DNA of 64,000 nt from Micromonospora sp. R77. GTDB lineage: Bacteria > Actinomycetota > Actinomycetes > Mycobacteriales > Micromonosporaceae. Below, one piece after another: positions 1 through 64,000 of this stretch. The stretch is taken from the NCBI RefSeq assembly GCF_022747945.1, contig NZ_JALDST010000001.1, forward strand, positions 310,001 to 374,000. Direction: 5' to 3'. The notes below the pieces were generated by a model. It was not told where the DNA came from. It saw only the letters and a list, made by a program, of their open reading frames with translations, and did not search any database. How positions within the stretch are numbered: the first letter of the stretch is position 1; each line of letters starts with the position of its first letter. The translations under genes were made by a program, and so were the position numbers.

Positions 1-2782
1 AGATCGGCGTACGGCTGAGGTCCCGCTCGCCGCCCAGCTCCGCGACCACCTGTTCGAACGGCACGTCCTGGTGCTCGTAGGCGCCGAGGGTGGCCTCGCG
101 GACCCGCCCGACCAGGTCGGTGAAGGTGGGGTCGCCGGCCAGGTCGGCGCGGACGGCGACGGTGTTGACGAAGAAGCCGACGACGTGCTCCACCTCGGCC
201 CGGGACCGGCCGGCCACCGGCGTGCCGACGGCGAAGTCGTGCTGCCCGCTCCACCGGCCGAGCAGCGCCTGGTACGCGGCCAGCAGCACCGTGTGCAGGG
301 TGGTGTGCTGCTCCTGGGCCCACGCGGTGAGCCGGCGCAGCGCGTCGGGCGGCAGGTCGAAGCGGTGGGTGGCGCCGTCCGCGCCGAGCACCGCCGGGCG
401 GGGCCGGTCGGTGGGCAGCTCCAGCGCCGGCACCCCGGCGAGGCTGTCCCGCCACCACTTCAGCTCGGCGGCGAGCCGGACCGGACCGAGGTCGGCGCGC
501 TGCCAGCGGGCGAAGTCGACGTAGCGCACCGGCGGCGCGGGCGGGGTCGCGCCGGCGTAGAGGTCGCCGAGTTCGCGGGCGACGACACCGAGCGACCAGC
601 CGTCCGCGACCACGTGGTGCAGCACCAGCAGCAGCACGTCGTGTTCGGGGAGGCGGACCAGCGTGGCGCGCCACAGTGGCCCGGCCGCCAGGTCGAACGG
701 TTCGCGGATCCGGGCGGCGGCCAGTTCGTCGGTCCAGGCGTCGGCGTCGACCCGCTCCAGTGCCACCGTCGGTTCCGCCGCCACCACCGGTACGTCGTCG
801 ACGAACCGGGTCCGCAGTGCGTCGTGCCGGGCGGCGAGCCGGTGCAGCGCGCGGCGCAGGGTGGCCTCGTCGAGGTGGCCGTCGACCCGCCAGGCGACCG
901 GGATGACGTAGTGCGGGCTGTCCGGGTGGATCCGCTGCAGGAACAGCAGCCGCTCCTGGCCGAACGAGGCCACCGCCGGCGTGTCGTCGTCGCCGGCCAC
1001 CAGCGCCGGCGCGGTGTCCGGCGTGGACGCGGCGGCGACCGTCTCGGCGAGACCGGCGACGGTCAGCCCCTCGAACAGGTCCCGGAGGGAGACCTCCACG
1101 CCCAGCTCCTCCCGGAGGCGGGCGATCAGCCGCACGGCCAGCAGCGAGTGCCCGCCGAGGGCGAAGAAGGTGTCGTCGACACCGACCCGGGCGACCCCGA
1201 AGACATCGGTCCAGACCTTCGCCAGGCGCTCCTGCACCGGGTTCTCCGGTGCCCGGTACGCGACGGCCAGGTCGGGCCGGTCCGGGGCGGGCAGCGCCTT
1301 GCGGTCCAGTTTCCCGCTCGGCGTCAGCGGCAGCTCGGCCAGTGGCACGAACGTCGACGGCACCATGTAGCCGGGCAGCCGCTCGGCCAGCCGGTCCCGC
1401 AGCACGTCGAGGTCCGGCCCGCCGTGGTCCGACCCGTCCCCCGGCCGGTCCCCGACGACGTACGCGACGAGCCGCTTCTCGGTGGCCTCGCCGGTGGCCA
1501 CCACCACCGAGGCGCGCACCCCCGGCTGGTCGTCGAGCACCGCCTGGATCTCGCCCAGCTCCACCCGGTTGCCGGCGAGCTTGAGCTGCTCGTCCACCCG
1601 GCCGAGGTAGTCGACCACGCCGGGGCGGTGCCAGCCGGCCAGGTCACCGCTGCGGTACATCCGGCCGCCCGGCTCGCCGTACGGGTCGGGCAGGAACCGC
1701 TCGGCGGTCAGGCCCGGCTGGCCGAGGTAGCCGCGGGCGAGCTGCACCCCGGCCAGGTACAGCTCACCCGGACCGTCCCCCGGCGCCGGGCGCAGCTCGG
1801 CGTCGAGGATGTGCAGCTGGGTGTTGTCGACGGCCGCGCCGATCGGCACGCTCGCCCCGGACCACTCCGGCCGGCAGGCCCACGCGCTCACCTCGATGGA
1901 GGCCTCGGTGGGGCCGTACAGGTTGTGCAGTTCGACGTCGGGCAGGGCGCGCAGCACCCGGTTCTGCAGGTCGGTGGGGAGCGCCTCGCCGCTGGCCAGG
2001 ATCCGGCGCAGGCTGTGGCAGTCGGCGACGCCGGGTTCGCCGACGAACAGGGCCAGCATGGTCGGGATGAAGTGCACGCTGGTGATCTGCCGGCGCTGGA
2101 TGGTCTCCACCAGATAGCGGGTGTCCCGGTGCCCGCCGGGGCGGGCGATGACCAGCCGGGCACCCACCATGAGCGGCCAGAACAGCTCGTGCACCGACAC
2201 GTCGAAGGCGTACGGCGTCTTCTGCAGCACCCGTTCGTCGGAGGTCATGCCGTACTCGTGCTGACCCCAGCGCAGCCGGTTGACCACACCCCGGTGCTCG
2301 ACCACCACGCCCTTGGGCCGGCCGGTCGAACCGGAGGTGTACATGACGTAGCAGGCGTTGCGCTCGTCGACCACGACGTCGCACGGCTCGTCCGGTTCAC
2401 CGTCGGCGTCGGCGAGGGTCAGCTCGGGCAGGCCGGGCAGGCCCAGGTCGACGTCCATGCCGGGGCCGCGGACCAGGGCCACCGCGCCGCCCTGACCGGC
2501 CATGTAGGTCAGCCGGTCGGTGGGCAGTTCCAGGTCCAGCGGCAGGTAGGCGGCGCCGCTCTTGAGGACGCCGAGCAGCGTGACCAGCAGGTCCAGGGAA
2601 CGCTGGGCGCCGACGGCGACCACCGTCTCCGGTCCGGCGCCGGCCCGGCGCAGGGCGTGGGCGAGGCGGTTGGCCCGCCGGTCCAGGTCCCGGTAGGTCA
2701 GCTCCGCGCCCTCGAACTCCAGCGCGACCGCCTCCGGGGTACGCCGGACCTGCGCCTCGATCAGACCATGAATGGTGCTCAC
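1..2782 (-). CDS. Nonribosomal peptide synthetase, A-T-C module (5' part, runs off left edge)
   Basis: This elongation NRPS starts directly with an adenylation domain and is cut by the window edge inside its condensation domain. The domains are A at residues about 1-490 ([18 protein letters not shown] in the SGK motif), a carrier with LGGHSLL near 545, and C with HHVVADGWS near 725. The binding pocket read against GrsA is D-V-H-H-L-S-L-I-E-K, close to the known serine code DVWHLSLIDK but with His for Trp at position 239, so serine or a Ser-like residue is the best guess. The GTG start at 2782 overlaps the stop of the upstream NRPS (GTGA), so the two are translationally coupled and act in order. 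The missing C of its first module must be supplied elsewhere or the assembly is non-collinear. The product is unknown. Confidence 0.9.
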
Positions 2783-5700
2783 TGGTTCTGCTCCTTCAGT
2801 GCCTGCTCGACGTCCTCGCTGCTCATCGCGGCGATCTCGGCCATCAGGCGGTCCTCGACGGCGGCGGCGAGCCGGGCCACGGTGGGCTGTTCGAAGAGGG
2901 TGCGGACGGCCACCTCGCAGCCGAAGGCCGCGCGCAGCCGGATGGCGACCCGGGTGGCGAGCAGGGAGTGGCCGCCCAGGTGGAAGAAGTTGTCGTGGAC
3001 ACCGATCCGGTCGACCCGCAGGACCTGCCGCCAGATGTCGGCGACGGCCTCCTCGGTCGGCGTACGGGGTGGCTCGGCGTCGGCGCCGGGCGGTGCCCGG
3101 TGTCCCGCCGGGTCGGGCAGCCGGTCCCGGTCGACCTTGCCGCCGACGGTGCGCGGCAGCTCGTCGAGGACGATCAGCACGGCCGGGACCATGAACCCGG
3201 GCAGCCGCTCGGCCAGCCGGTCGCGCAGTTCGTCGACGGCCACCTGATCGCCGGCGAGGTAGGCCACCAGCCGGTCCTGCCAGGCCACCACCACGGCGTC
3301 CCGGACACCCGGATGCTCCCGCAGCCGCGCCTCCACCTCACCGACCTCGACCCGGAAGCCGCGCACCTTCACCTGGCCGTCGGCCCGACCGTGGAACTCC
3401 AACTGCCCGTCCGACCGCCACCGCACCAAATCGCCCGTGCGGTACAACCGGCCACCCGGCTCCCGCCCGTACGGGTCCGGCACGAACCGCTCCGCGGTCA
3501 ACCCCGGCCGACCCAGATAGCCCCGCGCCAACTGGGTGCCGCCGACGTAGAGCTCACCGACCGCGCCCACCGGCACCTCGGCGAGGTCACCGTCGAGCAG
3601 GTACAGCGCCCGGTCCCCCACCGCGCGGCCGATCGGCACCACGCCGTCCACCTCGGACGGCACGTCGTAGACGGTGGCGCTGATCGTGGTCTCGGTCGGT
3701 CCGTACGTGTTCACCACCGCCACGTCGGGGTGGTGCCGGCGCCACCACGCCAGGTCGGCGGGGCGGACCGCGTCACCGCCGAGCACCAGCAGCCGCAGCC
3801 CGGCCGGGCTCCAGGTGGGTGCGGTGGTGCCGTCGGCGGTGACCTCGGCGATCAGTTCGGTGAGATAGCCGGGGACCACCTCCATGACGGTCACCCGGTG
3901 GCGTTCCACGTCGGCGACGAGCTGGGCCGGCGCGACCAGGCCGTGTTCGGGCAGCACCAGCGCCGCGCCGCAGGACAGCGCGGGGAAGATCTGCTCGACG
4001 GAGGCGTCGAAGGCGAGCGCGGCGAACTGCAGCACCCGGTCCGCCGGACCGAGCCCGAACCGCCGCCGCATCCGCGACACGTGCGCCGCCATCGCCCCCC
4101 GCGACACCCCGACCCCCTTCGGCCGGCCCGTCGACCCCGACGTGTAGATCACGTACGCCAACTGCGCACCGTCCACCGCCAGCCCCGGGTCGTCGTCCCG
4201 GCCACCGTCCGGCAGCGCCCCGTCCAGCACCACGGACGCGCCCAGGTCGGCGGTGACCAGGTCGACCCGCTCGGCCGGCCACTCCGGGTCGACCGGCACG
4301 TACGCCCCGCCGGCCTTGAGCACACCGAGCACCGCGGCGAGCAGGTCCACCCCGCGCGGTAGCCGGACCACCACCGGCGTCTCCGGCCGTACGCCCCGTT
4401 CCCGCAGCCCCCACGCGACCCGGTTGGCCCGCGCGTTCAGTTCCGCGTACGACAGCACGCCGTCGGTGGCGACAGCGGCGAGCGCGCCCGGGTCGCGGCG
4501 GGCCCGGTTCTCGAACGCGGTCACCGGGTCGATCACCCGGCCGGGCTCCTCGGCGGCGCCGAACCGGCGCAGCAGCGCCGTCTCGGTGGCCGGCAGCGCC
4601 GTCGCGCCGATCCGGGTGTCCGGCGCGGCGGCCACCGCGGCGAGCAGGTCCTTGCACCGCTGCACCAGCCGGTCGATGGTGGTCGCGTCGAACAGGTCCG
4701 TGCGGTACTGCACGAAACCGCCGGCCGAGCCGGGGTCGGTGGTGAAGGTGACCATCAGGTCGAACTTGGTGACGTCGAACGGGATCTCGGCGGGACGCAG
4801 TCGGGCGGCGCCGAGCCGGGGCGCGGCGACCGAGCGGACCTCCAGGTCGAACATCACCTGGAACAGCGGCGACCGGCCGGGATCGCGGTCGGGGCGCAGC
4901 TCCGCCACCACCCGCTCGAAGGGCAGCTCCTGGTACTGGTAGGCGTCCAGCGCCCGGTCGCGCACCCGGCCGAGCAGCTCGGTGAAGGTCGGGTCCCCGC
5001 TGGTGTCGGCGCGCATGACGAGGGTGTTGACGAAGAACCCGATGACGTTCTCCACCTCGGGCCGGGTACGCCCGGCCACCGGCACCCCGACGCCGAAGTC
5101 CTGCTGCCCGGTCCACCGGGACAGCAGCGCCTGGAACGCGGCCAGCAAGGTCATGTAGAGGGTGGCGCCGTGCCGGCGGCCCAGCCGTTCCAGCCCGGCC
5201 ACCAGCTCCGGGTCGAGGGTGAACTCGCGGGTCGCGCCGGCCCAGGAGGGGTGGGCGGGCCGGGGGCGGTCGGTGGGCAGTTCGAGCGCCGGCAGGTCGG
5301 CCAGCCGCTCGCGCCAGTGGTCCAGTTCGGCGGTGAGGCGGTCACCGGTGAGTTCCTGGCGCTGCCAGCCGGCGTAGTCGGCGTACTGCACCGGCAGCTC
5401 CGGCAGGGGCTCGCCGGCGTAGGCCGCGCCCAGCTCGCGTACCAGCACGCCCATCGACCAGCCGTCGGAGACGATGTGGTGCATGGCCAGCACGAGCAGG
5501 TGGTCGTCGGGCCCGAGCTGCCAGACCAGGGCCCGGAACAGCGGGCCGGTGGCCAGGTCGAACGGGCGGTGCAGCTCCGCGCCGGCCCGGGCCACGGCGG
5601 TGGCGTACGGGTCGGCCTCCGCGCTCGTGTCGGACCAGTCGGCGGTCACCTCGCCGGCGGCGGCGACCCGCTGCACCGGCGCCGTGTCGACGACCGGGAA

Positions 5701-8700
5701 GGTGGTCCGCAGCGACTCGTGCCGGTCGGCGAGCTGCCGCAGCGCCCGGTCGAGCCGGTCGCGTTGCAGCGGGCCGGTCACCCGCCAGGCCAGCGCGGCC
5801 ATGTAGTCGGGCGCGTCGGGCTCCAGCCGGTGCAGGAACCACATCCGTTCCTGCGCGAACGAGAGCGGGAAGTCGCCGCTGCGGCGTAGCCGGGTGATCG
5901 CGGGTGCGGGGTCGGCGGCCGGCCCCGGCAGGGCGGCGGCGAACTCGGCGATGGTCGGGTGGGCGAAGAAGGTCCGTACGTCGACCGGCCGGTCGAGGGC
6001 CTTCACCAGCCGGGCCACCGCGAGGGTGGCGAGCAGCGAGTGGCCGCCCAGGTCGAAGAAGTTGTCGTGGACACCGATCCGGTCGACCCGCAGGACCTGC
6101 CGCCAGACCTCGGCGATCGCCTGCTCGGTCGGGGTGCGCGGCGCCACGAAGCTGTCGGTCACCTCCGGACGGTGTCCCTCCGGGTCGGGCAGCCGGTCCC
6201 GGTCGACCTTGCCGCCGACGGTGCGCGGCAGCTCGTCCAGGACGACCACCACCGCCGGCACCATGAACTCCGGCAGCCGCTCGGCCAGCCCGTCGCGTAC
6301 GTCGGTGCCGCTGAGGTCGTCGCCGGCGAGGTAGGCCACCAGCCGGTCCTGCCAGGCGACCACCACGGCGTCCCGGACACCCGGATGCTCTCGCAGCCGC
6401 GCCTCCACCTCACCGACCTCGACCCGGAAACCGCGCACCTTCACCTGGCCGTCGGCCCGACCGTGGAACTCCAACTGCCCGTCCGACCGCCACCGCACCA
6501 AATCGCCCGTGCGGTACAACCGGCCACCCGGCTCCCGCCCGTACGGGTCCGGCACGAACCGCTCCGCGGTCAGCCCCGGCCGGCCCAGATAGCCCCGCGC
6601 CAACTGGGTGCCACCCACGTACAGCTCACCCACCGCGCCCACCGGCACCTCGCGGAGCCGGGCGTCGAGCACGTGCAGGGCGCGGTCGGCGAGGGCCCGG
6701 CCGATCGGCACGGTGCCGGTGAGGCCGCACGGGACCTCGGCGAGCGTCGTGGTGACGGTGGTCTCGGTCGGCCCGTACGCGTTGAGCACCGTCACGTCGG
6801 GGCAGCAGGTGGCGAAGCGGTCCACGTCGACGGGGCGGACCACGTCGCCGCCGAGCACCATCGTCCGCAGGGCACGCGGCACGGTGCCGCCCCGCTCGGT
6901 CAGCTCGGCGACGAGTTCACCGAAGTACGCCGGCGGCAGGTTGGCGAGCGTGACGTCGTGCCGGTCCAGCAGCGGCAGCAGCGTGGCGGGGGCGACCAGC
7001 CCGTGGTCCGGCAGCACGAGGGCCGCGCCGCAGGACAGCGCCGGGAAGACCTGGTCGATCGAGGCGTCGAAGGCGAGCGCGGCGAACTGCAGCACCCGGT
7101 CCGCCGGACCCAACCCGAACCGCCGCCGCATCCGCGACACGTGCGCCGCCATCGCCCCCCGCGGCACCCCGACCCCCTTCGGCCGGCCCGTCGACCCCGA
7201 CGTGTAGATCACGTACGCCAACTGCGCCGCATCCACCGCCAACCCGAGGTCGTCGTCCCGACCACCGTCCGGCAGCGGCCCGTCCAACAGGATCTCGAGG
7301 CCGGCGTCGGCGCGGACGAAGTCGACGCGTTCGGCCGGCCAGGACGGGTCCAGCGGGACGTACGCCCCGCCGGCCTTGAGCACACCGAGCACGGCGGCGA
7401 GCAGGTCGACGCCCCGGGGCAGCCGGATCCCGACCGGTGTCTCCGGCCGCACGCCCCGCTCCCGCAGCCACCAGGCGACCCGGTTGGCGCGCGCGTCCAG
7501 CTCGGCGTAGCTGACCGTTTCGTCGCCGGCCAGGACGGCCACGGCGGCGCCGTCGCGGCGGACCCGGTCGGTGAAGGCGACCACCGGGTCGACCACCCGG
7601 CCGGGCTCCTCGGCGGCGCCGAAGCGGCGCAGCAGCGCGGTCTCCGCCGCCGGCAGCTCCAGCGCCCCGACCCGGGTCCCGGGGTCGGCGACCACAGCCG
7701 CCAGCAGGGCCCGCCAACGCTGCGCGAGCCGCCCGATGGTGGCCGCGTCGAACAGGTCGGACCGGTAGACGATCGTCATCGCCAGTTCGTCGCCGCGCGG
7801 TTGGGCGAAGAGCGAGACCGCGAAGAGCGCCTTGGGCCGGTCGGTCTCGAAGTCGGTGAAGCGCAGCGGGCCGGCCGACGGGCCGTCGCCGGGCACGTTC
7901 TGCATCGCGAACCAGGCGTCGATCAGCGAGTCCGTGTCGGGCCGCTCGGGCCGCAGCTCCCGGACCACCCGCTCGTACGGGACCTCCTGGTGGTCGAGGG
8001 CGTCGAGGGCGTCGTCGCGGACCCGGCCGAGCAGCTCGGCGAAGGTCGGGTCCCCCGCCAGCCGGGCCCGTACGACCACCGTGTTGACGAACAGGCCGAT
8101 GAGGTTCTCCACCTCCGGGCGGCTCCGGCCGGCCACCGGGGAGCCGATGCCGAAGTCGTGCTGCCCGCTCCACCGGCCCAGCAGCACCTGGAAGGCGGCC
8201 AGCAGCGTCATGTAGAGGGTGGCGCCGTGCTCCCGGCCGAGCCGGTGCAGCCCGGCCACCAGTTCCGGGCCGATCACGATCTCGGTGGTCGCCGCGGCGT
8301 GGGACGGTTGCTCGGGGCGGGGCCGGTCGGTGGGCAGGGTCAGCGCGGGCAGGCCGGTGAGCTGGCGACGCCAGTAATCCAGGTCGGCGCCGAGCCGGTC
8401 GCCGTCGAGTTCCCGACGCTGCCACTCGGCGAAGTCGACGTACCGGACGGGGAGTTCGGGCAGCGGTTCGTCGGCGTAGGCGGCGGCCAGCTCGCGGGCG
8501 AACAGGTTGACCGACCAGCCGTCGGAGACGATGTGGTGCATGGCGGCCAGCAGTACATGTTCGGTGTCGCTGAGCCGCCAGACGACCACCCGCAGCAGCG
8601 GACCGGTGGTCAGGTCGAACGGCCGCTCGGCCTCGGCGCCGGCCTGGGCGGTGACCTCGTCGGCCGAGCTGGCGGTACGCCAGTCGACGGGGACGTCGAT

Positions 8701-8952
8701 CGACCGGGCGAGGACGACCCGGGGCGTCCCGTCGCGTTCGAGGAACACGGCGCGCAGCGCGTCGTGCCGAGCGACCACGGTGTCGAGCGCCGCCGCCAGG
8801 CGCGCCCGGTCGAGCGGCCCGTGCACCCGCCACATCGGGGTGGTGACGTAGGCGGTACCAGAGCCTCCGTCCAACCGGTCGAGGAACCACATGCGGTGCT
8901 GCGAAAACGACACCGCGTAATCGTCCTGCATACAATTCGCTGGCTGGCGCAA
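2779..8952 (-). CDS. Nonribosomal peptide synthetase, C-A-T-C-A-T (two modules)
   Basis: This intact 2057-residue bimodular NRPS activates two amino acids and condenses them on carrier domains. It reads C (10-440, HHIVSDGWS), A (455-940), T (LGGHSLL near 970), C (1030-1460, HHIVSDGWS), A (1475-1965), T (LGGHSLL near 1995). No epimerase, methyltransferase or thioesterase is present. Pocket residues are D-A-D-N-V-G-A-V-T-K for A1 and D-A-E-E-V-G-T-I-S-K for A2. I match neither to a known code; the acidic pair in A2 would fit a basic side chain. The N-terminal C domain means an upstream donor, acyl starter or lipo-initiation is expected. Parts of the two A domains are nearly identical in DNA. 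The start may be TTG 8952, with GAGGGG 8 bases upstream, or ATG 8931. No MbtH-like gene is visible here. Confidence 0.93.
3285..3545 (-). repeat. Near-identical A-domain segment, copy in module 2
   Basis: About 260 bases matching 6357-6617 at an offset of 3072 with only a few mismatches; roughly 140 bases from 3360 look identical. It encodes the A7-A10 region (RTGDLVRW to [18 protein letters not shown] core). Such identity beside divergent pocket codons suggests recent conversion between modules. Confidence 0.8.
6357..6617 (-). repeat. Near-identical A-domain segment, copy in module 1
   Basis: Partner of 3285-3545. A second similar pair, 4021-4176 and 7081-7236 (offset 3060), covers the A3 region around [10 protein letters not shown]. 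The segment between, which contains the substrate pocket, differs strongly. Confidence 0.8.
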
Positions 8953-9557
8953 TTCGAATTCCCCTCGGCTGGAAACTGGCAGGCGGCAGGCTCGTCAACC
9001 GCAGCGCAAGGCGCGCGGTTGCACTATTAGGGCGGCCACGACAAAGGCCGACAACGCTCATTCGCCGTCCGCCAGAATGCACAAGAAAGCGGGAATGGCC
9101 GCATGCGCGACGCATCCCACCGCACCAAGTCGATCAAGAAAGGGTCCGGCCACACGCCTGATGGCGCTACCTTGTGTCGGGTTTACCCCGCTACGACCAC
9201 AACCCAGAGATCATTAGTCCACTCCCCCAAGACCTTATCGATCATTAAGTTCGTCGACCGCAGTGGATCCCCCGACAACTGCGGACAGCACCCATTCTGC
9301 AACGGACGGCAGCCATTCCGCAAACCTCCGGGTGTCGGGAAGGCGATGATCACGAGGGCTACCGAGGCACCGGATCACCAATGATGCCTACCCATTAGGT
9401 GAGGATTTTCCAACGTTGCAGCAGTTGAGGACGGGGGTCCGGGGCCGACGCCGGCGGCCCGGCGACCGGGCGGCGGCGCCCCGACACCGGCGAAAAATTC
9501 CTTCGTGTTCGGCGTGTCGGGCGGCACTCAGGGCCACGGCGACGCCCCCACTGGCAC
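8953..9557. other. Intergenic region upstream of the NRPS operon
   Basis: About 600 bases separate the NRPS start from the end of the TetR gene. The stretch 9030-9400 is visibly more AT-rich than its surroundings and should hold the NRPS promoter on the minus strand. A plus-strand reading frame at 9103-9384 has no family resemblance and no ribosome binding site and is not called. No clear operator was found. Confidence 0.5.
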
Positions 9558-10184
9558 TCAGCCGTCGATGCCTGCTCGCGCGGAGGTGAGGGCATCCCAT
9601 CCGGCCATCGCACAACCGATGACCGCTTCCAGCTCGGCGCGGGTGGCGCCGTCGCGGGCCTGCACGGAGAGTCCCTGCACCACGGTGGCGTAGTAGCGGG
9701 CGGCGGCGTCGACGCCGGCGTCCGACGCCGCGAGGTCCCCGTCGGCGACGCCCCGGACGAGTCGGTCCTTGATGGCGGTGACCTGCGTACGCCGGATGTC
9801 GGCCAGCAGTTCGCGGACCGCGTGGTTCTCGACCGCGCCGGTGGGCGCGGCGAGGACCAGCATGCAGTAGTGCGGCGCGTCGGGGCGGGTGATCTGGTCC
9901 GCGGTGGCGCGCAGCATGGCGTGGATCGCGGCCCGGGCGGTCGGGTGCTCGTCCAGCGCGCGTCGGGGCGGCGCGCCGGCGGTCGCGCCATAGAGCTCCA
10001 TCACCTGCCGGAAGAGGTCGGCCTTGCTGCCGAAACAGGCGTAGATGCTGGCGGAGGCGATGCCCATCGCCTGGGCCAGGTCGCTGAGCGAGGTGCCCTC
10101 GTAGCCCCGCTCCCAGAACAGGTCGAGGGCCTGCCGCAGGGCGGCGTCGGGGTCGAACGTGCGCGGCCGGCCGCGAGTAGCCAT
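9558..10184 (-). CDS. TetR-family transcriptional regulator
   Basis: This 208-residue repressor has the classical TetR N-terminal helix-turn-helix (residues 10-55, starting RGRPRTFD and including SLSDLAQAMGIASASIYACFGSKADLF). Its C-terminal ligand domain resembles regulators of oxidoreductases. The ATG at 10184 is preceded by GAGGAAG. It is divergent from a quinone oxidoreductase, and the shared 60-110 base spacer contains an almost perfect 24-base inverted repeat. The simplest model is that it represses itself and the oxidoreductase until a reactive electrophile or quinone binds. The inducer is not predictable from sequence. Confidence 0.9.
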   Translation of the reverse strand: MATRGRPRTFDPDAALRQALDLFWERGYEGTSLSDLAQAMGIASASIYACFGSKADLFRQVMELYGATAGAPPRRALDEHPTARAAIHAMLRATADQITRPDAPHYCMLVLAAPTGAVENHAVRELLADIRRTQVTAIKDRLVRGVADGDLAASDAGVDAAARYYATVVQGLSVQARDGATRAELEAVIGCAMAGWDALTSARAGIDG

Positions 10185-10254
10185 CGGTACGTCTTCCTCG
10201 TTGTTTGTCGCTCGACCAAGTTTACGTTGACCCACGAAGGTCACCGTGCCAAGG

Positions 10255-10278
10255 TTTGTTTGTCGATCGATAAACAAA
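10255..10278. promoter_or_regulatory. Probable TetR operator between divergent genes
   Basis: Inverted repeat with halves TTTGTTTGTCGA and TCGATAAACAAA, 11 of 12 positions symmetric. It lies just before the oxidoreductase start at 10294. A weaker related copy (TTGTTTGTCG facing CGACCAAG) sits at 10201-10220, nearer the regulator gene. Confidence 0.7.
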
Positions 10279-10293
10279 ATGGAACGGATGGTC

Positions 10294-11289
10294 ATGAGCA
10301 TTCCCGCAACGATGCGCGCCCTGCAGCAGACGTCCCTGGACGGCCCTCGGGGTCTTCGTCTTGTCACCGGCGCTCCGGTGCCGAGCCCGGGGCCGGGCGA
10401 GGTGCTGATCCGGGTCGCCGCCGCCGGCGTGAACTTCGTCGACATCTCGCAGTCCCGCGGCACGTTCGCGGGTGGCCCACAGCCGCCATACCTGGCGGGC
10501 ATCGAGGGTGCCGGCGAGGTGGTCGCGGCGGGGCAGGGCGTTTCGGTGGAGCCGGGTGCGCACGTCGTCGGCGTCGGCATCCGGGGAGGCGCCTTCGCCG
10601 AGTACATGGTGCTGCCCGCGGCGGGTGTGGTTCCGGTGCCGGCGGGTTGGGCCGACGAGCAGGCGTTGGGCATGGTGGTGTCCTGGCCGACCGCGCTGGC
10701 GGCCCTCGGACCGCTCGGCCGGATCCGCGCCGGGGAGACCGTGCTGATCCACGCCGCCGCCGGTGGGACGGGGCAGGCCGCCGTGAAAGCGGCGAAGCAC
10801 TACGGCGCGACGGTGATCGCCGCTGCCGCACGGGAGAAGCATGCGGCGGTCCGGGCGCTGGGGGCCCAGCACGTGATCGACTCCCGTGGCGCCGACCTCG
10901 TCGCCGAGGTGCGGCGACTGACCGACGGCGTCGGCGCCGACCTGGTATTGGAGTCGGCGGGCGGTGTCACTCTCGCGGCCAGCCTGGCCGCGGCCAAGCG
11001 GGTCACGGGTCGGGTGGTCGTCTACGGCCTGGCCGGCGGCGAAGCTGCCGTCACCAACTGGGACCTCGTCTACCGGCACCCGGTCCAACTCATCGGACTG
11101 AACATCGGCGCCCTGATCCAGTTCGCACCGCAGATCTTCGGTGCGGTCATGGACGAGATGTTCACACTGCTCGCGGCCGGAGTGCTCGGCCCCGGCCAGC
11201 CCACCAGCTACGCGCTCACCGAGGGGCCGACGGCGCTCGCGCAACTCGAGGCGCGAGCCACCGTCGGCAAACTCGCGCTCGTGCCCTGA
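10294..11289 (+). CDS. NADPH:quinone oxidoreductase-like medium-chain dehydrogenase (QOR type)
   Basis: This 331-residue MDR-superfamily enzyme most likely reduces quinones or enones with NADPH in the cytoplasm. It shows the GroES-like N-terminal half (PSPGPGEVLIRVAAAGVNFVD) and a Rossmann half with the nucleotide motif AAAGGTGQAAVKAAKHYG, which is typical of zinc-free quinone reductases; the structural-zinc cysteine cluster of alcohol dehydrogenases is absent. Three in-frame ATGs occur at 10279, 10288 and 10294. The last has GGAACGG at usable spacing and avoids starting inside the operator. It is regulated by the divergent TetR gene by inference. Confidence 0.88.
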   Translation: MSIPATMRALQQTSLDGPRGLRLVTGAPVPSPGPGEVLIRVAAAGVNFVDISQSRGTFAGGPQPPYLAGIEGAGEVVAAGQGVSVEPGAHVVGVGIRGGAFAEYMVLPAAGVVPVPAGWADEQALGMVVSWPTALAALGPLGRIRAGETVLIHAAAGGTGQAAVKAAKHYGATVIAAAAREKHAAVRALGAQHVIDSRGADLVAEVRRLTDGVGADLVLESAGGVTLAASLAAAKRVTGRVVVYGLAGGEAAVTNWDLVYRHPVQLIGLNIGALIQFAPQIFGAVMDEMFTLLAAGVLGPGQPTSYALTEGPTALAQLEARATVGKLALVP

Positions 11290-11303
11290 GCAGACCGGCC
11301 GGA

Positions 11304-11477
11304 TCAGTGCCGGCGCCAGGCAGCCACTCCCGCCGCCGTGGCGCCCAGCCTGGCGGCGGCGAGCAGGCGGTGCCGGGACAGCCACGCCTGCGGGCTGTGG
11401 CCGTGGGCACGGCCGGTGAAGTCGCCCCGGGCGCCGTAGTCGTGCCCGCCCGGCTTCCGCCGGACCAGGGCTTGCAT
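11304..11477 (-). CDS. Possible small basic protein of unknown function
   Basis: A 57-residue reading frame, rich in Arg and His (HDYGARGDF, HGHSPQAWL), ending in a short Ala-rich helix that could touch a membrane. It lies convergent to the quinone oxidoreductase and its start overlaps the -35 region of the promoter at 11472. There is no recognised family and no strong ribosome binding site, so it may not be a gene. Confidence 0.3.
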   Translation of the reverse strand: MQALVRRKPGGHDYGARGDFTGRAHGHSPQAWLSRHRLLAAARLGATAAGVAAWRRH

Positions 11478-11502
11478 CCGGTACCCGGGTACAGGCTTAC
11501 CG
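11472..11502 (+). promoter_or_regulatory. MerR-type promoter with 19-base spacer and dyad
   Basis: TTGCAT at 11472-11477 and TTACCG at 11497-11502 are separated by 19 bases, the over-long spacing typical of MerR-activated promoters. The spacer carries the dyad CCGGTACCCGGGTACAGG (11478-11495, 8 of 9 pairs symmetric). The ATG at 11510 is only 8 bases past the -10, so the transcript is probably leaderless. Confidence 0.65.
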
Positions 11503-11509
11503 TCGAGGC

Positions 11510-11863
11510 ATGAGCGACCACCGCCTCCGGCCGGCCGCCTGGCCACCTGACACGTGCACCCTGCCGACAGCGGAGCAGCCGCTGCGGCTCGCCGAGTTCG
11601 ACCAGTTCTTCCGGGACGCGGTCCGTGGTGCCGACCGCCTCTCGGCGCACCGGCTGCGTCTGCACCTCGACGGCGGGCCGCAGGTGGCACAGGCGGCTCG
11701 GGAGCTGACCGCCCGCGAGTCGTCCTGCTGCTCGTTCTTCACGTTCGACCTCGTGCGGACCGGCCCGGACTCGTTGACGCTGGACGTCCGCGTACCGGCG
11801 GCGCACGTCGGCGTCCTCGATGCCCTCGCCGCGCGGGCCATGTCGGTCCGGGTTCTGCGATGA
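11510..11863 (+). CDS. Conserved hypothetical protein of MerR/mercury cassette
   Basis: This 117-residue soluble protein has no assigned catalytic role. Its distinctive feature is the paired cysteines in ESSCCSFFTF (near residue 75), a motif I associate with small actinobacterial proteins encoded beside MerR-type mercury regulators. The vicinal thiols would suit metal binding, but this is inference. It is the first gene after the 19-base-spacer promoter and overlaps the merR-like start by a few bases (ATGA), so regulator and protein are co-translated. It has no signal peptide or membrane segment. Confidence 0.7.
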   Translation: MSDHRLRPAAWPPDTCTLPTAEQPLRLAEFDQFFRDAVRGADRLSAHRLRLHLDGGPQVAQAARELTARESSCCSFFTFDLVRTGPDSLTLDVRVPAAHVGVLDALAARAMSVRVLR

Positions 11864-12306
11864 CCGGAGCGCAGCTGCGCAGCGGCCAGCTCGCCGACGC
11901 GGTCGGCGTCAACCTGCAGACCCTGCGCTACTACGAGCGCCGGGGACTGCTCACCGCCCCGCAGCGGTCACCCGGCGGGCATCGGCTCTATCCGGCCGAC
12001 ACGGTCACCCTGCTGCGGGTGATCAAGACCGCGCAGCGCCTCGGCTTCACCCTCGACGAGGTCGCCGACCTCCTCGACGCCGGCCGACACCGGCACCGCG
12101 GACGCGACACCGGCCTCCAGGCCCGCGCCACGGCCGAACTCGCCGAGGTGGAGCAGCGGTTGCGGAACCTCACCGTCATCCGCGACACCCTGCGGGCCGC
12201 GATCTCGGCCGGCTGCGACGACCTGGTCACCTGCGCCGGCAGCTCCTGCTGCCCCCTGCCCTTCGCTGAACTCGCCGAGACGAACGACCGTGCCGGCACC
12301 CACTGA
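11860..12306 (+). CDS. MerR-family heavy-metal-responsive regulator
   Basis: This 148-residue activator/repressor twists the 19-base-spacer promoter DNA. The N-terminal winged helix reads VGVNLQTLRYYERRGLL (residues 15-31), followed by a long dimerisation coiled coil (about 85-115). The C-terminal tail holds cysteines in CDDLVTCAGSSCCPLPF. MerR itself binds Hg(II) through three cysteines from two chains; Cys at the beginning of the tail and in the SSCCP block suggest thiophilic metal binding, though the exact metal (Hg, Pb, Cd or other) is open. It autoregulates its operon with the upstream hypothetical and downstream membrane proteins. Confidence 0.88.
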   Translation: MTGAQLRSGQLADAVGVNLQTLRYYERRGLLTAPQRSPGGHRLYPADTVTLLRVIKTAQRLGFTLDEVADLLDAGRHRHRGRDTGLQARATAELAEVEQRLRNLTVIRDTLRAAISAGCDDLVTCAGSSCCPLPFAELAETNDRAGTH

Positions 12307-12589
12307 CCGGGTACGCCGCCTGCTGCCCTCCGGGCTGACCGGACTTGCCGGAGCCGCCTACTGCGTACTGCCGGTGTTGCTGACCGCCGGGGTGCTCGGC
12401 GGCGCCGGCTGGGCCGCGGTCACCCGTTTCGTGCCCGGCGTCGCCGTCGCCCTGGCCGTGCTCGCCGGCCTGGCCTGGTGGTGGGCGGGCAGCCGCCGTC
12501 ACTGCCGCGGCTGCGCCGGCGGCACGTGCTCGTGCACCCGGGACGACCAGCGGCGACGCCCGGCGCGCAGGCTACGGTCGGACGCATGA
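12290..12589 (+). CDS. Small membrane protein with Cys-rich tail (possible metal transporter)
   Basis: A 99-residue protein starting at a GTG that overlaps the 3' end of the merR-like gene by 17 bases. It has two predicted transmembrane helices (about 14-37 and 45-65), then a cytoplasmic tail with C-x2-C and C-x-C elements ([13 protein letters not shown]). This layout recalls MerT/MerC-type mercuric ion uptake proteins, but no family match is certain. The context (MerR, 19-base promoter) supports a role in moving or sensing a soft metal. No mercuric reductase (merA) or lyase (merB) is in the window. Confidence 0.65.
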
Positions 12590-12921
12590 CCGTGGCCCGC
12601 TCGATCCTGCTGTTCCTGCTCGCCGCGCTCGCCGAAATCGGCGGCGCCTGGCTGGTGTGGCAGGGCTGGCGGGAGAATCGGGGCCTGCTCTGGATCGCGG
12701 CCGGAGTCGTCGCGCTCGGCTGCTACGGCTTCGTCGCCACGTTCCAACCCGACGCCAACTTCGGCCGCATCCTCGCCGCCTACGGCGGTGTCTTCGTCGC
12801 CGGCTCCCTCGCCTGGGGCATGGTCGTCGACAAGTTCCGCCCCGACCGCTACGACCTCGTCGGGGCCGCCATCTGCCTCGTCGGCGTCGCCGTCATCATG
12901 TACGCCCCGCGCTCCGGGTGA
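12586..12921 (+). CDS. YnfA/UPF0060-family membrane protein
   Basis: This 111-residue protein has four transmembrane helices and no large soluble part, matching the UPF0060 (YnfA) family by its length and the N-terminal [18 protein letters not shown] and C-terminal [18 protein letters not shown] segments. The family is distantly related to small multidrug resistance transporters; substrates are mostly unproven. The ATG overlaps the preceding stop (ATGA), so it is the last gene of the MerR operon. It may export a toxic cation. Confidence 0.85.
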
Positions 12922-13006
12922 CGGGCCGGCCCGCCGAGCGACACAGCTGCTCTCCCCGTTCGGCCCAGCCGCCGGAGGCAGCGAGGAGCAGCGGGGCGCC
13001 GGGACG

Positions 13007-13738
13007 TCAGAAGCCGAGCAGGAACAGCACGCCGGCGGCGGTCAGGCCGACCTCCACGAGGGACACGAACAGCCGGTCACTGATCCGCCCCACGGTCTTG
13101 CGGCCGGCCCAGGCGCCCAGCAGGGTCGCAGGAGTCAGGGCCACCCCGAACAGCAGGACGGTGCGGTCGAGCAGCGCACCGGCACCGTAGGCGGCGATCT
13201 TCGAGGCGTGCATGACCAGCGCGCCTGCGGCTTCGGTACCGATGTAGGCGGCGCGGGTCAGTCCGTACGCGAGGAAGAACGGTGCGGTCAGGGGCCCGAC
13301 CGACCCGAGCAGCGCCGAGCCGAGCCCCGAGGCCGCGCCCACGCCCGCGAACGCCCGGTCGGACGGCCGCCGCGGATGCGGGTTGCGTCGTCGCCAGACG
13401 ACCACCGTAACGAGGAACACCCCCAGCAACCGCTTGAGCGGCCCCAGCGGGGCGTGGGCCAGCAGCAGCCCGCCCAGGACGGCGGTGGGCACCGCGCCCA
13501 GGGCGAACCAGCGCACCAGCCGCCGGTTCACCTCCTGCCGGTTGAACCACACGCGCGAGCCGTTGCTCCATAGCTGCGTCAAGGTCAGCATCGGCACCGC
13601 CATCCGCAGTCCGAACAGCGCGGTGAACACGGGCAGCAGCAGCACGCCGCCGCCGAAGCCGGCCACCGCCGACAGCCAGGCCAGCGCGAACGCGGCCACC
13701 GACGCCACGGCGAGGGCGCCGACCGGGTCCGACGCCAT
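13007..13738 (-). CDS. TauE/SafE-family sulfite/anion exporter-like permease
   Basis: This 243-residue integral membrane protein has about eight transmembrane helices and the family's N-terminal glycine-rich motif (AGFGGGVLLLPVF, residues 26-38). TauE/SafE proteins export sulfite, sulfoacetate or related anions; the substrate here is unknown. It is divergent from a TetR regulator, and its ATG at 13738 lies 25 bases from a perfect 38-base palindrome, so the TetR protein very probably controls it. It converges with the YnfA gene. Confidence 0.87.
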   Translation of the reverse strand: MASDPVGALAVASVAAFALAWLSAVAGFGGGVLLLPVFTALFGLRMAVPMLTLTQLWSNGSRVWFNRQEVNRRLVRWFALGAVPTAVLGGLLLAHAPLGPLKRLLGVFLVTVVVWRRRNPHPRRPSDRAFAGVGAASGLGSALLGSVGPLTAPFFLAYGLTRAAYIGTEAAGALVMHASKIAAYGAGALLDRTVLLFGVALTPATLLGAWAGRKTVGRISDRLFVSLVEVGLTAAGVLFLLGF

Positions 13739-13762
13739 GCCCCACCTCCGGACGCTCACAGA

Positions 13763-13800
13763 CCGTCTTACTGTACCGTCCAGACGGTACAGTAAGACGG
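13763..13800. promoter_or_regulatory. Perfect 38-base palindrome, TetR operator
   Basis: The left half CCGTCTTACTGTACCGTC, a CA centre and the exact reverse complement on the right occupy the divergent promoter of the permease and TetR genes. The last base is the first base of the TetR GTG start. Eighteen symmetric pairs are enough for two overlapping dimer sites. Confidence 0.85.
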
Positions 13801-14327
13801 TGCGAAGAACTCGTGAGCAATTGCTCGACGCGGCGACCCGGGTCCTGCTCCGCGACGGAGCCGAGCACGTGACCCTGTCGGCCGTGGCCGCGGAGGCCGG
13901 CGTGAGCAAGGGCGGCCTGCTCTACCACTTCGCCAGCAAAGCGGCCTTGGCGGCGGGACTGGTCGACCGCCTGGTCGGGCGGTTCGATGCGGCGATGCAC
14001 TCCTGTGACGAGCGACCAGGGGCGGCCACGCGCACCTACCTGGCGCACAGCGTCGGACAAACGCCCGCCGGCGACAGGCAGGCCGCCGCTGCGGTCCTCG
14101 CGGGGCTGCTGATGGACCCCGCGAGCCTGGCACCGTTGCGGGAGCGCTACACGCGTTGGCAGCACCGGTTGGAGAACGACGGCATCGACCCGGCCGTCGC
14201 GACCGTTGTCCGCCTCGCCGCCGACGGATGGTGGCAGGCGGAACTGCTCGACCTGGCCCCTCCCGACCCGGCGCTGCGGGAACAGGTACTCGCGATGCTC
14301 GACAGCCTGATCACCGGCGGCGACTGA
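13800..14327 (+). CDS. TetR-family regulator, leaderless start
   Basis: This 175-residue protein begins at once with the DNA-binding domain (TREQLLDAATRVLL; helix-turn-helix TLSAVAAEAGVSKGGLLYHF near residues 25-45). The GTG at 13800 abuts the palindromic operator, leaving no room for a ribosome binding site, so the mRNA is likely leaderless. An in-frame ATG at 13737 would put the whole operator inside the gene and is less likely. The C-terminal domain resembles TetR_C_33-like small ligand domains. It probably represses itself, the downstream membrane gene and the divergent TauE-like permease. Confidence 0.88.
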   Translation: MRRTREQLLDAATRVLLRDGAEHVTLSAVAAEAGVSKGGLLYHFASKAALAAGLVDRLVGRFDAAMHSCDERPGAATRTYLAHSVGQTPAGDRQAAAAVLAGLLMDPASLAPLRERYTRWQHRLENDGIDPAVATVVRLAADGWWQAELLDLAPPDPALREQVLAMLDSLITGGD

Positions 14328-14698
14328 TGACTGAGGCATGGATCAAGCGCCTGATGTTCGGCACCGACGTCGGGTTCCTGTTGTACTGGCTGGCCAACGC
14401 CGCCCAGGTCGTCCCGCCTTATCCGAGTCCGATTCTCAACGCCTGGAACTGGTCCTTCCTGGGGCTGGATACGCTCGCCGCGGCCACAGGTCTGGCTTCA
14501 CTGCGCATGACACGGCGCCGACATGACGGTGCCGGCACCCTACGGGCGGTCTCGCTCGCCCTGACCCACGCCGCCGGGCTGCTCGCCGTCAGCTTCTGGG
14601 CTCTGCGTTGCGAGTTCGATCCCCTGTGGTGGCTGCCCAACCTATGGCTCACTCTCTTTCCCGACGCCGCGCTGGTCTCCACACTGCGGCGACCGTGA
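14327..14698 (+). CDS. Small four-helix membrane protein (YvaD/DUF5360-like)
   Basis: A 123-residue protein with about four transmembrane helices and conserved-looking aromatic stretches (LLYWLANAAQVVPPYPSP; LRCEFDPLWWLPNLWLTLFPD). The layout fits the YvaD/DUF5360 family, whose function is unknown. The ATG overlaps the stop of the tetR gene by one base (TGATG), so the two are one operon and share the palindromic operator. Confidence 0.7.
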   Translation: MTEAWIKRLMFGTDVGFLLYWLANAAQVVPPYPSPILNAWNWSFLGLDTLAAATGLASLRMTRRRHDGAGTLRAVSLALTHAAGLLAVSFWALRCEFDPLWWLPNLWLTLFPDAALVSTLRRP

Positions 14699-14947
14699 GG
14701 AGGGGAACGCACTCGTGCGCCGGGGCGGGGTGCGCGTCGGCCCGCCGGCTGCTGGACCGCCGCCCGGGCCGGTCAGACGAACCCCGGGTGTGACCGTCCG
14801 ACAGGACGCGAGCAGACCGGATTCGCCGCCGGGCCTGCTCGACCCGCCCGCCAGAACGGTCACGGCGCGCGGCCGTGGTCCGGTTGCCGACCACGAGCCG
14901 GCCGGGTAAGAAGAGTTCAGTTATCGAGTTCGATGCGAGGAGACCGT

Positions 14948-16750
14948 ATGAGACCTCCGGCCCTCACTGCCGCGACGATGGTTCTGGCGACGGTCGGAGC
15001 GGTCGGCGTCTCCGCCCCCGCCCAGGCGAAACCGGTCGAACCGGCGAAGACACCCACCGCCGTCGGGTACGGAGGCGCGATCTCCACGGTGGACGCCACT
15101 GCCACCGCGGTCGGGCTCGACGTGCTGAAGCGCGGCGGCAACGCGGTCGACGCCGCGGTCGCCGCGGCCGCGACGCTCGGCGTCACCGAACCCTTCTCGG
15201 CCGGCATCGGGGGCGGTGGTTTCCTCGTCTACTACGACGCCCGCACCAAAAAGGTGCACACCATCGACGGCCGCGAGACCGCGCCGGCGTCGACGACCGA
15301 AACCCTCTTCATCGACCCGGCCACCGGGCAGCCGTACGCCTTCGACGAGGCCCGCATCAGCGGACTGTCGGTCGGCGTCCCCGGCACCCTGCTCACCTGG
15401 CGGGACGCGCTCGACCGGTGGGGAACCCGCTCGCTGGCGCAGACGCTACGACCCGCCGAACAGGTCGCGCGAACGGGCTTCACCGTCGATGAGACATTCG
15501 CCGGTCAGGTCGCCGCGAACCAGGCCGCCTTCGCCCAGTTCAGCTCCACCAGCGCGCTGTACCTGCCAGGCGGCCACCCACCGGCGGTCGGCGCGACCCT
15601 GCGCAACCCCGACCTCGCCGCGACCTACCGCCTCATCGCCCAGCGGGGCACCGACGTGTTCTACCGGGGTCGGATCGGCCGGGACGTGCTCGCCACCGTG
15701 CAGAGCCCACCGCTGGCCGCGCAGCCGACCACGTCGTGGCCGTATCCGATCCGTCCGGCCGCGATGACCGCCGCGGACCTCGCCTCCTACCGCACCCGCT
15801 CCCCGGCGCCCACCCGCTCGGACTACCGCGGCCTCGAGGTGTACGGCATGGCCACCCCGTCCAGCGGCGGCACCGCGGTCGGGGAAGCCCTCGACATCCT
15901 CGAACGGTTCGACCTGCGGTCGATGACCGCGCCCCAGGCGCTGCACCACTACCTGGAGGCCAGCGCGCTGGCGTTCGCCGACCGGAACCGCTACGTCGGC
16001 GACGGCACCCCCCGCCCGACGCTCCGCGAACTGCTCAGCGACGCGTACGCCGCCGAGCGGGCGTGCCGGATCGACCCGGCGGCGGCGCTGCCCAAGCCGG
16101 TCGCGCCAGGTGTACCGGACGGCAGCTACGGCGGATGCCAGGCGGCGGCGCGCGCCGACACCCGGGACGACCGCACGGGCACCACGAACCTGACCGTCGC
16201 CGACCGCTGGGGCAACGTCGTGGAGTACACGCTGACCATCGAGGCGACCGGTGGCAGCGCGATGGTCGTACCCGGACGGGGTTTCCTGCTCAACAACGAG
16301 CTGACCGACTTCAACTTCAGCCCGACGCAGGGGACGGCGCCGGACCCGAACCTGCCGGCGCCGGGCAAACGGCCGCGCAGCTCCATGGCTCCCACGATCG
16401 TGCTGGCCGGCGGACGGCCGTTCCTGGCCGTCGGCTCGCCGGGCGGGGCGACGATCATCACCACCGTCCTGCAGACACTGGTCAACCGCATCGACCTCGG
16501 CATGACGCTGCCGCAGGCGCTGGCCGCGCCGCGTGCGTCCCAACGCAACGGCACCACGACGCAGGCCGAGCCTGCCTTCATCGCCGCGTACGCCGACGGC
16601 CTCCCGCCGGGTCACGTCCTCGCGTCCACGACGGAGATCGGCGCCGCCACCGGCATCGAGTTTCTGCGGGACGGTCGGATGGTGGCCGTCGCCGAGCCGG
16701 AACGCCGCGGCGGCGGGGCGGCGGCCGTCGTCTCCCGGCCACGTCACTGA
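14948..16750 (+). CDS. ggt: Gamma-glutamyltransferase, secreted (Ntn hydrolase)
   Basis: This 600-residue proenzyme cleaves the gamma-glutamyl bond of glutathione and related peptides outside the cell. A signal peptide ends near APAQA (about residue 25). The family hallmarks are GGNAVDAAVAAAATLGV, the SAGIGGGGF loop, and the autocleavage/catalytic threonine in GTTNLTV, preceded by a variable stretch; the C-terminal small subunit has RPRSSMAPTIV and GSPGG. ATG 14948 is chosen because GAGGAG precedes it by 6 bases; the in-frame ATG at 14933 overlaps that site. It is monocistronic, with a hairpin between it and the convergent next gene. Confidence 0.93.
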   Translation: MRPPALTAATMVLATVGAVGVSAPAQAKPVEPAKTPTAVGYGGAISTVDATATAVGLDVLKRGGNAVDAAVAAAATLGVTEPFSAGIGGGGFLVYYDARTKKVHTIDGRETAPASTTETLFIDPATGQPYAFDEARISGLSVGVPGTLLTWRDALDRWGTRSLAQTLRPAEQVARTGFTVDETFAGQVAANQAAFAQFSSTSALYLPGGHPPAVGATLRNPDLAATYRLIAQRGTDVFYRGRIGRDVLATVQSPPLAAQPTTSWPYPIRPAAMTAADLASYRTRSPAPTRSDYRGLEVYGMATPSSGGTAVGEALDILERFDLRSMTAPQALHHYLEASALAFADRNRYVGDGTPRPTLRELLSDAYAAERACRIDPAAALPKPVAPGVPDGSYGGCQAAARADTRDDRTGTTNLTVADRWGNVVEYTLTIEATGGSAMVVPGRGFLLNNELTDFNFSPTQGTAPDPNLPAPGKRPRSSMAPTIVLAGGRPFLAVGSPGGATIITTVLQTLVNRIDLGMTLPQALAAPRASQRNGTTTQAEPAFIAAYADGLPPGHVLASTTEIGAATGIEFLRDGRMVAVAEPERRGGGAAAVVSRPRH

Positions 16751-16768
16751 GCTGGCGTTCCCGACGCG

Positions 16769-16792
16769 GGGCGGTCCGGCGGCAGACCGCCC
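16769..16792. terminator. Hairpin between convergent genes
   Basis: GGGCGGTC and GACCGCCC pair around an 8-base loop, between the gamma-glutamyltransferase and the convergent hypothetical gene. No T-run follows, as is usual for actinomycete terminators. Confidence 0.6.
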
Positions 16793-16796
16793 GTCA

Positions 16797-17447
16797 TCAG
16801 CGGGCGGCGCTGCTGTCGGCGAGGATCTGTCGAGCCACCAGGGACGCGTCGAGGAGCGCCTGCCATCGGTTGGCACCGCGGCGGGGGCCGGCGGTCAGCC
16901 GCCAGAGGGCACAGCGACCGTCGAGGGTGTCCAGGCGGGCGCCGCCCCGGTCCTGGTCGAGCAGGGCGACCAGCGCGCCGAGCGCCGGATGGTGCGCGAG
17001 AGCGGTGACGGCGGGCGCGGCGCAGTCCCGCCGCACGGTGAGGCGGAGACCGGCGACCGGCACCGCGACGGTCGTCGAGCCGTGGGGCCGGAACCTGTCG
17101 CTGAGGCGGTGGTGCTGCCGGCCGTGCCGGTGCAGCGAGAGCTCGGCGTGGGGCAGCGGCACGACGGTCGCCGGAGCGTCCCAGGCCACCATGTCGAAGG
17201 ACGCCGTGTCGTACTCGTCGTGGAAGACGGACAGGTGGGAGGCGAGCATCCCGTCGGGTGAGGCCGCGGCCCAGTACTCGCACGGTGTCGGTCGCCGGCC
17301 GCTCAGCTCTTCCACGTCGGCCCGGGCCAGGACCGGCGGCTGGAGCCCGACCAGGGTCGGCGGTGCCACCTGCTGCCACCCGCGCGCGGCGGCGGCGGCG
17401 AGCATCGCCGTGGGGGCGTTCGGCTCGCGCCACCGGGAGAAGACCAT
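16797..17447 (-). CDS. Hypothetical protein, 216 residues
   Basis: A soluble protein of unknown function, beginning MVFSRWREPNAPTAML. It shows a mixed alpha/beta pattern with hydrophobic strands (STTVAVPVAGLRLTV) and no signal peptide, membrane helix or recognisable catalytic motif. No good ribosome binding site precedes ATG 17447. It stands alone between a convergent gamma-glutamyltransferase and a GH16 gene that is read towards it. Its coding bias matches the neighbours, so it is probably real. Confidence 0.65.
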   Translation of the reverse strand: MVFSRWREPNAPTAMLAAAAARGWQQVAPPTLVGLQPPVLARADVEELSGRRPTPCEYWAAASPDGMLASHLSVFHDEYDTASFDMVAWDAPATVVPLPHAELSLHRHGRQHHRLSDRFRPHGSTTVAVPVAGLRLTVRRDCAAPAVTALAHHPALGALVALLDQDRGGARLDTLDGRCALWRLTAGPRRGANRWQALLDASLVARQILADSSAAR

Positions 17448-17545
17448 GGCGTGAGGCTAGCGAAGAGGCGGGCCGCCGGGACGGCGAGAACCATTGAACG
17501 ATCAGCCACGCCATTCACCCCGATCGGAGCACCGCGCGACGTGGT

Positions 17546-17586
17546 CGGCGAGACGCCCGGGTGGAGAACCCCAGGGCGTCTCGCCG
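17546..17586. terminator. Strong hairpin downstream of GH16 gene
   Basis: CGGCGAGACGCCC pairs with GGGCGTCTCGCCG over a 15-base loop, just beyond the GH16 stop at 17611. Confidence 0.7.
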
Positions 17587-17610
17587 GTTGCCGCCACTAC
17601 CCGCTCTGGG

Positions 17611-18804
17611 TCACCGCCGCACGAACTTGACCGCGTCGGCTCGGGCGCAGCCGCCGCCGCTGCCGGTCAGCGTGACATGGCCCGCGGTCCCGGCGGCGAA
17701 GCCGTACTGGCCGAGGGAGACCCAACCGGTGCCGCCGGACCGGCCGTTGACCGTGGTGGGCGTGCTGCCCGCACTGTGCGTCACGGTCAGTCGGGCGGCC
17801 GGGTCACCGTTCGAGCTGACCACGTTGCGGTAGAAGACCTCGTACGTGCCCGCGGCGCGCAGGGTCGGCCGCCAGGTCGCGGCGGCCCCGGCGACCGAGC
17901 AGCCGGCGTACCGGGTGGTGGAACCGACCGTCCAGCCGGACAGCGACGAGTCGAGCCACGGGCCGGACTCGGTGTAGCCGTAGGAGGCCGGACCGTCGTT
18001 GTCGACGTAGGCGTCCTTCAACCAGTAGTGCACCCAGTCGAACTGGGTGGCCGACGGCAGCTTCGAGTCGTCGGGCAGCGCGCCGTAGCCGATGCTGGTG
18101 AGCCACATCGCCACGTAGTCGTGGGTGTCCTCGCTCGGCAGGTAGGACGTGGTGCGGGTGAGTTGCCCGTCGACGTAGAACTTGACCGACGTCTCCGACC
18201 AGTCGACGCCGTACGTGTGCCACTGCCGCACGTCGAAGCCGCTGGGGCCGTAGCTGCCGGTCTTGCTCGACGCGGCCTTCGCCCCCGAGCCGGCCCAGAG
18301 GTGCACGTTCTGCGCGGTGTACGTCGGGTTGACCGAGTCGTTCTCGAAGATGTCGATCTCGGTGCGCTGTTCGGCCGGGTAGGTGGTGGTGCCGTCGCCG
18401 GCCTGGAGCCAGAAGGAGCCGTGCCAACCGGCACCGTCGGTTACCCGCAGCCGGGACTCGTAGTAGCCGTACCGGAACCGTTGCTTGCTGACCACGCCGC
18501 CGGCGGTGTAGCTCTTGCCGGCGTAGCTCTCCTTGCGGTGGTGGACGTTCAGGTAGCCGCCCGACACGCTGACGTTCTCCGGTCGTTGGGCGCTGTTGGC
18601 CTTGACGTCGGTGCGGTAGTGCCACTTCGTGGTGTCGAGGGCGGTGCCGTCGAACTCGTCGCTGAACACCAGCGTATACGCACTGCTCGGCGGGCTCGCC
18701 ACGGCCGGTGCCGGCGGGGCGGCGACGGCGGTGAGCAGGCTGAGCCCGGTGCCGAGCAGGACGGCGCCGGCGAGCAGCCGGCGGTGGTGGTGGGGGAATC
18801 GCAC
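17611..18804 (-). CDS. Secreted GH16 glycoside hydrolase with C-terminal golvesin/Xly-like domain
   Basis: This 397-residue exported enzyme should cleave beta-glycosidic bonds of a beta-glucan or related polymer. A signal peptide (about 1-37, RRLLAGAVLLGTGLSLL core) is followed by the GH16 jelly roll (about 40-270) carrying the catalytic motif EIDIFE, with both glutamates present. The last 120 residues (from YGYTESGPWLDSS to ADAVKFVRR) look like the golvesin C-terminal/Xly carbohydrate-associated domain. GTG 18804 has GGAGG 7 bases upstream. It is divergent from the SMP-30 gene at the edge of a carbohydrate-use region. Substrate (laminarin, lichenan, agar-type) cannot be decided by eye. Confidence 0.9.
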   Translation of the reverse strand: MRFPHHHRRLLAGAVLLGTGLSLLTAVAAPPAPAVASPPSSAYTLVFSDEFDGTALDTTKWHYRTDVKANSAQRPENVSVSGGYLNVHHRKESYAGKSYTAGGVVSKQRFRYGYYESRLRVTDGAGWHGSFWLQAGDGTTTYPAEQRTEIDIFENDSVNPTYTAQNVHLWAGSGAKAASSKTGSYGPSGFDVRQWHTYGVDWSETSVKFYVDGQLTRTTSYLPSEDTHDYVAMWLTSIGYGALPDDSKLPSATQFDWVHYWLKDAYVDNDGPASYGYTESGPWLDSSLSGWTVGSTTRYAGCSVAGAAATWRPTLRAAGTYEVFYRNVVSSNGDPAARLTVTHSAGSTPTTVNGRSGGTGWVSLGQYGFAAGTAGHVTLTGSGGGCARADAVKFVRR

Positions 18805-19102
18805 GGTGGTGCCTCCTCTGCGGGGGTGAGGTACGCAGGTGGCGCGGCGACCGTTGAGCACCCGACGGGGGCGACCAGCCGGGGGCCGGGGAGGGTCGAC
18901 CCTCTTCCAGAAAAACTGACCGTCGATGCCGAACACAGAAGTCGCTTGCTGCTGGCGGTAAGTTATCTCACATATTGCAAGTGGTCAATCGCGAACAGGC
19001 GCGCAGGTCACACGCCCCGGCATCGACCACCGTCCGGCTCTCAGGCGGGCCTGATTGTCGGGCAGCTTTCCCCGCAGCGGCTTCCGTGCAATGCTCTTGC
19101 AC
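18805..19102. other. Divergent promoter region of GH16 and SMP-30 genes
   Basis: About 300 bases without a gene. The part 18940-18985 is AT-rich (TTATCTCACATATTGC) and likely holds promoter elements. No clear palindromic operator was recognised. Confidence 0.4.
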
Positions 19103-19981
19103 ATGCTGAGCGCCGACCCCGTCTCGCTGCACACCTATGAGCAGGGTGAGGGGCCACGGCTCGACCCCCGGACCGGCGAGCTGATCTTCGTGGACATCGC
19201 CGGGCACGCCGTGCACCGCAGCCGCCTCTCCGGCGGCACGCTGCGGCCGGTCGGCACGTACGACCTGGGTGCGCCGGTGGGCGCCGTAGCGCCCCTCGCC
19301 GCACCCGGTGCGGGCTGGCTGGTGGCGGTCGCCGACGACGTCGTCCACCTCGCCGAGGACGGCACCCGCACGGTGCTGCACACCGACCTCGCCGCCGACC
19401 ACGGGCAGTTGAACGACGGCGCCTGCGACCCCGCCGGGCGGTTCCACTGCGGCTCGCAGAGCCGGCTGCGCCGACCGGTGGCCCGGCTCCACCGCCTCGA
19501 CACCGACGGGTCGATCCATGTCGCGCTGACCGGCGTGACGGTCTCCAACGGCATCGGCTTCACCGCCGACGGCACCACCATGTACTACATCGACACCCTG
19601 CCGGCCCGCTGCCTGGACTCGTTCGAGGTACGCCCGGACGGCAGTCTCGGGCACCGCCGGACGGTGGCGCCGGTGTCCGGCGGCAACCCGGACGGGCTGG
19701 CGATCGACGACGAGGGCTGCATCTGGGTCGCCGTCTGGGACGGCTGGACCGTGCACCGGTACGCGCCGGACGGCCGGTTGCTCACCGAGGTACGGCTACC
19801 GGTGGCCCGCCCCACCGCGGTGGCCTTCGCCGGCTCCACCCTGCTGGTCACCACCGCGTACCACGGTCTGGACGCGACCCAACGGGTCGCGCAACCGGAC
19901 GCCGGACGGATCTTCGCGGTCGATGTCGGGGTCGGCGGACCGGCGGCCTACCCGTGGCGTGGACGACCGCCGGCCCGGTAG
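19103..19981 (+). CDS. SMP-30/gluconolactonase family protein
   Basis: This 292-residue six-bladed beta-propeller probably hydrolyses a sugar-acid lactone (aldono- or uronolactone) using a divalent metal. Family markers are GPRLDPRTGELIFVDI with the metal-ligand Glu region near the start, LNDGACDPAGRFHCGS, VSNGIGFTADGTTMYYIDT (Asn and Asp ligands) and GNPDGLAIDDEGCIWVA. An in-frame ATG at 19091 is an alternative start; neither has a good ribosome binding site. It converges with the KDPG aldolase of the 2-keto-3-deoxy acid operon, and its lactone product would feed the nearby dehydratase. Confidence 0.88.
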   Translation: MLSADPVSLHTYEQGEGPRLDPRTGELIFVDIAGHAVHRSRLSGGTLRPVGTYDLGAPVGAVAPLAAPGAGWLVAVADDVVHLAEDGTRTVLHTDLAADHGQLNDGACDPAGRFHCGSQSRLRRPVARLHRLDTDGSIHVALTGVTVSNGIGFTADGTTMYYIDTLPARCLDSFEVRPDGSLGHRRTVAPVSGGNPDGLAIDDEGCIWVAVWDGWTVHRYAPDGRLLTEVRLPVARPTAVAFAGSTLLVTTAYHGLDATQRVAQPDAGRIFAVDVGVGGPAAYPWRGRPPAR

Positions 19982-20021
19982 CGCAGCGTCGGCAGCGCAC
20001 CGGGTGGACGAGGCCGGTCGC

Positions 20022-20619
20022 TCAGGTCGACGAGAGCAACGGTCGCAGGGCCGGCAGCGCCGCCGGGTCGGCCAGCGCGGCGCCGAGCGCGACCATCGCC
20101 GCCCCTGCCGCCAGGTAGTCCGGCGCGTCGGCCGGTCGCACCCCGCCGGTGGCGACGATCCGCAGCCGGGGAAAGGGGCCGAGCAGGCCGGCGATCCACT
20201 CCGGACCGAGGGCCGAGGCGGGAAAGGCCTTCGCAGTGGCACCCGGCACGCCGCGCCCGCTGCGCCTCCGTCGGGGTGGCCACCCCGGGCAGGTGCGGCA
20301 GGCCGGCGTGCAGGCTGGCGGCCAGCACCTCCGGGTCGAAGCCGGGAGCCACGGTGTACGCCGCTCCGGCGGCGGCCGCCGCAGTGACCTGTTCCGGTGT
20401 GACCACGGTGCCGGCCCCGACCGTCAGGTTGCGGCGGGCGCCGGCGGCCACGGCCGCCGCGAGGGCGGGCACCTGCGCCGGTTCACCGATCGGCACCTCC
20501 AGGGCGGTCACTCCGAGGTCCCAGGCCGCGGTGGCCAGGGCCACGGTGCGGTCCGGGTCGTAGCCCCGCAGGATGGCCATCACCCGCGCACCGCCGAAGA
20601 GTTCGTCGAGCGTCGTCAC
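20022..20619 (-). CDS. eda: KDPG/KHG aldolase, read across one frameshift
   Basis: This class I aldolase splits 2-keto-3-deoxy-6-phosphogluconate into pyruvate and glyceraldehyde-3-phosphate. The first 125 residues (MAILRGYD, LEVPIGEPA, VGAGTVVTPEQV, APGFDPEVL) and the last 75 (KAFPASALGP with the second conserved Lys, IVATGGVRP) are both well conserved but lie in different frames, changing near 20245-20262. Joined they give about 200 residues, the normal family length. An indel error or a recent mutation would explain it; the remaining sequence shows no decay. The start overlaps the stop of the kinase (GTGA), so it is the last gene of an SDR-kinase-aldolase operon. Confidence 0.8.
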
Positions 20620-21506
20620 GGTCGGGCCTCCTGGAGGTCGGCGGGGAGCTGGACGGTGTCGCCGGTGGTGCCGAGCACGGCGGCGGCGACCCGGTGGCCG
20701 AGTCGCAGCCGGGCCGGCACGTCGGCCCCGCGCAGCAGCGCGGCCAGGTAGCCGGCGGCGAACGCGTCTCCGGCGCCGACCGGTTCGAGCACCGGCACCG
20801 GGACGGTCGGCACGAAGGTGTCCCCCTCGGTGGCGCCGACCGCACCGTCCTTGACCACCACCGCGCCCGCGCCGGGCAGCACGGCCCGCACCTGCGCCGG
20901 GTCGGTGCAGCCCCAGAGGCGGTTGGCCTCGTCGAGGCCGACGAAGACGACGTCGGCCCGGTCGGCCAGCTCGGCCAGGACGGTGGCCGCCTCGTCCGGA
21001 CCGGACCAGAGTGCCGGGCGGTGGTTGACGTCGAAGCTGACCAGCGCGCCGCGGACCGGTCGGTCGGCCAGGGTGTGCCGGACCAGGTCCCGGGCGGCCG
21101 GGGACAGCGCCGGGGTGACCCCGGTCAGGTGCACCAGCCGCGCGGCCGGCGGCAGCATGCCCCGGTGCAGTCGGGCCCCGGCCGAGCCACGGCGCAGGTA
21201 GTGCACGGCGGTACCGTCCGGCGCGGGGTCCTTGAAGAGGACGCCGGTGGGATGGTCGGGGTCGGTCTCCGCGCCGCCGATGTCCACCCCGGCGGCGGCG
21301 ATGCGGTCGAGCACGAGCCGCCCGAGCGGGTCGGCGCCGACCCGACCCCGCCAGGCGACGCGCACGCCGAGCTGGGCCAGGCCGATCGCCACGTTCGACT
21401 CCGCGCCGGCGACGTCGAGGTGGGCCGGTCCCCCGTGGTGCAGCCGGGCCGGCGGCTGCGGGGCGACCAGGGCCATGGTCTCGCCGATGCAGTACGCGTC
21501 AGTCAT
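20616..21506 (-). CDS. kdgK: PfkB-family 2-keto-3-deoxygluconate kinase
   Basis: This 296-residue ribokinase-family enzyme should phosphorylate 2-keto-3-deoxygluconate (KDG) to KDPG, the substrate of the adjoining aldolase. Motifs are GGPAHLDVAGAESNVAIGLAQLG (first PfkB signature), FDVNHRPALW, and the C-terminal ATP/catalytic motif PVGAGDAFAAGYLAALL with the catalytic Asp. The KDG assignment rests on context, since PfkB sequences alone are ambiguous. The ATG at 21506 overlaps the stop of the upstream SDR gene. Confidence 0.88.
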   Translation of the reverse strand: MTDAYCIGETMALVAPQPPARLHHGGPAHLDVAGAESNVAIGLAQLGVRVAWRGRVGADPLGRLVLDRIAAAGVDIGGAETDPDHPTGVLFKDPAPDGTAVHYLRRGSAGARLHRGMLPPAARLVHLTGVTPALSPAARDLVRHTLADRPVRGALVSFDVNHRPALWSGPDEAATVLAELADRADVVFVGLDEANRLWGCTDPAQVRAVLPGAGAVVVKDGAVGATEGDTFVPTVPVPVLEPVGAGDAFAAGYLAALLRGADVPARLRLGHRVAAAVLGTTGDTVQLPADLQEARP

Positions 21507-22221
21507 CGAGGAACCGTCGGCGCAGGTCGGCGCGGAGGAAGGCGGCCGGCGAGGCGATGGAGAGCCCGCCGTCGACGGGCAGGACCGTGCCGGTGACGAA
21601 CGAGGCGGCCGGTGAGGCGAGGAAGCAGACCACCGAGGCGATCTCCTCCGGGGTCCCGATCCGGCCGAGCGGATAGCCGGCTGCGGCATCCGGCACCGCG
21701 GCCGGGGCGATCATGCCGGGCGCGACCGCGTTGACCCGTATCCCGCGCGGCCCGTACTCCAGGGCGAGTTGGCGGACCAACCCTTCCAGCCCCGCCTTGG
21801 CGGCGGCGTACGCCGGGACGCCGGGTGCGGCCAGGGTGCCGTTGACGCTGGAGACGGCGACCACGGCGGCGCCCGGTCGCAGGTGGGGCAGGGCGGCCCG
21901 GGTGACCTGGAAGGCGGTGCCGAGGGTAGCGTCCAGGGCGGCCTGCCACGCGTCGTCACTGGTCTCGGTGATCGGGGCGACCGGCATCACGGCGGCGGCC
22001 AGGATCAGCACGTCGAGCCCACCGGCGGCGGCGAGTGCGGCAGCGACCGCCCGCCGCGCCCCGGCCGGGGTGGCGCAGTCGCCGACCACGTCGTCATGGC
22101 CGGCGGCGGCAGCCAGGCTGGCGCCGGTGACGGTGTGGCCCGTCGCGGTGAGCTGGGCCTGGACGGCGCGGCCCAGTGGGGATGACGCGCCGACGACCAG
22201 CGCACCACGGTGCTCGGGCAT
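21499..22221 (-). CDS. SDR-family oxidoreductase (probable uronate-derivative reductase)
   Basis: This 240-residue classical short-chain dehydrogenase has the nucleotide motif GASSPLG in place of TGxxxGIG, the NAG-like region, catalytic Ser in VAVSSVNG and the YAAAK pair. In an operon with KDG kinase and KDPG aldolase the natural role is reducing 4-deoxy-L-threo-5-hexosulose uronate, the product of pectin or alginate lyases, to KDG. A gluconate-type dehydrogenase is the alternative. GAGGAG lies 5 bases before ATG 22221; an in-frame start at 22233 would overlap it. Confidence 0.82.
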   Translation of the reverse strand: MPEHRGALVVGASSPLGRAVQAQLTATGHTVTGASLAAAAGHDDVVGDCATPAGARRAVAAALAAAGGLDVLILAAAVMPVAPITETSDDAWQAALDATLGTAFQVTRAALPHLRPGAAVVAVSSVNGTLAAPGVPAYAAAKAGLEGLVRQLALEYGPRGIRVNAVAPGMIAPAAVPDAAAGYPLGRIGTPEEIASVVCFLASPAASFVTGTVLPVDGGLSIASPAAFLRADLRRRFLDD

Positions 22222-22314
22222 TCTGCTCCTCAACGGTCGGTGTGCCGGCTCGTGACGGGAACGGCAACAGCGGCTAGAGTGTCATAGCCGGCAACTCACT
22301 TTCAAGGGGTGCAC

Positions 22315-23109
22315 GTGGTTTCCGATAACGCCTCCAACCAGAGCGTGCTCCGCGCCGCCGCGGTGCTCGACGCCTTCACCCACGGGCGCCCCGAGCTGCG
22401 GGTCACCGACGTGGCCAAGGCGACCGGGCTGGGCCTGTCGACCACCTCGCGGTTGTTGGCGACCCTGGAGTCGCTGGAGTTCGTGGAGCGGGACCCGATG
22501 TCCAACCTCTACCGGCTCGGCGCCAAGACGGTCACCCTCGGCGGGATCGCGGTCAACCAGATGCCGGTGCACCGGGCCACCCGCCAGATCGTGCAGAACC
22601 TGGCCCGCGAGCACGGCCTCGGCGCCAACGTCGCGATCCGCCGCGGCGACCGGGTCTTCTACGTGGCCAACTTCGAAGGGCCGCTCGCCCCCCGGTCGTT
22701 CACCCTGGTCGGGCAGACCAATCCGCTGCACGCCACGGGGCTGGGCAAGAGCCTGCTCAGCGGCCTGGACCCGGCGGTCCGCCGGTCCCTGCTGCCGGAC
22801 CCGCTGCCCGCGTTCACCCACCGGACCATCACCGACCCGGCCGCCCTCGAGGCGGAGCTGGACCGGATCACCGGCCGGGGATACGCCACCGAGCTGGAGG
22901 AGCTGGCGCTCGGCCGGGCCTGTGTCGCCGCCCCGATCCGGGACGGCTCCGGGGAGATCGTGGCGGCCCTGTCCATCTCCGGACCGCTCTCCGCCATCGA
23001 CCTGCCCCAGCGCGAGTCGCAGCTCGCCTCCGCGGCCATCGAGGCCGCCGACGCGGTCAGCGTCAGCCTCGGTCACCACGCCCCGGCCGCACTGACCACC
23101 CTCACCTGA
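22315..23109 (+). CDS. IclR-family transcriptional regulator
   Basis: This 264-residue regulator has the IclR winged helix (residues 8-65, RVTDVAKATGLGLSTTSRLLATLE) and the C-terminal effector domain (LGANVAIRRGDRVFYVANFEG; HATGLGKSLLSGL; CVAAPIRDGSGEIVAALSISGP). It is divergent from the SDR-kinase-aldolase operon, which fits a KDG- or uronate-sensing repressor like KdgR. GTG 22315 is preferred because AAGGGG stands 7 bases upstream; GTG 22309 overlaps that site. The 90-base divergent spacer at 22222-22314 should hold its operator. Confidence 0.9.
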   Translation: MVSDNASNQSVLRAAAVLDAFTHGRPELRVTDVAKATGLGLSTTSRLLATLESLEFVERDPMSNLYRLGAKTVTLGGIAVNQMPVHRATRQIVQNLAREHGLGANVAIRRGDRVFYVANFEGPLAPRSFTLVGQTNPLHATGLGKSLLSGLDPAVRRSLLPDPLPAFTHRTITDPAALEAELDRITGRGYATELEELALGRACVAAPIRDGSGEIVAALSISGPLSAIDLPQRESQLASAAIEAADAVSVSLGHHAPAALTTLT

Positions 23110-23113
23110 GGTC

Positions 23114-23149
23114 CGCTGCCCGGTGCCGGTCGGCCGGCACCGGGCAGCG
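23114..23149. terminator. Bidirectional terminator hairpin
   Basis: A 16-base perfect stem (CGCTGCCCGGTGCCGG with its complement, 4-base loop) sits between the convergent IclR and DapA-family genes. Confidence 0.85.
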
Positions 23150-23154
23150 ACGAC

Positions 23155-24039
23155 TCACAGACCGGTCGCCGCCAGGATCGCGTCCAACTCGGCGACCGTC
23201 ACCTCGTCGATCGGCTGGGCGGGAGCGCGCACCGTGGCCGTCGCGATGACCCCCCGGCGGACCAGCACGTGCTTGTGGATGGCCCAGGCCAGACCCGGCT
23301 GGAGGCCGTACCGGATCAGCGGCAGCAGACGGTTGAACCCCTGGTACGCGTCGTCGCGCAGCCCCTTGGCCCAGTCGTCGAGCACCGGGCGCAGCGCGTC
23401 GGGGAACTCGCAGGCCGGCATGGTGCCGACCGCTCCGCGCGCGTACTCCTCGAGCAGGAAGAGCGCGTTCTGCCCGCCGAACACGGCGAACCCGGGGGCC
23501 GCCCGGCCGACCGCACCGCACTTCGGGGCGGTCGGTGGTGCCTCCACCTTGACCGCGTCCACCCCCGGCAGCGCGGCCAGCTCGGCCAGCAGCGGCACCG
23601 GCATCTGCACGCCGGTCATGTTCGGCGCGTCCTGCACCATCACCGGTACCGGCACCTGCGCGGCCAGCGTCCCGTAGAAGTCGGCCAGCTGCGCCGGCGA
23701 CGGCTTGACCATGTACGGCGGCAGCACCATCAACCCGGCCGCCCCGTGTTCGGCGGCCTGCCGGGCCTGCTCCACGGCGGCCGGCAGGCCGGTGGCGTTG
23801 ACCCCGACCACCACCGGTACGGCACGTCCGACGACGGCGTCCACGGCGTCGAGGATCTGCTCCCGGTCGCGGGCCGAGAGCGCGAACGTCTCGCTGGCGA
23901 AGCCGAACAGCGCTATCCCGTCCACCCCGCAGGCGAGCTGGAACTCCAGCAGCCGGTGCAGGTCGGCGACGGCCAGGGTGCCGTCGGAGGCGAACGGGGT
24001 GGCGAGGATGGGTACGAGACCGGTCACGGGGAAGGTCAC
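23155..24039 (-). CDS. DapA/NanA-superfamily aldolase or dehydratase for a keto-deoxy sugar acid
   Basis: This 294-residue (beta/alpha)8 enzyme belongs to the dihydrodipicolinate synthase/N-acetylneuraminate lyase family. The Schiff-base lysine is in DAVKVEAPP (about residue 165) and the tyrosine region is LPPYMVKPS. The usual TTGE-type loop is GFASETF, unlike true lysine-pathway DapA. With an enolase-superfamily dehydratase immediately upstream (GTGA overlap), it most likely cleaves or dehydrates a 2-keto-3-deoxy sugar acid made by that enzyme. The precise sugar is unresolved. Confidence 0.85.
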   Translation of the reverse strand: MTFPVTGLVPILATPFASDGTLAVADLHRLLEFQLACGVDGIALFGFASETFALSARDREQILDAVDAVVGRAVPVVVGVNATGLPAAVEQARQAAEHGAAGLMVLPPYMVKPSPAQLADFYGTLAAQVPVPVMVQDAPNMTGVQMPVPLLAELAALPGVDAVKVEAPPTAPKCGAVGRAAPGFAVFGGQNALFLLEEYARGAVGTMPACEFPDALRPVLDDWAKGLRDDAYQGFNRLLPLIRYGLQPGLAWAIHKHVLVRRGVIATATVRAPAQPIDEVTVAELDAILAATGL

Positions 24040-25193
24040 CGGGTCACCTCCGCGAGGGTGTCGAGGTCGATGTCGATGCCGAGCCCGGGGCCCTGCGGCA
24101 CGGGGAAGCCGTCCGGGCCGTGGCGCAGCGGTTCGGCCAGCAGCCGGTTGCCGACCGGGAACGGGTTCGGCTGGTACTCCATGGCCACCAGCTCGGGCGT
24201 CGCGGCGCAGACGTGCAGCGCGGCGGCGAGCGCGATCGAGCCGGCCACCGAGTGGTGCGGTGCCACCGGCACGTGGGCGGCGTCGCAGAGCTGCACGAAC
24301 GCCATCCCCTCGGTGATCCCGGTGCGGCCGATGTCGGGCTGGCAGATGTGCAGGGCCCGGCGGCGCAACCAGTGCTCCGCCTCGTACCGGCTGCGCAGCG
24401 CCTCGCCCACGGCGATCGGGGTGCGGACGGCGCGGGCCAACTCGCGGTGCCCCTCCACGTCCTCCGGGGCGAGCGGGGCCTCCAGGAACCAGGCCCCCCG
24501 TTCGTCCAGGCCGTGGGCCAACCGGCGGGCGTCGAAGAGCGGGTACGCCCAGTGCGCGTCGAGGGCGATCCGCACCCCGGGTACGGCGGCGGCCACCGCG
24601 TCGTAGGTGGCCAGGTCGGCCTCGACCCCCGCGCCGAGGTGCAGCTTGACCGCGGTCATGCCCTCCTCGGCGGCGGCCCGGGTGGCCGCCGCGGCCCGCT
24701 CGTCGTCGGTGCCGCCCGTCAGTCCCGAGCGGTACGACGGGACGACCGTGCGGAAGGCACCGCCGAGCAGCTCGTGGACGGGTACGCCGAGGGCCCGGCC
24801 CCGCAGGTCCCACAGCGCGATGTCGACGGCGGCCACCGCGTCGGCCTGGTGCCCGCTGAGGTGTCCACGGACCCGCATGAGCTGGCGCAGCCGGTGCTGG
24901 AGCACCGCGACGCCGGCCGGGTCCTCGCCGAGCAGGGCCGGGGTGAGCAGTTGCGTGACGAGGGTGGCGACCGCCTCGGTGCCGACCGGGGTCAGCGCCT
25001 CCCCCCAGCCGACCAGGCCGTCGTCGGTGTGCACGGAGACGATCAGGGTCTCCAGGTCACGGGGGTAGAGCGTGTTCCTCGGGGGGAGCACCCGGTAGTC
25101 GGGCCACCCGGACAGGGCGTGCTCGGGGCGGTCCCCCAGATAGGTCGCCGCGGCCTGTCGGACTACGTACGTGCGTACGTGGCTGATCTTCAT
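24036..25193 (-). CDS. Mandelate racemase/enolase superfamily sugar-acid dehydratase
   Basis: This 385-residue enzyme should remove water from an aldonate or aldarate through an enolate. After the N-terminal capping domain comes the barrel: first base motif VKLHLG (Lys-x-His rather than the usual Lys-x-Lys), metal ligands in ALDAHWAY, FLEAPL and AVGEAL, and the His-Asp region ending APHHSVAGS. The Lys-x-His variation differs from classical glucarate and galactonate enzymes, so the substrate is left open. GAGG precedes ATG 25193. It is transcribed divergently from the sugar ABC importer, and the shared spacer should carry the operator. Confidence 0.85.
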   Translation of the reverse strand: MKISHVRTYVVRQAAATYLGDRPEHALSGWPDYRVLPPRNTLYPRDLETLIVSVHTDDGLVGWGEALTPVGTEAVATLVTQLLTPALLGEDPAGVAVLQHRLRQLMRVRGHLSGHQADAVAAVDIALWDLRGRALGVPVHELLGGAFRTVVPSYRSGLTGGTDDERAAAATRAAAEEGMTAVKLHLGAGVEADLATYDAVAAAVPGVRIALDAHWAYPLFDARRLAHGLDERGAWFLEAPLAPEDVEGHRELARAVRTPIAVGEALRSRYEAEHWLRRRALHICQPDIGRTGITEGMAFVQLCDAAHVPVAPHHSVAGSIALAAALHVCAATPELVAMEYQPNPFPVGNRLLAEPLRHGPDGFPVPQGPGLGIDIDLDTLAEVTR

Positions 25194-25333
25194 GGCGCCT
25201 CGCGGGATAGATGTTTCCAGCCTGTTGACGGTGTGCAACAGGCACGCCTACTCTTCCGCAGTACGAGAGTGAATTGCAAGATGTGGTTCTGATCCTTCAG
25301 CCAGCGCAAGCCAAACCCGAGAGGAGTGAACCC
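25194..25333. promoter_or_regulatory. Divergent promoter between dehydratase and ABC importer operons
   Basis: A 140-base, AT-richer spacer (AGTGAATTGCAAGATG near 25268). It must contain promoters for both operons. The imperfect dyad TGTTGACGGTGTGCAACA at about 25221-25238 is a candidate operator for an IclR- or GntR-type regulator. Confidence 0.4.
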
Positions 25334-26236
25334 GTGGCCTCCCCTGTCCCCCGCTCCCCACGGGCCCTGTCCAATGGGGTCGTTGCGGTACTCCTCCTGC
25401 TGCCGGGCCTCGGCCTGCTGGGCCTGGTGTCGGTGTATCCGCTGATCGCGTCCTTCCTGACCAGCCTGTCCAACGAGAGCCTGGTCCAGCCGGGACGGAC
25501 CTTCGCCGGTTGGGCCAACTACGCCGCGGTGCTCGACAGCGGGTTCGTCGACACCGTCTGGACCACCCTGGTCTTCACGACCGGGGCCACCCTCACCCCG
25601 TTCGTGGTCGGGCTCGCCCTCGCCCTGCTGCTCGACATGCGCATCCCCGGACGGAACGCGCTGCGCGGGCTGATGCTGCTGCCCTGGGTCATCCCCGGGG
25701 TGGTCGTCTCGTTCCTCTGGTCCTGGATCTTCAACAGCAACTACGGACTGCTCAACCAGGTTCTCGGCAGTCTGGGGCTGCCGGCGGACCACTCCTGGAC
25801 CGGGGACGTCTCCACCGCGATGCTGACGGTGATCGTCGCCAAGACCTGGACCACCTTCCCCTGGGTCATGGTCACCCTCCTCGCGGCACTCAAGAGCGTG
25901 CCGTTGGAGATGCTCGAGGCGGCCCAGATCGACGGTGCCACCCGCTGGCAACGGACCTGGCGGGTCAAGCTCCCCCAGGTCCGGGGCGTCATGCTCGTCG
26001 TCGGGATGCTGGAGATCATCTACAACTTCCAGCACTTCGACATCATCTACGTCCTCACCGGCGGCGGCCCCGGCAAGGCGACCTCCACCCTCGCCATCCG
26101 GATCTACGACGAGGCGTTCCGCGGCTTCGACCTGGGCCGGGCCGCCGCGCTCGGGTTCTGCGGACTCGTCCTGCTCGCCGCCCTGTTCACCGTGTACCGA
26201 TGGCTCGACCGTCGCGTGGAAGGTCAGAACGCATGA
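25334..26236 (+). CDS. ABC sugar importer permease, MalF type
   Basis: This 300-residue inner-membrane protein has six transmembrane helices and the EAA loop that docks the ATPase (EAAQIDGATRWQRTWRVKLP, residues about 196-215), typical of CUT1 oligosaccharide importers. GTG 25334 has GAGGAG 8 bases upstream. It is the first gene of permease, permease and binding-protein order. No ATPase gene follows, as is common in actinomycetes where a shared MsiK-like ATPase energises several importers. The substrate is expected to be an oligosaccharide released by the secreted enzymes nearby. Confidence 0.92.
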   Translation: MASPVPRSPRALSNGVVAVLLLLPGLGLLGLVSVYPLIASFLTSLSNESLVQPGRTFAGWANYAAVLDSGFVDTVWTTLVFTTGATLTPFVVGLALALLLDMRIPGRNALRGLMLLPWVIPGVVVSFLWSWIFNSNYGLLNQVLGSLGLPADHSWTGDVSTAMLTVIVAKTWTTFPWVMVTLLAALKSVPLEMLEAAQIDGATRWQRTWRVKLPQVRGVMLVVGMLEIIYNFQHFDIIYVLTGGGPGKATSTLAIRIYDEAFRGFDLGRAAALGFCGLVLLAALFTVYRWLDRRVEGQNA

Positions 26237-27150
26237 GCACCGTCCTGGACACCCCCCGCCCCGCACCACCGGCCGGCGCCGCACCCGGCCGTCCCACCCG
26301 CCGGCGCCGGATCCGTGACCGGGTCGGCGCCGAGCGTCCCGGGGTCCTCGGCTGGGCCCTGCTGATCCTCCTGCTCGGCTTCGGGCTGTTCCCGATCTAC
26401 TGGATGACCGTCACCGCGTTCACCCCGGACGCCGACGCGATCGGCGGCGACTTCCGGCTCTTCCCGGCCCGCCCCACACTGACCCACTTCGCCGCGTTCT
26501 TCGCCGACGCGACGCTGGTCCGCTACCTGGTCAACTCCCTCATCGTGGCCGGGGTGACCGCCCTGCTCGGGGTGGCCGCCGCCACCTACATGGCGTACTC
26601 GTTCAGCAAGTTCCGCTACCGCGGGCGCGGGTCGCTGATGACGATGGTCTTCGTCTCGCAGCTCTTCCCGTCGTCACTGCTGCTGATCGCGCTCTACGTG
26701 CTGTTCCAGAACCTCGGCCTGCTCTACACGTACACCGCGCTGGTGCTGTCGTTCTCCACCTTCACGCTGCCGCTCTGCGTCTTCGTGCTGAAGGGCTTCT
26801 TCGACGCCATCCCGGACGACGTCATCGAGGCGGCCAAGATGGACGGTGCCGGCGAGTGGACCGTCATCCACCGGGTCGTCCTGCCTATCACCGGACCCGG
26901 CCTGGTCGCCGCCGGTCTGTTCGCCTTCATCCGGGGCTGGAACGACTTCATCTTCGCCCTCACCCTCGGCGGCCCCGACACCCAGACCCTGCCCCCGGGA
27001 CTGGTCCGCACCTACATCACCGAGGCGCAGGCGAACTGGCCCGACCTGATGGCCGCGTCCCTGATCGTCTCCGCCCCGGTGGTCGTCGTCTTCATCCTGC
27101 TCCAGCGGTTCCTGGTCACCGGCCTGGCCGCCGGCGCCGTCAAGGGCTGA
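26233..27150 (+). CDS. ABC sugar importer permease, MalG type
   Basis: This 305-residue partner permease has a proline-rich cytoplasmic N-terminus (1-40), six transmembrane helices and the EAA motif EAAKMDGAGEWTVIHRVVLP. Its ATG overlaps the stop of the MalF-type gene (ATGA). It should form the heterodimeric channel with it. The terminal AAGAVKG is a common MalG-type ending. Confidence 0.92.
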   Translation: MSTVLDTPRPAPPAGAAPGRPTRRRRIRDRVGAERPGVLGWALLILLLGFGLFPIYWMTVTAFTPDADAIGGDFRLFPARPTLTHFAAFFADATLVRYLVNSLIVAGVTALLGVAAATYMAYSFSKFRYRGRGSLMTMVFVSQLFPSSLLLIALYVLFQNLGLLYTYTALVLSFSTFTLPLCVFVLKGFFDAIPDDVIEAAKMDGAGEWTVIHRVVLPITGPGLVAAGLFAFIRGWNDFIFALTLGGPDTQTLPPGLVRTYITEAQANWPDLMAASLIVSAPVVVVFILLQRFLVTGLAAGAVKG

Positions 27151-27210
27151 CCGGGGCACGCCGCGCCTCCCCACCACCCACATCCCCCTTCCCACGTTCA
27201 GGAGAAACCG

Positions 27211-28491
27211 ATGAGCGCCACTCTCAGCCGCCGTACCCTGCTGCGCGCCCTCGGCGCCGGCGCCGGTGTCGCCGCCCTGTCCGCCTGCGCCTCCAAGGGT
27301 GCCGCACCGGCCGCCGGCGACAAGGCCGCCAAGGAGATCAACTTCTACAACTGGTCGATGTCCGAGGAGGCCAACAAGCCCGCCTGGGAGAAGCTGCTCG
27401 CCGCGTACCGGTCGAAGCAGCCGGCCGTGAAGATCGACCCGGTGGTCTACCCGTGGACCGGCTTCCTGGAGCCGATGCTGCTCGCGGCCCGCAACGGGCA
27501 GACCTTCGGGGCCCTGCAGATGCCGATCGACCAGCTCACCGCGTTCGCCTCGCTCGGCGTCCTCGAAGACCTCGGCGACCTGGCGAAGAAGAACGACTAC
27601 ACCCCGTCCACCCTGCTGATCGGGCAGGCGAACGGTCAGCAGCTCGCCCTGCCGCACTACTCCGGCGCGATCGGCATGTTCGTCAACCAGACCTGGCTGG
27701 ACCGGATCGGGGTCAAGGACGTACCGGCCACGGTGACCGAGTTCGAGAGCCTGCTCACCGAGCTGAAGAAGGCCACCGGCAAGGCGCCCTACCTCGGCTC
27801 GACCAAGGACCCGGCGCTGAAGGACCTGATCCCGTGGATGTGGACCTTCGGTTCGGCCGTGTACGCCGACGGGCGGGTCCAGGTCAACGACGACGGCGGG
27901 GTCCGGGCCCTGGAATGGTACAAGGGCCTGCTGGACAAGGGCCTGATCCTGCGCGACATCTCGCGTACCGAATCGCGGGTCATCTTCGGCCGCGGCGACG
28001 CCGCCCTCTACGACGACGCCACCCTGGCCCGGCAGTTCCTGCTGGCCGCACCGAAGGGCAAGGAGGTCGCGGCGGTCACCCGCCCGGTCTCCCGGCCGGT
28101 ACTGGCCGCCGGGGACAAGCCGCGGGCGATGTCGCACGGCCACTGCGTGGCGGTGTTCAAGGGCAAGGGCGCGGAGACCGGACGGCAGTTCGCCGAATAC
28201 CTCACCGCCGACCCGGAGAGCCTGAAGACGTTCTTCGAGGGGACCAGCCTGCCGCCGGCTGCCACGAAGGCGCTCCAGTCGCCGTGGTTCACCTCCGACA
28301 CCTACCAGATGGACTTCGCCGAGAAGGTGACCCGGACCGCCTCCGCCGACCCGTTCTGGGTGCTGCCGAACTTCGCCCAGGTCGAGAAGGTGCTCACCGA
28401 CGCCGTCGGCGCGGTGCTTTCCGGCCGGGAGAAGGCCAAGCCGGCACTGGACGCCGCCGCCGCCGCGATGCAGGACCTGATCAAGAAGTAG
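27211..28491 (+). CDS. Sugar-binding lipoprotein of the ABC importer (Tat-type)
   Basis: This 426-residue extracellular solute-binding protein (family 1) captures the imported oligosaccharide. It has a twin-arginine signal (SRRTLLRALG) and lipobox LSAC with the acylated Cys near residue 23, so it is anchored to the outer face of the membrane. The mature part starts with the classical INFYNWSMSEEANKPAWEKLL strand-helix of sugar-binding proteins. AGGAG precedes the ATG. It lies 60 bases after the permeases and 40 before the GH9-like hydrolase, so all four are probably one operon. Confidence 0.92.
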   Translation: MSATLSRRTLLRALGAGAGVAALSACASKGAAPAAGDKAAKEINFYNWSMSEEANKPAWEKLLAAYRSKQPAVKIDPVVYPWTGFLEPMLLAARNGQTFGALQMPIDQLTAFASLGVLEDLGDLAKKNDYTPSTLLIGQANGQQLALPHYSGAIGMFVNQTWLDRIGVKDVPATVTEFESLLTELKKATGKAPYLGSTKDPALKDLIPWMWTFGSAVYADGRVQVNDDGGVRALEWYKGLLDKGLILRDISRTESRVIFGRGDAALYDDATLARQFLLAAPKGKEVAAVTRPVSRPVLAAGDKPRAMSHGHCVAVFKGKGAETGRQFAEYLTADPESLKTFFEGTSLPPAATKALQSPWFTSDTYQMDFAEKVTRTASADPFWVLPNFAQVEKVLTDAVGAVLSGREKAKPALDAAAAAMQDLIKK

Positions 28492-28530
28492 CCCGGTCCC
28501 TCCCGCTCCCCTCACCCCCGAAGGAGAACG

Positions 28531-31371
28531 ATGCGACAAACGAGCGTACGGCGGCTTGTCGCCGCGGCGCTGGGCACGGCGCTGCTGGGTGTCGCCGTGC
28601 CGGGCCTGGGCTCCTCCGGCGCGGCGGCCGCCGAACCGCCGGTACCCGGACGACAGCTCCTCGCCGACGACTTCGCCGCCGGCACGACCAACTGGCGGGC
28701 GGTCACCGGCAGCCTCACCGAGTGGCAGCCGGCCAGCGCCGAGATCGACTACCTGACCATCGACGCCCGCACCCAGACATCCGGCCGCTACATCACGCCC
28801 ACCACGGCGCTCACCCTGCCGGACCGGTACGAACTACGGACCCGCGTACGTTTCGAGGCCGCCTCGACCGGCCCGAGCCTCAACCTCCTGACCGACTTCC
28901 AGGGTGACCCGCTCGTGGTCAGCCAGCGGAACCTGGCCGCGCAGATCCTCGGTCCGGGCAGCATCCAGGTCTCCCGCCCGAACGCCACGGTGGTCTGCAA
29001 GGGACCCGCGCCGGTCCAGACTGGGCAGTGGCACGAACTGGTCATCCGCCGGGCCAACGACATCTCGGTGGTGGAGGTCGACGGGCAACGGGTGGCCTCC
29101 GTGGCGGCACCGGCCGCCGGTGGCACCCTGGCGCTCGGCGCTTACCACGTGAAGGCGTCCTTCGCCTCGCTCGCCGTGTACGAACTCGACCAGGTGCCGG
29201 CGGACCACCCCACCCAGGCCGGCGGTTGCCAGTGGACACCGCCCGGGACACCGGACGTCGACCAGCCGGTCCTGGTCAACCAGAGCGGCTACGACGTCGA
29301 CCGGCCGAAGCGGTTCACCGCACCCCGGGCCGCCGCCGGTGACACCTTCGTCGTCACCGACGCCTCCGGCGCGACCCGCTTCACCGGTACGGTCAACGGC
29401 CAGGTCGGCGACTTCACCAGCTTCCGGCCCACCGACACCGGCCCGTTCACCATCCGGGTCGCCGGGGCGGCCGGCACCGGTGACTCGGCACCGTTCGGCA
29501 TCGGCGCCAGCTGGACCGAGCGGGTGTCGTACGAACGTGCCGTCAACTTCATGACCGACGCGCGCTGCTACTACGGCCGGTTCAGCCAGCGGGTACCCGG
29601 TGGCACCCACCCGGACTGCAAGCTGGCCGTCGGCTGGCGGGACGGCCACCAGTTCTCCTTCGAGCTGTCCACCCTGGTCGACCTCTACCTGTCCAACCCG
29701 GCGGCGTTCGACCGGATCAAGGACCCCACCGCGGTGTACGAGGGACTGCCGGTCACCCTGCCCGCCGACACCCCGGAGATCATCCGCCTGATCCACTGGG
29801 CGGTGGAGAGCTACCTCGACGCGGGCGTCAACCACACCCTCTTCAAGGAGCAACTGGCCGCCTTCCTCTACGCCTACCCGTACCTGTCCGACCACATCCC
29901 CCGGTCGGTCTACGAACGGGCCAGGGACTACCTGTTCCCGCTGTGGGGCCAGGACGCCAAGGACCGCTTCGCCTGGCACGACTACACCCCGCACACGGCC
30001 AACCTGTTCCAGGTCTACACCCAGGTCGGTACCGGCAAGGGCGAGTTCCCGCCCGGCCACTCGGTCTGGCCCAACCTGATGATGTACGAGGTGGCCAAGC
30101 GGGAGGGACGCGCCGACGCCGACCGCTACCTCACCGCCGCCCGGGACCAGGCCGCCTGGCTGGTGGGCAACCTCGACGTCGCCGCACCGCAGACCACCAA
30201 GGGACAGCGGCAGGGCGAGTACCACCTGATCACCGGACTCGCCCGGTTCGCCCTGACGTACCCGGACCAGGCACCGGCCGGCATCCGGCCCTTCGTCCAG
30301 AAGTGGGCCGACGTGGCCATCGCGCGGTCGGACAACATGTGGGACTTCCGCCGGTACTCCGACAGCCGGTGGACGATCCCGTCGTTCACCGGCGGCGCGG
30401 CGGCCGACCCCAACGAGACCGGCAACGTGGCCGGCTTCGCCTCACCCGCACTCGCCGCCGCGACGCTGCTCGGCACCGGACCGACCAGGGACCGACTGCG
30501 CCAGATCGCCACCGCGCACGTCGACAACCTCTTCGGCCGCAACCCGACCGGCCGGCACGCCTCCTACCGCGCGGCCACCGGCCAGTGGGGCTTCGAGGGC
30601 GTCGAGCTGGGCTGGTACTCCGAACTCCAGGGCGGCTACGGCAAGCTCCAGGGCGTACGCGGTGTCCTCGACGGCAGCCCGAAGAACGAGCACTACCCGT
30701 ACAACCCGCAGCTCGGCAACATCGGCTGGACCGAGGGATGGGTCACCTTCAACACCGCCTGGAACGAGTCACTGGCCTGGCTGGGGGCGGCGAACACCAC
30801 GCTGCGGGCCCGGGACCTGCACGGGCACCCGGCCACCCGGGTACCGGCCGGGACGACGGTGTCGCTGACGCTGGAGGCGCCGCTCAACCTGGACCCCGCC
30901 GCGCTGGACACGGCGGACCTGCGGCTGGTGGTCAACGGCGTCGACCGGGGCACCGTGCCGGTACGCCAGGCGGTGGAGAACACCGACGTCCTGACCGGCG
31001 AGCTGGACCTCGCGGCGTTGGGCGCCGCGCCGGGTGACCGGATCGAGGTCCGGTACGGCTACGGCGACTTCACCCGGCACGCCGGCTTCACCGTGGTGCA
31101 CGGCTGCGACGGTCGGGTGGCCACCGTGGTCGGCACGGAGGGCGACGACCTGCTGCGCGGTACCGCAGGGGCCGACGTCATCGTCGGGCTCGGCGGGAAC
31201 GACGTCCTGCTCGGCCTCGACGGTGACGACGTGATCTGCGGCGGCGCCGGCAACGACGTCATCAACGGCAACGACGGCGACGACCGGCTCTTCGGCGGCC
31301 CCGGCACGGACGTGGTCAACGGGAACGACGGCGACGACGTGATCTCCCAGGACGGTCCCGCCACCGGCTGA
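28531..31371 (+). CDS. Secreted GH9-like glycoside hydrolase with RTX calcium-binding repeats
   Basis: This 946-residue modular exported protein carries a signal peptide (1-36), a jelly-roll domain of the DUF1080/LamG type (about 37-215), a cellulase-type Ig domain starting VLVNQSGYDVDRPKRF (about 248), an alpha/alpha barrel of GH9-like type (about 335-760) and, after a linker, about six RTX-like nonapeptides (GGNDVLLGLDGDDV, GGAGNDVINGNDGDD) at 865-940. The family guess rests on the VNQSGY start and barrel size; catalytic residues could not be fixed. RTX repeats normally fold with calcium after type I export, so their presence after a Sec signal in a Gram-positive is notable. It is the last gene of the importer operon. 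Confidence 0.8.
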   Translation: MRQTSVRRLVAAALGTALLGVAVPGLGSSGAAAAEPPVPGRQLLADDFAAGTTNWRAVTGSLTEWQPASAEIDYLTIDARTQTSGRYITPTTALTLPDRYELRTRVRFEAASTGPSLNLLTDFQGDPLVVSQRNLAAQILGPGSIQVSRPNATVVCKGPAPVQTGQWHELVIRRANDISVVEVDGQRVASVAAPAAGGTLALGAYHVKASFASLAVYELDQVPADHPTQAGGCQWTPPGTPDVDQPVLVNQSGYDVDRPKRFTAPRAAAGDTFVVTDASGATRFTGTVNGQVGDFTSFRPTDTGPFTIRVAGAAGTGDSAPFGIGASWTERVSYERAVNFMTDARCYYGRFSQRVPGGTHPDCKLAVGWRDGHQFSFELSTLVDLYLSNPAAFDRIKDPTAVYEGLPVTLPADTPEIIRLIHWAVESYLDAGVNHTLFKEQLAAFLYAYPYLSDHIPRSVYERARDYLFPLWGQDAKDRFAWHDYTPHTANLFQVYTQVGTGKGEFPPGHSVWPNLMMYEVAKREGRADADRYLTAARDQAAWLVGNLDVAAPQTTKGQRQGEYHLITGLARFALTYPDQAPAGIRPFVQKWADVAIARSDNMWDFRRYSDSRWTIPSFTGGAAADPNETGNVAGFASPALAAATLLGTGPTRDRLRQIATAHVDNLFGRNPTGRHASYRAATGQWGFEGVELGWYSELQGGYGKLQGVRGVLDGSPKNEHYPYNPQLGNIGWTEGWVTFNTAWNESLAWLGAANTTLRARDLHGHPATRVPAGTTVSLTLEAPLNLDPAALDTADLRLVVNGVDRGTVPVRQAVENTDVLTGELDLAALGAAPGDRIEVRYGYGDFTRHAGFTVVHGCDGRVATVVGTEGDDLLRGTAGADVIVGLGGNDVLLGLDGDDVICGGAGNDVINGNDGDDRLFGGPGTDVVNGNDGDDVISQDGPATG

Positions 31372-31426
31372 CCGGTAGCACCGTTGCGGTGCTCGAACCG
31401 CGCACACGCAGCACGAGCAGGAAGGA

Positions 31427-31459
31427 ACGTCCGGCGACCGTCACACGGTCGCCGGACGT
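31427..31459. terminator. Perfect 15-base-pair terminator hairpin
   Basis: ACGTCCGGCGACCGT pairs exactly with its complement around a CAC loop, 55 bases beyond the GH9-like gene, followed by TCTCCGTTT. Confidence 0.9.
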
Positions 31460-31684
31460 CTCCGTTTCCAGGATGGTCCCGGAGCACGCTCCCCATGACG
31501 GAGGTGACGCCGGTGAGGAACACGCGCACGGGTGCTGTCTCCTGTCTGTCGGGCGTCGTCGGACGGGTCCTCCGGCGCGACCGGGCCAAGCCTCCGGCCG
31601 GTCGATGAGCGGCCCGTCCTCGGGAACTGGTCGACTTACCGAGTAATGGTGTAATGATGTAATCAGAACCGTCAGGAGGTTGCC

Positions 31685-32239
31685 ATGTCCCCTCGTACCG
31701 CCCCGCACGGGGCTCGCCAGGACCCGCCCCCCGCCGACGACGCCACCGGCTGGATCACCGGGGCCGTGCCGGACGGCTGGTTCTCGGAGCCGCCGCAGAT
31801 CGTCATCGACCGAGACGAGATCATCATCTGGGGGCGTCTCCCCGAGCCCCAGCTGGCGGCCGACGCCACCGACGCCGACCGCACCGCCGCCCAGTCCGGG
31901 CGGATCCACCAGTTCCGGGAGGACACCCGCGACGACCGGATCCGGGTCGCCCGGCAGGCCGAGCACCGCTACCGGCGCAAGGTGAGCTGGGGTGCCCGGT
32001 GCGGCGCCGCCGAGCAGCTCTTCTCCCACCTCGCCGCACCGGTGATGACCCGGCTGCGCCAGCCCGAGCGCCAGGTGCTCGACACGTTGGTGGAGGCGGG
32101 CGTCGCCCGCTCCCGCTCGGAGGCCCTCGCCTGGTGCGTCCGGCTCGTCGGCCGGCACACCGACGACTGGCTGACCCAGCTGCGTGAGGCCATGACCGCG
32201 GTGGACGACCTGCGCCGCCAGGGCCCGGACGGGCTCTGA
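31685..32239 (+). CDS. Hypothetical protein with possible ribbon-helix-helix segment
   Basis: This 184-residue soluble protein has no family assignment. The N-terminal half is acidic and Pro-rich; the C-terminal part (LDTLVEAGVARSRSEALAWCVRLVGRH, about 137-163) resembles the ribbon-helix-helix pattern of small DNA-binding antitoxins. AGGAGG lies 7 bases before the ATG and an AT-rich stretch (TAATGGTGTAATGATGTAATC) suitable for a promoter or operator is just upstream. It stands alone between hairpins. A regulator is possible, but no partner toxin is visible. Confidence 0.7.
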   Translation: MSPRTAPHGARQDPPPADDATGWITGAVPDGWFSEPPQIVIDRDEIIIWGRLPEPQLAADATDADRTAAQSGRIHQFREDTRDDRIRVARQAEHRYRRKVSWGARCGAAEQLFSHLAAPVMTRLRQPERQVLDTLVEAGVARSRSEALAWCVRLVGRHTDDWLTQLREAMTAVDDLRRQGPDGL

Positions 32240-32264
32240 CGGCCGTCGGGCACCGCAACGGCAG

Positions 32265-32440
32265 CCCCGCCGCGCCGAACCCGCCCCCGGTGCCGATCGC
32301 GCACCGGGGGCGGGGCCGTCCACCGGTCAGGTCGGCGGCGCGACACCCGCCAGCTTCGCGGCGCAGGCGGTCTGCGCCGCCTGCCAGGTCGCCTCGTCGA
32401 CGCCCGCCGGCTTGGGCGGGCTCCCGCCGCCCGGTCCGCC
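32265..32440. repeat. Direct repeat, left copy (lipoprotein 3' end plus hairpin)
   Basis: About 170 bases closely resemble 59870-60050 in the same orientation, covering the last 25 codons of the broken lipoprotein gene and a hairpin-like CCGGTGCCGATCG stretch. The copies flank the LAL regulator and the whole RiPP cluster. Confidence 0.75.
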
Positions 32441-32894
32441 GGCACGCCGGACGGCGGGGTCCCACCGGGCACACCGGACGGTGGTGTCCCACCCGGCATG
32501 CCGGACGGCGCGCCGCCGGGCGGAGCAAGCGTCACCCCGTTCTGCGCCAGGCAGTCCACGTACCCCTGTAGCGCCGACGGGTCGAACGGCGCTGCGCCCA
32601 CGGGCGCGCCACCGGAGGGGTGGCTGCCTCGCCGGGGTCGGTGCCGCCGCCGTCGTCCGACCCGCAGGCAACGGTCATCCCGACCAGGCCGGCGAGCGCG
32701 GCCTCGCTGGTGCTGACCACCGCCGCGGCCCAGGTGCCGGTGGTGCCGCGCAGCAGCGACACCAGAGCCGGGTCGACCCGCCCGCCCGCTCCCGGGAGGC
32801 CGCCGGCGCCGCCGGAGGGCTCGGGGAAGTCCGCCGGGGAGGCGGCCACCGGGGAACGTCCGCGCCAGGCGTTCGGCCAGCTCCGCCTGCCCAC
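32327..32894 (-). pseudogene. Broken small lipoprotein gene
   Basis: Three reading frames each give a piece of one small protein: a lipoprotein-like start (LAGLVGMTVACGSDDGGGTDP), a middle (FDPSALQGYVDCLAQNGVTL followed by GTPPSGVPG repeats) and an end (GVDEATWQAAQTACAAKLAGVAPPT). Frame changes lie near 32640 and 32450. Upstream, VDPALVSLLRGTTGTWAAAVV reads like the C-terminus of GT39-type glycosyltransferases, so the 5' end may be a chimera. Its 3' end, with the following hairpin, recurs as a shorter fragment at 59937-60056. Indels or true decay are both possible. Confidence 0.6.
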
Positions 32895-32907
32895 GCCGGC
32901 GATAGAA

Positions 32908-32987
32908 GCGGACCGTGGTCCGCATCACGTTGACGACGTCGCGCCATCCTCGTACCGTCGAGACCACAAGCGGACCACAGTCCGCTT
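32908..32987. promoter_or_regulatory. Two related inverted repeats upstream of azoreductase gene
   Basis: GCGGACC-GT-GGTCCGC (32908-32923) and AAGCGGAC-CACA-GTCCGCTT (32968-32987) share the GCGGAC core. They lie 18-97 bases before the azoreductase start and look like two binding sites of one dimeric repressor (HxlR or TetR type). The regulator gene itself is not nearby in intact form. Confidence 0.6.
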
Positions 32988-33004
32988 AATCGAGGAGATC
33001 GACG

Positions 33005-33631
33005 ATGACGAGCCTTCTGCACATCTCCGCGTCACCGAGGGGCGAGCACTCCGAGTCGCTCGCCATCGCGCGGCAGTTCACCGACGCCTATCGGGCCGCC
33101 CACCCCGACGCGACCATGGAGCACTGGGATTTGTGGGACGGGTCGCTCCCCGCGTTCGGGGTCGGGGCCAACGCCAAGATGACCGTGTTCGGCGGGGGAA
33201 CCCCCACCGGCGCGGAGGGCGCGGCCTGGGCCGAGGCGCGCCGCGTGTTCGACCGGTTCGCCGCGGCCGACCGGGTGGTGTTCAGCGTGCCCATGTGGAA
33301 CGGCACGGTCCTCTACGTCCTCAAGCAGTTCATCGACGTGGTGAGCCAACCCGGGTGGGTGTTCGGCGTCGACGCGGCGACGGGCTACGACGGCCTCCTC
33401 GCCGGCCGCGGCACGCGGGTCGCCGTGATCTACACCAGCGCCGTGTGGGCGCCCGGGGTACGACCGGAGTTCGGCGCCGACTTCCAGTCCACGTACTTCT
33501 CCGACTGGCTCCGGTGGACCGGCCTGGCCGACATCACCGAGATCCGCTTCCACCCGACCCTCACCGGCGACCGGGACCTCGCGCGCGCCCGCGCGCTCAC
33601 CCGGGCCCGCGACGTCGCCGAGACGTTCTGA
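33005..33631 (+). CDS. azoR: FMN-dependent NADH azoreductase
   Basis: This 208-residue flavodoxin-fold quinone/azo reductase transfers two electrons from NAD(P)H through bound FMN to quinones or azo compounds. Family signs are the N-terminal phosphate-binding loop ISASPRGEHSESL, SVPMWNGTVLYVLKQFIDVV and the aromatic VYTS-like strand (VAVIYTSAVW). GAGGAG precedes the ATG. Two inverted repeats upstream imply tight repression, probably relieved by electrophilic stress. It is monocistronic and followed by a strong hairpin. Confidence 0.9.
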   Translation: MTSLLHISASPRGEHSESLAIARQFTDAYRAAHPDATMEHWDLWDGSLPAFGVGANAKMTVFGGGTPTGAEGAAWAEARRVFDRFAAADRVVFSVPMWNGTVLYVLKQFIDVVSQPGWVFGVDAATGYDGLLAGRGTRVAVIYTSAVWAPGVRPEFGADFQSTYFSDWLRWTGLADITEIRFHPTLTGDRDLARARALTRARDVAETF

Positions 33632-33636
33632 CGCAC

Positions 33637-33672
33637 CCGGGCGTCCGGCGGCACGCCCCGCCGGACGCCCGG
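33637..33672. terminator. Terminator of azoreductase gene
   Basis: A perfect 15-base-pair stem (CCGGGCGTCCGGCGG and its complement) with a 6-base loop begins 6 bases after the azoR stop. Confidence 0.88.
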
Positions 33673-33790
33673 TCCGGAAACCGCCAGCACCAGACCCGGC
33701 GGCTGCGGCACCGTTGACCGCGACCGCCGCCGGGCACCCGGCCGACCTTCGGCTGGGCCGCCCGCACCATTCAGGTGGCGCTCATCGGTC

Positions 33791-34183
33791 ATGCTCAGAA
33801 ACATGATCCGGTTCGTGCTCAACCTGCTGTGGCTCATCTTCGGCGGCGGCATCGTCCTCGCCGCCGGCTACGGCATCGCCGCGCTGATCTGCTTCCTCCT
33901 GGTCGTCACCATTCCGTTCGGCGTCGCATCGCTCCGGCTGGCGGTCTACTCGTTGTGGCCGTTCGGCCGCACCGTCGTGCCCAAGCCGGGCGCCGGTATC
34001 GTCTCCGGGCTGACCAACATCCTCTGGGTGGTGCTCGCCGGCTGGTGGCTGGCCCTGACCCACATCCTCGCCGGTATCGCGCTGTGTCTGACGGTCATCG
34101 GCATCCCGTTCGGCATCGCCAACTTCAAGCTCGTGCCCGCCGCATTCTGGCCCCTCGGCCGCGAGGTTGTCGACGCACCATAG
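33791..34183 (+). CDS. YccF-domain inner membrane protein
   Basis: This 130-residue protein contains two copies of the YccF repeat (IPFGVASLRLAVYSLWPFGR and IPFGIANFKLVPAAFWPLGR), each after a pair of transmembrane helices, which identifies the family clearly. The function of YccF proteins is unknown. The gene stands alone with no clear ribosome binding site for ATG 33791. Confidence 0.9.
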   Translation: MLRNMIRFVLNLLWLIFGGGIVLAAGYGIAALICFLLVVTIPFGVASLRLAVYSLWPFGRTVVPKPGAGIVSGLTNILWVVLAGWWLALTHILAGIALCLTVIGIPFGIANFKLVPAAFWPLGREVVDAP

Positions 34184-34552
34184 AAGCAACGACCCTGCTC
34201 CACAGTGCTGGCTACCTCTGCAGACGCAGAGCGAAACGGCGCCCTCGCCTGACGTGCGGCGGCACGCGTCAGGCGTATCGCCCATCCGCCGGTACAGGAC
34301 ACCTCACGGTGCACGGGAGCAGGTCGCGTCCGCAGGTCGGTGCGCCAGACGGCGACCGAAGCGGGTGCGGGGCCCCTGCAACAAACCTGCACGTCCCGCC
34401 TCTTGCCCTGCAGGTAAGCGCTTTCCTAGTCTGATGTTCATCAATGTCGCGAGCCCTCGACCCGGGCTGAGGGTGCGGACACGAGGTCATTCGCGGTGTC
34501 GGGCGGGAAAGGGTGCCCGCCCGCACCGCGCTCACTCCTGAGGAGTCCACCA
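34184..34552. other. Intergenic region with LacI-type operator and PL9 promoter
   Basis: About 370 bases without a supported gene. It contains the AAGCGCTT-centred operator at 34413-34426 and an AT-richer stretch (TAGTCTGATGTTCATCAATG at 34427-34446) suited to the promoter of the downstream lyase. Confidence 0.5.
34413..34426. promoter_or_regulatory. LacI-family operator-like palindrome
   Basis: GGTAAGCGCTTTCC is symmetric at 12 of 14 positions around the CG centre typical of LacI/CcpA-type sites. It is 127 bases before the PL9 start, so a carbohydrate-responsive LacI repressor probably controls the lyase. Confidence 0.6.
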
Positions 34553-36217
34553 GTGCGAATCGCAGTGCGACACAAGTTCCTTGCCGGCAGCACCGCCGTG
34601 ACCGCCCTGGCCGCGGTTGCCGCGGCATTGCCGATGACCCAGGCATCAGGCGCGGCAGGCGGCCCCGGTCCCGCCCCGGTCAGCGTCAATGCGACGAACC
34701 TCAGCCTCGGGGCCGGCGCCGACGGCTCCAGCAAGGCCGACGGCACCAGCTACGGCAACGTGACCGACGGCAACCTGAACACCTACTGGTCGCCGTCCGG
34801 CTCGACCGGCCGCATCTCGGTCAAGTGGGATTCCGCCACGACGGTGGGCTCGATCAACATCCGGGAGGCGGCCGGCGCCATCGGGGTCATCCGCTCCTGG
34901 CGGGTCGTCAACAACGACACCGGCGCCACCCTGGCCAGCGGCACCGGGGCCGGGGCCGTCACCTTCGCCGCCACCTCGCTGCGCAAGGTCAACTTCGAGA
35001 TCGCCAGCGCGACCGGCACCCCGAAGGTCGCCGAGTTCGAGACGTACGCGTCCGGCTCGGCCACACCGCCGCCGACCACCCCGCCGCCGACGACTCCCCC
35101 GCCGACCACGCCACCCCCGACCACGCCCCCGCCGTCCGGCAGCACGCTGTACGTGGCCCCGAACGGCACCGACGGCGCGGCCGGCACGCAGGCGAACCCG
35201 ACGACGCTCACCTCCGCGATCACCAGGGTTGCCGCCGGCGGCACGATCTACCTGCGCGGCGGCACCTACCGCTACTCGCAGACCATCACCATCGGCCAGG
35301 GCAACGACGGCACGTCGAGCGCGCGCAAGAACCTGTTCGCCTACCCGGGTGAGACCCCGATCCTGAACTTCTCGGCCCAGAGCGAGGACCCGGCGAACCG
35401 CGGCCTCGCCGTCGGCGGATCGTACTGGCACATCCGCGGCATCGTCGTCGAGCGCGCCGGGGACAACGGCATCCTGCTCGGGGGCAGCAACAACATCATC
35501 GAGCGTACGGTGACCCGCTACAACCGGGACTCGGGGCTCCAGCTCTCGCGGCTGGTGGCCAACGCGCCCCGCGACCAGTGGCCGTCCGACAACCTCGTGG
35601 TGAGCACCGAGTCGCATGACAACGCCGACTCCGACGGCGAGGACGCCGACGGGTTCGCGCCGAAGCTCACCGTGGGCCCGGGCAACGTCTTCCGCTACAC
35701 CGTGTCCCACAACAACATCGACGACGGCTACGACCTGTTCACCAAGACCGACACCGGAGCCATCGGCCCGGTGACGATCGAGTCCTCGCTCGCCTACGGC
35801 AACGGCACCCTGAGCAACGGCGGCCAGGCAGGCGCCGGTGACCGCAACGGCTTCAAGCTCGGCGGCTCGGACATCGGCGTGAACCACATCGTCCGGGGCA
35901 ACATCGCCTACGACAACGGTCATCACGGGTTCACCTTCAACCGCAACGTCGGCTCGATGACGGTGTCGAACAACGCCAGCATCGGCAACACCGAACGCAA
36001 CTTCAACTTCGAGGGCGGATCCTCGGTGTTCCGGAACGACACCTCCTGCGACGGCGGCTCGAGCGACAAGATCGTCGGCAACTCCGACAGCTCGAACCAG
36101 TTCTGGTCCGGCACCAACGGGTCCCGGTGCGCCCAGTACTCCGGTGCCCTGGGTTGGTCCTTCGCCTCCGACGGGCGCCTGGTCGTCACCTTCGGCGGCA
36201 GGGTGGTCACCCCGTAA
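34553..36217 (+). CDS. Secreted pectate-lyase-like enzyme, PL9 family
   Basis: This 554-residue exported protein should cleave a polygalacturonate-type chain by beta-elimination. After a signal peptide (about 1-34) comes an F5/8-type carbohydrate-binding domain (about 40-180), a linker of repeated TPPP units, then a right-handed beta-helix (about 200-540). LYVAPNGTDGAAGTQANPTTL, YLRGGTYRYSQTI and the catalytic-lysine region NGFKLGGSDIG are typical of PL9/right-handed helix lyases; calcium is expected to bind Asp residues in SHNNIDDGYDLFTK. GTG 34553 has AGGAG 7 bases upstream. Its product, an unsaturated uronate, fits the SDR-KDG-kinase-aldolase operon. Confidence 0.9.
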   Translation: MRIAVRHKFLAGSTAVTALAAVAAALPMTQASGAAGGPGPAPVSVNATNLSLGAGADGSSKADGTSYGNVTDGNLNTYWSPSGSTGRISVKWDSATTVGSINIREAAGAIGVIRSWRVVNNDTGATLASGTGAGAVTFAATSLRKVNFEIASATGTPKVAEFETYASGSATPPPTTPPPTTPPPTTPPPTTPPPSGSTLYVAPNGTDGAAGTQANPTTLTSAITRVAAGGTIYLRGGTYRYSQTITIGQGNDGTSSARKNLFAYPGETPILNFSAQSEDPANRGLAVGGSYWHIRGIVVERAGDNGILLGGSNNIIERTVTRYNRDSGLQLSRLVANAPRDQWPSDNLVVSTESHDNADSDGEDADGFAPKLTVGPGNVFRYTVSHNNIDDGYDLFTKTDTGAIGPVTIESSLAYGNGTLSNGGQAGAGDRNGFKLGGSDIGVNHIVRGNIAYDNGHHGFTFNRNVGSMTVSNNASIGNTERNFNFEGGSSVFRNDTSCDGGSSDKIVGNSDSSNQFWSGTNGSRCAQYSGALGWSFASDGRLVVTFGGRVVTP

Positions 36218-36223
36218 CGGGCC

Positions 36224-36259
36224 GGCCGACGCCGGCGTCAGATGACGCCGGCGTCGGCC
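36224..36259. terminator. Terminator of PL9 gene
   Basis: A perfect 17-base-pair stem (GGCCGACGCCGGCGTCA and its complement) with a two-base centre starts 7 bases after the stop codon. Confidence 0.9.
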
Positions 36260-36513
36260 GCGAGCTCTGGCCGGTGTGGCGGTCCTCAACCGGGCGGTGC
36301 CCGTCGACGGCACCACGACGGCCGGCCCGCGCCCGGGAGCCGGAGGGCCGACGCCGGGCCACAGCCGTGCTCATCGCCAGCCGAGGCCGTAGACGCAACG
36401 CTGCCGGTGACGCCATCGAACCCACGCGCACGGCTGACTCGTGATGCTGCCCGAAGTCGTAGAACCGCCCACTCGAAGGTCCTCCGGCTGCACGCTTCGC
36501 CGGCGGAGGAGGA

Positions 36514-39411
36514 TCAGGCTGTTCGCAGTTCGAGGACGAGGTCCCGCAGGGCTGCCCGGTCGGCGTGGCCGGCCTTGGCCATCAGACTCGCGACATGCTT
36601 CTCCACGGTGCGGGGGGAAAGGTGCAGCCGTTCGGCGATCTCCCGGTTGCCCAGCCGTGCGGTGATCATGTCGAGGATCTGGTATTCGCGTACGGTGATG
36701 CCCAGCTCCCGCAACGATCGCGGGATGCCGTCGACCCCCTCGCGGCGCTGTCCCGTCGCGACCCCGGCTCGCCGCAGCAGCGCACGGCAGGCACCGGCGA
36801 CCCGTACCGCCTCGGCATTGTGGAAGAACGCCTCGGCCTCGCGCAGCCAGGACACCGGGTCGCCCCAGCCGTCGGCGAGCGCCGGCTCGGCGATCAACCG
36901 GAGGATCAGGTGCCGGGCCAGCGGATAGGGCTCGGCTGCCCGCAGGGCCGAGGCGGCCGCCGCCTCCGCGACGGGCCGCTCCCCCGTCCTGCCGGCCAGC
37001 ACCGCCCGGGTTGCTTCCACGAACTGCCAGTTCCACCGCAGCCGTCGCACCCCGTCCGCGCCGTTCTCGTACGTCCCGACGTCGTCCTCCCCGGCCAGCG
37101 CGCGCAGCAGCGGGTGCAGTCCGACCCGGCCGCTGATCGGCGAGAGCGCCGGGTTGCCACCGTCGGCCTGGAGGGTGCTGGCCAGCTCGGCGAGGGCTCG
37201 GGGCCGGTTCTCCTCGAGCAGGGAGCAGAACGCCCGGGCCAACCCGAACACCTTCGCGTCGGCCCAGTGGGCGTCCTTCTGCTGCCGGCGCAGCTCGCCG
37301 ATGACGCGTTCCATCTCGCGACGATGACCCTGGTGGGCCGCGACGACAGCCCGCGTCTGCCCCAGGTGTCCGGCGGTCTCGCCCAGCTGCAGACGGGTGG
37401 TGGCCGGCAGTGCGCGGTCGATGATCTCGGTCGCCTCGGCGAACCCGCCCTGGAGGGCGACCTGCAGGGCGATGCTGGACTCCGCCTGGTATGCCGCCGT
37501 GACCGCGCCGGCCGTCCAGGCGTCCCGAGCCACGTGGCGAAGTCGACGCAGGCTACCGTCCCGGGCCGCGTCGTCGTTACCCAGCCGGACCAGGGCGTGG
37601 ATCTCCCAGATGCGCAGCCCGTGCTTCACGGCCAGCTGCCGCGACCGTTCCAGGTAGAGGGTCGCCTCGTCGACGTCCCGGCGCCGGGTCAGCGTGCCGA
37701 GCAGCTGCCACGCCTGGCACGCCACCACCGGGAGGTCGTGCTGCTCGGCGACGGCGGCGGCCTGCCGGGCCATCCGCTCGGCCAGCTGGAACTGGCCCGG
37801 TCCCGGCAGTTCGAAGACCAGGTGCGCGGAGACGACGTCGATGGCGGCGGTCTGCTCCGGTGACGCGTCGTCGCCGAGCAGGCGGCGGGCGGCGGTGATC
37901 TGGTCCAGGCCATCGGCGGTCCGGGCGGCAACGACCGCGGCCCAGGCCAGGTGGGTGTGCAGGGCAGCCAGCCGGGCGGGGTTCCATCCACCGCCGACGC
38001 CGTCCAACTCGGCGATCATCTGCAGCGAACGGTCGATCTGGCCTGCCTCGACCAGTGCCTGCACCCTGGACTCCTGGACGTCGGCGTGCAGCGCGGGGTC
38101 GGCGGTGACCAGCGGCTCCGCCTGCTCCAGCAGGTCGACGGCCGACGCGGCGGCGCCGTCGGCCATGGCCCGTCGGGCCGCCTCGGCCAGGTGACGGCCC
38201 GCGCCGGTACGATCTCCTGCCCGCAGGCGCAGCGTGGCGGCGAGCTGGCAGAAGACGCCGGGCAGGTCGGGGTGGATGGCCTCCACGGCCTCGAACGCCC
38301 GGGTCGCCAGCTCGGTCCTGCGTGTCGACGCACAGGTGTCGAGCAGGGCTTCGGCGATCAGTGGATGCCGGAACATGTACCAGTCCTGGCCGTCCGGGCG
38401 GACCAGCTCGGCGGCTGCGCCGTGATGCAGTTGCCGGACGAGGTCCGGCTCGTCGAAACCGCTGGCGCGGTGCAGCGCGGTGAACGGGAACCGCTCCCCG
38501 AAGATCGCGGCGGAGACCAGCAGCTCACGCTCGCGCGGCTCGTACGCCTCCAGCCGGCGGGCCAGGCGACGGGCAACGGAGCCGGGGACGTACGCCCGTG
38601 GCGGACCGGTCAGCCGCCACCCCTGCGGGGTGTCGCTCAGCCAGCCGCTCTCCAGCATCTCGGCGAGCAGTTCCTCGGCCAGCGCCGGGTTGCCGGCGCT
38701 GGTGCGCCACAGGGGCTCCACCACCTCGTCCGGCAACCGGGTGGGCTCGCCGTCCAGCCAGTCGGCGACGACCTGACGCAGCTCGTCGCGGGTGAGGCGG
38801 CGCAGTCCGAGCAGATCTGCGACGCCGTGCCGGTCGGCGGTACGGGCCAGGTCCATCGCTGCGCAGTCCCGCTCCCGGGTGGCAGCGATCAGCGCGATCG
38901 GCTGGTCGGCCAGGTTGTCGGTGAGGTACTCGACGATCGCCAGCGTCTCGGTGTCGGCGTTGTGCAGGTCGTCCAGGACGATCAGGCAGCCGCTCTCCCG
39001 ACCGGCCAGACTCAGCAACCGCAGCACGCCCTCGGCGAGCACTATCAACGACTGGTCGGCGGGGGTCGGCCCGAGGTCACGCCACTCGGGAATGAGCGGC
39101 CCGAGCAGGAGCCGGTACGGGCCGAGCGCCTCGGTGGCACTGCCGGCGGTCCGGGTGTAGGCGAGTAGCGCCTGGGTGAGCGGGCGGAACGGCGTCGCGG
39201 GTGCCAGGCCACCGCAGCGCCCGCGCAGGACCACCATGCCGGCGGCCTGGCCGATCCGGCCGGCCTCGGCGAGCAGGCGGGAGCGGCCGATACCGCTCTC
39301 GCCGTGTACGAAGATGCTGCCGCCGTTGCCTCCGCGTGCCTCGTCCAGAACGCGTTCCACCTGGTGGATCGCGCCCTCGCGGCCGCGTAACGGTGCTGTC
39401 CGGGTCGCCAT
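36514..39411 (-). CDS. Large ATP-binding LuxR-family (LAL) transcriptional regulator
   Basis: This 965-residue regulator of the MalT/LAL type has an N-terminal AAA/NTPase domain (Walker A GESGIGRS near residue 35, Walker B LIVLDDLHNAD near 140), a long helical TPR-like middle and a C-terminal LuxR helix-turn-helix (LTVREYQIL-like start, GNREIAERLHLSPRTVEKHVASLM, last 60 residues). The Walker A lysine is replaced by arginine, so ATP handling may be altered. ATG 39411 begins MATRTAPLRGREGAI, the usual LAL opening; an in-frame upstream extension to 39540 lacks domain content. It sits next to the RiPP cluster and may activate it or the pectin genes; which is undecided. Confidence 0.9.
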   Translation of the reverse strand: MATRTAPLRGREGAIHQVERVLDEARGGNGGSIFVHGESGIGRSRLLAEAGRIGQAAGMVVLRGRCGGLAPATPFRPLTQALLAYTRTAGSATEALGPYRLLLGPLIPEWRDLGPTPADQSLIVLAEGVLRLLSLAGRESGCLIVLDDLHNADTETLAIVEYLTDNLADQPIALIAATRERDCAAMDLARTADRHGVADLLGLRRLTRDELRQVVADWLDGEPTRLPDEVVEPLWRTSAGNPALAEELLAEMLESGWLSDTPQGWRLTGPPRAYVPGSVARRLARRLEAYEPRERELLVSAAIFGERFPFTALHRASGFDEPDLVRQLHHGAAAELVRPDGQDWYMFRHPLIAEALLDTCASTRRTELATRAFEAVEAIHPDLPGVFCQLAATLRLRAGDRTGAGRHLAEAARRAMADGAAASAVDLLEQAEPLVTADPALHADVQESRVQALVEAGQIDRSLQMIAELDGVGGGWNPARLAALHTHLAWAAVVAARTADGLDQITAARRLLGDDASPEQTAAIDVVSAHLVFELPGPGQFQLAERMARQAAAVAEQHDLPVVACQAWQLLGTLTRRRDVDEATLYLERSRQLAVKHGLRIWEIHALVRLGNDDAARDGSLRRLRHVARDAWTAGAVTAAYQAESSIALQVALQGGFAEATEIIDRALPATTRLQLGETAGHLGQTRAVVAAHQGHRREMERVIGELRRQQKDAHWADAKVFGLARAFCSLLEENRPRALAELASTLQADGGNPALSPISGRVGLHPLLRALAGEDDVGTYENGADGVRRLRWNWQFVEATRAVLAGRTGERPVAEAAAASALRAAEPYPLARHLILRLIAEPALADGWGDPVSWLREAEAFFHNAEAVRVAGACRALLRRAGVATGQRREGVDGIPRSLRELGITVREYQILDMITARLGNREIAERLHLSPRTVEKHVASLMAKAGHADRAALRDLVLELRTA

Positions 39412-39447
39412 CGTGGCCGATGGTAGTGATCGACCGTGACCGAGGTC

Positions 39448-39487
39448 CATCCACCGAACGGCAGGCCGCCCGTCGATGGATGGACCC
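39448..39487. other. Inverted repeat between LAL gene and small peptide gene
   Basis: GGTCCATCCA and TGGATGGACC face each other over about 20 bases, and CGGTGGATG occurs twice more at 39489-39516. It could terminate the peptide transcript or be the operator of the LAL promoter. Confidence 0.45.
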
Positions 39488-39499
39488 CGGTGGATGCCG

Positions 39500-39658
39500 C
39501 TACGGCCGGTGGATGCAGCAGCCGGTTCCGGAGTCGGCACTGGCGGTGACCGCTGCGGGTCCGGCGAGGGCGATGCCCAGGGTGGCGGCCGCCGCTGCCA
39601 GCACGGTGGCGATGGTGAGGCGGATCCGGTTGCGGCGGTTGTTCTCGGTGGTGATCAT
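39500..39658 (-). CDS. Small secreted peptide, 52 residues, ending near a Cys pair
   Basis: A tiny reading frame with a good ribosome binding site (GGAAGGAAC, 7 bases before ATG 39658). It has a basic N-terminus (NNRRNRIR), one hydrophobic segment (residues about 13-35) and an AxA-type site near AVTASA, leaving a mature tail of about ten residues that includes SGTGCCIHRP. It lies upstream of, and in the same direction as, the LAL regulator and downstream of the RiPP genes. It lacks a thiopeptide leader. It could be a secreted signal or an orphan Cys-containing peptide. Confidence 0.55.
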   Translation of the reverse strand: MITTENNRRNRIRLTIATVLAAAAATLGIALAGPAAVTASADSGTGCCIHRP

Positions 39659-39847
39659 CGTCGTTCCTTCCGCGAGCTGAGCCCGGTGAGGTCCCCGGCG
39701 TGCTGGGTCGCAGGCGCCGCGGCCTCCGGTGGCGGATCCCGGGCCCGTCGTCGTGGTCGTTGCTGACCTGCAGACGGAACCCTCCCACGCAGGCGTCCGG
39801 GGCGACATGGGTACGTTGCACGTATCTTTCCCCGGTGGTCCGCGCGC

Positions 39848-41354
39848 TCAGGCCCGCAGGTCGAGCAGGGGCTCGGCGTACGCGGACCGGCCGCACACCG
39901 TCATGAGCACCGGCGCCTGCCCGGCCGGGGTGCCCAGCAGCGCGCCGAGGTGGTGCTCGTCGAAGGACCGGGCGGGCCGGGCGAAGAGTCCGTGGGCCGC
40001 GGCGGCCATGCTGAGGCCGTGCGCGACCCACCCGCACCACACCTGGAGCAGCCCCCAGGCGTCGTCGCCCAGCTCGGTGACGAGCGCGCGCAGGTCCACG
40101 GTGAACACGCAGATCGCGAGGGCGTGCCGTACTCCGCAGTCGTTGGCGGTGGAGAGCGGGTAGCCGAAACTCTGCTCGATGCGGGCCGGCAGGCGGTCGT
40201 CGAGGGTGCGGGGTCGCACGGTGCCGCCGTCGACCTCGTACCAGCCGGTCGGCAGGTCGGCGACGCGGTGCAGCACGACGCCGAGACCGACCCGCTCGCC
40301 GACCGCGCGCAACCGCCCGGTCGGGGCGGGCACGGCCGCCCAGGCGAGCAGGTCGTCGAGGAACGCGCGGTCCCCGCGTGCCGGCCGCGCAGGCCGGTCA
40401 GCGGGGCGCGCACCCGGCCCGCGGAGCGGCGCCACAACACCTGCTCCCAGCTCAGCACCGTGCCCGGCGGCAGGACGGGGATGCCAGGCGCGGTGGTCCC
40501 GGCGGACGCGGCCGGGCCGGTGGTCGCGGCCCGGGCCACGCGGTGGCCGACCATGGGCGCCAGGTCGGCGAGGGTACGGTCGGCCGACGCGGCCGGCAGC
40601 CGGTCATCGGGGACCGTGGTGGCGGGCAGGTCGACCGGTTCCGGCAGCGGACCCGCGTCGCGCAGCACCGCGGTGACCGGTGCCGCCCAGCTGCCCGGCC
40701 GGTGGCGCCGACCAGGTCGGCGGCGCTGGTGACCGTCGGGCCGTCGGTCGCCGCCACCGCCCCGAGCCCGGCCAGCTCGGCGGCCACCAGGAGGCTCCGC
40801 AGGTTGATCCCGGTCTCCAGGTCGGTCAGCGCGCAGCGCAGCGCGCCGTACGGCGCCGGGAGGTCGGTGTGCCGGGCGGCCAGCACCACGGTCACTTCAC
40901 CCGGGCCGGGCCGCAGCGGCGGCGGAACGGACACGTCGGGCACGTCGACCAGCGCGTGCCGGTAGACGTCGAGGTAGCCGGCCGGTCCCGCGGGCGGCAC
41001 GACGAAGACGTGCACGGGGAACTTGCTGCGCACCGACGCGGTCACCCGATGGTCGTTGGCCGGGTTGGACGGTTCCCGCCGCTGGAGCCCGAACGCGGCG
41101 AGCAACACGGTGCCCAGCCGCTCCCAGGAGACCGGCCCGGCCGGCAGTCGTCCGGCCGGGTAGGCCGCCGCCGCCAGCGCGGCCGTCGTGCCCGGCGGTA
41201 ACGGCCGGCCGCGCACCCCACGCGCCGCCGCAGGCGGGAGCAACGCCGTCGTCGGCACCGACTCGTCGATGACGATCGGGTCGTGCAGGATGCCGCGCAG
41301 GGGACCCTGGCGCAGCGCGAAGCGGAGGGTGTCGGTCGCGTCGGCCATGGTCAC
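39848..41354 (-). CDS. SagB-type azoline dehydrogenase (nitroreductase-like), copy 2, with two frame changes
   Basis: This FMN-dependent dehydrogenase of about 500 residues should oxidise azolines to azoles or a related step in RiPP maturation. The first part (SKFPVHVFVV, GYLDVYRHALVDV, LAARHTDLPAPYGALRCAL) and the end (FGYPLSTANDCGVRHALAICVFT, WGLLQVWCGWVAHGLSMAAAAHGL, ARSFDEHHLGALL) match copy 1 at 54870, but frames change near 40675-40700 and 40375-40395. Homology continues across both, so indel errors are likely. GTG 41354 overlaps the stop of the ThiF-like gene (GTGA), the pattern seen throughout this operon. It is the last gene of the minus-strand operon. Confidence 0.8.
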
Positions 41355-42849
41355 TCCAGCCACATCGGTCCGTACGCCAGCGGCAGGTCGCCGATGACCG
41401 GGTCGGATACCAGCGGGTCACCGGTGAGGCGGCGACCGCCGAGGGTGGTGTACAGGTGGGTGAGCGCGGCGGAGACGGCGTCGTCGCCGCTCTGCGCGAT
41501 GGTCCACGTCCCGGGCAGGACGACCGACGGGGCACCGGCGTCCACCGTGGCGAGCGCGGCCATCAGCGTGGCGTACAGGGCGGCGGCGGCCCCGGACGCC
41601 CACTCGGCCGCGAGCAGGTCGCCGGTCGGGTCGTACGCGCCGGCCAACACCCAGTCCCCCACCGGGAGCCGGCGTAGCCGCAGCGTGACCGGCCGCTCGT
41701 GGTAGTCGCGCAGCGCCGCAGCGACGGCCCGCGCGGCGGGACTGAGCCGGTCGCTGTCGGCCGGCGTGCCGGGCTCGTCCCGGAGCAGGTCGGCCCCGAT
41801 GAGGCGCAGGCCGCCGTCGAGCCGTCGGCGCGGCTCGTCGAACCCGGCGGCGGCGACCCGCCCGGGCCCGAGGTCCGTCCCGCACCGGGCCCGGGCCAGG
41901 GCCAGCAGGGCGTCGGCCTCGGCGGCGGCCGTGGTGACGCCCCAGCCGTACACGGCCGGGAGAGCCGTCCACCGGTTGCCGGGCGACCCGGCGCAGCGGC
42001 GGCACCGGGGCCGGCTCGGGCAGCGGAACACCCCAGCCGCGCCACGGCTCGGTCAGGTCCACGGGCGGCTCGGTGGCCAGCGGGACCTCGACGGTGTCGG
42101 CGGCCGGCCCGTGCACCACGGTCAGGGTCTGCGCCCCCCGCTCCAGCAGGTGGTCCAGCACCCGACGCGCGGCCAGCGAGCCGGCCAGGACCGCGCCGAC
42201 CGGGAGCGGCGCCGCGCCGCCGGCCAGCGCGCGTTGCCACTGCTCCGCCCGGTCCATCGCGGCGGTCACCCCCGGCAGCGCGGACCGGTCGGGCAGGACC
42301 GGGCCGACCATCACCGCGCCGGGCCGGGCCCATCACCGGCAGCACCGGCACCCCGGGGGGCGGCGTGACGTCGACGGCGACGACCAGGTCCGCGTCCGCG
42401 CCACCGGCACCGACGCCGGCGGCGGCGAGTCCACTGCGCGCGCCGGCCGCCGCCGGTCCGTCGCCGAGCACCGTCACCGTCGTGCGCCGCAGGGTCGCGA
42501 AGGCGGCGTACGGCTGGGCGCAGTGCTCCTCCAGGTAGGCCAGCACGTCGGCGTAGCGCGCGGCGCTCTCCCGGTCCGGCGGCGGGGCGACCGCCGGGTC
42601 GACGGTGAAGAGTGCGCCGCGCTCCAGCAGCACCGCGACCACCCGGTCCAGCGCCGGCCGGGCGGGCGCCGCCACGGTGGCCAGCAGCTCCTCGACGGTC
42701 GTCCCGTCGTAGAGGTCGCCCAGGGCGCCGTCGATCAGCGGAAAGAGCGCGGGTGGCCCGGTGAGCAGGAAGGAGTCGTCGGCGCGGGTGCAGCGGACGC
42801 CGCGCGGCGCCGGTACGAACTGGGTTCCGGGGCGGAGCTTCACCTTCAT
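41351..42849 (-). CDS. Ocin-ThiF-like/RRE leader-binding protein, copy 2, with two frame changes
   Basis: This protein of about 500 residues probably binds the precursor leader and presents it to the YcaO enzyme or dehydrogenase. It starts MKVKLRPGTQFVPAPRG, homologous to copy 1 at 51357 (MRVKLRPGTHFAPVPQG), followed by a winged-helix RRE-like region and a degenerate E1/ThiF domain (TVTVLGDGPAAAGARSGL). Frames change near 42325-42345 and 41985-42005. The C-terminal part (LIGADLLRDEPG, DPVIGDLPLAYGPM) ends like copy 1 (DPVAGDVPLVAGPV). ATG 42849 overlaps the M16 beta stop. Confidence 0.8.
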
Positions 42850-44123
42850 CGGGGCCTCACCTTCTCGGGGCCGAGCAGCACCCCGGTGTACGCCTCGGCC
42901 CGCAGGTACCGCTGCGCAGCGGCACGGACCTCGTCGTCCGTCGTCTCGTGCAGCGCCACCGGGAACCGGGTCAGCCACCGGGGGTCCAGCCCGGCGACGG
43001 CGACCCCGCAGAGGGCCTCGGCGAGGCCGATCTGGGTGGACTCGGAGATGGCCGTGATGCCGGCCAGGTGACCGCGGGCCGCCTCGATCTCCGCCGCGGT
43101 GGGTGGTGCGGTGTCACTGATCCGGGCCAGCAGCGTCCGGGTCTCGTCGACCGCCGCCCAGGCGTGCTCGGGGGCGCAGCCGAACTGGATGACGCTGAGC
43201 GCCCGCCCGGCCTGCTCCTCGATGCCGGAGGACGCGGTGTAGACGTAGCCACGCTCCTCGCGCAGCCGGTGCACCAGTCGGGAGCTGAAATAGCCGCCGT
43301 ACACGTGGTCGGCCAGGCGCAGGGCGATGAAGCCGGGGTCGACCCGGGCGAGCGAGGGCGCGGCCAGACGGACGTCGGCCTGCTGGGCGCCCGACCGGTG
43401 CCGGAGCACGACGGTGTCGCCGGTGGGCAGCGGCGGGGGCCCGAGCGCGACGGCGGGATGCGGTGCCGCCCAGCCGGCCAGCCGCTCGGCGAGCAGGGCG
43501 ACCGCGGCGTCCGGGTCGACGTCGCCGACCAGGACGAGCACCGACCCGTTCGGTACGAGCCGGGTCGCGTGCAGCGCGGCGACCTGCTCGGCGGTGACCG
43601 CGCCGACCTGCTCGGCGTCGGGGGTCTCCACGGCGGCCGGGTGGTCGCCGAAACAGTGCCGCAGCAGGGCCGCCCGGGCGATCCACTCCGGCAGCGTGCC
43701 GGCCAGCCGGACCCGCTGGAGCAGCCGGGTCCGCTCGAACTCCACGACGTCCGGCCGGTACGCCGCCCCGGTCAGGCAGTCGGCCAGCACCTCGGCGAGG
43801 GTGTCGAGCTCCTCGGCGAGCGCGTGGCCGGAGACCCTTAGCCGCTGCGGTCGGACCGACGCGGTCAGCGCCGCGCCGGCGGTGGCCAGCTCGTCGTCGA
43901 TGGTGGCCCGGTCCCGCCGTGCGGTGCCGGAGAGCAGGCTGGCCGCCAGCAGTTCGGCGACGGCGACGTGGGTGTCGTCACCGGGGGCGGCACCGAAGGG
44001 CACCGCGAGGCGCAGCTGGACCAGCGGCACGGCCGGGCGTCGGGCGACGAGCACGCGCAGGCCGTTGGGGAGCGTGAGGTCGGTGACCTCCCGGTCGTTG
44101 ACGGACGGGGTCACGGTGGTCAC
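42846..44123 (-). CDS. M16-family metallopeptidase, beta (non-catalytic) subunit
   Basis: This 425-residue intact protein has the M16 fold but lacks the HxxEH zinc motif, having AELLAASLLSG where it should be. It keeps the substrate-binding Arg/Tyr stretch YGGYFSSRLVHRLREERGYVYT typical of the R/Y subunit of heterodimeric M16 proteases. GTG 44123 overlaps the alpha subunit's stop. With the alpha subunit it should form one peptidase, most plausibly removing the RiPP leader, as PqqF/PqqG-type M16 pairs do for PQQ. Confidence 0.88.
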   Translation of the reverse strand: MTTVTPSVNDREVTDLTLPNGLRVLVARRPAVPLVQLRLAVPFGAAPGDDTHVAVAELLAASLLSGTARRDRATIDDELATAGAALTASVRPQRLRVSGHALAEELDTLAEVLADCLTGAAYRPDVVEFERTRLLQRVRLAGTLPEWIARAALLRHCFGDHPAAVETPDAEQVGAVTAEQVAALHATRLVPNGSVLVLVGDVDPDAAVALLAERLAGWAAPHPAVALGPPPLPTGDTVVLRHRSGAQQADVRLAAPSLARVDPGFIALRLADHVYGGYFSSRLVHRLREERGYVYTASSGIEEQAGRALSVIQFGCAPEHAWAAVDETRTLLARISDTAPPTAAEIEAARGHLAGITAISESTQIGLAEALCGVAVAGLDPRWLTRFPVALHETTDDEVRAAAQRYLRAEAYTGVLLGPEKVRPR

Positions 44124-45402
44124 CTTCCGCCTCCGGAGGGTACGAGGTGCACGGCGGCGTGGCGCCGGCCGGCCAACTCGGCGGCGGCCGCGCGGACCTC
44201 GTCCGCGCCGACCGTGGTCAGCTCGGCCAGCGCGGAGAGGGCCAGTTCGGCGCGGTCGTGCAGCAGCTCGAAGGCGGCGACCCGCCGGGTCCGGGCGCCG
44301 ATCGGGTCGATGTCGCGGTACCAGTCGGCCCGCAGCCGGGCGGTCGCGCGCAGCAGCTCCGCCTCGGTCGGGCCGTCCTGGGCGAGGGCGGCCAGTTCGC
44401 CGAGAATCGTCTCCTCGACGGCCCCGGCCGGGGTACGCGGCCCGAAGACAGCGGACACCACCAGGGCGTCCGGGTCGCGGCTCTCGAACGGCCCGCCGGT
44501 CAGACCGAGGTGCGCGGTGACCCGGGTCGCCGGCCCGTAGTCGCGCACGGCGGCCCGGACGAGTCGGCTGGCCGGTCCACCGCCGAGGACCGCGGCGACC
44601 ACCAGGGTCGCGAGGTACGCCGCGACGCGGGGGCAGGCACCTGCCAGCCGAGGGCGAGCGCGGGCGGGGCGAGCGGGTCGGGCCGCTCGCTGCGGCGTAC
44701 CGCCCGGGGTGGCTGTTCGCCGAGGTCGACCGGTGCCGGCACGGCACCCGCCGGGATGGCCCCGAAGTGCCGCTCGGCCAAAGCGAAGGCGTGCTCGGTC
44801 GGGATCTGGCCACCGATGGCCAGCACCGCGTTGCCCGGGTGGTAGTAGTCCCGGTGGAAGGTCTCGCACTCCGCGACGGTCGCGTCGGCGAGCGCGGCCA
44901 CATCACCGTAGCCGTCGTGGGTGTTGGCCTCCCGGGTGAACAGCACCGCCGGGAGGTGGAAGGTCGGGAAGCCGCCGTACGGGCGGTTGAGCACGTTGCG
45001 GCGGATCTCCTCGGTGACCACCGCCACCTGGTTGGTCACGTCGGCAGCGGTGACGTTCAACGCCCGCATCCGGTCGGCTTCCAGGCGCAGCCCCTGCTCC
45101 AGGGCCGCAGCGGGCAGCGCCTGGAAGTAGCTGGTGTGGTCACGGTGGGTGGTGCCGTTGAAGACGCCGCCGGCCGCCTGGACCTGCCGGGCGTACGTGG
45201 CCCGACCCGGCCCGCCGCCGCCCTGGAACATCAGGTGCTCGAAGAGGTGGGCGAACCCCGGCCGCGTCTCGGTGCGGTATCCGACGTCGTAGGCGACCGC
45301 GATGCCGACCGCGCTCAGCCGTGGCTCGTCCAGCGCCACCACCCGCAGGCCGTTGGCGAGCCGGTGCCGGGCGAGGGCGGGCGCAGCCAGGGTGAGGCTC
45401 AT
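44120..45402 (-). CDS. M16-family metallopeptidase, alpha (zinc) subunit, with one frame change
   Basis: This catalytic partner of about 427 residues has the inverted zinc motif HLFEHLMFQ (HxxEH, near residue 40), the downstream glutamate in EEIRRNVLN, and RDHTSYFQALP. The frame changes once near 44630-44645 at a run of five C, just before RVAAYLATLVVAAVLGGG; joined, the length is normal for M16B. A homopolymer error is likely. ATG 45402 overlaps the stop of the ABC permease (ATGA). Probable role: leader peptide removal in this RiPP cluster. Confidence 0.85.
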
Positions 45403-46150
45403 TTCGAGATGCCCCGTACCGAGCGGACACCGAACCAGAGCGCCAGCACCGCCGCGGTGAGCGCCACCGTCGAACCGACCAGGACCGGCCGGCCGGTGGT
45501 CTGACCGGCGAACAGGCCCCGCGCGGCGTCGACGACGTGCGACAGGGGGTTGACCCGCGCCACCACGGCCAGCCAGGCCGGCGCCAGGGTGAGCGGCAGC
45601 AGGACCCCGGACAGCAGCAGCGACGGCAGGGTGAACGCGTTGACGATCTGGCCGAACGCGCCCTCGGAGCGGACCCGCAGCGCCAGCGCGTACGACACGG
45701 CGGACATCGCCACCGCGAAGACCGCCAGCAGGACGAAGGTGAGCAGGATCCCGCCGGCCGGGGCCCGCAGGCCGAACGCGACCGCGCCGAGCACCAGCAC
45801 CGCGGCCTGCGCGAGCACCACCAGCACGTCCCGGCTGATCCGGCCGAGCAGCAGACCGAGCTGGCTCGCCCCGCTCACCCGCATCCGGTCCAGCACCCCG
45901 GACCGGGCCTCGGCGAGCACCCCGAAGCCGACGAACACCGCGGCGAAGACGCACTGCTGGACCAGCAGGCCGGGCACGAAGAAGCGCCAGGAGTTGCCGC
46001 CGCCGAACCCCTGCACGTCGTTGAGTCCGCTGAGCAGCGGACCGAACAGGACGAGGTACAGCACGGGCTGGAGCAGCCCGGTGACGACCCACGCGGGGTT
46101 GCTGACGGTGTAACGCATGGAGCGCTGGAAGATCACCCAGGCGGTGCTCA

Positions 46151-46154
<4 letters not shown>
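45399..46154 (-). CDS. ABC-2 type exporter permease (RiPP cluster, exporter 1)
   Basis: This 251-residue membrane protein has six transmembrane helices and the ABC-2 signature ending in a helix-loop before ARVNPLSHVVDAARGL, the DrrB-like pattern of antibiotic exporters. ATG 46154 has GGAGG 7 bases upstream and overlaps the stop of its ATPase gene. It should export the mature peptide or provide self-resistance. Confidence 0.92.
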
Positions 46155-47110
<956 letters not shown>

Positions 47111-47325
47111 GTTGACTCCCTTCTTCCGTGTGCCCCCACCATGGGCCTTTCCGAAGGGTCTGCCAATGCTTCCGCCACGCCCTGGCAGCTTGTTGCCGAG
47201 CGGCCCGGAAATCTGCATCTTGATGCCGCCGGGAAATCTTGTGCGGCGGCTCCACGATCGCGCATCGTGTTTTCAGGTCACCACCGGAAACACCGATCGC
47301 ACTCAATTCATGAAGGAGAAAAGCC
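47111..47325. promoter_or_regulatory. Divergent promoter region of the RiPP cluster
   Basis: A 215-base spacer between the exporter ATPase and the precursor gene must drive both halves of the cluster. The stretch next to the precursor is lower in GC (CAATTCATGAAGGAGAAAAGCC), with GAAGGAG 8 bases from the ATG. No clear palindrome was found. Confidence 0.55.
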
Positions 47326-47523
47326 ATGAACGCTACCCTCGACTTCGGCTCGTTCGACGTCAGCGAGCTCGCCGTCCTGGACGCCACCGACGCCGTCGCG
47401 CTGCCCGACATGGGCGCGTCCGTCATCATCATCATCGCCGACACCCCGGACGGCGAGGAGATCCTCAGCGAGGACCCGCTGAACGCCTCGGGTTCCGCGT
47501 CGACCTCGTCGTCCTGCTGCTGA
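47326..47523 (+). CDS. Thiopeptide-type RiPP precursor peptide
   Basis: This 65-residue peptide is the likely substrate of all enzymes around it. The leader (1-31) is acidic, with FDVSELAVLD and the motif VALPDMGAS, closely resembling the lactazole precursor leader (DLSELTV, VALPENGAS), where cleavage precedes the Ser. Then comes an unusual insert, VIIIIADTPDGEEILSEDPL, and a Ser-rich end NASGSASTSSSCC. A strong GAAGGAG site precedes it. The terminal Ser-Cys-Cys fits a pyridine attached to two thiazoles, as in thiocillins. Whether the core starts at the Ser of MGAS (34 residues) or at the Ser after DPLNA (11 residues) is open; neither matches known ring sizes. Confidence 0.82.
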   Translation: MNATLDFGSFDVSELAVLDATDAVALPDMGASVIIIIADTPDGEEILSEDPLNASGSASTSSSCC

Positions 47524-47674
47524 GCGAATTCCCCGGAACACGTACGACCCGGGCGGCCGACCTCTGATCTGACCGCCTCGCTCCATCGGTGACCGACCAT
47601 TTACCGGCCATTCGGCGGGTGCCTTTTCCGGAACTCATTCCGGTCGAGCACGCCGTGTATTCCCTGGAGTCACC

Positions 47675-48730
47675 ATGTTGAATCTCGGCCCAGGTAAGGC
47701 CGTCCGCATCACGGACCACAGTGCACAGCCGCGGGAGCTGCTGCGGGAACTCGCCGAACCGATCCGGCGACTGAAGTCCTCGCAGCAGCTTCCCGTGGTG
47801 CACGTACGACGGGGCTGGCTGCACGGCTCCCACCTGCTGGTCACGGCCCGGCCGTACGCCGACCGCGAGGCCGACCTGACGGAACTCGCCACCCGGGCCG
47901 GAGCCTTCGCCGCGGCCCGCCCGACGCCCACCCCCGACGAGCAGAGCTACCTGCGGCGGGCCTCGGACCTGGCGCGCTGGGAGAACGTCCGGCAGGAACT
48001 GTCGCCGGTGCACCCGCACGGCCACGTCGAGGTCGTCGCGCACCAGCCGCGTCCCGCCGGCGCGCCCGCCCTCGCCCTGGCCGCCGACCAGATCCTCGGC
48101 CGGTTCCTGGAGCCGATGCTGGCCAGCGCCGCCCTGCGGGACGACGAGATCCTGCCGCACCTGGCGGCCGTGCTGGGCATGCTCGCCCGCACCCATCCCC
48201 GGGGGATCAGCGCCGGGGTGCTGCCGTACCGCTCGCACGTTGAGGGTGTCTCCTCCGCCACCGGCAACCACACCGACCTGCGGGCCCGCTACGCCCAGCG
48301 CTATCCGCACGACGAGCAGGTCTTCCGGGCCGCGCTCACCGACGAGCCGAGCCCCGCGCTGCGCGCCTGGGAATCGGCCTTTCTGTACGCCTGGGGGGTG
48401 GCCGAAGGGCTGACCGCCGCCGGATCGGTCACCGACCGGGCCATCCAGGAGGCGATCGGCCCGACCCCGCTCCCCCTGGGCACCCCGGTCCGCAGTGACT
48501 TCATCGGCGAGATCCTCCAGACCGGCCTGGTCGCGGACCCGTCCTACCGACACGTCGCGCACCGGGTCGTGCTCAACGTCCTCTACTGGTCGCTGACCTG
48601 CTTCGGCATCACCCCACTGCAGCGCTACTACCTCTGCTACGGGCTGAGCGAGGCCACCGACCAGATCACCGGCGAGACGGCGACGCAGCGGTTGCACCGG
48701 TTCGCCCGCGAACTGAAGGGCCAGTCGTGA
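47675..48730 (+). CDS. Pyridine-synthase-like protein (thiopeptide [4+2] cycloaddition enzyme)
   Basis: This 351-residue protein has the size and character of TclM/TbtD-type enzymes, which join two dehydroalanines into the central nitrogen heterocycle and release the leader. The C-terminal part (YWSLTCFGITPLQRYYLCYGL, ETATQRLHRFAREL) and the N-terminal PVVHVRRGWLHGSHLLV strand are consistent with the SpaB-C-related fold. Assignment is by length, position and fold-like pattern and not by catalytic residues. GGAG lies before ATG 47675. The next gene overlaps it (GTGA). An elimination-domain role is the alternative, but the gene at 56337 fits that better. Confidence 0.75.
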   Translation: MLNLGPGKAVRITDHSAQPRELLRELAEPIRRLKSSQQLPVVHVRRGWLHGSHLLVTARPYADREADLTELATRAGAFAAARPTPTPDEQSYLRRASDLARWENVRQELSPVHPHGHVEVVAHQPRPAGAPALALAADQILGRFLEPMLASAALRDDEILPHLAAVLGMLARTHPRGISAGVLPYRSHVEGVSSATGNHTDLRARYAQRYPHDEQVFRAALTDEPSPALRAWESAFLYAWGVAEGLTAAGSVTDRAIQEAIGPTPLPLGTPVRSDFIGEILQTGLVADPSYRHVAHRVVLNVLYWSLTCFGITPLQRYYLCYGLSEATDQITGETATQRLHRFARELKGQS

Positions 48731-51360
48731 CCGATCTGCTGCACCCCGCCGACGCCCACGTGACCACCGGTCCCGGATGGGACCTGGCCGACACCGCGTT
48801 GCTGCGCCTCAACCCGACCCCCGGGCGCCGGCTGGGCGGTCCGACCCTGCGGATCGCCCTCCAGGCGCTCTATCTCGCCGGCCGCGAGCAGCACCAGTGG
48901 CGCGAACCGGCCTGCGCCGAACTGTACGAGCTGACCGCGGCGGCGACCGGCGCACAACGGCACCGGCTGCTGCAGCTCAAACGGGCCGTCCACAACGGCC
49001 GTGACCCGCAGCCCGAGCAGCTCGCCGCGCTCTGGCCGGAGAGCGCCCCGCCGCCGGCGGTCGCCGCCTGGTGGCGGGCCACCGAACGGTCGCTGCTGGC
49101 CCGCAACACCCTCAAGGCCGCCTACCCCAGCCTCCTCGCCGAGGAACGCCGCGTCCTGGCCGACGCGATCGGCGGCGAGCCGTTCCAGCTGTCGTTGGCG
49201 CTGAACTCCCCGCAGGTGCTGGACGCCGTGCAGCGCTACCGGCGCGCCCCGGGTGAGCCGTCGGCCCGGGACCGCAAGTCCGAGCGCGGCATCCTCCAGC
49301 ACTACGCCCGCGCGGTGCTGCGGGTCAGCCCGCTGTCCCGGCTGACCGCCGTCGGCTTCGCCCGGTGGTCGCCGGAGGGCGAGCCGATGGACCGGGCCCG
49401 GTTCGACCGGCAGCGGACGCGGTCGGTGCTGACGCCCGACCGCGCGTTGCTGTCCAGCCTCGTCACCGGCATCGTCTCCGCGCCCGGTGCCGGGGGCGTC
49501 CCGGACGTCGTGCAGCGCAACCCCACGCTCCGGGTCGACAAGCACGTGCGGTTCCACCACTGGGCGGCGGGCCGGCGGCGGGCGCTCGCCGCCGCGCTGA
49601 CCGACCAGGTCGCCGCCCTGCTGCGGCTCACCCAGCTGGGACCGGTGCCGAGCGGCACGCTGGCCACCGAACTGGCCGCCCGGCTCCGGGTCCCGGTGAG
49701 CGAGGCCGCCCGGCTGGTCGCCGCCGCCGTCGAGGCCCAGATCCTGGTGGCCGCCCCGGTCCTCGACGAGCAGGCGGTCGACCCCGTCCCGGCAGCGCTG
49801 GGCCTCCTGCTCGACCGGGATCCGACGGCCGCCGCGGAGATCGCCGCCCTCGGCGAGGCGCTGAAGCTCGCGCGGCGCGGCTCGGTCGGGGAACGGGTGG
49901 CCGCGCTGTCCCGGATCAGGGCCGTCGAGGGCCGCCTCAACGAACGCAGCGCCTTCCCGGCCCGCCTGCACGTCAACGAGGACTACCTGCTGCCGCCCGG
50001 CACGGTCTCCCCGGCCGGCTACGAGCCGGCGCTGGCCGACCTGCGGGCGGTCACCGGGTTCCACGCGATGTTCGACCGGCACCACGAGATCCGCGCGTTG
50101 CTGGTACGGGCCTTCGTCGACCGGTTCGGCCCCGGTGCCCGGGTGAATCTCGTCGACCACGCGGAGGAACTGGTCGAGGCGGTACGCCGCCGGGAGGGCG
50201 TCCTCGGCGCGGCCGGCGCGAGCGGCGGCGACCGGTCCGCCGCGGAACGGTTCGGCCCGGCCGACGGCTCCCTGGTGACGCTGCTGGACCGGCGCGCGGC
50301 GGCGCTGCGGCAGGTCACCGCGGCGATCGAGGCCGCCGGGGACGCGCCCGAGGTGGTGCTGGCCCCGCAGTGGCTGGCCGGGCTGGCCGACGGACTGCCC
50401 GAGCGGTACCGGCCGGCGGCGGCGTCGTACTCGATGATCGTGCAGCCCGACCGCGGCCTGCTCGTGGTCAACGCCTGCTACACCGGCCACGGCCAGGTGG
50501 TGAGCCGTTTCCTCGGCCTCCAGCAGGAGATGGGCAGCGACGCCACCCAGCGGCTGCGCGACCGGATCCGGCAGCGGTACGCCCGCCCCGGCGTCGCCGT
50601 CCGTGAGGACCGGGGCCTGCACCGGTCCAACATCAACCATCGGGTGCGGGTGCTCGACGACACCCTCGACCCGGCCGACTGGCTGGGGCTGCGGCTCGCC
50701 CACGACCTGGCCACCGACCAGTTGTCGGTGCTCGACCCGGACGGCGTCCGCGTGGTGGTGATGGGCCTCGGCATGAAGTGGATCGAGCTTCAGCCGGCTC
50801 CGCTCACACTGGCCGTGTGGCTGCACGACACCGGGCGGGTGGCGGTGGACCCGGTGGCCGTCCGGCACGCCGAAGCGGTGCGTGCCTGGGACGGCGATCC
50901 GGCGGGACACCCCACCGTCGGCTATCCCCGGCTGCGCGCGGGTGGCGTGGTGCTGCAACGCCGACGCTGGTATCCGGGCGCGGACCTGCCCGCCGTCGCG
51001 GACCCCACCGATCCGGCCGGTCACCTGGTGGCGCTCACCGCGTGGCGGGCGGCGCACGGCGTACCCGACGAGGTGGTGCTGAAGACGCCGTTGTGGACCG
51101 GACCGGCAGCGAACGGCGACGACGCCGACGCGCCGGGCGGGGCGACCGCCCGGCTGAGCCGCTACCTGACCGCCCGCCGGCGGGAGAAGCCGCAGTACGT
51201 CGACCTGGCCAGCGCGCTGATGGTGCGGGTCCTGCCCCAGTCCCTGGAACGGCGGCTGCCGGGCTATCTGGAGGAGGCGCTGCCCGGCGTGCGGTCGGGG
51301 GCCCGCGCGACGGAGTGGACCCTCGAACTGGATCTGGCCCGTGAGGCGGCGGACCGATGA
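48727..51360 (+). CDS. LanB-type dehydratase, glutamyl-tRNA-dependent N-terminal protein
   Basis: This intact 877-residue protein corresponds to the glutamylation part of a split thiopeptide dehydratase (TbtB/TclK type). It should transfer glutamate from glutamyl-tRNA to Ser/Thr of the core so that elimination gives Dha/Dhb. It has the Lant_dehydr_N pattern (RLNPTPGRRLGG, SPLSRLTAVGFARW, RLHVNEDYLLPPG, YSMIVQPDRGLLVVN, WIELQPAPLTLAVWLH, RRRWYPGADLP). Seven Ser/Thr in the terminal segment of the precursor are potential substrates. GTG 48727 overlaps the preceding stop, and its own stop overlaps the ThiF-like start. Confidence 0.9.
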   Translation: MTDLLHPADAHVTTGPGWDLADTALLRLNPTPGRRLGGPTLRIALQALYLAGREQHQWREPACAELYELTAAATGAQRHRLLQLKRAVHNGRDPQPEQLAALWPESAPPPAVAAWWRATERSLLARNTLKAAYPSLLAEERRVLADAIGGEPFQLSLALNSPQVLDAVQRYRRAPGEPSARDRKSERGILQHYARAVLRVSPLSRLTAVGFARWSPEGEPMDRARFDRQRTRSVLTPDRALLSSLVTGIVSAPGAGGVPDVVQRNPTLRVDKHVRFHHWAAGRRRALAAALTDQVAALLRLTQLGPVPSGTLATELAARLRVPVSEAARLVAAAVEAQILVAAPVLDEQAVDPVPAALGLLLDRDPTAAAEIAALGEALKLARRGSVGERVAALSRIRAVEGRLNERSAFPARLHVNEDYLLPPGTVSPAGYEPALADLRAVTGFHAMFDRHHEIRALLVRAFVDRFGPGARVNLVDHAEELVEAVRRREGVLGAAGASGGDRSAAERFGPADGSLVTLLDRRAAALRQVTAAIEAAGDAPEVVLAPQWLAGLADGLPERYRPAAASYSMIVQPDRGLLVVNACYTGHGQVVSRFLGLQQEMGSDATQRLRDRIRQRYARPGVAVREDRGLHRSNINHRVRVLDDTLDPADWLGLRLAHDLATDQLSVLDPDGVRVVVMGLGMKWIELQPAPLTLAVWLHDTGRVAVDPVAVRHAEAVRAWDGDPAGHPTVGYPRLRAGGVVLQRRRWYPGADLPAVADPTDPAGHLVALTAWRAAHGVPDEVVLKTPLWTGPAANGDDADAPGGATARLSRYLTARRREKPQYVDLASALMVRVLPQSLERRLPGYLEEALPGVRSGARATEWTLELDLAREAADR

Positions 51361-52942
51361 GGGTGAAACTGCGCCCCGGCACCCACTTCGCGCCGGTGCC
51401 GCAGGGCATCTACTGGACGCGGGCGGGCCGGTCGTTCCTGCTCACCGCCCCGGCGGGGCTCTATCTGGCGCTGGACAGCCAGCTGGACCTGTTGACCCGC
51501 GGCACCGACGTGGACGAACTCTCCTCTGCGCTGGGCGAATCCGCCCGCCCGGCCGTCCAGCGGATCCTGGACACCCTGCTGGACCGGGACGTGCTGCTCG
51601 ACCTGGACCGGGCGGGCACCCCGCCCACCCCCGGCGAGGCGGACCGGTACGCCGAGGTGCTGAGCTATCTGGAGGCCCGCTGCGCCGACCCGTACCGGGT
51701 CTTCGCCCGGCTGCGCGCCTCGGTGGTCCCGGTGCTCGGCGACGGCCCGGCCGCGGCGGTGGCCCGGCGCACCATCGTCGGGTACGGCGCGACCACCACC
51801 GCGACCGTGTCGCCCGGGACGGAGCTGGTCGTGCTGGTCGACGACGCCGACCGGCCGCTCGACCTGGTGGCCGCCGCGGCGTCCCTGCCGGCCGGGACCC
51901 GGGTCGTGCCGGTGCACGCGGGAGAGCGGATCGCCCTGGTCGGGGCGCCGGAGGCCGGCGACCTGGCGGAGTTCGTCGCGCTGGGCCGCCGGGCCGGCGA
52001 CTGGGCCGCCGCCGAACCGGACGGTGCGGCGCCCTGCCCGCTGAGCGCCGTGCTGGCCGGGTCGCTGGCGACCCACGCCGTGCTCGGCGCGCTGACCGGA
52101 ACCCTGCCCGCCGAATCCGCGCCGACCCTGGTGCACGGCCACGACGTGCAGGCGCAGCGGCTCCCCGGCCGACCGCCCCGGCCGCCGGGGACACACCCGA
52201 GGCGATGCTCGACCGGCTCGGCCCGCTCTTCGCCCGCTGGACCGGGCCGTACCGTCGGGAGCGGGACCTCGACCTGGCCCAGTTGCCGATGTCGCTGGCC
52301 ACCGCGGAGCTGGTTCCCGGGCCGGGCCGGGTGGCCGGCTGGGGCGACGACCGCGCCCAGGCCGTCCTGTCGGTTCGCCTGGCGGCCGCCCGCGCGGCCG
52401 TCGGTCCGGCCGGTCCCGGCGTCGCCGCGGCCGGGCCGACCACTGGGCACTGGCGGCCGACGGCGCTGCGGTTGCTCGGCGCCGCTCTGCTCGACACCGC
52501 CACCGGTACGGCGACCGGCTGGGACGACCCGCCGGCCGCCGCCCGCACCCTGTGGAGCCTGCTCGACGAGCACTACGAGCGGGCGGTGCAGGCCCGCCGC
52601 CACACACTGCCCGACCTGGACTGGGTCCTGGTCGAGGTGACCAGCGCGGACGGTACGGTCCGGCCGCCGAGTGGGGCGAGACGCCCGAGCTGGCCGCCTG
52701 GGCGGCGCTGTCGGCGGCCGTGCGCAGGCCCAGGCCGCACCGAGGTGCGTGCCTTGCTCGCCGCCGACCGCGTCGGCACCCACCGGCTCGCCCAGGCCGG
52801 CGGTGACCGGCTGCGGCGGCTGACCGACCGGCTCGACGCCCTCCTCGCCGCCCGTGGCCAACGGATCACCGGCGACCCCGACGCACCGGACCCGGTCGCC
52901 GGTGACGTGCCGCTGGTCGCCGGCCCGGTGGTGCTGCGATGA
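51357..52942 (+). CDS. Ocin-ThiF-like/RRE leader-binding protein, copy 1, with frame changes
   Basis: This protein of about 530 residues should recognise the precursor leader and stimulate the YcaO partner. It starts MRVKLRPGTHFAPVPQG, then a winged-helix RRE-like stretch (VDELSSALGESARPAVQRIL), then an inactive E1-like domain (VVPVLGDGPAAAVARRTI). Reading shifts near 52165-52195, and a short stretch (EWGETPELAAWAALSAAVRR, about 52665-52735) lies in a third frame before the end (DPVAGDVPLVAGPVVLR) resumes. All pieces match copy 2 in order, so indel errors in GC runs are likely. Confidence 0.82.
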
Positions 52943-54857
52943 CCGGCACACCGGTCGGGACCGTCCGGCTCGGCCCGCAGGCACCGGCCTCGTGGGACTG
53001 GGCGACCTGGGCCGCCGGGCTGCCCGGACACCTGGTCGCCGCCACGGGCGGCCTCGACCTCGGCTGGGAACGGCCTCGCGGACGGCCGCCGCCGCGCAGG
53101 CCGCCGCCTGCTCCCGGTACGGGTCACCGCGACGGAAGTGCTGATCGGCCGCCGACCGGCGGGGACGACGACGCCTGCCCCGGCTGCGTGCAGGCGCACA
53201 GCGAGTACCGCCGTTGGGAGACCGCCAAGCGACCCGAACGCGACCGGTCGGACCGGAGGGTCGTACGCCTGGGCAGGGCGACCTGCCCGCGGCGGCCGGC
53301 GGCGCGGCGTCCTTCCTGCCCTGGCTGGCCGAGGTCGTCGGCGCGGTGCTGACCGGCCGCCGGCCGCACGCACCGGTCGGTCCGGGCGACCTGATCGCCG
53401 TCTCCGCGACCGGCACGGTCACCCGCCACCGGGTGGTCCGTACCTTCCGCTGCCGGCTCTGCGGCGGGTCGGACCGGCCGCTGCTGACCGGGCCGGACGT
53501 GCCACCCGGGCCACTGGTCCGGCAGCGGCATCCGTCGCCCGACCCGGTACCGACCCGCTCGGGTGCCCCGTTCGGGCTCGACCCGGACCGGATGCGGGCT
53601 GCCCTCGGTGACGGCCGGTTCGGTCCGCTGGTCCGGGTGGCCCGCAACGCGGCCGGCGCCTTCCCGCTGGTCGAGGCGGAACTGCTGGCCGGTACCCCGG
53701 CCGGAGCCGGGCGGGCGGTCCGGTTCCGCGAGGCGGAGGCGATCGCGGTGCTGGAGGCGTACGAGCGCCTCGGCGGTTATCCGCACGCGGCGCCGATCGT
53801 GCCGCAGCGCACCCGCCGGGAACTCGGTGACCTGGCCCTCGACCCGACCCGGCTGGGGGGATACACCGACCGGCAGCTCGCCGCGCCGACCTGCCGGATC
53901 CGCCCGTACCACGAGGACGCCCCGCTGGACTGGGTGTGGGGCCGCCCGCTGGACGGCTCGGCGCCCCGGCTGGTCCCGGCGGAGGTGGGTTTCTACCGCT
54001 ACGGGTACGGACTACGCGGCACCGACCCGCGACCGTACTTCCTGGAGTCGTCCAGTGGCAGTGCGCTGGGCAACAGCCTGCCCGAGGCGGCTCTGCACTC
54101 GCTGCTCGAACTGGCCGAGCGGGACGCCTTCCTGCTCGCCTGGCACCGGCGACGGCCACTGCCGACGATCGATCCGGACTCGCTGACCGATCCGGACTGC
54201 CGGATGATGCTGCGCCTCGCCCGTGCCCGGGGTTACGACGTGCACCTGCTGAAGGCCACCGCCGACATCGACGTCCCGGTGGTGTGGGCATTGGCGATCC
54301 ATCGTGACCGGGCCCTGCCGGCCAGCTTCAGCACCGCCGGCTGCCACCCCGATCCGGTGGCCGCTGCCCGGGCCGCGCTGTGGGAGCTGTGCCAACTGGT
54401 TGCCGCCGGGCTGGCGTGGGACCCGGCCGAGGTGGAGCCGATGGTCACCGACCCCTGGCTGGTCGAGGACATCGCGCACCACTGGCGGCGGTACACGTTC
54501 CCGCAACTGCTCCCCCGGGTGGAGACCGTCCTGGGCGGCCCGGTCGGCACCGTCGAGGACGCCTTCCCCGACTGGCCGCAGCAGTTGAGCCGGGCCGCCG
54601 ACGGCGATGTCACCGGCGCGCTCGAGTTCGTCGCCGGCCGGTTCGCCGCCGCCGGGCTCGACGACATCCTCGTCGTCGACCAGTCCACCCCCGACCACAC
54701 CGCCGCCGGACTCACCGTGGTCAAGTGCGTCGTGCCGGGGATCGTACCCATGTGCTTCGGCCAGGCCCACCAGCGGCTCTCCGGCCTGCCCCGGCTGCGC
54801 GCCGCACTCGGGCCGGACGCCGACGACCGGTCCCCGGACCCGCACCCGTTCCCCTGA
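52939..54857 (+). CDS. YcaO-domain cyclodehydratase, with frame changes near the N-terminus
   Basis: This ATP-dependent enzyme of about 640 residues should form thiazolines/oxazolines from Cys/Ser of the core. The YcaO part (about 54050-54857) is intact: SSSGSALGNSLPEAALHSLLELAERDAF, GYDVHLLKATADIDVPVVWAL, HPDPVAAARAALWELCQ, and a C-terminal PDPHPFP end matching the PxPxP motif of azoline-forming YcaOs. The N-terminal part carries a zinc-finger-like CPGCVQAHSEYRRWE and CRLCGG pairs. Frames change near 53065, 53143-53165 and 53240-53290; the pieces (TATEVLIG, CPGC, FLPWLAEVVGAVL) join in the order known from TbtG-type proteins. Confidence 0.85.
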
Positions 54858-54869
54858 CCCGGAGGACCG

Positions 54870-56340
54870 ATGACCCTCGACGTGCGCCGTTTCGCCTTCC
54901 AGCAGGGGCCCGGCAAACGCTACCTGGGGGAACAGGGCCTGGTGGACGACGACGCCGCCACCACCAGCCTGCTCCCGCCGCCCGCGGCCCGTACGGACAC
55001 CGGACGGCTGCTGCCCACCGGCACCCACGACCTGCTCGCCGGGACGACCTATCCCGACCGGTGCCCTCCGGTCGCCGACCCGGAGCAGCGGTTGGGGCAC
55101 CTGCTGCTCACCGCCTTCGGGCTCCAGCGGCGGGAACCGTCCAACCAGTACAACGACCACCGGACGGTGCCGTCCGGGCGCGCCCGCTTCCCGGTGCACG
55201 CCTTCGTGAGCCGGCCCGGGCGGTTGCGCTACCTCGACGTGTACCGCCACGCGCTGGTGGACACCCCGGCGGCCGGGCCCACCGACGGACCGGTGAGCGT
55301 TCTGCTGGCCGCCCGCTACACCGACCTGCCCGACCCGTACGGCCGGCTCCGCTGCGCCATCGGCGAGGTCGAGCTCGGCGTCTACCTGCGCGCCCTGGCC
55401 GTGGCCGCCGACCTGTTCGGGGTGGCGGCGACGGTACGCCTGGACAGCGCGTCGGTGACCGCAGCCGCCTCGGCGGTGGCGGCTACCGGGCCCGGCGTCT
55501 GGTCGCCGCCGCTGGTGGTTGCCCTGGCGGGCGCGGAGTCACCGGCCGCGGGGACACCGCTGCCCAGCCCGGGCTGCTCCGCCGGGTCCGCTGACCGGGA
55601 TGCGCTGCTCAGCCCGGCCGGTGGTGCGCTGGACGAGGTGGTGGCCGTCGCCGCGCACCGCCTGGCCCTGCCGCCGACGCCCCCGCAGCCGTTGCGCGGG
55701 CTGCCGGTCCAGCCACCTGCGGTCGAGCTTGAGCTGGGCCGACCTGCTCTGGCGGCGCAGCGCCGGCCGGGTCCCGGCCGGCACGTACGGGTTCGCGCTG
55801 ACCCCTTCCCCGGTCGGTGAGGAGGCGCTGCGGGCCATGCTGGCGTGGCTCGCCGTGCCGCCGCCGGGCGGGCCGCTGCGCGAGGTCGCCGCCCGGGTAC
55901 GCGTCACGGTGGCGCTCCAGCGGGTCGGCGACCGGCCCACCGGCGCCTACCGGGTGGTGTCCGGCGAACCCGAACCGCACCGGCTCGACCCGCACCTGCT
56001 GCGCCGGATGCAGCCCGGGTTCGGCCGACCACCGTCCGCCGACACCGACGCCGGCTTCCGGCACGCGTCCCTGGTCTGGGTGTTCTCCACCGACGTGGAC
56101 GCGCTGCTCGACGACCTGGGCCCGGCCGCGTGGAGCCTGCTGCAACTGTGGTGCGGCTGGGCGACCCAGGGCCTCTGCCTGGCCGCCGCCGCGCACGGAC
56201 TGGTCGCCCGTCCGGCCCGATCCTTCGATGAGCACCACGTCCAGCCGTTGGCCGGTCTCGACCGGCGGGAGGTGCCGGTGTTCATGACGGTCTGCGGCAC
56301 GTCCCGCTTCACCGAGCCGATGCTGGACCTGCGGTCATGA
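54870..56340 (+). CDS. SagB-type azoline dehydrogenase, copy 1, with one frame change
   Basis: This FMN-dependent dehydrogenase of about 490 residues should oxidise azolines to azoles. The N-terminal half has FPVHAFVSRPGRLRYLDVYRHALV and LAARYTDLPDPYGRLRCAI, and the C-terminal half has ADLLWRRSAGRVPAGTYG, FRHASLVWVFSTDVDALL and CGWATQGLCLAAAAHGL, two nitroreductase-like repeats as in other thiopeptide dehydrogenases. The frame changes near 55720-55735. GGAGG precedes ATG 54870. The stop overlaps the next start. It is clearly paralogous to 39848-41354. Confidence 0.83.
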
Positions 56341-57221
56341 CCGACTGGCAGAGCTGGCACCTGCATGTCGACAGTCTCGCCCCCCGGGCGGTCGAGGCGG
56401 CGGTGCTCGACGTGGTCGGGCCCACCGTGGCCGAGTTCGGGCGAAACGCGGACCGCCCCCGACCGTGGTTCTTCATCCGCTACTGGCAGGGTGGTCCACA
56501 CGTACGTTTACGGCTGGCCGACGCCGGTCCGGACGCCGCAGCCGTCCAGGAGGCGCTGGCGCGCCGGACGGCGGCCGTCAACGCGGCCCTGCCGGCCGGG
56601 TCCCGGTTGACCACGGAGGACTATCGGCGGTCGGCCGCACCGATCGCCGACCGGGGCGAGGCCGGTATCCCGCTGCCACTTACCCCACTGCTGCCGCCCG
56701 GCTCGCATCCCGCCCGGTACGAGCCGGAGTTCGACCGCTACGGCGGCAGCGCGCTGATCGGCGTCAGCGAAGCCCTGTTCCACGCGTCCAGCGTGGTGTG
56801 CCTGCGGGCGTGCCAGGCCCGCGCGGGCGGTTCGCGGACCGCCGCGGACGGGTTGGAGGCGATGGCCGCGACCCTTTCCGCGTGGCCCGGTGACCGGCTC
56901 GCGCTGCTGCGTGGCGCCCGGGACGGGTGGGCGCGGTGGCTGGGCGCAGAGTTCGACGACGCCGCGGAGCAGGCCCGGACCCTCGCGCATCTCGTACCGG
57001 CCCTGCGGGAGCTCACCGACGGCGCCACCTCCCGGTGGACTCCCTGGACGGCACGGCTCGGTGCTGCCGCCCAGGAGTGGATCGACCGGCTCGGGCCCGC
57101 CCGGGCCCGGCAGGTCTTCGGCTCCCACCTGCACATGACCCAGAATCGACTCGGGGTCGGCGCCACGCGTGAGGGCCGCCTCGCCGCGATCCTGCTGATC
57201 CTGCTCGACGGCGCTCCGTGA
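56337..57221 (+). CDS. Thiopeptide-type dehydratase elimination protein (SpaB-C/thiopep_ocin domain)
   Basis: This intact 294-residue protein matches the C-terminal elimination domain of split LanB dehydratases (TbtC/TclL type): SWHLHVDSLAPRAVEAAVLD, WFFIRYWQGGPHVRLRL (the family hallmark) and a C-terminal HMTQNRLGV. It should remove glutamate from glutamylated Ser/Thr to yield Dha/Dhb. It lies last among the maturation enzymes; together with the proteins at 47675 and 48727 it completes the thiopeptide dehydration/cyclisation set. Confidence 0.9.
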   Translation: MTDWQSWHLHVDSLAPRAVEAAVLDVVGPTVAEFGRNADRPRPWFFIRYWQGGPHVRLRLADAGPDAAAVQEALARRTAAVNAALPAGSRLTTEDYRRSAAPIADRGEAGIPLPLTPLLPPGSHPARYEPEFDRYGGSALIGVSEALFHASSVVCLRACQARAGGSRTAADGLEAMAATLSAWPGDRLALLRGARDGWARWLGAEFDDAAEQARTLAHLVPALRELTDGATSRWTPWTARLGAAAQEWIDRLGPARARQVFGSHLHMTQNRLGVGATREGRLAAILLILLDGAP

Positions 57222-57366
57222 CCACCGCGCAGCAGCCGGAAAATGTGCGTGCGTCGTACCGATGTCCGGTCAGGCGGGTGCCCGCATGCTGGGTCTGAGC
57301 GGAATCCACCCGATCCGCTGCGGAGGCAGACCACGGTCGCACCGGCCGTGTGGGGGGAGGCATGAC

Positions 57367-58140
57367 GTGACCGTGAACATCGACATCCTGCCGGGACCGG
57401 AGTTCCGTGCCACCGAGCAACAGCTCGCGCTGGCCGGGGACGCGAAACGATGGAGGCAGGCCCTGTTGTCGGCGTACCGCGCACTGTCCCGCGAGGTGGC
57501 GGAGGTCGACACCCTGCCCGGCTTCGACACCGTACGTGGTGCCGGGGCCAGCACCGGCGTGCTCCTCGACCACCTGCGGAAGGCCCAGGAGGCCACCATC
57601 TGGATCCACTCCGTGACCGGCATGTTCGCCGGCCTCAACCGGCTGCCGTCCGTACCGCGGCTGCGGGTCCTGGTCGATGCGCGAGCCGCGGACCTGGACC
57701 GGATGCCCTGGCTACGCACCGTCGACACCCGGCTCACGACGGCGTCCCCGTCGGAGGGCCCCGAGGGCCCGGACGCTGTCGTCCTGGACGGCGCGACGGT
57801 GGCCGTCATCCCCCGGCCGGCCGAACCGGAGCCGTACGCGCTGATCCTCCGCCAGAACGGGCTGGCCGAACTCGTGCAGGCGATGTTCGATCTGGCCTGG
57901 CCCGGAGCGCCGGCGCTGCTGCAGGAACCGACCTGTCGGACCGCCGACGCCGAACTCAAGCGGCAGATCATGTGTCAGCTCGCGGACGGCGGCAAGGACG
58001 AGGCGATCTCCCGGGCGCTGGGCATCTCGCTGCGCACCTGCCGCCGGTACATCGCCGAGATCCTGACCGACGTCGGGGCGGTGAGCCGGTTCCAGGCCGG
58101 GTACCGGCTCGGCCGCGACCGTCTGGCGGGAGCCCGATGA
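57367..58140 (+). CDS. LuxR-type helix-turn-helix regulator of the RiPP cluster
   Basis: This 257-residue protein has an N-terminal sensor-like region (ILPGPEFRATEQQ; GAGASTGVLLDHLRKAQEATIWIHSVTGM) and a C-terminal LuxR-like helix-turn-helix (DGGKDEAISRALGISLRTCRRYIAEILTDV). Regulators of this kind (degenerate sugar-responsive TrmB-like sensor plus HTH) are usual in thiopeptide clusters. GTG 57367 has GGAGG 6 bases upstream; an upstream in-frame extension to 57262 lacks similarity. Its stop overlaps the exporter ATPase start. It probably activates the operons from the 47.1-47.3 kb promoter. Confidence 0.88.
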   Translation: MTVNIDILPGPEFRATEQQLALAGDAKRWRQALLSAYRALSREVAEVDTLPGFDTVRGAGASTGVLLDHLRKAQEATIWIHSVTGMFAGLNRLPSVPRLRVLVDARAADLDRMPWLRTVDTRLTTASPSEGPEGPDAVVLDGATVAVIPRPAEPEPYALILRQNGLAELVQAMFDLAWPGAPALLQEPTCRTADAELKRQIMCQLADGGKDEAISRALGISLRTCRRYIAEILTDVGAVSRFQAGYRLGRDRLAGAR

Positions 58141-59060
58141 GCGCCCCGCCCGCGATCGAGCTGACCGGACTGGCCAAGCGGTTCGGTACGGTCGTCGCCG
58201 TCGATCACCTGCAGCTACGTGTCGAGCCGGGCGAGGTCGTAGCCCTGCTCGGGCCCAACGGGGCGGGCAAGACCACCACCCTGGACCTGCTGCTGGGCCT
58301 GGCCCGACCCGACCACGGCACCGTCCGGTTGTTCGGGCGTACGCCCGCCGACGCGGTCGCCGCCGGTGACGTCGCGGCTGTGCTCCAGACCGGGGGCCTG
58401 CTCAAGGACCTCACCGTCGAGGAGACCGTCCGGTACGTCGGCTCCCTGTACGGTCAGCACAGTCGGGCGGCGATCGCGGAGGTGATGAACCGCGCCGACC
58501 TCACCGGCATCGCCCGGCGGCGCGTCGGCCGCTGCTCGGGCGGGCAGCAGCAGCGCCTCCGGTTCGCCCTGGCGGTGCTACCCGAGCCACGGCTCCTGGT
58601 GCTGGACGAGCCGACCGCCGGGATGGACGTGTCCGGGCGGCGCGACTTCTGGTCGGCCATCCGCCGCGACGGGGCGGGTGGGCGCACCGTGCTGTTCTCC
58701 ACCCACCAGCTCGAGGAGGCAGACACCTACGCCGACCGGGTCGTGCTCATGCGGCGGGGCCGGGTGGTCGCCGACGGTGAGGCGTCCGAGATCCGTCGGC
58801 TGGCCCTCGGGCGCCTGGTGCGCGTCACCTGGCCGGACGCCGATCCCGGCGGGCTGGCGGAGCTGCGCCGGCTGCCCGGGGTCCGCTCGGTGGAGGCCCG
58901 CGGGGTCACCGTGTGGATCCGGACCGAGGATTCCGACGCCGCTGCCCGCCACCTGCTGCACCACACCCCGGCCCGGGACCTGGAGGTCACCTCCACCAGC
59001 ATGGAGGAGGCGTTCCTGGCGCTGACCTCCGACCTCGACGAACAGGAGGCGACGCGATGA
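58137..59060 (+). CDS. ABC exporter ATPase (exporter 2)
   Basis: This 307-residue DrrA-like ATPase has Walker A GPNGAGKTTT, the signature CSGGQQQRLRFALAVLPEPR, Walker B LLVLDEPTAGMD and H-loop STHQLEEAD. A C-terminal DUF-like extension follows (VTSTSMEEAFLALTSD). ATG 58137 overlaps the regulator's stop. It forms a pair with the permease at 59057. Two complete exporters in one cluster suggest one for peptide export and one for self-immunity. Confidence 0.92.
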   Translation: MSAPPAIELTGLAKRFGTVVAVDHLQLRVEPGEVVALLGPNGAGKTTTLDLLLGLARPDHGTVRLFGRTPADAVAAGDVAAVLQTGGLLKDLTVEETVRYVGSLYGQHSRAAIAEVMNRADLTGIARRRVGRCSGGQQQRLRFALAVLPEPRLLVLDEPTAGMDVSGRRDFWSAIRRDGAGGRTVLFSTHQLEEADTYADRVVLMRRGRVVADGEASEIRRLALGRLVRVTWPDADPGGLAELRRLPGVRSVEARGVTVWIRTEDSDAAARHLLHHTPARDLEVTSTSMEEAFLALTSDLDEQEATR

Positions 59061-59803
59061 CCGCACCGGTGATGGTTGGCATCAACCGCACGATACTGGG
59101 GATCGAGGTCCGGCGAATCCTGCGTAATCGACGGACCCTGCTGTTCGTCGTCGCGATGCCGGCGGTGTTCTTCCTGGCGTTCGGTCTGCCCTGGCGGGAC
59201 AAGCCGGCCGGCGCGAGGACGTTCGCCGTCATCATGATCGGCATGGCGGTCTACGGCGCGATGGTGGCCACCACCGCCTGCGGCGCGGCGGTGGCGGTCG
59301 AGCGCGGGCAGGGCTGGAGCCGGCAGCTGCGGCTCACCCCGTTGCGGCCGGCCGCGTACATCGCGGTGAAGGTCGCGACGGCGATGGTGCTCGGGTTGGT
59401 CGCGGTCCTGGTCGAGTACGCGCTGGGCGCCGCGGTCGGGGTGCGGATGCCGCTGGCCACCTGGCTGGAGTCGGGGCTCGCGGCCTGGCTGTGCTCGCTG
59501 GTGTTCGCCGCCTTCGGGCTCTTCGTCGGGTTCCTGCTGCCGGCCGAGAACGTCATGCAGATCCTCGGTCCGCTGCTGGCGCTGCTCGCCCTCGGCGGTG
59601 GCCTGTTCCTGCCGCTGGACCTGCTCCCGCACGCCGTTCAGGTGGTGGCCGCCTGGACTCCCGCCTACGGGGTCGGGGTACTCGCCAGGGCGCCGTTGAC
59701 GGGCGGACCGGTCGGCGTCGCGGCGCTCGCCGTGGCGGCCTGGACACTGCTCTTCATGGTCGGCGCGATCAGATTGTTCCGGCGTGACACGGCCCGCGTC
59801 TGA
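59057..59803 (+). CDS. ABC-2 type exporter permease (exporter 2)
   Basis: This 248-residue membrane protein with six transmembrane helices belongs to the ABC-2 family (NRRTLLFVVAMPAVFFLAFG near the start, ALGGGLFLPLDLLPHAVQVVAAWTPAYGVGVL near the end). ATG 59057 overlaps the ATPase stop. It is the last gene of the plus-strand RiPP operon. Its sequence is only distantly similar to exporter 1. Confidence 0.9.
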   Translation: MTAPVMVGINRTILGIEVRRILRNRRTLLFVVAMPAVFFLAFGLPWRDKPAGARTFAVIMIGMAVYGAMVATTACGAAVAVERGQGWSRQLRLTPLRPAAYIAVKVATAMVLGLVAVLVEYALGAAVGVRMPLATWLESGLAAWLCSLVFAAFGLFVGFLLPAENVMQILGPLLALLALGGGLFLPLDLLPHAVQVVAAWTPAYGVGVLARAPLTGGPVGVAALAVAAWTLLFMVGAIRLFRRDTARV

Positions 59804-59869
59804 GCCGGCTCAGGCCGATGACGTTCCGAGCTGCAGGCGGCCGATCCGAGTTCAACGCCCCGCAGCTCG

Positions 59870-60050
59870 CCGCGCCGACCCCGCCGCCGGTGCCGATCGA
59901 GCACCGGCGAGGGGCCGGTGCGGGGCCGTCCACCCGTCAGGTCGGCGGCGCGACGCTCGGCAGCTTCGCCGCGCAGGTGGTCTGCGCCCCCTGCCAGGTC
60001 GCCTCGTCGACGCCCTCCGGCTTGGGCAGGCCCCCACCTCCCGGTCGGCC
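59870..60050. repeat. Direct repeat, right copy
   Basis: Partner of 32265-32440, in the same orientation, about 27.6 kb away. It includes the hairpin CCGGTGCCGATCGAGCACCGG region at 59887-59907 and the 3' end of the lipoprotein-type gene. Confidence 0.75.
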
Positions 60051-60056
60051 CCGTGC
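59937..60056 (-). pseudogene. Fragment of small lipoprotein gene (3' end)
   Basis: Read on the minus strand it gives GLPKPEGVDEATWQGAQTTCAAKL and a stop, the same ending as the broken gene at 32327. No start or signal sequence is seen upstream within the window, so only the last 40 codons remain. Confidence 0.65.
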
Positions 60057-60224
60057 CGGCGGCGCACCTGCCACCACGAAAGAGGTCACCGATCGGGGAC
60101 TGACAGGTCATGACGTGATCGATAGCTTCGGGCGAAAGGTGAGGCTGTGGCCTGTTCGACCTAACCCCGGCACGAGTGTGCGCCGCCGCCGGCCGCAGTC
60201 ACCGACCCCGACCGGAGGACCTTC

Positions 60225-60548
60225 ATGACCAGGACCCGCAGGACGATGACAGCCCTCGCCACCGCGGCATTGGCCGTCACGGCGGCGACGGGTGCCGCCT
60301 CCCCGGCACAGGCCGCCAACATCCAGTACTTCTCGGGCTACTCGACAGCGGTGATCGGTGGCGGGCCCGGCAACACGATCCAGGACGCACTCATCCGCGC
60401 CCAGGCCAACGCCGAGGCGAGCATGCGCGCATACGAGCAGCAGTTCGGCAAGACCTGCATGGTGACCTACCGCGACGGCAACTGGCAGAGTGGCGGCGGC
60501 TACGGCGTCATCCTCGCCGACTACCAGATCACCGCCAATTGCATCTGA
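60225..60548 (+). CDS. Small secreted protein of unknown function
   Basis: A 107-residue protein with a clear signal peptide (residues 1-31, AxA near SPAQAA) and a mature part of about 76 residues. Two cysteines (in KTCMVTY and the terminal TANCI) could form one disulfide. GGAGG is 7 bases before the ATG. The mature part (YRDGNWQSGGGYGVILADYQITA) looks like a small beta-rich domain. It lies beside the RiPP cluster but has no known link to it. Confidence 0.8.
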   Translation: MTRTRRTMTALATAALAVTAATGAASPAQAANIQYFSGYSTAVIGGGPGNTIQDALIRAQANAEASMRAYEQQFGKTCMVTYRDGNWQSGGGYGVILADYQITANCI

Positions 60549-60883
60549 TCACCGCCGCCCGGGGGCGCGCCGTCACCAGGCGCGCTCCCGGGCGGCGTCG
60601 ACCCGACGCACCGCACCAGGTCGTGGTCGCCGTCGACCGCGTACGCGCGGGCGTCCCCCTCGTGAGGGTGAGCCGTCGGCGAGGCCACGTCCAGCGGCGG
60701 CGCCGGGAAGTACGCAGTGCTGCTGAGCCGTTGACGATCCACCGGCGACGTCGACACGAGCCCGCCGGTGCTCCGCACCCGGAACCGCCGATCCGCCCGC
60801 TACGCGGCCCGGCCCCCTTCGGACGCCTCGCCCCGGAACGCTTCGCCGCCGACCGAAGGGTTCCGGTCCTATCGTCGACGACC
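60549..60883. other. Intergenic region, hairpin only
   Basis: About 335 bases between the secreted protein and the flavin-reductase-like gene. Apart from the hairpin at 60554-60596 I see no gene or operator; reading frames here lack ribosome binding sites and similarity. Confidence 0.5.
60554..60596. terminator. Terminator hairpin
   Basis: An 18-base stem (GCCGCCCGGGGGCGCGCC with its complement, one G-T wobble) and 7-base loop begin 5 bases after the preceding stop codon. Confidence 0.85.
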
Positions 60884-61531
60884 ATGCCGAGCACGAGCGA
60901 CCCGACGGTCCGCGCCCATGTCACGATCCGCCCGAAGATTCTCTACTTCGGCACCCCGGTGGTGCTGCTGAGCACCGAGAACGAGGACGGCAGCGCCAAC
61001 CTCGCCCCGATCTCCTCCGCCTGGGCGCTGGGGCGGACCGTCGTACTCGGCCTGGGCGCCGGCGGGCAGAGCGGGCAGAACCTCGCCGCCCGGCCCGACC
61101 TGGTCGTCAACCTGCCGGCCGCACACCAGTGGCGGGCGGTCGAACGCCTCGCGCCGCTGACCGGCCGGCATCCCGTGCCGCCGGACAAGCGCGACCGCTT
61201 CCGCCACGAACCGGCGAAGTTCGCCGCCGCCGGCCTACGCCCGCAACCCTCGACCCACGTACGCCCGCCCCGGGTCGCCGAGTGCCCGCTGCACCTGGAG
61301 GCCCGGGCGGCCCGGATCCACTCCGCAACCGGCGACGGCTTCCTCATCGTCGAGGCCCGGGTCCTCGCCGTGCACGCCGACCCGGGCATCGTCGTGCCCG
61401 GCACCGACCACGTCGACCCGGGTGCCTGGAACCCGTTGATCTACAACTTCCGCCACTACTTCGGGCTCGGGCCGCAGCTCGGCCACAGTTTCCGCTCGGA
61501 GACGCCAGCGGACGGCCGCGACCGTTCCTGA
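60884..61531 (+). CDS. Flavin reductase-like (split-barrel FMN-binding) protein
   Basis: This 215-residue protein resembles flavin reductase/split-barrel FMN-binding proteins: ILYFGTPVVLLSTENEDGSANLAPISSAWALG at the N-terminus (cofactor-binding loop TxxxNLAPxS type) and the end NPLIYNFRHYFGLGPQLG. It probably binds FMN and acts as a reductase or flavin carrier. ATG 60884 follows a 335-base spacer; no strong ribosome binding site is seen, so leaderless initiation is possible. It has no clear partner gene. Confidence 0.85.
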   Translation: MPSTSDPTVRAHVTIRPKILYFGTPVVLLSTENEDGSANLAPISSAWALGRTVVLGLGAGGQSGQNLAARPDLVVNLPAAHQWRAVERLAPLTGRHPVPPDKRDRFRHEPAKFAAAGLRPQPSTHVRPPRVAECPLHLEARAARIHSATGDGFLIVEARVLAVHADPGIVVPGTDHVDPGAWNPLIYNFRHYFGLGPQLGHSFRSETPADGRDRS

Positions 61532-61644
61532 CCCCGCCGGGAAGGGCGCCGGCAGCGGGCCGGCCACGTGCCGCCGGCCGGTCCAGGTCACGCCCCGGTG
61601 CCCGGGGCCAGGTCGCGCAGCACGACACCGGCGGGGACGGGCAG

Positions 61645-61899
61645 TTAGCGCGAGCCGGGGGTGGTGCCGGCGCGGGTGGGGCTCGCGCTCGTGGCGGGGG
61701 CCCGGCCCAGGCCGCTGATCCCGTCGACGGCGGCGGGCGGCGTGGCGGTCGACGTCCGCGGCGCGGCGGCGGCCGGCTGCGGGCCGGCTGCGCCGGCCGG
61801 CGCGGCGACGGACGTCCCGGCCCGGTCACCGCAGGCGGTGACGGCCAGCAGGATCACGACGGTGGCCACGGCGGCGTACGGGCGTGCGGCGTTCGGCAT
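61645..61899 (-). CDS. Small lipoprotein
   Basis: An 84-residue predicted lipoprotein with one hydrophobic signal segment and lipobox LAVTACG (Cys near residue 23). The mature part is Ala/Thr/Pro-rich and disordered (ATPPAAVDG, SASPTRAG). GGGAAGG lies before ATG 61899. Such low-complexity lipoproteins are common in actinomycetes and have no assigned function. Confidence 0.6.
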   Translation of the reverse strand: MPNAARPYAAVATVVILLAVTACGDRAGTSVAAPAGAAGPQPAAAAPRTSTATPPAAVDGISGLGRAPATSASPTRAGTTPGSR

Positions 61900-62023
61900 C
61901 GCCTTCCCTCCTGAAGCGACACAGATGCTACGGACGGCGCCGGCCGGTTGCCCCGGTCCGACGGAATGCGCACATCGGACCGGAAATCGGTGACGCGGCG
62001 GGCGCCCGCGCGTCAGGGCGCGG

Positions 62024-62446
62024 TCAGGGCAACGGTGGCCGGGACGCGCGCAGCGCGGCGGGCCGCAGGGTCGACATGCTGAACCAGCCCCACCGCCCGG
62101 TGACCCGTTTGAACCGTCCGTGCCCGAGGGCACGAAGGTAGCCGGTGTCGGCGCGGGTGTCGACGTCGCGCCAGTAGGTGCCGCCCGTGCTGAGCACGAG
62201 GCAGGCCACGTCGCGGTCGTCGGGGCCGCGCGGGTTGTCGAGGATCAGGCGGGCCTGCACGGTGGTCACCACGCCCGGCTCGGTGCGGATCCGTTCGCCG
62301 GTGCCGCCGCCGGAGAAGTCCTCCGCGTACGAGCTGCCGGAGGCGCTGTCGGACCGCTGGGCCGACCGCCACCGGCCGGTCCCGTGCGCTGCGCACAACC
62401 GCCAGCGCCGCGGCAGCCGCGGCGGACGCCCGGTCCCCTTCGACAC
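62024..62446 (-). pseudogene. Hypothetical gene, probably truncated at its 5' end
   Basis: The reading frame of 140 codons has a credible C-terminal part (VQARLILDNPRGPDDRDVAC; GRFKRVTGRWGWFSMS) but its first codons (62380-62446) are low in information and overlap an IS5 transposase remnant on the other strand. The true N-terminus is therefore probably lost. No family recognised. Confidence 0.45.
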
Positions 62447-62620
62447 GACGCCTACCGCCTGCGCAACACTGTCGAACGCGCTGTGGGCAAGCTACGCGGC
62501 CACCGCGCCGTCGCCACCCGCTACGACAAAGGCGACCACGTCTACCGCGGCACCGTCGACATCGCCGCCAGCGGCATCTGGCTCCGCGACCCCCCACCTG
62601 ATCTGCAAGATATGCTCTAG
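62440..62620 (+). mobile_element. IS5-family transposase C-terminal remnant
   Basis: The plus-strand frame reads AYRLRNTVERAVGKLRGHRA then VATRYDKGDHVYRGTVDIAA and SGIWLR, the C-terminal end of IS5-group (IS1112/IS493-like) DDE transposases. The catalytic Glu region (N-x-VER) is kept, but the upstream two thirds are missing and no terminal repeats were found. It is dead. Confidence 0.75.
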
Positions 62621-62682
62621 GCGTCGGCGGGCGGCATCCCGTCGCGCCGCTCCGCAGCGAGACGGAGCTTCACGTAGGGCCA

Positions 62683-62698
62683 CTGAAGTGCACTTCAG
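62683..62698. promoter_or_regulatory. Perfect 16-base palindrome upstream of YciI gene
   Basis: CTGAAGTGCACTTCAG is fully symmetric and lies 154 bases before the YciI start. It could be a regulator binding site for the YciI-sigma operon. Confidence 0.5.
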
Positions 62699-62851
62699 CA
62701 CGCAAAGCGGACTCCGGCATGCACGGCGGCGGCGCCGGAAAAATCTTGAAGAAGATCCAGGCCTGGCTGTCGATCCGGCGGCAGGGTGTTCGTCGTCGCT
62801 GATGACGGAGCCGGACAGGCCGGCCCGCGACCCAGTGCAGGAGGCAGCTCC

Positions 62852-63214
62852 ATGGCCAAGTACGCGATCCTCATCTACGAAGACCCGGCCTACTACGCGA
62901 ACATCTCGCCCGAGGCGTGGCCTGCGATGGTCGACGCGCACAGCAAGTTCGTCGAGCAGGTCTTCGCGCTCGGTGGGTCCCTGGCGGGCGGGGAGGCGCT
63001 CGCGCCCCCGACGACGGCCACCACGGTCAAGGGTGGCGGCACGGTGACGGACGGCCCGTTCGTCGAGACCAAGGAGACCCTCAACGGCTTCTACGTCGTC
63101 GAGGCGCGTGACCTCGACCACGCCGTCGAGATCGCCAAGCTGTGCCCGGCCCCGGCCCCCGGCGGCGGCGTCGAGGTCCGCCCGGTCGTGGACCCGACGA
63201 CGAACCCGTTCTGA
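62852..63214 (+). CDS. YciI/YCII-domain protein paired with ECF sigma factor
   Basis: This 120-residue dimeric ferredoxin-like domain protein (YCII, DGPF-type) carries the family signatures AKYAILIYEDPAYY, SLAGGEALAPP and TVTDGPFVETKETLNGFYVVEARDLDHA. DGPF proteins are often encoded beside ECF sigma factors with a DUF6596 tail and thought to sense or act on small molecules. GCAGGAGG precedes ATG 62852. Its stop overlaps or abuts the sigma gene. Confidence 0.92.
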   Translation: MAKYAILIYEDPAYYANISPEAWPAMVDAHSKFVEQVFALGGSLAGGEALAPPTTATTVKGGGTVTDGPFVETKETLNGFYVVEARDLDHAVEIAKLCPAPAPGGGVEVRPVVDPTTNPF

Positions 63215-63246
63215 TCGCTCCCCGCGACGAGCCGACCGCGTCCGCC

Positions 63247-64000
63247 GTGCAGGCGGACGCGGTCGCTGCCGCGCTGGCGCAGGCCCACCGCTCTGAGTGG
63301 GCCTTCGTGCTGTCCGCCACGGTGCGCGTCACGGGCGACCTGGACGTCGCGGAGGAGTGCGCGCAGGAGGCGTACGTCAGCGCGCTGCGGACCTGGACCC
63401 GGGACGGCGTCCCGAAGCGGCCCGGCGCGTGGCTGACCACCGCGGCGCGGAACCAGGCGCTGGACCGGTTGCGTCGCGAGGTCACCCTCCGGCGCAAGCT
63501 CCCGCTGCTCGTGGAGCCGGCGACCGTCGATCCGCACGACCCGGCCGACCCGGACCGGCCCGACGCCGCGGTGCCGGACGACCGGCTCCGGCTGGTGTTC
63601 ACCTGCTGCCACCCCACCCTCGCCCCCGAGGCCCGCGTCGCCCTCACCCTGCGCCTGGTCTGCGGCGTTCCCACGCCCGACGTCGCCCGGGCCTTCCTGG
63701 TATCCGAGCCGACGATGGCGGCACGGATCACCCGGGCCAAGAAGAAGATCTCCGAAGCGCGGATCCCCTACCGGGTCCCGGGCCGGGCGGAGCTGCCCGA
63801 GCGCCTGGACAGCGTGCTCACCGCCGTGCACCTGCTCTTCAGCACCGGCCACACGGCCGGCGAGGGGGACGCGGTCGTCCATGAGGAGCTCTGCGACCGG
63901 GCCCTGCACCTCGCGCGCACCCTCGCCGCGTTGCTCCCCGAGCAGGCCGAGACCCGCGGCCTGCTGGGCCTGCTGCTCCTCACCGACGCGCGCCGGGCCG
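63247..64000 (+). CDS. ECF RNA polymerase sigma factor with DUF6596, cut by right edge
   Basis: This sigma-70-family protein is read for 251 codons before the window ends. Sigma-2 has DLDVAEECAQEAYVSALRTW and GAWLTTAARNQALDRLRRE; a conserved CCHPTLAPEARVALTLRL stretch leads to sigma-4 (GVPTPDVARAFLVSEPTMAARITRAKKKI), then the DUF6596 extension begins (YRVPGRAELPERLDSVL, HLLFSTGHTAGEGD). The start could be GTG 63247 or a start nearer 63211, which would touch the YciI stop. This class (YCII partner) is common in actinobacteria and lacks a classical anti-sigma gene. Confidence 0.85.
   Translation, partial: MQADAVAAALAQAHRSEWAFVLSATVRVTGDLDVAEECAQEAYVSALRTWTRDGVPKRPGAWLTTAARNQALDRLRREVTLRRKLPLLVEPATVDPHDPADPDRPDAAVPDDRLRLVFTCCHPTLAPEARVALTLRLVCGVPTPDVARAFLVSEPTMAARITRAKKKISEARIPYRVPGRAELPERLDSVLTAVHLLFSTGHTAGEGDAVVHEELCDRALHLARTLAALLPEQAETRGLLGLLLLTDARRA

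Follow-up and report, generated by a model that had tools for sequence, protein, structure and literature searches.

A candidate thiopeptide-type precursor in Micromonospora sp. R77 with a hydrophobic and acidic insert and a predicted pyridine macrocycle of about 92 atoms

The Locus and Its Precursor Gene

The window analyzed here is a 64,000-nucleotide stretch of Micromonospora sp. R77 (RefSeq assembly GCF_022747945.1, contig NZ_JALDST010000001.1, positions 310,001 to 374,000), to which all plain coordinates refer. It holds a short precursor gene flanked by plus-strand modification genes and a divergent minus-strand set (table 1). The precursor frame is exactly the one proposed in the original prediction and contains all the motifs quoted there, and AAGGAG lies immediately 5' of its ATG. 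From the leader end onward, the peptide reads VALPDMGAS, VIIII, an acidic segment, and SGSASTSSSCC.

Table 1. Features of the precursor and its surrounding genes, in window coordinates
Feature	Position	Strand	Evidence
Precursor gene, 65 aa	47326..47523	+	ORF, homologue searches, class conservation
Leader, residues 1-31, ending VALPDMGA	47326..47418	+	Thiopep_pre/thiazolyl_B match, pN 0.094; boundary predicted
Ser32, predicted first core residue and first pyridine partner	47419..47421	+	39/39 in class; motif-synthase tie in 37 loci
Hydrophobic segment VIIII, residues 33-37	47422..47436	+	Hydrophobic 192/193, pairwise identity 0.41, pN 0.337
Acidic segment, residues 38-54	47437..47487	+	Conservation in class; DDLLGK-like acidic counterpart in synthase-less sister group
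Ser/Thr/Cys tail, residues 55-65; Ser63 predicted second pyridine partner	47488..47520	+	S55, S57, S59, T60, S63 39/39; pairwise identity 0.91
TbtD/PbtD-like pyridine synthase	47675..48730	+	NCBIfam TbtD_PbtD_pyrid E 4.5e-26, below equivalog cut-off; model and Foldseek
TbtB-like glutamylation enzyme (LanB1)	48727..51360	+	AlphaFold2 model matches TbtB and GodF
PbtF-like recognition/partner protein 1 (ThiF1), two frames in this assembly	51357..52942	+	PbtF match of a relative
YcaO cyclodehydratase	53214..54857	+	PF02624 E 2.9e-77, SagD family
SagB-like dehydrogenase 1 (SagB1), two frames in this assembly	54870..56340	+	PF00881 E 2.1e-5, second frame; single frame in relatives
Glutamate-elimination protein (Lant_dehydr_C)	56337..57221	+	PF14028 E 3.1e-33, TIGR03891
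ABC transporter ATPase, divergent from precursor	46151..47218	-	PF00005, DrrA-like
ABC-2 permease	45399..46148	-	PF01061 E 6.8e-25 on ORF 45399-46505
M16 peptidase with HLFEH, two frames in this assembly	44141..45387	-	PF00675 E 8e-13
M16 partner	42846..44090	-	PF05193 E 4.2e-27
Second ThiF1-like protein (ThiF2), several frames in this assembly	41351..42876	-	Comparison with relatives
Second SagB-like dehydrogenase (SagB2), several frames in this assembly	39848..41363	-	Comparison with relatives

Known precursor families match the leader alone, Pfam Thiopep_pre (PF19409) at residues 14-32 with 22.2 bits (curated cut-off 23.5) and NCBIfam thiazolyl_B (NF033400) at residues 5-32 with 22.6 bits (curated cut-off 30). 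The whole protein is below both cut-offs, yet the precomputed Pfam annotation of P0001 lists PF19409. A chance reading frame was rejected on the strength of 19 homologues found in a single-sequence search (E 5.6e-25 to 1.4e-5). We also rejected a chimeric or frameshifted copy of a conventional precursor, the outcome that was named beforehand as a refutation, since the insert is conserved among relatives, the layout is common to 39 sequences of the same class, and the identical peptide is encoded in a second genome of the genus, G882.

The candidate pyridine synthase scores 91.9 bits against TbtD_PbtD_pyrid, whose equivalog cut-off is 325, and is only ~20% identical to PbtD/TbtD. Its AlphaFold2 model (pLDDT 91.4) has PbtD as best PDB match (Foldseek E 2.6e-12, TM 0.72), and at E ≤ 0.001 the model matches PbtD, TbtD, and TsrL alone. 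The residues RGW, RSHxE, and RxxxNxxY are invariant in insert-type and short-core loci alike, as is Tyr304 (25/25), which aligns with residue 296 of the PbtD chain and would be the counterpart of Tyr293 of entry 8ejz, provided that the chain carries a three-residue tag. LanB1 is named from its structure model, for which TbtB is the best PDB match (E 1.9e-28, TM 0.60) and which also resembles GodF of goadsporin. The name ThiF1 comes from a weak match between the protein of a relative (L021:13921-15699) and PbtF (8t19, residues 16-93, E 9.5e-4), and that of the second LanB of related loci from similarity to LanB1 only; Pfam and NCBIfam searches gave no family name for LanB1, the second LanB, ThiF1, or ThiF2.

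In the M16 partner, HxxEH was searched for and not found. Loci of this class frequently contain a luciferase-like monooxygenase (PF00296, 10/12) and a second LanB (8/12), located in relatives between the M16 pair and ThiF2 (L021:1811-5190); both are absent from the window (between 42846 and 42978) and from G882. A small minus-strand ORF (39500-39658, 52 aa counted from an internal ATG), which ends in GCCIHRP and contains a stretch resembling a signal peptide, sits between SagB2 and the gene for a large LuxR-type regulator.

The gene set is that of a thiopeptide locus. It includes a [4+2] pyridine synthase gene (by the NCBIfam match below the equivalog cut-off and by Foldseek), split Glu-tRNA-type dehydratase genes (LanB1, with its TbtB-like model, and the PF14028 protein), and azole genes (YcaO, PbtF-like partner, nitroreductase-type protein) together with core Cys, Ser, and Thr, including the CC tail. 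An azole-free pyritide does not fit a locus with YcaO and a core CC, nor does a goadsporin-like linear azol(in)e/Dha peptide, made without a pyridine synthase, fit one with a synthase gene at 47675-48730. The original description of a thiopeptide-like precursor with a hydrophobic and acidic insert is thus supported by homology, by the gene neighborhood, and by the folds predicted for the enzymes.

Relatives of the Precursor

A profile search identified 173 relatives at E ≤ 0.1, of which the 120 listed were used for motif and span counts. By script, P.[ML]G[AS]S is present in 117 of the 120; P0083 is a fragment, and P0096 and P0099 retain just AS at this position. The distance from the MGAS Ser to the C-terminal Ser/Cys cluster in these 117 is 0-6 residues in 24, 11 in one, 14 in one, and 18-33 in 91. 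The layout, first described as atypical, is so against known compounds but not within its own family, where 91/117 listed relatives with the motif have the 18- to 33-residue span.

In the class to which the R77 precursor belongs, a run of five hydrophobic residues is followed by an acidic stretch of the TxDGEEIL type and then by SGSxSTSSSCC or SGSLSTSCC; another class reads VEDMDDLIGE..CCSSSSSTCCC. Some family members are Cys-free (P0024, P0030, P0032, P0033, P0035-P0037, P0039, P0041, and P0081), ending in STSSS or STSSSSS, and judging by these sequences all-oxazole or azole-free products are possible. Tandem precursor copies, two or three, occur in G121, G231, G183, and G091 (L037, L039, L040, and L041), some differing within the insert.

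Conservation was measured in 39 class sequences (P0001 and P0003-P0041, leaving out P0021). Ser32 is as constant as Ser55, Ser57, Ser59, Thr60, and Ser63, each being found in 39/39. Pairwise identity is 0.80 in the leader, 0.41 in residues 33-37, 0.58 in residues 38-54, and 0.91 in the tail; residues 33-37 are nevertheless hydrophobic at 192/193 positions. The pN values from 11 DNA sequences are 0.094 for the leader, 0.337 for residues 33-37, 0.210 for residues 38-54, and 0.162 for the tail, and a gap between leader and residues 33-37 as large as this arose in 14/5000 column permutations. On these figures residues 33-37 read as a product segment more than as leader, although we claim no positive selection, because the ready interchange of I, V, and F, or a codon bias, could contribute. 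The distance Ser55-Ser63 is fixed at 9 residues in 26 sequences and 7 in 13. The Ser32-Ser63 distance is not constant and runs from 29 to 36 residues, equivalent to 83-104 ring atoms.

Comparison of Loci with and without the Synthase

Among 37 loci compared, each of the 32 with a synthase has one or more MG[AS]S precursors; G422 has a further copy that reads MAAS instead. The motif is absent in 5/5 synthase-less loci (G215, G239, G133, G121b, and G171, the last cut by a contig end), the precursors of which retain FDLTELAVLDA or a near variant, a DDLLGK-like acidic motif, and a Cys/Ser tail, with IQAS in G171. The M16 pair is present in 12/12 loci combining insert and synthase and in 0/25 others, comprising 0/20 with synthase and short core (including G348, with 13-15 residues between) and 0/5 without synthase.

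In a LanB1 tree covering 32 of the 37 loci, the rows without synthase form one clade (100/99), which is nested in the insert clade with the VEDMDDLIGE class as its neighbor, so that the MG[AS]S motif was lost along with the synthase. Taking the tree and gene content together, we infer that synthase, M16/ABC genes, and MGAS Ser disappeared jointly on one occasion, with insert and tail retained. On the tree this joint loss is a single evolutionary event, and it was weighed as one. Four of the synthase-less sister loci (L076, L084/L085, L104/L105, and L135/L136, in G215, G239, G133, and the second G121 locus) have precursors such as DDLLSKSAVVEPACCSCSSSVSCCCTG, and possibly represent a group of linear azole/Dha peptides that has not been described so far.

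Predicted Maturation and Ring Size

Ring atoms were calculated as 3(n-2)+2, where n is the number of residues spanned, which returns 32 for lactazole Ser1-Ser12 and 14/17 for the pyritides. The arithmetic of the original prediction was right: Ser55-Ser63 (9 residues) gives 23 atoms and Ser32-Ser63 (32 residues) gives 92. Either would be outside the known natural range, reported as 26-35 for thiopeptides, with a 62-membered ring reached in vitro (PMC7210931), and 14 and 17 for pyritides, with a 68-membered ring reached in vitro (PMC9247985).

We favor, with a probability of roughly 0.55, the reading that the gene encodes the precursor of an uncharacterized thiopeptide-type RiPP whose core runs from Ser32 to the C-terminus, with a predicted ring of ~92 atoms. 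Ser32 is the likely synthase substrate because the MG[AS]S motif is present in all 32 synthase loci and absent in all five synthase-less ones. With this Ser as first pyridine partner, the second should lie in the tail, and ~92 ring atoms follow if that partner is Ser63. Residues 1-31 would then be the part set free.

The steps below are deduced from gene content, homology, conservation, and predicted folds. The YcaO protein, its PbtF-like partner, and the SagB dehydrogenases would form azoles from the tail Cys and possibly also from Ser/Thr. The TbtB-like enzyme would glutamylate Ser, and the Lant_dehydr_C protein would eliminate glutamate to give dehydroalanines. The TbtD-like synthase would couple the Ser32 dehydroalanine with a tail dehydroalanine, that of Ser63 if lactazole is taken as the model, producing the pyridine and freeing residues 1-31. 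Both parts of the insert would end up within the ring, the acidic stretch probably assisting the enzymes in reaching the distant tail, and the ABC exporter and M16 pair would work after ring closure.

Several known systems resemble parts of this scheme. Lactazole (laz) has a core opening with Ser after the leader, as predicted here, and a split dehydratase, YcaO, dehydrogenase, and pyridine synthase, whose counterparts are encoded in the present locus; the tail S61-S62-S63-C64 (SSSC) resembles its Ser10-Ser11-Ser12-Cys13, of which the three Ser, with Ser1, are reported as essential and Cys13 as needed for efficient maturation (PMC7210931). The lactazole pyridine Ser are, however, 12 residues apart in a 32-membered ring, in contrast to 32 residues predicted here, and the acidic insert, two dehydrogenases, two partner proteins, M16 pair, and ABC exporter set the present locus apart from it. 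Short-core thiazolylpeptide precursors of Streptomycetaceae (NF033400/PF19409) share the leader type, MG[AS]S boundary, Ser/Cys-rich tail, and homologous synthase and dehydratase, but their tail comes 0-6 residues after the Ser (24/117 listed) and the M16 pair is in 0/20 loci. Pyritides (mro) have a split dehydratase and [4+2] synthase, with leader and C-terminal recognition and large rings tolerated in vitro (PMC9247985); as described, their clusters are without azole genes and Cys, unlike this one, and their rings are 14- and 17-membered. The Ser-rich core also recalls the berninamycin/geninthiocin type, reported as the largest known natural rings at 35 members (PMC6306032), although the GenA core is given as 15 residues against 34 after the leader here. 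A text search of a limited set of papers gave no match to VALPDMGAS, STSSSCC, VALPEMGAS, or VALPENGAS, and a search of titles and abstract openings, not exhaustive and so not establishing novelty in print, returned none on this precursor class.

Of the three readings offered originally, the ring from the MGAS Ser over more than 30 residues is best supported, the nine-residue ring and the linear product less so. A 23-membered pyridine ring between Ser55 and Ser63 (17-membered with the STSCC end), leaving residues 1-54 with MGAS and insert as an extended leader, is improbable in our estimate. It is the simpler account of a constant Ser55-Ser63 distance, always 9 or 7 residues in a 91% identical tail with its Ser residues invariant, beside a varying Ser32-Ser63 distance. 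Closure at Ser32 is further opposed by the STSCC-ending members, which are without two of the tail Ser that lactazole requires, by an M16 pair left without an obvious task on a large-ring product, and by the low identity and sub-cut-off score of the synthase. The small ring, on the other hand, leaves the invariant Ser32 and its loss with the synthase unexplained, and gives no reason why part of a leader destined for disposal should change fast yet stay strictly hydrophobic. Judged from the precursor sequences, it is impossible as such for P0021 and P0093, since the Ser residues of their tails are spread over 5 and 3 residues and a tail-internal ring would have at most 11 or 5 atoms, respectively. 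An 11-membered ring was not obtained with either MroD or the Laz enzymes in the reported experiments (PMC9247985, PMC7210931). Closure at Ser32 is also compatible with the spans of 11 and 14 residues that exist among the listed relatives besides 0-6 and 18-33. Very unlikely is a linear azole-/Dha-rich peptide from the tail, with a leader to about residue 54 taken off by the M16 pair. Its outline matches the synthase-less sister group, LanB1 is GodF-like as well, and leader removal by M16 pairs is reported for class III lanthipeptides and proposed for subtilosin (PMC10885120, PMC12731061), but a pyridine synthase with conserved motifs accompanies the M16 pair in 12/12 loci, and the pair is in 0/5 synthase-less loci, where that model needs it.

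The locus might also make no finished product in this strain, whatever the family yields elsewhere, which we consider doubtful. G882, in which every gene occupies a single frame, matches window positions 36524-59807 at 92.1%. Relative to G882, the window carries 23 indels whose length is not divisible by three, clustering within 39835-57349, and these break ThiF1, SagB1, ThiF2, SagB2, and the M16 gene with HLFEH into separate frames. These five split pathway genes, together with the missing monooxygenase and second LanB, point to decay. However, 15/23 indels consist of one base absent from the window and 10/23 are crowded in 52.1-53.3 kb, as assembly errors might be, the precursor differs from that of G882 by three synonymous codon changes only, and G882 is without the same two genes though its others are in one frame. 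A second precursor copy was sought without success in 61 related genomes (weak matches only, E > 0.07). Extending the search to 160 genomes of the genus yielded one, and four of the 160 have a family match (two of this type, two short-core).

The M16 Pair and Possible Ring Opening

If the ring closes at Ser32 as we favor, the M16 pair should have a task other than leader removal, since a pyridine synthase sets the leader free by itself. Among the loci compared it occurs only where the insert would be enclosed by a ring, which suggests that it cuts inside the acidic insert, though leader-amide disposal or work with the exporter fits too. A ~92-atom pyridine ring that is closed first and then cleaved by the M16 pair within the acidic stretch seems to us rather unlikely, if somewhat less so than the small ring or decay. 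The product would be a branched, two-armed peptide joined via the pyridine, with a hydrophobic arm from residue 33 and an azole arm derived from Ser/Cys, and hence a thiopeptide made via closure and programmed opening.

Implications

If the MGAS Ser closes the ring, this family would contain natural pyridine macrocycles exceeding the largest natural thiopeptide ring known so far by more than a factor of two, made by enzymes of a kind already tolerant of large rings in vitro. The family offers many natural substrates for studying how a [4+2] macrocyclase joins two distant residues, and includes a related group without the cyclase and without its one predicted Ser substrate. The M16 pair poses a testable question of its own, whether proteolysis takes place within a closed ring.
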